Below, in pieces: positions 1-16,174 of a stretch of DNA of 16,174 nt. A program made the position numbers and the translations under genes. Below the pieces are notes generated by a model. The model saw nothing but the letters and a program-made list of their open reading frames with translations, made no database searches and was not told where the DNA came from. The stretch lies in NCBI GenBank assembly GCA_027064085.1, contig JAMOQH010000049.1, positions 1 to 16,174 on the forward strand, written 5' to 3'. This DNA is from a bacterium. Its GTDB lineage: Bacteria; UBP6; JAFGXH01. The first letter of the stretch is position 1. Each line of letters begins with the position of its first letter.

Positions 1-1
1 C

Positions 2-376
2 TTAGGAGATAGAAAACTTGATGATGATACTCATAAACTATTAAGAGAAGAAAAATTTAAAGGAAAGGAGTGTTATGTAGTTGAAAGTAAGCCAAAAGAT
101 TCAGACTACATGTATTCCAAAACAATTACATGGATTGTAAAAGGAAAAGATTTTGGGCTTAAAAAAGAATTTTACGACGAAGATGGTGAACATCTAAAAA
201 CATTATTTGTTGAAAGTTATAAAAATATTGATGGTTATTTAATCATAACAAAATCTATCATGAAAAACATACAAAAGAAACATAAAACTATTATGGAATT
301 ATCAAAAGTAAAGGTTGATAAAAATATTTCAGCTAAAAAATTCACAGAAAGAATGATGAAAAGGGGTATAAAATGA
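2..376 (+). CDS. Outer membrane lipoprotein-sorting protein (LolA-like family), 5'-partial
   Basis: The reading frame is open from the window edge, so only the C-terminal 124 residues are visible and the first Met (110) is internal. The visible part has the pattern of the LolA-like 'outer membrane lipoprotein-sorting protein' family: a YVVESKPKD strand, then WIVKGKDFGLKKEFYDEDGE, then 'LKTLFVESYKNIDGYLI' and a 'MELSKVKVDKNISAKKFTERMM' tail. Family members are periplasmic half-barrel proteins that carry lipid or lipoprotein, often encoded beside RND/MMPL-type exporters. The stop codon overlaps the start of the next gene (ATGA at 373-376), indicating translational coupling to the porin-like gene. 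The exporter partner, if present, would lie upstream of the window. Family assignment is from recognised motifs; the cargo is unknown. Confidence 0.82.
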   Translation, partial: LGDRKLDDDTHKLLREEKFKGKECYVVESKPKDSDYMYSKTITWIVKGKDFGLKKEFYDEDGEHLKTLFVESYKNIDGYLIITKSIMKNIQKKHKTIMELSKVKVDKNISAKKFTERMMKRGIK

Positions 377-1617
377 TAAAACCAATAATAATTTTATTAT
401 TATTCTCTTCATTTTTATTTGCTGAAACCAACATTGATTTAAACGGTTACATCAGAAATGAAACAGGTGTATTACTGAATACAAACAAGGATTCAGAATT
501 TGGCTTAATGAAAAACACATTAAATCTTGATTTATCATACAGAAACGATGACGATACAATAGGAGCCAAAGCAACACCATATATATACTACTATGGTGAT
601 AATAAATATACAATGGACTTAAAAGAAATCTATATTGATATATTTTTAGATACCATGGATATCAGAATAGGTAAACAACAAATCATCTGGGGAAAAGCAG
701 ATGGAGTATTTATTACCGATGTAGTATCCCCAAAGGATTTAAGTGAATTTTTAACTCGTGATTTTGATGAAATAAGAATAGGAGTAAATTCAATTAAATT
801 AGATTATTATATTGGAGAAGCTACTTTTGAAATGGTAGTAATACCTGTATTTCAAGCAACCAAAATACCATCAAAAGATAGTATGTGGGCAACCAAAATG
901 CCAATACCTTCTAATGCAACACTTAACATGAGTAAAAAAGATATCACTCCATCCATAACAAATAGTGAAGTATTTTTTAAATATTCAATGCTTTCATCTT
1001 TTATGGATTTTGAACTTATGGCTGGATATACATGGGATGATGACCCTACCCTTCACATGACACAAAAAATAGTAAATGGTATGCCTCAAATTACAATTAC
1101 TCCTGAGCATCATAGACTTGCTTTGATGGGTGGTAGTTTTAGTAAGGATATAATGGGCCTCTTCGTTCTTCGTTCTGAAGTTGCTTTTTATTATCAAAAA
1201 TATTTTTTACTAAATAAGCCTGACAGTGTTACACATGAAAACACAGACCAAAGGGATTATATTCACTATCTAGTAGGAATAGATGCTACTCCATTTTGGG
1301 ATATTACAATGAGTGTTCAGTTTATACAAAGAGTAATTTTAAACTATGATGATAATATTAAATCAGATGAATTTGATAACACTATGACATTTCTTATGAG
1401 AAAAACTTTCTTAAGAGAAACTCTTATTTTGGAATTATTTGCATATTACGGTATCAATACAGAAGATGCACTTATTAAACCAAAAATGACCTATGACTTC
1501 ACTGATGAATTAAAACTAAGCTTAGGAGCTTATATCTTTGTTGGAGATAAAGACGGTATATTTGGTCAGTATAAAAATAATAATATGCTTTACATAAAAG
1601 CTAAGTTAAATTTCTAA
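373..1617 (+). CDS. Porin-like outer membrane beta-barrel protein (DUF1302-like)
   Basis: 414 residues. Residues 1-17 form a signal peptide (hydrophobic stretch ending LFA, then ETN). The rest alternates short polar turns with amphipathic strands, and the protein ends in AKLNF; the terminal Phe is the usual outer-membrane barrel insertion signal. Residues 98-124 (RIGKQQIIWGKADG, then SPKDL) match the 'GRQ.I.WG..D......P.DL' element typical of DUF1302-type outer-membrane proteins that co-occur with LolA-like proteins and RND exporters. A purine-rich aaggggt precedes the start, which lies in the 4-bp overlap with the upstream gene. The inferred role is the outer-membrane component of a lipid or hydrophobic-compound export system. 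The substrate cannot be read from the sequence. DUF1302 versus another porin-like family is not certain. Confidence 0.78.
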   Translation: MIKPIIILLLFSSFLFAETNIDLNGYIRNETGVLLNTNKDSEFGLMKNTLNLDLSYRNDDDTIGAKATPYIYYYGDNKYTMDLKEIYIDIFLDTMDIRIGKQQIIWGKADGVFITDVVSPKDLSEFLTRDFDEIRIGVNSIKLDYYIGEATFEMVVIPVFQATKIPSKDSMWATKMPIPSNATLNMSKKDITPSITNSEVFFKYSMLSSFMDFELMAGYTWDDDPTLHMTQKIVNGMPQITITPEHHRLALMGGSFSKDIMGLFVLRSEVAFYYQKYFLLNKPDSVTHENTDQRDYIHYLVGIDATPFWDITMSVQFIQRVILNYDDNIKSDEFDNTMTFLMRKTFLRETLILELFAYYGINTEDALIKPKMTYDFTDELKLSLGAYIFVGDKDGIFGQYKNNNMLYIKAKLNF

Positions 1618-1657
1618 AACTTATTTTCAAAGGGAGATTACTATCTTGGAGAAAAAA

Positions 1658-2260
1658 ATGAAAATAAAAATATTACTAATTATTCTAATTCTACTTTCAA
1701 GTATAAGTATTTTATTTGCAACAAATGGGAAACCTGTCAAAAAATCTAAAAATTATCAAGTATTTGTTTCAAAAGATAAAGATTCAAGCTTACAAAAATT
1801 AAAAATAATAGCAAAAATGAAAGGAACAATTGAAAAAGCTAAAAAAATTATTTTAGGAGTGGATAATTATTCTAACTTTATGCCCAGAATAAAAAAATCT
1901 ATTATTTTTGATAAAAAAGATAAATGTATTCTTACTTATACACAAATGAATGCACCTATTATCAGTGACAGAGACTATGTATTAAAGCTTTGTGTTACTC
2001 ATGAAAATAATAAGAGCCTTAGAATTGCGTGGAATACTATTGAAAACAAAAAGTATCCAGTTAATAAAAACTATGTTAGGATAACTAAAAATCATGGTTT
2101 TTGGATAATTAAAAAAATTGATAATGAAAATATTAAATTAATTTATAGTTTTGTGATAGACCCAAAAACTTCTGCTCCTGATTTTATGATTAATACTGCT
2201 AACAAAAAAACAATTGTAAAAATCATTAAAGCAGTAGAAAAAGAAATTAACAAATTATAG
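1658..2260 (+). CDS. Periplasmic START-domain (StAR-related lipid transfer-like) protein
   Basis: 200 residues from the ATG at 1658, which has GGAG at 1648-1651 six bases upstream. An in-frame TTG at 1646, with GGAG at 1633-1636, would add four residues and is the alternative start. Residues 1-21 are a signal peptide (long Leu/Ile core ending LFA). Residues from about 45 to 195 follow the START/polyketide-cyclase fold: 'VDNYSNFMPRIKKS' (68-81), 'ISDRDYVLKL' (102-111), 'YVRITKNHGFWII' (139-151), 'LIYSFVIDPKTSAPDFMIN' (161-179) and a long C-terminal helix. START domains bind lipids or other hydrophobic ligands in a deep pocket. It lies 28 bp after the porin-like gene with no obvious terminator between, so it is probably in the same operon. 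The context suggests a periplasmic lipid-handling role; the ligand is unknown. Confidence 0.8.
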   Translation: MKIKILLIILILLSSISILFATNGKPVKKSKNYQVFVSKDKDSSLQKLKIIAKMKGTIEKAKKIILGVDNYSNFMPRIKKSIIFDKKDKCILTYTQMNAPIISDRDYVLKLCVTHENNKSLRIAWNTIENKKYPVNKNYVRITKNHGFWIIKKIDNENIKLIYSFVIDPKTSAPDFMINTANKKTIVKIIKAVEKEINKL

Positions 2261-2289
2261 AAAGTAAATAAAATATGAGCTAGATATCA

Positions 2290-3408
2290 TCAATAAGCCT
2301 TAATAATTTTAACATTTGTAAAATACTTATGAATAATGCTTTTATAGCTTTTACCTGCTTTAGCCATTCCATAAGCTCCCCATTGGCACATACCTACTCC
2401 ATGACCAGAACCATGACCTTCTATAATTAAATACTTTCCTTTAAGTTTTATTTTGAAATTTGTACTAAATATTTTATTATATCCTAACAATTGCCTTAAG
2501 TTTTCACCAGAAATAGTAACTGTTTTTTTAGAAATAAGAGAGAGCCTTAAAACTCTATTAGATTTTGATCTCTTTTTTATTTTTATTTTATCTAACTCCC
2601 CTTTTATCCAATTTTTAGATTTTAATTTTGCAAAAAATTTATTTAGTTTTATTTTATAAACCCAATTACTTCTTGGTTTATCTTTGACATATTTACTATC
2701 ATTAACAGCTCTCAAATACGGTACATATGCTCCAGAAAAATAAGAGCCATCTTCTGTTTTACCCCCAGAATGAGCAAAAAAGAATGCTTCAATCAACCTA
2801 TGATTATACACAATAACTTCACCGTAGGTTTCTTTTACTGCATCTATAGAAACTCTATCAATATGAGTAATACCTTTATATACTTGGTCTAGTACAGTTG
2901 TATTTAAATCATAAGGTTTTCCCCTATTTTTAATTTTTTTCCTAAAAGCGTAAGTTCTAGATACAACAGCTTGAGCTTTAATAGACTCTATAGGCCACTT
3001 AGATGAAATCTCTGAGTTTATTATCCCTGCTAGATATGCCTCTAAAGGTAAAACATTAATTGCATATAAATTATTCTTATATAAAATAATTGCCAACTTA
3101 AAACTAAGATTTTTCCCATTTATTTTAAAACCTTTTTTAGATTCTACAATAATCGAAGTCGTTGGATAGAATGTATTTAAAACTCTTAAACCATATTCAT
3201 CATTTTTTTTTTCAATTTTTACAATTATTCTTTTTTTACCTTTTATAGAAAATAATCTATCACCAACCATATCATCAGAAACAGAAAAATTTGATGTAAT
3301 AAATGATATTTGTTTTCCTTTTTTAATTAAAATAGAAACTTTTTCAGATTCATAAGAAAATAAAGTAAAATTAAATGATATAAATATAGTTATTAATAGT
3401 AACTTAAT
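2290..3408 (-). CDS. SpoIID/LytB-domain protein (putative peptidoglycan lytic transglycosylase), ATT start proposed
   Basis: From the proposed ATT start at 3408-3406 the protein is 372 residues. Residues 1-18 read as a signal peptide (KLLLITIFISFNFTLFSY). The SpoIID/LytB domain follows: 'LPLEAYLAGIINSEISSKWP' (about 120-139), with the conserved Glu at about 133, then 'IKAQAVVSRTYA', and the C-terminal signature 'GHGSGHGVGMCQWGAYGMA' (331-349). The family cleaves glycan strands of peptidoglycan; relatives occur widely outside spore formers, so sporulation is not implied. The first in-frame ATG (3270) lacks a Shine-Dalgarno and would remove the signal peptide. AGGAG at 3418-3414 sits five bases before ATT and overlaps the secA stop codon, so this gene is coupled to secA. 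Domain call is secure; the ATT start is inferred. Confidence 0.88.
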   Translation of the reverse strand: MKLLLITIFISFNFTLFSYESEKVSILIKKGKQISFITSNFSVSDDMVGDRLFSIKGKKRIIVKIEKKNDEYGLRVLNTFYPTTSIIVESKKGFKINGKNLSFKLAIILYKNNLYAINVLPLEAYLAGIINSEISSKWPIESIKAQAVVSRTYAFRKKIKNRGKPYDLNTTVLDQVYKGITHIDRVSIDAVKETYGEVIVYNHRLIEAFFFAHSGGKTEDGSYFSGAYVPYLRAVNDSKYVKDKPRSNWVYKIKLNKFFAKLKSKNWIKGELDKIKIKKRSKSNRVLRLSLISKKTVTISGENLRQLLGYNKIFSTNFKIKLKGKYLIIEGHGSGHGVGMCQWGAYGMAKAGKSYKSIIHKYFTNVKIIKAY

Positions 3409-3413
3409 AAATT

Positions 3414-3418
3414 CTCCT
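3414..3418 (-). promoter_or_regulatory. Ribosome binding site of the SpoIID gene, overlapping the secA stop
   Basis: AGGAG on the minus strand, five bases before ATT (3408-3406). It shares bases with the secA stop codon TAG (3419-3417). It is the only good Shine-Dalgarno upstream of this reading frame and is the main argument for the ATT start. Confidence 0.6.
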
Positions 3419-6400
3419 ATTTTTTACCTTTTTTAGCTTTTTTTCCTTTTTTAGATAACTTTTTTTTCTCGTATTTAGATTTAGGCTTAAATTTTCTTAC
3501 TTCTTTTTTCTTTGATTTTGAATCATCTTCAACTTCATCATCATAACCATCAGAAAGTTGCATTCTATTCATAAGTGCGTTATATTCGGCTTTTTCTTCT
3601 GTAAAATCAAAACCTTTTAAACCACCTAAGTTAGCATTCATGCTATGTAACATTGCCATTTTTTCTAATTCAGGGTCAGCTGCCAGTTCCTCAAGATTCA
3701 TTTCTAATCCCATGTTCATTTCATCTGCTGTTTCATATTCAACATCAAAATCATCATCATCTAATTGAGTATGAACAAGTTTTTTAATAAATCCAACTTT
3801 TATGTCATAAAGCATTTTAACAAATAATGCATATCCTTCTTTTTTATATTCAATTTTAGGATCTTTTTGTCCATATCCTCTTAAGCCAATACTTTCTCTT
3901 AATAAATCCATAGTTAAAAGATGATCTTTCCATTTGCCATCAAGTGTTTGTAAATAGTAATATCTCTCTATCTTTCTAAGATTAACAGAACCAATTTCAT
4001 CCTCTTTTTCTTTATAAAGTTTTTCTGCACTAAAATATATCATATCCTCAAGTTTTTCTCTATCTTGGATTTCTTTAAAATCCATTTCTATACCAAATAG
4101 ATCTTTTACTTTATCAGAAAGATACTTCCTATCCCATTCATCAGGTCTTGCCATATTAATGCCAATAGCCTTATCAATAATATTCATAGTAATTTCTTCA
4201 AGAATATCAAAAACTCTTTCTTTTAAGTTTAATCCATCAAGTAGATTTCTTCTTAGAGTATAAATTGTTTTTCTTTGAAGATTCATAACGTCATCATATT
4301 CAATAACATTTTTTCTAACATCAAAATGCATAGCTTCAACTTTTTTCTGTGCATTTGCAATTGATTTGGAAATCATTTTGTGTGTAATTGGTTGTCCTTC
4401 TTGATACCCAAGTTTTCCCATCATTCCACCAATTTTTTCACCACCAAACCTTTTCATTAAATCATCTTCTAAAGAAATAAAGAATCTACTTGCCCCTGGG
4501 TCACCTTGCCTACCACTACGGCCTCTTAACTGGTTATCAATTCTTCTACTTTCGTGTCTTTCTGTTCCAAGGATATATAGTCCACCCGCTTTTAATACCT
4601 TTTCCTTTTCTAAAACACATTGGTTTTCATATTTTTCAAATAACTCTTTATATTTTAATTCATATTCTTCATGCTCTTCATCTATATCAAGCTCAATAAG
4701 CTTATTTTCGGTTAATGATTCGGGGTTACCACCAAGTTTAATGTCAGTACCACGACCAGCCATATTTGTTGCAACAGTAACAGCCCCCAAACGACCAGCC
4801 TGAGAAACAATAAATGCTTCTTTTTTATGGTTTTTAGCATTTAAAACATTATGTTTTACACCAGCTTCCGTTAATGCTTCACTTATTTCTTCAGAGCTTT
4901 CAATAGAAATAGTACCAACAAGTATTGGTTGATTACCTGAATGAACCCTCTTGATTTCTTCAACAACGGCATCCATTTTCTCATCAATAGACCTATATAC
5001 TAAATCTTCCATATCTTTTCTAGCAATAGGTTTATTTGTAGGTATAACAATAACATCAAGTTTATAAATTTTTGCAAATTCTGCGGCTTCTGTATCTGCG
5101 GTACCCGTCATACCACTAAGCTTTTCATACATTCTAAAATAATTCTGAAATGTAATAGTTGCAAGTGTTTGATTTTCATTAGCTACTTCAGGTGGAACTC
5201 TGTCTTCTTCAGGAATATCTTCTCCTTTCCCTAAAAGTCTTTGAACTCTTAACGGTGTATTGATAGCTTCTTTAGCCTCAACCGCTTGATGCAAACCATC
5301 ACTCCAGCTTCTTCCATCCATCAATCGTCCAGTAAATTCATCTACAATAACAACTTTACCACCTTGAACTACATAATCAACACCTTCTTTAAAAATAAAA
5401 TGTGCTTTTAACGATTGCTCAACATGATGCATGTATTCAATATTTTCAGGAGCATATAGATTTGTTATACCCAATTCTTTTTCACATTTTTCAACACCTG
5501 CCTCTGTTAATAGAGATAATTTATCTTTAATATCTATGGTAAAATGTAAATCTTCCTTTAATTTTCTTACTACCTTATCTACAATAGCATATTTTTCAAC
5601 ATTACTTTCTTTAGGACCAGAAATAATCAATGGAGTTCTAGCTTCATCAATTAAAATACTATCTACCTCATCAACAATACAATAATGTAAATCTCTTTGA
5701 ACATAATCTTCGATATCATATTTCATATTATCACGAAGATAATCAAAACCAAATTCATTATTTGTACCATAAGTTATATCACTACCATATTCTAACTTTC
5801 TTTCATCATCATCAAGCCCATGAACAATAACTCCAACAGATAACCCTAAAAAATTATAAACTAATCCCATCCATTCAGCATCTCTTTTTGCTAGATAATC
5901 ATTAACTGTAACTAAATGAGCACCTTTACCTATGGGTAGAAGGCTACTATCCTCTTCCCAATAATCAGGATCAGGACCAAATTTCTCATAAGCTTCTGAT
6001 TTAGGAACATAAGTCCATGTTTCTTTATCTTCCGGGTCTTCTTTTAATATAAAAAACTCTTCATAAATCCAATTATCAGGATCATGTCCATAAGTTTTTT
6101 TGGCTGCCTCCACCCATTTACTATAAAGAGCCAATCCATTTAAATAAACAGGTAAAGTTGCTACCAAAGTTTTACCCTCACCTGTTTTCATTTCTGCAAT
6201 TTTACCTTGATGTAATACAATTCCACCAATCATCTGAACATCATAGAGTCTCATTTTGACTGTTCTTTTCGCAGCTTCTCTAACAACAGCAAATGCAGGA
6301 ACAATTAAATCATCTAGTTTTTTACCTTTAGCAATTTGCTTTCTAAAAATAACTGTTTGATTTTTTAATTCTTCATCGGACATTGCTTCATATTTACTTT

Positions 6401-6488
6401 CAAGACTATTAATTGCTTCAACAATAGGCTTTATTTTTTTTATTTCTCTCTCATTTTTACTACCAATTAATTTTTTAATAATTCCCAT
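3417..6488 (-). CDS. secA: Preprotein translocase ATPase SecA
   Basis: 1023 residues. SecA is the motor that drives unfolded preproteins through SecYEG. Visible elements in order: N-terminal helix, Walker A 'MKTGEGKT' (100-107), 'VTVNDYLAKRDAEWMG' (193-208), DEVD Walker B (273-276), 'DEARTPLIISGP', the preprotein cross-linking region, 'DEFTGRLMDGRSWSDGLHQAVEAKE', 'LSGMTGTADTEAAEF', 'TNMAGRGTDIKLGG', 'LRGRSGRQGDPGASRF', and the helical wing/scaffold with 'IEYDDVMNLQRKTIY'. About 65 extra residues (121-186) sit between Walker A and 'GKGAHLVTVNDYL' and carry two similar motifs, YGHDPDNW and FGPDPDYW. The C terminus is a long Lys-rich tail and lacks the Cys/His zinc-binding motif that binds SecB in many SecAs. 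AAGGA precedes the ATG. It lies 15 bp after the thioredoxin gene, in one operon. Confidence 0.98.
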   Translation of the reverse strand: MGIIKKLIGSKNEREIKKIKPIVEAINSLESKYEAMSDEELKNQTVIFRKQIAKGKKLDDLIVPAFAVVREAAKRTVKMRLYDVQMIGGIVLHQGKIAEMKTGEGKTLVATLPVYLNGLALYSKWVEAAKKTYGHDPDNWIYEEFFILKEDPEDKETWTYVPKSEAYEKFGPDPDYWEEDSSLLPIGKGAHLVTVNDYLAKRDAEWMGLVYNFLGLSVGVIVHGLDDDERKLEYGSDITYGTNNEFGFDYLRDNMKYDIEDYVQRDLHYCIVDEVDSILIDEARTPLIISGPKESNVEKYAIVDKVVRKLKEDLHFTIDIKDKLSLLTEAGVEKCEKELGITNLYAPENIEYMHHVEQSLKAHFIFKEGVDYVVQGGKVVIVDEFTGRLMDGRSWSDGLHQAVEAKEAINTPLRVQRLLGKGEDIPEEDRVPPEVANENQTLATITFQNYFRMYEKLSGMTGTADTEAAEFAKIYKLDVIVIPTNKPIARKDMEDLVYRSIDEKMDAVVEEIKRVHSGNQPILVGTISIESSEEISEALTEAGVKHNVLNAKNHKKEAFIVSQAGRLGAVTVATNMAGRGTDIKLGGNPESLTENKLIELDIDEEHEEYELKYKELFEKYENQCVLEKEKVLKAGGLYILGTERHESRRIDNQLRGRSGRQGDPGASRFFISLEDDLMKRFGGEKIGGMMGKLGYQEGQPITHKMISKSIANAQKKVEAMHFDVRKNVIEYDDVMNLQRKTIYTLRRNLLDGLNLKERVFDILEEITMNIIDKAIGINMARPDEWDRKYLSDKVKDLFGIEMDFKEIQDREKLEDMIYFSAEKLYKEKEDEIGSVNLRKIERYYYLQTLDGKWKDHLLTMDLLRESIGLRGYGQKDPKIEYKKEGYALFVKMLYDIKVGFIKKLVHTQLDDDDFDVEYETADEMNMGLEMNLEELAADPELEKMAMLHSMNANLGGLKGFDFTEEKAEYNALMNRMQLSDGYDDEVEDDSKSKKKEVRKFKPKSKYEKKKLSKKGKKAKKGKK

Positions 6489-6503
6489 ATTTCCTTCTTA
6501 AAA

Positions 6504-6893
6504 TTATTTTAATAATTTATCTTCGATTACCTTTTTTACAGATTTTTTTGGCAAAGCCCCCACTGTTCTTGTTACCAATTTGCCATTCTTAAAATACAAT
6601 ATTGTTGGTATTGATTTAATGGAGTACTTCTGACTCATCTTTCTATTTTTTTCAGTATTTAATTTTGTTACATAAATTTTTCCATTATATTCAGCAGCAA
6701 GCTCTGCAATTGAAGGAGCTAGTTGTTTACATGGAACACACCAATCTGCCCAACAATCAACAAGAACTGGCATTTTAGCATCTTTTATAAATTTATTCAT
6801 AGTTTCATCTTTTAAGTTTTTTGGTTTTATTTTTGGTAAATCTTCTTTAGGTTTTTCAGCTTCTTTCTTAAAAATCTTATCAAATAAACCCAT
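6504..6893 (-). CDS. Thioredoxin-family protein (WCVPC)
   Basis: 129 residues from the ATG at 6893, chosen because GGAGG (6902-6898) stands four bases before it; an in-frame TTG at 6908 would place that Shine-Dalgarno inside the gene. Residues about 30-129 form a thioredoxin fold: 'MPVLVDCWADWCVPCKQLAP' (41-60) with redox pair Cys52/Cys55, and the cis-Pro loop 'SIPT' (Pro96), followed by 'LYFKNGKLV' and the C-terminal helix. It acts as a dithiol/disulfide reductant. Unlike canonical TrxA (WCGPC, about 108 residues), it has Val in the active site and a 30-residue Lys/Glu/Pro-rich N-terminal extension without a signal peptide, so it is probably cytoplasmic. An additional Cys47 lies in the strand before the active site. 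It is first in the operon with secA and the SpoIID gene. Confidence 0.92.
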   Translation of the reverse strand: MGLFDKIFKKEAEKPKEDLPKIKPKNLKDETMNKFIKDAKMPVLVDCWADWCVPCKQLAPSIAELAAEYNGKIYVTKLNTEKNRKMSQKYSIKSIPTILYFKNGKLVTRTVGALPKKSVKKVIEDKLLK

Positions 6894-6915
6894 ACACCCT
6901 CCATACAATAGATGT

Positions 6916-6943
6916 ATTATAATAATTATTCTTAAATTATCAA
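6916..6943 (-). promoter_or_regulatory. Sigma70-type promoter of the thioredoxin-secA-SpoIID operon
   Basis: On the minus strand TTGATA (6943-6938) is separated by 16 bp from a perfect TATAAT (6921-6916). Transcription would start near 6909, leaving a leader of about 16 bases that contains the GGAGG of the thioredoxin gene. This fits the start codon chosen at 6893. Confidence 0.75.
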
Positions 6944-6959
6944 GTATATATAGTCTATT

Positions 6960-7262
6960 TTAAGAAATTAAAATCCCTATATAGCCAATTTGAACCTTAT
7001 AAAGCCTATCATCAGCAAGAACTTCATTATCAAAAAGTTCATAATTATTTAAAATAAGTTCATCTTTAGAGATTATCTTTCCAACTAAACTAACACTATC
7101 ACTATCTTCATTATCTGCAACTTCCTCTAAAAATTTTATTGCTAAAATCAACTGATATTTTTTGCCATTAATTAAATCTAGTATCATTTCATTATTAATT
7201 GTTCCTTTTTGTGTATCTAGTACTTCTTGGTATAAAGACTCTCTTAAATATACTTTCTTCAT
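6960..7262 (-). CDS. Hypothetical protein, 100 residues
   Basis: I do not recognise this protein. The ATG at 7262 is preceded by GGAG with a six-base spacing; an upstream TTG (7283) would add seven residues ahead of the Shine-Dalgarno and is less likely. The sequence begins 'MKKVYLRESLYQEVLDTQKG', continues with a predicted helix (about 24-50, 'INNEMILDLINGKKYQLILAI'), an acidic linker (NEDSDS, 51-56), and strand-like segments to the end 'LYKVQIGYIGILIS'. There is no signal peptide, membrane helix or cysteine. Length, composition and ribosome binding site are those of a real gene. It sits upstream of the thioredoxin promoter and is therefore probably separately transcribed, downstream of a cluster of inverted repeats (7298-7333). 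Confidence 0.68.
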   Translation of the reverse strand: MKKVYLRESLYQEVLDTQKGTINNEMILDLINGKKYQLILAIKFLEEVADNEDSDSVSLVGKIISKDELILNNYELFDNEVLADDRLYKVQIGYIGILIS

Positions 7263-7297
7263 TTTACTCTCCAATAATTTCAATAATACTATTAAAA

Positions 7298-7333
7298 TTT
7301 ACTTAAAAAGTAAAGTAAAATTACATTTTACTT
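7298..7333. repeat. Two overlapping inverted repeats built from AAGTAAA half-sites
   Basis: TTTACTT-AAA-AAGTAAA (7298-7314) is followed, overlapping by two bases, by arms AAGTAAAAT (7313-7321) and ATTTTACTT (7325-7333) around a 3-base centre. Both are perfect. They lie 36-71 bases upstream of the 100-residue gene and about 55-90 bases past the end of tRNA-Gly. They may be operator sites near the promoter of the small gene (a TATTAT lies at 7288-7283), or a weak A+T-only hairpin ending the tRNA transcript. Confidence 0.5.
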
Positions 7334-7387
7334 ACTAAAACATTGATTTTATGAATTTAACTTAAACAGAATAATAATGAAATAAAA

Positions 7388-7460
7388 AGCGGGTGACGGG
7401 TCTCGAACCCGTGACCCTCAGCTTGGAAGGCTGATGCTCTACCAATTGAGCTACACCCGC
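7388..7460 (-). tRNA. tRNA-Gly (anticodon UCC)
   Basis: 73 bases on the minus strand. The acceptor stem is GCGGGTG paired with CACCCGC, with discriminator U at 7388 as usual for bacterial tRNA-Gly. The D-arm (GTAGCTCAATTGGTAGAGC), anticodon loop CTTCCAA with TCC at 7427-7425, and a T-arm with GTTCGAG are all present. The 3' CCA is not encoded (T-run follows), so it must be added after transcription. It is last of the four genes in the cluster. Confidence 0.97.
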
Positions 7461-7466
7461 AAAAAA

Positions 7467-7551
7467 TGGTGGTGGGGGAAGGATTTGAACCTTCGAAGGC
7501 TCTGCCGTCAGATTTACAGTCTGATCCCTTTGACCACTCGGGAACCCCACC
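7467..7551 (-). tRNA. tRNA-Tyr (anticodon GUA)
   Basis: 85 bases including an encoded CCA (7469-7467). The acceptor stem is GGTGGGG with CCCCACC and discriminator A. The anticodon loop is CTGTAAA, giving GUA, and the long variable arm expected of bacterial tRNA-Tyr is present. It is six bases from tRNA-Gly and is probably co-transcribed with it. Confidence 0.97.
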
Positions 7552-7567
7552 AAATTTTATGAAAATA

Positions 7568-7653
7568 CGGAGAGAGGGGGATTCGAACCCCCGGATGGTG
7601 TTGCCATCACACGATTAGCAATCGTGCGCCTTAAGCCACTCGGCCATCTCTCC
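7568..7653 (-). tRNA. tRNA-Ser (anticodon GCU)
   Basis: 86 bases. The acceptor stem is GGAGAGA with TCTCTCC and discriminator G. The anticodon loop TTGCTAA gives GCU, which reads AGC/AGU serine codons. A long variable arm (TGATGGCAACACCATC) is typical of serine tRNAs. The CCA is not encoded (TAT follows the discriminator). Confidence 0.97.
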
Positions 7654-7672
7654 ATTTGTTTATATTGAAAAG

Positions 7673-7698
7673 AAAAGGGGCAATTGATTGCCCCTTTT
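7673..7698 (-). terminator. Rho-independent terminator after tRNA-Ser(UGA)
   Basis: An 11-bp perfect stem, arms AAAAGGGGCAA and TTGCCCCTTTT with a 4-base loop, reads on the minus strand directly into TTTTCTTTTC. It begins at the base next to the encoded CCA of tRNA-Ser(UGA), so the terminator stem abuts the mature tRNA end. Its symmetry means it could also act on the plus strand. It separates tRNA-Ser(UGA) from the three downstream tRNA genes. Confidence 0.8.
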
Positions 7699-7786
7699 TG
7701 GCGGAGAATGAGGGATTCGAACCCCCGGATGCGGTTACATCAACGGTTTTCAAAACCGTCGCCTTAAACCACTCGGCCAATTCTCC
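7699..7786 (-). tRNA. tRNA-Ser (anticodon UGA)
   Basis: 88 bases including an encoded CCA (7701-7699). The acceptor stem is GGAGAAT with ATTCTCC and discriminator G. The anticodon loop TTTGAAA gives UGA, which reads UCN-type serine codons. It has a long variable arm and a T-arm with one G-U pair. It is preceded by its own strong promoter and followed immediately by a terminator, so it looks like a single-gene transcription unit. Confidence 0.97.
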
Positions 7787-7799
7787 GTGTGTTAGGACT

Positions 7800-7828
7800 G
7801 ATATATAATATTTTAATAAGCTTGTCAA
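7800..7828 (-). promoter_or_regulatory. Promoter of tRNA-Ser(UGA)
   Basis: A consensus -35 box TTGACA (7828-7823) is followed after 17 bp by TATATC (7805-7800) on the minus strand; the overlapping TATATA gives a 15-bp spacing. Transcription would start about seven bases before the mature tRNA 5' end at 7786, a distance that suits a tRNA promoter. Confidence 0.68.
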
Positions 7829-7867
7829 TAGTTATTTTCATTTTTGAGGTATTTTTTTTATAAACAC

Positions 7868-7889
7868 TAAAAGATATAACAATCTTTTA
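7868..7889. repeat. Perfect 8-bp inverted repeat in the divergent intergenic region
   Basis: Arms TAAAAGAT (7868-7875) and ATCTTTTA (7882-7889) flank a 6-base centre. The repeat lies in the 278-bp gap (7787-8064) between tRNA-Ser(UGA) and the AAA-ATPase-like gene. Besides this, the gap holds the two divergent promoters and a palindrome at 7984-7998; I see no gene in it. Function unknown; a possible operator or weak hairpin. Confidence 0.4.
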
Positions 7890-7983
7890 CCCTTTTCTTT
7901 CTGCATATTGTTAAATTTAGTAGTAAAAAAATAAAATAACGTTTCAATCAAAATAATTTTTGTTTTCCACTCAAAAAAGTAAC

Positions 7984-7998
7984 TAAATCTTAGATTTA
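7984..7998. repeat. 15-bp palindrome upstream of the AAA-ATPase-like gene
   Basis: TAAATCT-T-AGATTTA is a perfect palindrome with 7-bp arms. It ends 12 bases before the proposed -35 box at 8010, a position where a regulator could bind. In such A+T-rich sequence a chance palindrome is possible, so the operator reading is weak. Confidence 0.3.
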
Positions 7999-8009
7999 TT
8001 TCTTTTTTA

Positions 8010-8038
8010 TTGTTTTAAATTTTCATTTAATATATGAT
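8010..8038 (+). promoter_or_regulatory. Candidate promoter of the AAA-ATPase-like gene
   Basis: TTGTTT (8010-8015) and TATGAT (8033-8038) are separated by 17 bp. The expected start near 8045 leaves a short leader with AGGAGG at 8055-8060, four bases before the ATG at 8065. Confidence 0.5.
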
Positions 8039-8064
8039 ATAACAAAGCTCTTTTAGGAGGACTA

Positions 8065-9627
8065 ATGAATAAAAAACTAAAAAAGTTACCTGTTGGTATC
8101 TATACACTAGAAAAGATAATAAACGAAAATTATCTCTATATTGATAAAACAAATATTGCTCTTGATATTATTGAAAATAATGAATATGTGTTTTTATCAC
8201 GCCCACGCCGTTTTGGTAAATCCTTGTTTTTAGATACCCTAAAAAATATTTTTGAAGGAAATAGCGAGCTTTTTAAAGAGCTTTATATTTATGATAAATA
8301 TAATTGGGATAAAAAATATCCTGTGATAAAAATTAATTTTGCAAACGGTAATATAAGAAATAGAAAAGAACTTGATAATAGAATCATTACTATTTTAAAG
8401 GAAAATCAAAAAAGATTAGATGTTTTTTGTAGTGATGATAAAGATGTTGCTGGATGTTTTAGAGAATTAATAATCAAATCACAGGAAAAATATAATGAAA
8501 AGGTAGTTATTTTAATTGATGAATACGATAAACCTATACTTGACAATATTACCAATAAAGAATCAGCTTTTGAAATAAGAGAGGGATTAAGAAACCTTTA
8601 TTCCGTAATAAAAGGAAGTGATGAATTTTTAAAATTTGCATTTTTAACCGGTGTCAGTAAATTTACTAAAACTAGTATTTTTAGTGGACTTAATAATATT
8701 ACAGATATAACTCTTAATCCAAAATATGGAAATGTTTGTGGCTATACTCAAAATGATATAGAAACTTCATTTTTACCACATTTAAATGGTGTTGATTTAG
8801 AAAAACTAAAAATATGGTATAATGGATATAATTTTTTAAAAAATAAAGTGTACAATCCATACAATATCTTACTTTTTATTCAAAATAACTATCAATATAA
8901 AAATTATTGGTTTGAAAGCGGAACGCCATCGTTTTTAATTAAACTTATTAAAGAGAATAATTATTTTTTACCAGAATTGTCGGATATTACAATTGGAGAG
9001 GAAATAATAAATTCTTTTGATGTTGATAATATAAAAGTAGAAACATTACTCTTTCAAACAGGATATTTAACAATAGATGAAGTAACTACAACTTTTTTTG
9101 AAACACTTCAGTATAAATTAAAAATTCCTAACAAAGAAGTTCAGATTTCCTTAAATGATAAATTTATTGATTTTCTTACTAGAAACAATAAGCTAATTAA
9201 GAATAAAAATAATACATACCTATCATTACTTGAAGGAGAGTTGGAAACTTTTCATAAAACATTAAAAACTTTATTTTCATCAATACCTTACAACAACTAT
9301 GTAAATAACAATATTCTACATTATGAAGGTTACTACAGTAGTGTAATTTACGCTTATCTTGCTTCTCTTGGCTTAACTATTATTGCCGAAGATGTAACAA
9401 ATAAGGGTAGAGTTGACTTAACTATCATTATCAATAACATAGTTTATATTTTTGAATTTAAAGTATTAAAATCAACCCCAAAAACCAATACTGCATTAAA
9501 TCAAATAATAAAAAATAACTATCATGAAAAATATATATCCAAATATAAGGATATTTACCTTATTGGAATTATTTTTAATGAAGATAAAAGAAATATTGTT
9601 AAATTTAATAGTAAAAAAATAAAATAA
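8065..9627 (+). CDS. AAA-ATPase-like domain protein with C-terminal PD-(D/E)XK nuclease domain
   Basis: 520 residues with a strong AGGAGG before the ATG. The N terminus 'LPVGIYTLEKIINENYLYIDKT' (8-29) and 'YVFLSRPRRFGKSLFLDTL' (41-59) are signatures of the AAA-ATPase_like family; the P-loop is the variant RPRRFGKS (46-53), and Walker B is 'VVILIDEYDKP' (147-157). The C-terminal 120 residues fit the PD-(D/E)XK-type domain usually fused to it: 'YEGYYSSVIYAYLASLGL', GRVD (448-451), then IFEFK with Glu464 and Lys466 (D-x12-ExK). The family is frequent and often multi-copy in anaerobic and host-associated bacteria. Its function is not established; mobile-element or defence roles have been suggested from the nuclease fold. 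It stands alone behind its own promoter, next to a tRNA cluster. No integrase or other mobile gene is seen beside it. Confidence 0.92.
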   Translation: MNKKLKKLPVGIYTLEKIINENYLYIDKTNIALDIIENNEYVFLSRPRRFGKSLFLDTLKNIFEGNSELFKELYIYDKYNWDKKYPVIKINFANGNIRNRKELDNRIITILKENQKRLDVFCSDDKDVAGCFRELIIKSQEKYNEKVVILIDEYDKPILDNITNKESAFEIREGLRNLYSVIKGSDEFLKFAFLTGVSKFTKTSIFSGLNNITDITLNPKYGNVCGYTQNDIETSFLPHLNGVDLEKLKIWYNGYNFLKNKVYNPYNILLFIQNNYQYKNYWFESGTPSFLIKLIKENNYFLPELSDITIGEEIINSFDVDNIKVETLLFQTGYLTIDEVTTTFFETLQYKLKIPNKEVQISLNDKFIDFLTRNNKLIKNKNNTYLSLLEGELETFHKTLKTLFSSIPYNNYVNNNILHYEGYYSSVIYAYLASLGLTIIAEDVTNKGRVDLTIIINNIVYIFEFKVLKSTPKTNTALNQIIKNNYHEKYISKYKDIYLIGIIFNEDKRNIVKFNSKKIK

Positions 9628-9713
9628 ATAGATAAAATAAAAAACTTAAAAATTTTAGAATATTATCTTAAATTTAAAGTCTATAGTAAATAAATATCAT
9701 AAAGGAGGTAAAA

Positions 9714-10862
9714 ATGAGGTTTTTTATTATTGTGGGATTTCTATTATTGTCACTGACTATATTTTCATCCCCTGCTGGTAAATGGGTTAATACTCAACAA
9801 AAAATGACTATTGAATTTAAAAATAATGGAAACTTTAATTGGATAGTTGGAAATAATATAGTTAAAGGTACTTGGAAACAACTAAACCAACAAGTATTAC
9901 AAACTTATGCAAATGGCCAAATAACTCAATATGGTTTTTTAGTAAAAAATAATATGCTTGGACTCATGGCAAAAAATGGAGCACAAATATATTTAACTAA
10001 AGTAAATTCTTATAATAATTCAACAACAAGCTCAATAAATATAAAAAAATTTTTAGGTACTTGGTACACGACAAATGGTAAAATTGTCTTTAAAATCAAG
10101 TTTAACAAAAACGGAATCTATAAAGTTATCGTTAACAACAAGGTAACAATAGGAAATTGGAATCTAAACGGAAATGTTATTACAACAAATTTAGATAATG
10201 TTAAAACTCAATATTCTTATACATTTAAAAATGGTTTTATGATTTTGGCACAAAGCAAAACAAATTATATAGTTTTTGGTAAGAAAAAAAGTTATTTTGT
10301 AGGTTTATTAAAAAAAATACAAAAAAATAACAAAAAAACACAAAAATATACAGCATCAACTAACAATAAAGCATTAACAGATGCCCAATTTATGTATTTA
10401 TTAGAAAATTATGCTAAGATGCACCCTAATACTGTTTATACATATTTAACAAAGTTTAGTAAATCTCAAAAAACTTGGATACCCATTTTTACAGCTTGGT
10501 ATAATCTAATGGTTTTTAGAGCTTGTCAAGGTACTCTTGCCTATAATAATACACAAGATAAACAAATGTGTGCAAACAGTAAAGCTCAATATCAAAAAAC
10601 TATGCAACTATTCCAAAGTTTATCAATGCAAGGAAGTGATCCTTTTGCTAAAAGTAAAACAGAAACAAGTAAACTATTAATTTCTTATAAGTGCAAATAT
10701 GGCCTTATTGATAAAGCTAGTTGTAAAATGTATATGGGTATTCAAAGCAATATTAATAAAATGCAAAATAAAACAACAAATATAATAATTAAAAATATGG
10801 AGCCGCTTCCATGTGTAAAACATTACGAACAAGGAACTAATGCTTATTTGGGTTGTTATTAA
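9714..10862 (+). CDS. Secreted hypothetical protein: two tandem beta-type repeats plus six-cysteine C-terminal domain
   Basis: 382 residues, with AGGAGG five bases before the ATG. Residues 1-19 are a signal peptide (ending IFSS, then PAGKW). Two similar modules follow. Module 1 (about 20-97) has 'GKWVNTQQKMTIEFKNNGNFNW', then 'GTWKQ' and 'QIYLTKV'. Module 2 (about 113-190) has 'LGTWYTTNGKIVFKIKFNKNGIY', then 'GNWNLNGN' and 'NYIVFGKK'. Their spacing (G-x-W, polar strand, N-G, then G-x-W) recalls lipocalin-like or DUF5640-type small beta domains, but I cannot assign a family. After a Lys/Gln/Asn-rich linker (195-220) comes a mostly helical domain (about 220-382) with six Cys at 271, 286, 327, 337, 367 and 381, consistent with three disulfides outside the cytoplasm. 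It has no lipobox. Function unknown. Confidence 0.75.
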   Translation: MRFFIIVGFLLLSLTIFSSPAGKWVNTQQKMTIEFKNNGNFNWIVGNNIVKGTWKQLNQQVLQTYANGQITQYGFLVKNNMLGLMAKNGAQIYLTKVNSYNNSTTSSINIKKFLGTWYTTNGKIVFKIKFNKNGIYKVIVNNKVTIGNWNLNGNVITTNLDNVKTQYSYTFKNGFMILAQSKTNYIVFGKKKSYFVGLLKKIQKNNKKTQKYTASTNNKALTDAQFMYLLENYAKMHPNTVYTYLTKFSKSQKTWIPIFTAWYNLMVFRACQGTLAYNNTQDKQMCANSKAQYQKTMQLFQSLSMQGSDPFAKSKTETSKLLISYKCKYGLIDKASCKMYMGIQSNINKMQNKTTNIIIKNMEPLPCVKHYEQGTNAYLGCY

Positions 10863-10887
10863 TTTTCAATCATAAATTATTTAAAAC

Positions 10888-10916
10888 TTGATACTAAAAA
10901 TATGCTATGGTAATAT
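10888..10916 (+). promoter_or_regulatory. Promoter of the alpha-oxoamine synthase gene
   Basis: TTGATA (10888-10893) is followed after exactly 17 bp by TAATAT (10911-10916). The leader of about 18 bases contains GAGG (10930-10933), seven bases before the ATG at 10941. Confidence 0.6.
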
Positions 10917-10940
10917 TCATAAATTTTATGAGGTTCTATT

Positions 10941-12161
10941 ATGGCATTAGAAAAAATTATTAAAAAATTAACATCAGATGTTAACGAATTAAGACAATCA
11001 GGAAGAGCAAAAGGTAAAGAAATTGTTATTATTGATACAATTCCCGCAAGTGAAAATAATGGCCCTAGATATTTAGTTGAAGGAATGGGAGATCAAAAAT
11101 TTATAAAAATGAATGCAAACTCATATCTTGGCTTCGCATTTAATAAAGATATGCTTAAAGAAGAAGAAAAGGCAAGTAAAAAATACGGAATAGGCCCCGG
11201 TGCAGTAAGATTTATCTCTGGAACTTACAAAATTCATACAGATTTAGAAGAAAGACTTGCAAAATTCCATAATAGAGAATCTGCAATGATATTTTCTTCT
11301 GCCTATGTTACAAGTATGGGTGTTATTACCCCTTTAACCACCAAAGAAACTATAGTTATTAGTGATGAGCTTAATCATAATTGTATAATTAATGCAATGA
11401 AATTATCAAGACCAGCTAAAAAACTTATTTATAAGCACAATAACATGGCTGACTTAAAAGCTAAACTAGAAAACGCAAAAGGGCTAGGTAAAAGAGTTTT
11501 GGTTGTAACTGATGGTATTTTTAGCATGAGAGGCGACAATGCTCCATTAAAAGAAATAGTTGAAATTTCTAATAGTTTTGATGAGTTTTTTGAAGAGGGT
11601 GTTTTTACTGTTGTTGATGATAGCCATGGAGTTGGTGCAATAGGAGAAACCGGAAGAGGAACTGAAGAATACTGCAATACAAAAGTTGATGTACTAATAG
11701 GAACACTAGGTAAAGCTTATGGAGTAAATGGAGGCTATGTTGTTTCTTCAAAAGTAGTAACTGATTACCTTAGAGAAACCGCTCCTATGTATATATATTC
11801 AAACCCTATTACAGCAGGAGAAGCAGCAGCTGTGTTAAAAGCAATTGATATTCTTGATTCAGAAAAAGGGCTTAAAATCCTAAAACATATTAAAGCAATG
11901 ACTATAAAATTTGAACAAGGCTTAAAAGATTTAGGATTTGAAACAATAGAAGGTCCTCACCCTGTTGTGCCTTTAATGGTAAGGAATACAGAAAAAACAA
12001 CTTCTTTAGTTAAATATTTATTTAATAATGGTGTCCTAGCAACAGGTTTAAACTACCCGGTTGTACCAAAGGGAGATGAAGAAATAAGATTTCAAATTTC
12101 AGGTGAACATACAGAACATGATATCAATAAGGTGTTAGAAGTTTTAAAAAACTATAAATAA
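10941..12161 (+). CDS. PLP-dependent alpha-oxoamine synthase (glycine C-acetyltransferase / 8-amino-7-oxononanoate synthase family)
   Basis: 406 residues, fold type I PLP enzyme that condenses an amino acid with an acyl-CoA. Visible hallmarks: 'NANSYLGF' (58-65), 'GIGPGAVRFISGTYKIHTDLE' (83-103) with His99, 'SDELNHNCIINA' (141-152) where His146 would stack on PLP, 'VVTDGIFSMRGDNAPL' (188-203), 'VVDDSHGVGAIGETGRG' (224-240), and the Schiff-base lysine in 'GTLGKAYGVNGGYV' (Lys258). Arg/Ser/Gly 'RFISGT' and the glycine-rich loop resemble Kbl (2-amino-3-ketobutyrate CoA ligase), but no threonine dehydrogenase or biotin genes are adjacent, so Kbl, BioF and sphingolipid-type acyl-CoA:serine condensing enzymes cannot be separated from sequence alone. 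A short extra acidic stretch (FDEFFEEG, 213-220) precedes the aspartate strand. Predicted cytoplasmic, separately transcribed. Confidence 0.88.
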   Translation: MALEKIIKKLTSDVNELRQSGRAKGKEIVIIDTIPASENNGPRYLVEGMGDQKFIKMNANSYLGFAFNKDMLKEEEKASKKYGIGPGAVRFISGTYKIHTDLEERLAKFHNRESAMIFSSAYVTSMGVITPLTTKETIVISDELNHNCIINAMKLSRPAKKLIYKHNNMADLKAKLENAKGLGKRVLVVTDGIFSMRGDNAPLKEIVEISNSFDEFFEEGVFTVVDDSHGVGAIGETGRGTEEYCNTKVDVLIGTLGKAYGVNGGYVVSSKVVTDYLRETAPMYIYSNPITAGEAAAVLKAIDILDSEKGLKILKHIKAMTIKFEQGLKDLGFETIEGPHPVVPLMVRNTEKTTSLVKYLFNNGVLATGLNYPVVPKGDEEIRFQISGEHTEHDINKVLEVLKNYK

Positions 12162-12177
12162 GAAGCATCGTTCTTAT
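12158..12177. repeat. Inverted repeat between convergent genes
   Basis: ATAAGAA (12158-12164) and TTCTTAT (12171-12177) are perfect 7-bp arms around a 6-base loop. The repeat spans the stop of the oxoamine synthase gene and the 31-bp gap to the convergent gene ending at 12193. It may be a weak bidirectional terminator, but no uninterrupted T-run follows directly on either strand. Confidence 0.35.
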
Positions 12178-12192
12178 GACATTGTCTCTCGA

Positions 12193-13386
12193 TTATTTTT
12201 TCTTATTCTTCTTTTTTTCTTGTCTGTCTACGAAATCCATTGCGGCTCTTCTTAATGCCGATGTAATTCCTCTCATTTTAGCTATTTTTTTAATATCATT
12301 ATATCTTAATGTTGTTAATAATTTAGTAGCTCTTCCTGTTGGAGTTTTAGGATTTAATACAACATTCATTTTGATATTATATTTTCTTAACCAAGCTCTA
12401 TTATTTGAAATATATTTTATAACATCTCTATGAATATTTTTATCAGCAGAAAACTTAATAACTTCTTGTTCTGTAATCATGGGATTTCTGATAACGCCCT
12501 CTACAATTAGCCTATTACTTTGCTTAATAAGAAGGCCTCTTGCTTCCATATTCCCCTTCATTGCAAGCTTAATTTTATCAGCAATATTCATTTCATTAAC
12601 CAATCTTGCGAGAGACTTTCTTTCATCCATTACCTTTTCAGCTTGCATTCCTTCCATATCATATTTTTTAGAACGCTCTTCTGATATTCCTAATTCTTCA
12701 TTTGATAAAACTTTTTCATCTTCTTTTATTTTATTTTCTTCTTTGTCAAGATTATCCTTATCAACAATATCTTCTTTTTTTACAGCCTCTTCCTCTACAG
12801 TATTATGATGAACATCACCTGATAAATCCTTTAATCCATCTGTAGATTTTAATTCTAATTGAATTTTATTTCTTTCTGCAAAATCTAATATCTTTTGTTT
12901 TTGGGCTTTTGATATTTCTGATTTAATTAGAAAACCCATCACTTTAGGATATGGAGCAATAAAAGAAAGAGCCTCTGCTAAATAAGACTTCAAATTTATA
13001 TCTAAATCTTCTAATTGTTTAAAAATATAATCAAACTTAAAGTTTTGATGCTTTATTATTGCCTTAAATATTTCTAAATTCTGTTTTTCTTGTTTAGTTA
13101 AATATCTATAACACCCCGCAATAACATATTGATGTAAACTACCTTTTAATGCTTCAATAATAATACTCTCTGGCAATTTTACAAATTTTTCTTTTGCTGA
13201 TACTGCAATTTCTTTATTACTATCATATTGCAAAAAGAATATAATGGAGATTAGTTCATTTTTGGGAGGTGGAGGCAAAACAATACCATTGGATGCAAGT
13301 TTTTTCATTTTTTCATTATCACCAAGTAATACTTTTTGAGCTAATGGTTCCATTTCTTCAATTATCTTTTTAAATTTATTCATCAC
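12193..13386 (-). CDS. Helical-repeat protein with acidic linker, conserved C-terminal half
   Basis: 397 residues, no signal peptide or membrane segment, predicted cytoplasmic. Residues 1-180 are helical with HEAT-like spacing ('FKKIIEEMEPLAQKVLLGD', 'NGIVLPPPPKNELISIIFFL', 'LPESIIIEALKGS'). Residues 195-260 are a highly charged, Glu/Lys-rich linker, probably disordered or coiled coil. Residues 265-385 form a second repeat block: 'IKLAMKGNMEARGLLIKQSN', 'VIRNPMITEQEVIKFSADKN', 'IKYISNNRAWLRKYNIKMNV', 'LNPKTPTGRATKLL', 'LRYNDIKKIAKMRGITSALR'. This last block matches a type of conserved protein of unknown function I associate with deltaproteobacterial and myxobacterial genomes. The start overlaps the MalY/PatB-like stop by ATGA, and GAGG lies four bases upstream; the next codon is also ATG (13383). 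Tail is Lys-rich. Function unknown. Confidence 0.78.
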   Translation of the reverse strand: MMNKFKKIIEEMEPLAQKVLLGDNEKMKKLASNGIVLPPPPKNELISIIFFLQYDSNKEIAVSAKEKFVKLPESIIIEALKGSLHQYVIAGCYRYLTKQEKQNLEIFKAIIKHQNFKFDYIFKQLEDLDINLKSYLAEALSFIAPYPKVMGFLIKSEISKAQKQKILDFAERNKIQLELKSTDGLKDLSGDVHHNTVEEEAVKKEDIVDKDNLDKEENKIKEDEKVLSNEELGISEERSKKYDMEGMQAEKVMDERKSLARLVNEMNIADKIKLAMKGNMEARGLLIKQSNRLIVEGVIRNPMITEQEVIKFSADKNIHRDVIKYISNNRAWLRKYNIKMNVVLNPKTPTGRATKLLTTLRYNDIKKIAKMRGITSALRRAAMDFVDRQEKKKNKKK

Positions 13387-14546
13387 ACCTCTTTAAAGCC
13401 ATTCACTAACATTTTTAAAGCATAGTTTAAGTTTTCTTTTGGTAAAGCCACATTCAATCTAAAAAAATTATCTCCATTTTTACCAAAGAATAAACCATCA
13501 GTTAATGCTAGGCTACTCTTTTCTAAAAGCAATGTTGAGATTTCTTTATGACTTAAATTAAAATCACTAAAATCAAGCCATAATAAATATGTTCCTTCTG
13601 GTTTATTAATTTTTAATTTTGGAAGTTCTTTTTTTAAGTAATTTAAGGTAAAATCAATATTATTTTCCAAATACTTGGTTAATTCAGTGATATAAGTATC
13701 TGCGTCTTTATAAGATGCTTCTAATGCAATAAGTGAAACTATGTTTTCTACAGTTATTGCTCTTCTTTTCATGATTTTTTTAAATTTATCAAGCATATTT
13801 AAGTTTTCAGAGTATAAGTAGGAAATTTCAAGCCCAGAAACATTAAAGGTTTTTCCTGGTGAATTAAGTGTTAATGTAATATTGCTTAATTTATTTGAAA
13901 TAGATGCAATTGGAGTGTGGTTGCTGTAAACAATATCAGAATGAATTTCATCAGAGATAATAACAATACCATACTTTAAACAAATTTCACCTAATTTTTC
14001 TAGTTCCGTTTTTTTCCAAACTCTACCTATAGGATTATGAGGAGAGCACAATAATAACATTTTAGTATCTTTATCTATACTATTTTCAAAAAGCTCAAAA
14101 TCTATTTTATAATAACCATTTTCATTAATTAAAGGTAATTCTGTTAATTTACGGTTTTGTTCAGTTACAACAGAGTAAAAAGGACCATAAACAGGAGTAA
14201 AAATCATTATTTTATCTTCAACTTCACTAAAAGCTTCAATTGCTACAGATAAAGAAGTTACCACCGTAGGAGAAAGTGTCATATTTTTTTTATTTAATCT
14301 CCAATTATGTTTTTTATAAATCCAATTTAATATATGTGTAAATAAGTCCTTGCTATACTCAGGATATCCAAATAATCCATGATTCACCCTCTCTTTTATA
14401 GCATCAACTATGTATTTAGGAGTTTCAAAATCCATATCTGCCACCCACAAAGGTATTAAATTTTTTTGCTTAAAAACTCTCTCACTTCCATCATATTTTA
14501 TAGAATTTGAATTATTTCTATCAATTATTTTATCAAAATCATACAA
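13383..14546 (-). CDS. MalY/PatB-family PLP-dependent C-S lyase (cystathionine beta-lyase-type aminotransferase)
   Basis: A fold type I PLP enzyme. Numbered from an upstream ATG at 14558 it has 'LIPLWVADMDF' (34-44), 'SPHNPIGRVW' (172-181), 'ISDEIHSDIVY' (201-211), the PLP lysine in 'NSPGKTFNVSGLE' (Lys236) and 'FFRLNVALP' near the C terminus. These are the MalY/PatB signature; members split cystathionine or cysteine conjugates to a thiol, pyruvate and ammonia, so it probably serves methionine or sulfur metabolism. I place the start at TTG 14546, four codons inside: GGAGG (14556-14552) lies five bases before it, the protein then begins like relatives (YDFDKIIDR), and the promoter at 14568-14596 leaves no room for a Shine-Dalgarno ahead of the ATG. 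Its end overlaps the helical-repeat gene by four bases. Confidence 0.9.
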   Translation of the reverse strand: MYDFDKIIDRNNSNSIKYDGSERVFKQKNLIPLWVADMDFETPKYIVDAIKERVNHGLFGYPEYSKDLFTHILNWIYKKHNWRLNKKNMTLSPTVVTSLSVAIEAFSEVEDKIMIFTPVYGPFYSVVTEQNRKLTELPLINENGYYKIDFELFENSIDKDTKMLLLCSPHNPIGRVWKKTELEKLGEICLKYGIVIISDEIHSDIVYSNHTPIASISNKLSNITLTLNSPGKTFNVSGLEISYLYSENLNMLDKFKKIMKRRAITVENIVSLIALEASYKDADTYITELTKYLENNIDFTLNYLKKELPKLKINKPEGTYLLWLDFSDFNLSHKEISTLLLEKSSLALTDGLFFGKNGDNFFRLNVALPKENLNYALKMLVNGFKEV

Positions 14547-14567
14547 TTTATCCTCCATAACAAAATA

Positions 14568-14596
14568 AGTATATAATATTTGATTTAGATTTTCAA
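14568..14596 (-). promoter_or_regulatory. Promoter of the MalY/PatB - helical-repeat operon
   Basis: TTGAAA (14596-14591) and TATACT (14573-14568) are separated by 17 bp on the minus strand. Transcription would begin near 14561, so the transcript starts only a few bases before the ATG at 14558 and about 15 bases before the TTG at 14546. The same distance is seen at the thioredoxin promoter. Confidence 0.68.
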
Positions 14597-14618
14597 TTTA
14601 TTGGAAATAATAAGTAAA

Positions 14619-16174
14619 TTAATTACCATGTATGATTACTCTATAAGCATGAATCTTAAAATCAGCCGTTTTATTTTGAGCAATCACCCTAAAAGCAACA
14701 GATAAACCTTCTGTATCCTCCATAATTTTATTTCCAAAATCTGGTACATTAAAAGTATGTATTGCAGTATGACTTCCTGTTGCAAAAGTAAAGTTAGAAG
14801 TATCAGCCACTAGTATTCTTGTTGTGTTATCGGGGTTAAATCTAGCTTGAATATAAACATCATAATCTAAGTTTTGCTCACTATTATTTGTGTATTCAAC
14901 TTCAAGAGTAATGGTTTTATTTTCAAATTGAAATACATTAGGAATAATTTGTCTTATATACAAATACCCTAAAACCGAACTATAGCTTGCATTAACCTGA
15001 ACTCCATCTGAAATATTTGTTGTAGAAACTATAAGATTATCATCTTGAGTTTTTAGTATCCAATTTGGTGAAATGTGAACACCTCCACCATGAATATTTT
15101 GATTATTAATATTATAATTAATTAATTTAAATCTAGAATCTTCAATTTTATTTCCTTCTGGACCAAGAGTACATGTAGCACCTGAATCAAGATTTCCTGT
15201 TGTACAAATTGAATTCCAAATTATATTACCATAATTATCATAAAGCCCTAGCTTTTCATTATCAATAGTTAAATGATGAACACCCATTCTATTTGTTCCT
15301 GATGCCCATAAAGCTTGATTACTCGCATTATAAACAACTAAATTACCATCTGCTTGGAACCTAAAAAAATAATTACAATTTGAGCAACCAGTATTAGTAT
15401 CAGTTTCCCAAAGAGCTGAAGTATCATAAAGTACAAGATTACCATCAGATTGCATATTAAGTGAAGATTGTTGCAACTCAACAGTTTCTCCCATATTTAA
15501 TCTTAAACTATTAGGATAAAATGTCTTTGAAATAGGAATAATTAAACAATTCAGCCCATCTTGATAGTAACCATCATCACAATTACAAATAGGGCTTTCA
15601 TGTACAAGCTCACAATCACCATGATTGCTACAAGTTATAGGCTCACAAGGGTTAATACAATAATGATTACTACATATTAAATTACTATTATTACAATCAC
15701 TTGTCATGTCGCATCTTCCTGCGATCAACTCACAATCACCATTAGTTTCATTACATTCTTTCCAAGAATCACAGGTTACATTATAACAGTTTCCATTAGC
15801 TACACAATTACCAGATTCTAAATGAAAGTTTGTATCACAAAAACAAGAATTATTACTACAATGCTCATTTGTAGAGCAAATGCCACAGTTAATATCAGAA
15901 CCACAAGTATCGTCAATATTTCCACATTCTGCGTTTAATTGGCTACATGTTTTAGGAGTACAAGTCGCTTCACATTGCTTTGTATCAGTATTACAGATAT
16001 CTGTACCACTACAAGTACCACAATCTAAACTAACACCACAGCCATTATCAATATTTCCACATTCTGCGTTTAATTGGCTACATGTTTTAGGAGTACAAGT
16101 CGCTTCACATTGCTTTGTATCAGTATTACAGATATCTGTACCACTACAAGTACCACAATCTAAACTAACACCAC
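14619..16174 (-). CDS. Cys-rich repeat / EGF-like / bulb-type lectin surface protein, 5'-partial
   Basis: The frame is open to the window edge (first full codon 16172), so 517 C-terminal residues are visible; the TTG at 15728 is internal. Residues 1-90 are tandem 45-residue Cys repeats (CTPKTCSQLNAECGNID..CGVSLDCGTC). More diverged Cys-rich segments follow to about 175, then an EGF-like module (176-209: C.P..CSNHGDC, then CNCDDGYYQDGLNC). There are 36 Cys in the first 209 residues. Residues 222-322 are a bulb-type mannose-binding lectin domain with the motif QxDxNxVxY at 241-249 (QSDGNLVLY) and 273-281 (QADGNLVVY) and a degenerate third copy near 304-311. The final 180 residues look beta-rich and end HAYRVIIHGN; I cannot assign them. 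Export is inferred from the cysteines. A role in adhesion or glycan binding is likely but unproven. Confidence 0.88.
   Translation of the reverse strand, partial: GVSLDCGTCSGTDICNTDTKQCEATCTPKTCSQLNAECGNIDNGCGVSLDCGTCSGTDICNTDTKQCEATCTPKTCSQLNAECGNIDDTCGSDINCGICSTNEHCSNNSCFCDTNFHLESGNCVANGNCYNVTCDSWKECNETNGDCELIAGRCDMTSDCNNSNLICSNHYCINPCEPITCSNHGDCELVHESPICNCDDGYYQDGLNCLIIPISKTFYPNSLRLNMGETVELQQSSLNMQSDGNLVLYDTSALWETDTNTGCSNCNYFFRFQADGNLVVYNASNQALWASGTNRMGVHHLTIDNEKLGLYDNYGNIIWNSICTTGNLDSGATCTLGPEGNKIEDSRFKLINYNINNQNIHGGGVHISPNWILKTQDDNLIVSTTNISDGVQVNASYSSVLGYLYIRQIIPNVFQFENKTITLEVEYTNNSEQNLDYDVYIQARFNPDNTTRILVADTSNFTFATGSHTAIHTFNVPDFGNKIMEDTEGLSVAFRVIAQNKTADFKIHAYRVIIHGN
15914..16174 (-). 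repeat. 135-bp coding tandem repeat, continuing past the window
   Basis: Positions 15914-16048 and 16049-16174 repeat with a period of 135 bp; the 126 visible bases of the second copy are identical to the first. Each unit encodes 45 residues with nine cysteines and keeps the frame. The array runs off the window, so the copy number is unknown. Perfect identity including silent positions points to recent duplication or gene conversion. Confidence 0.93.

Follow-up and report, generated by a model that had tools for sequence, protein, structure and literature searches.

TraA of myxobacteria carries Cys-rich repeats that have been proposed to form a stalk, and its first four tandem repeats are individually dispensable (PMC6372800; PMC3325183). 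The repeats lie on the cell surface and their number differs between orthologs (PMC6372800). The protein encoded at one end of contig C49, described here, resembles TraA of Myxococcus xanthus in combining a sugar-binding-type domain (PA14 lectin-like in TraA) with tandem Cys-rich repeats, but the TraA repeats belong to another family (TIGR04201), the C49 lectin domain appears to be of the bulb type and, in contrast to TraA, the visible C-terminus of the C49 protein shows no obvious MYXO-CTERM tag. Modules found in Myxococcota and Deltaproteobacteria (consensus CxPTTC-x6-CGxIxDGCGxTLxCGTC...C...C) have the same core cysteine spacing as those of C49, with 33-51% identity per module, and likewise occur in tandem in large proteins, although their copies are mostly diverged, unlike the identical ones of C49. 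As to the way in which the contig ends, a repeat that exceeds the word (k) is expected to halt a de Bruijn assembler or to be collapsed by it (PMC6868369). Like published tandem-repeat breaks, C49 breaks off where k or more bases repeat perfectly, but it differs from them in that its k (127) is legible from the sequence itself.

The window (the whole stretch of DNA that was analysed, 16,174 nucleotides) is the entire contig C49 (G000:C49:1-16174) of a genome bin with 195 contigs. Its last bases are filled by an exact tandem repeat (15913-16174; period 135, 1.9 copies, 100% match by TRF) within a 517-codon reading frame on the minus strand (14619-16172) whose N-terminal end is open. Read from the N-terminus, the visible protein starts with the module array, followed by the EGF-like pair and a probable bulb-type lectin domain, and closes with a domain that matches no family. 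The features are as follows:

14619-16174, minus strand: partial gene (open frame) for a Cys-rich, EGF-like and B-lectin protein, its N-terminal part lying beyond the contig end
16098-16174, minus strand: module 1, C-terminal 77 bases only, the rest cut by the contig end (from module phase)
15963-16097, minus strand: module 2, complete, CTPKTCSQLNAECGNIDNGCGVSLDCGTCSGTDICNTDTKQCEAT, eight cysteines (from module phase)
15828-15962, minus strand: module 3, of which the first 50 bases (15913-15962) equal module 2, the remainder being diverged and leading into an EGF-like stretch
15534-15788, minus strand: Cys-rich/EGF-like pair, common to many proteins of this genome and its family
15192-15515, minus strand: probable bulb-type (monocot mannose-binding type) lectin domain with intact QxDxNxVxY motifs QSDGNLVLY and QADGNLVVY (Pfam and solved-lectin matches)
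14622-15185, minus strand: C-terminal domain, mostly predicted beta strands (low-confidence model), no family
15913-16174, minus strand: exact period-135 run, read as the loop edge of a k=127 de Bruijn graph (TRF, script, 127-base contig-end overlaps)
16048-16174, minus strand: second occurrence of a 127-base word whose first occurrence is 15913-16039; the contig stops here (script)

The arrangement is very probably a tandem module duplication in the gene of what is probably an exported lectin protein, with the contig having stopped at a k=127 repeat loop. By script, 127 consecutive bases, from 16048 to the last base (16174), are identical to those 135 bases away, giving a periodic run of 262 bases (127 + 135), which cannot be due to chance. 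A preliminary description had recognised the exact 135-bp tandem repeat and its end at 16174, but gave the identical overlap as 126 bases and the start of the run as 15914, one base short in each case. Split by module, the identical bases are 77 shared by modules 1 and 2 and 50 shared by module 2 and the start of module 3. Beyond the run it falls sharply, to 33/63 bases over 15850-15912, in agreement with the earlier observation that the flank at 15850-15913 matches only partly, and to 61/135 over 15778-15912. No 25-base word recurs elsewhere in the window outside the period-135 repeat (script). A circular element whose two ends overlap was discarded as a reading, as the repeat is internal to one end and no other 25-base word is repeated.

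Since the window is one whole contig, the repeat that had been described as running off the window in fact runs off a contig end. With about 15 contig starts as queries, three pairs of contigs from the same genome were found to overlap by exactly 127 bases (C9/C12, C1/C21 and C14/C39; all three confirmed by string comparison), which is the signature of breaks in a de Bruijn graph with k=127 and gives the word size of the assembler. In SPAdes-type assemblers the word size usually goes up to 127. The expected length of a loop edge, k plus the period (127 + 135 = 262), matches the observed run exactly, suggesting that C49 stopped at a repeat loop in the graph of a short-read assembler with this word size; such an assembler would be unable to traverse a perfect stretch of 127 bases or more, and the contig would end at the loop. 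For the loop to exist, the junction between copies must be present in reads, so the tandem repeat at 15913-16174 is probably real. The copy number of about two is a lower bound only, corresponding to no less than one complete repeat and 127 further bases in reads. A continuation of the lectin gene was sought among the contigs of the bin and none was found. At the other end of the contig, window positions 1-127 match G000:C43:3119-3245 at all but one base, 25 bases short of where C43 ends; strain variation in the population probably broke the assembly here.

The unit of the array is a 45-residue module containing eight cysteines whatever the phase, rather than nine as previously proposed. In C49 the spacing is C-x4-C-x6-C-x6-C-x5-C-x2-C-x5-C-x6-C, with the core CG..D.CG..L.CG.C, the last gaps varying among copies. 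Alignment places it, by spacing and core, in an unnamed eight-cysteine module of Myxococcota, and the C49 module matches the profile at E 7.4e-15, a value obtained with a query alignment that includes the window itself. The cysteine pattern is retained in 25 further module copies, mostly from MAGs of Myxococcota and Deltaproteobacteria, and one 1320-residue Myxococcota protein has nine modules by strict pattern and more by profile (the wider census of Myxococcota covered three genomes). Within the phylum of the window, seven other genomes have one module copy each and the two nearest relatives, from the same family, have none by profile search. With at most one copy in each of the other genomes, expansion within this phylum is confined to the genome of the window. 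The module was also found on JAGVIM010000226.1 (66% identity in the best segment), filed under a Nanoarchaeota MAG and possibly a mis-binned contig, while searches of plasmid and phage collections gave nothing similar.

None of the 26 module copies matches any Pfam-A or NCBIfam family at E<=1. Membership of TIGR04201 (Myxo_Cys_RPT, the TraA repeat; cut-off 25 bits) or TIGR02232 (myxo_disulf_rpt; cut-off 20.8 bits) was rejected for the C49 repeats, because the 81 and 8 matches in the genome, respectively, at E<=10 include none on that contig. The structure model of one module is confident (mean pLDDT 85), and comparison with solved structures gave no significant match in Foldseek (best E 1.4, to EGF-like domains of coagulation factors) and no Z of 2 or more with VIA-align. 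A literature search on contig termination at word size and on the module found no paper on the eight-cysteine module itself.

Two other genes of the same genome carry closely similar module copies away from contig ends. The gene on C52 has two, 97.6% identical over 126 bases (3/126 differ; period 129, longest exact run 110), and in the one on C182 a related module occurs three times, copies one and two being 99% identical over 105 bases (1/105 differs; period 108, longest exact run 113). Both exact runs are shorter than 127 bases, so these genes were assembled through, and their recent module duplications make a real duplication the better reading of C49 also. In the C52 gene the cysteine modules are followed by a region with a weak match to a carbohydrate-binding domain, and in the C182 gene by a lamin-tail domain. 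An independent case comes from Myxococcales: the MAG contig CAMCLY010000093.1 likewise breaks off within an array of this module, and at its end exactly 55 bases are identical at period 123, a break of the same type with 55 as the word size. By default, metaSPAdes uses words of up to 55. The C49 genome adds a lineage in which this disulfide module, common across Myxococcota, has undergone recent duplication more than once.

The lectin domain has significant sequence similarity to bulb-type lectins, matching the solved structures of gastrodianin (E 1.6e-15) and also of pyocin L1 and putidacin L1. Pfam B_lectin (PF01453) matches the protein at E 1.6e-6, with 29 bits against a gathering cut-off of 32.4, and by inspection two of three QxDxNxVxY motifs are intact. 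The likeness to lectin-like bacteriocins is at the level of this domain only, the whole protein scoring 62.9 against a 275-bit cut-off. Predicted from a single sequence, the full 517-residue protein gave a poor model (mean pLDDT 38), which was left out of fold searches. The contig breaks off before the N-terminus of the C49 protein is reached. Its paralogs encoded on C52, C182 and C151 begin with a hydrophobic segment that runs up to a lipobox-like cysteine (FLTSC, VISC and ILSC), and on this basis the C49 protein is probably also exported, as a surface-exposed outer-membrane lipoprotein. Many lipoprotein-like proteins with EGF-like modules ahead of another domain are encoded in this genome and its family. 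In five of them (L005, L006, L012, L013 and L039) the following domain is enzyme-looking or unassigned, with amylase-like, glucoamylase-like and nuclease-like appearances among them by inspection.

In the visible part nearest the N-terminus, one 45-residue, eight-cysteine module has probably been duplicated in tandem, most likely through slippage or through unequal recombination of neighbouring modules. Slippage and unequal recombination are the ordinary route to such arrays. By analogy with the stalk proposed for TraA, the array would most likely act as a disulfide-stiffened spacer keeping the lectin away from the outer membrane.

The perfect identity between copies had been taken as a sign of very recent duplication or ongoing homogenisation. 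A real tandem duplication is favoured by the proposed loop and by the paralogs on C52 and C182, but the contig breaks off at the very base that brings the match to 127, the word size, so the visible identity was necessarily perfect. Copies differing inside the word would have let the assembler continue, as it did in the C52 and C182 genes. Identity over all comparable bases is thus largely accounted for by the break, being a condition of it and not an independent sign of recency or homogenisation, and reading the word size from contig ends in this way provides a worked example that guards against over-reading 'perfect' repeats located there. Copy-number variation of the C49 array is plausible. 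As a tentative alternative, the array may still be undergoing homogenisation and differ in copy number from strain to strain, giving a surface protein of varying length. This would fit the abrupt drop from 127 perfect bases to about 50% identity at 15912/15913, which resembles the border of a tract recently duplicated or converted, the near-identical module copies in two other genes and the possible SNP-level population variation at the other contig end; against it, the identity seen is not a free observation, and the differences between paralog copies (three bases in C52 and one in C182) mean that homogenisation there is incomplete.

An old, fixed spacer of two or three modules, maintained by selection and with no special instability, is unlikely. 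Arrays of diverged modules in Myxococcota relatives, such as the protein of 1320 residues with at least nine, provide a precedent, but 127 identical bases including silent sites would be unexpected after an old duplication, and in Myxococcota frames with such modules the longest exact periodic runs are mostly 9-33 bases, with three at 54-93. Rather improbable is the more far-reaching proposal that the reach of a surface lectin is set by a long array of identical eight-cysteine modules, of a disulfide fold without a family model or clear solved-structure match, and that this array is hypervariable, differing in length between cells of one population. An assembly error, with no tandem repeat and a module joined into itself via a word shared with another locus, is very unlikely: the copy is present only at the contig end, with the length of the word, and chimeric path joins do occur, but a loop edge without inner branch points needs reads carrying the junction, no second locus with the 127-base word exists in the bin, and the tandem copies of the paralogs were assembled in contig interiors.

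Elsewhere in the window, a protein with AAA-ATPase_like and PDDEXK_9 domains (8065-9627) adjoins four clustered tRNA genes (7388-7786, minus strand), and SecA (3417-6488; 1023 residues) has an apparent insertion of ~80 residues (LYSKWVEAAKKTYGHDPDNWIYEEFF...) in its first motor domain.
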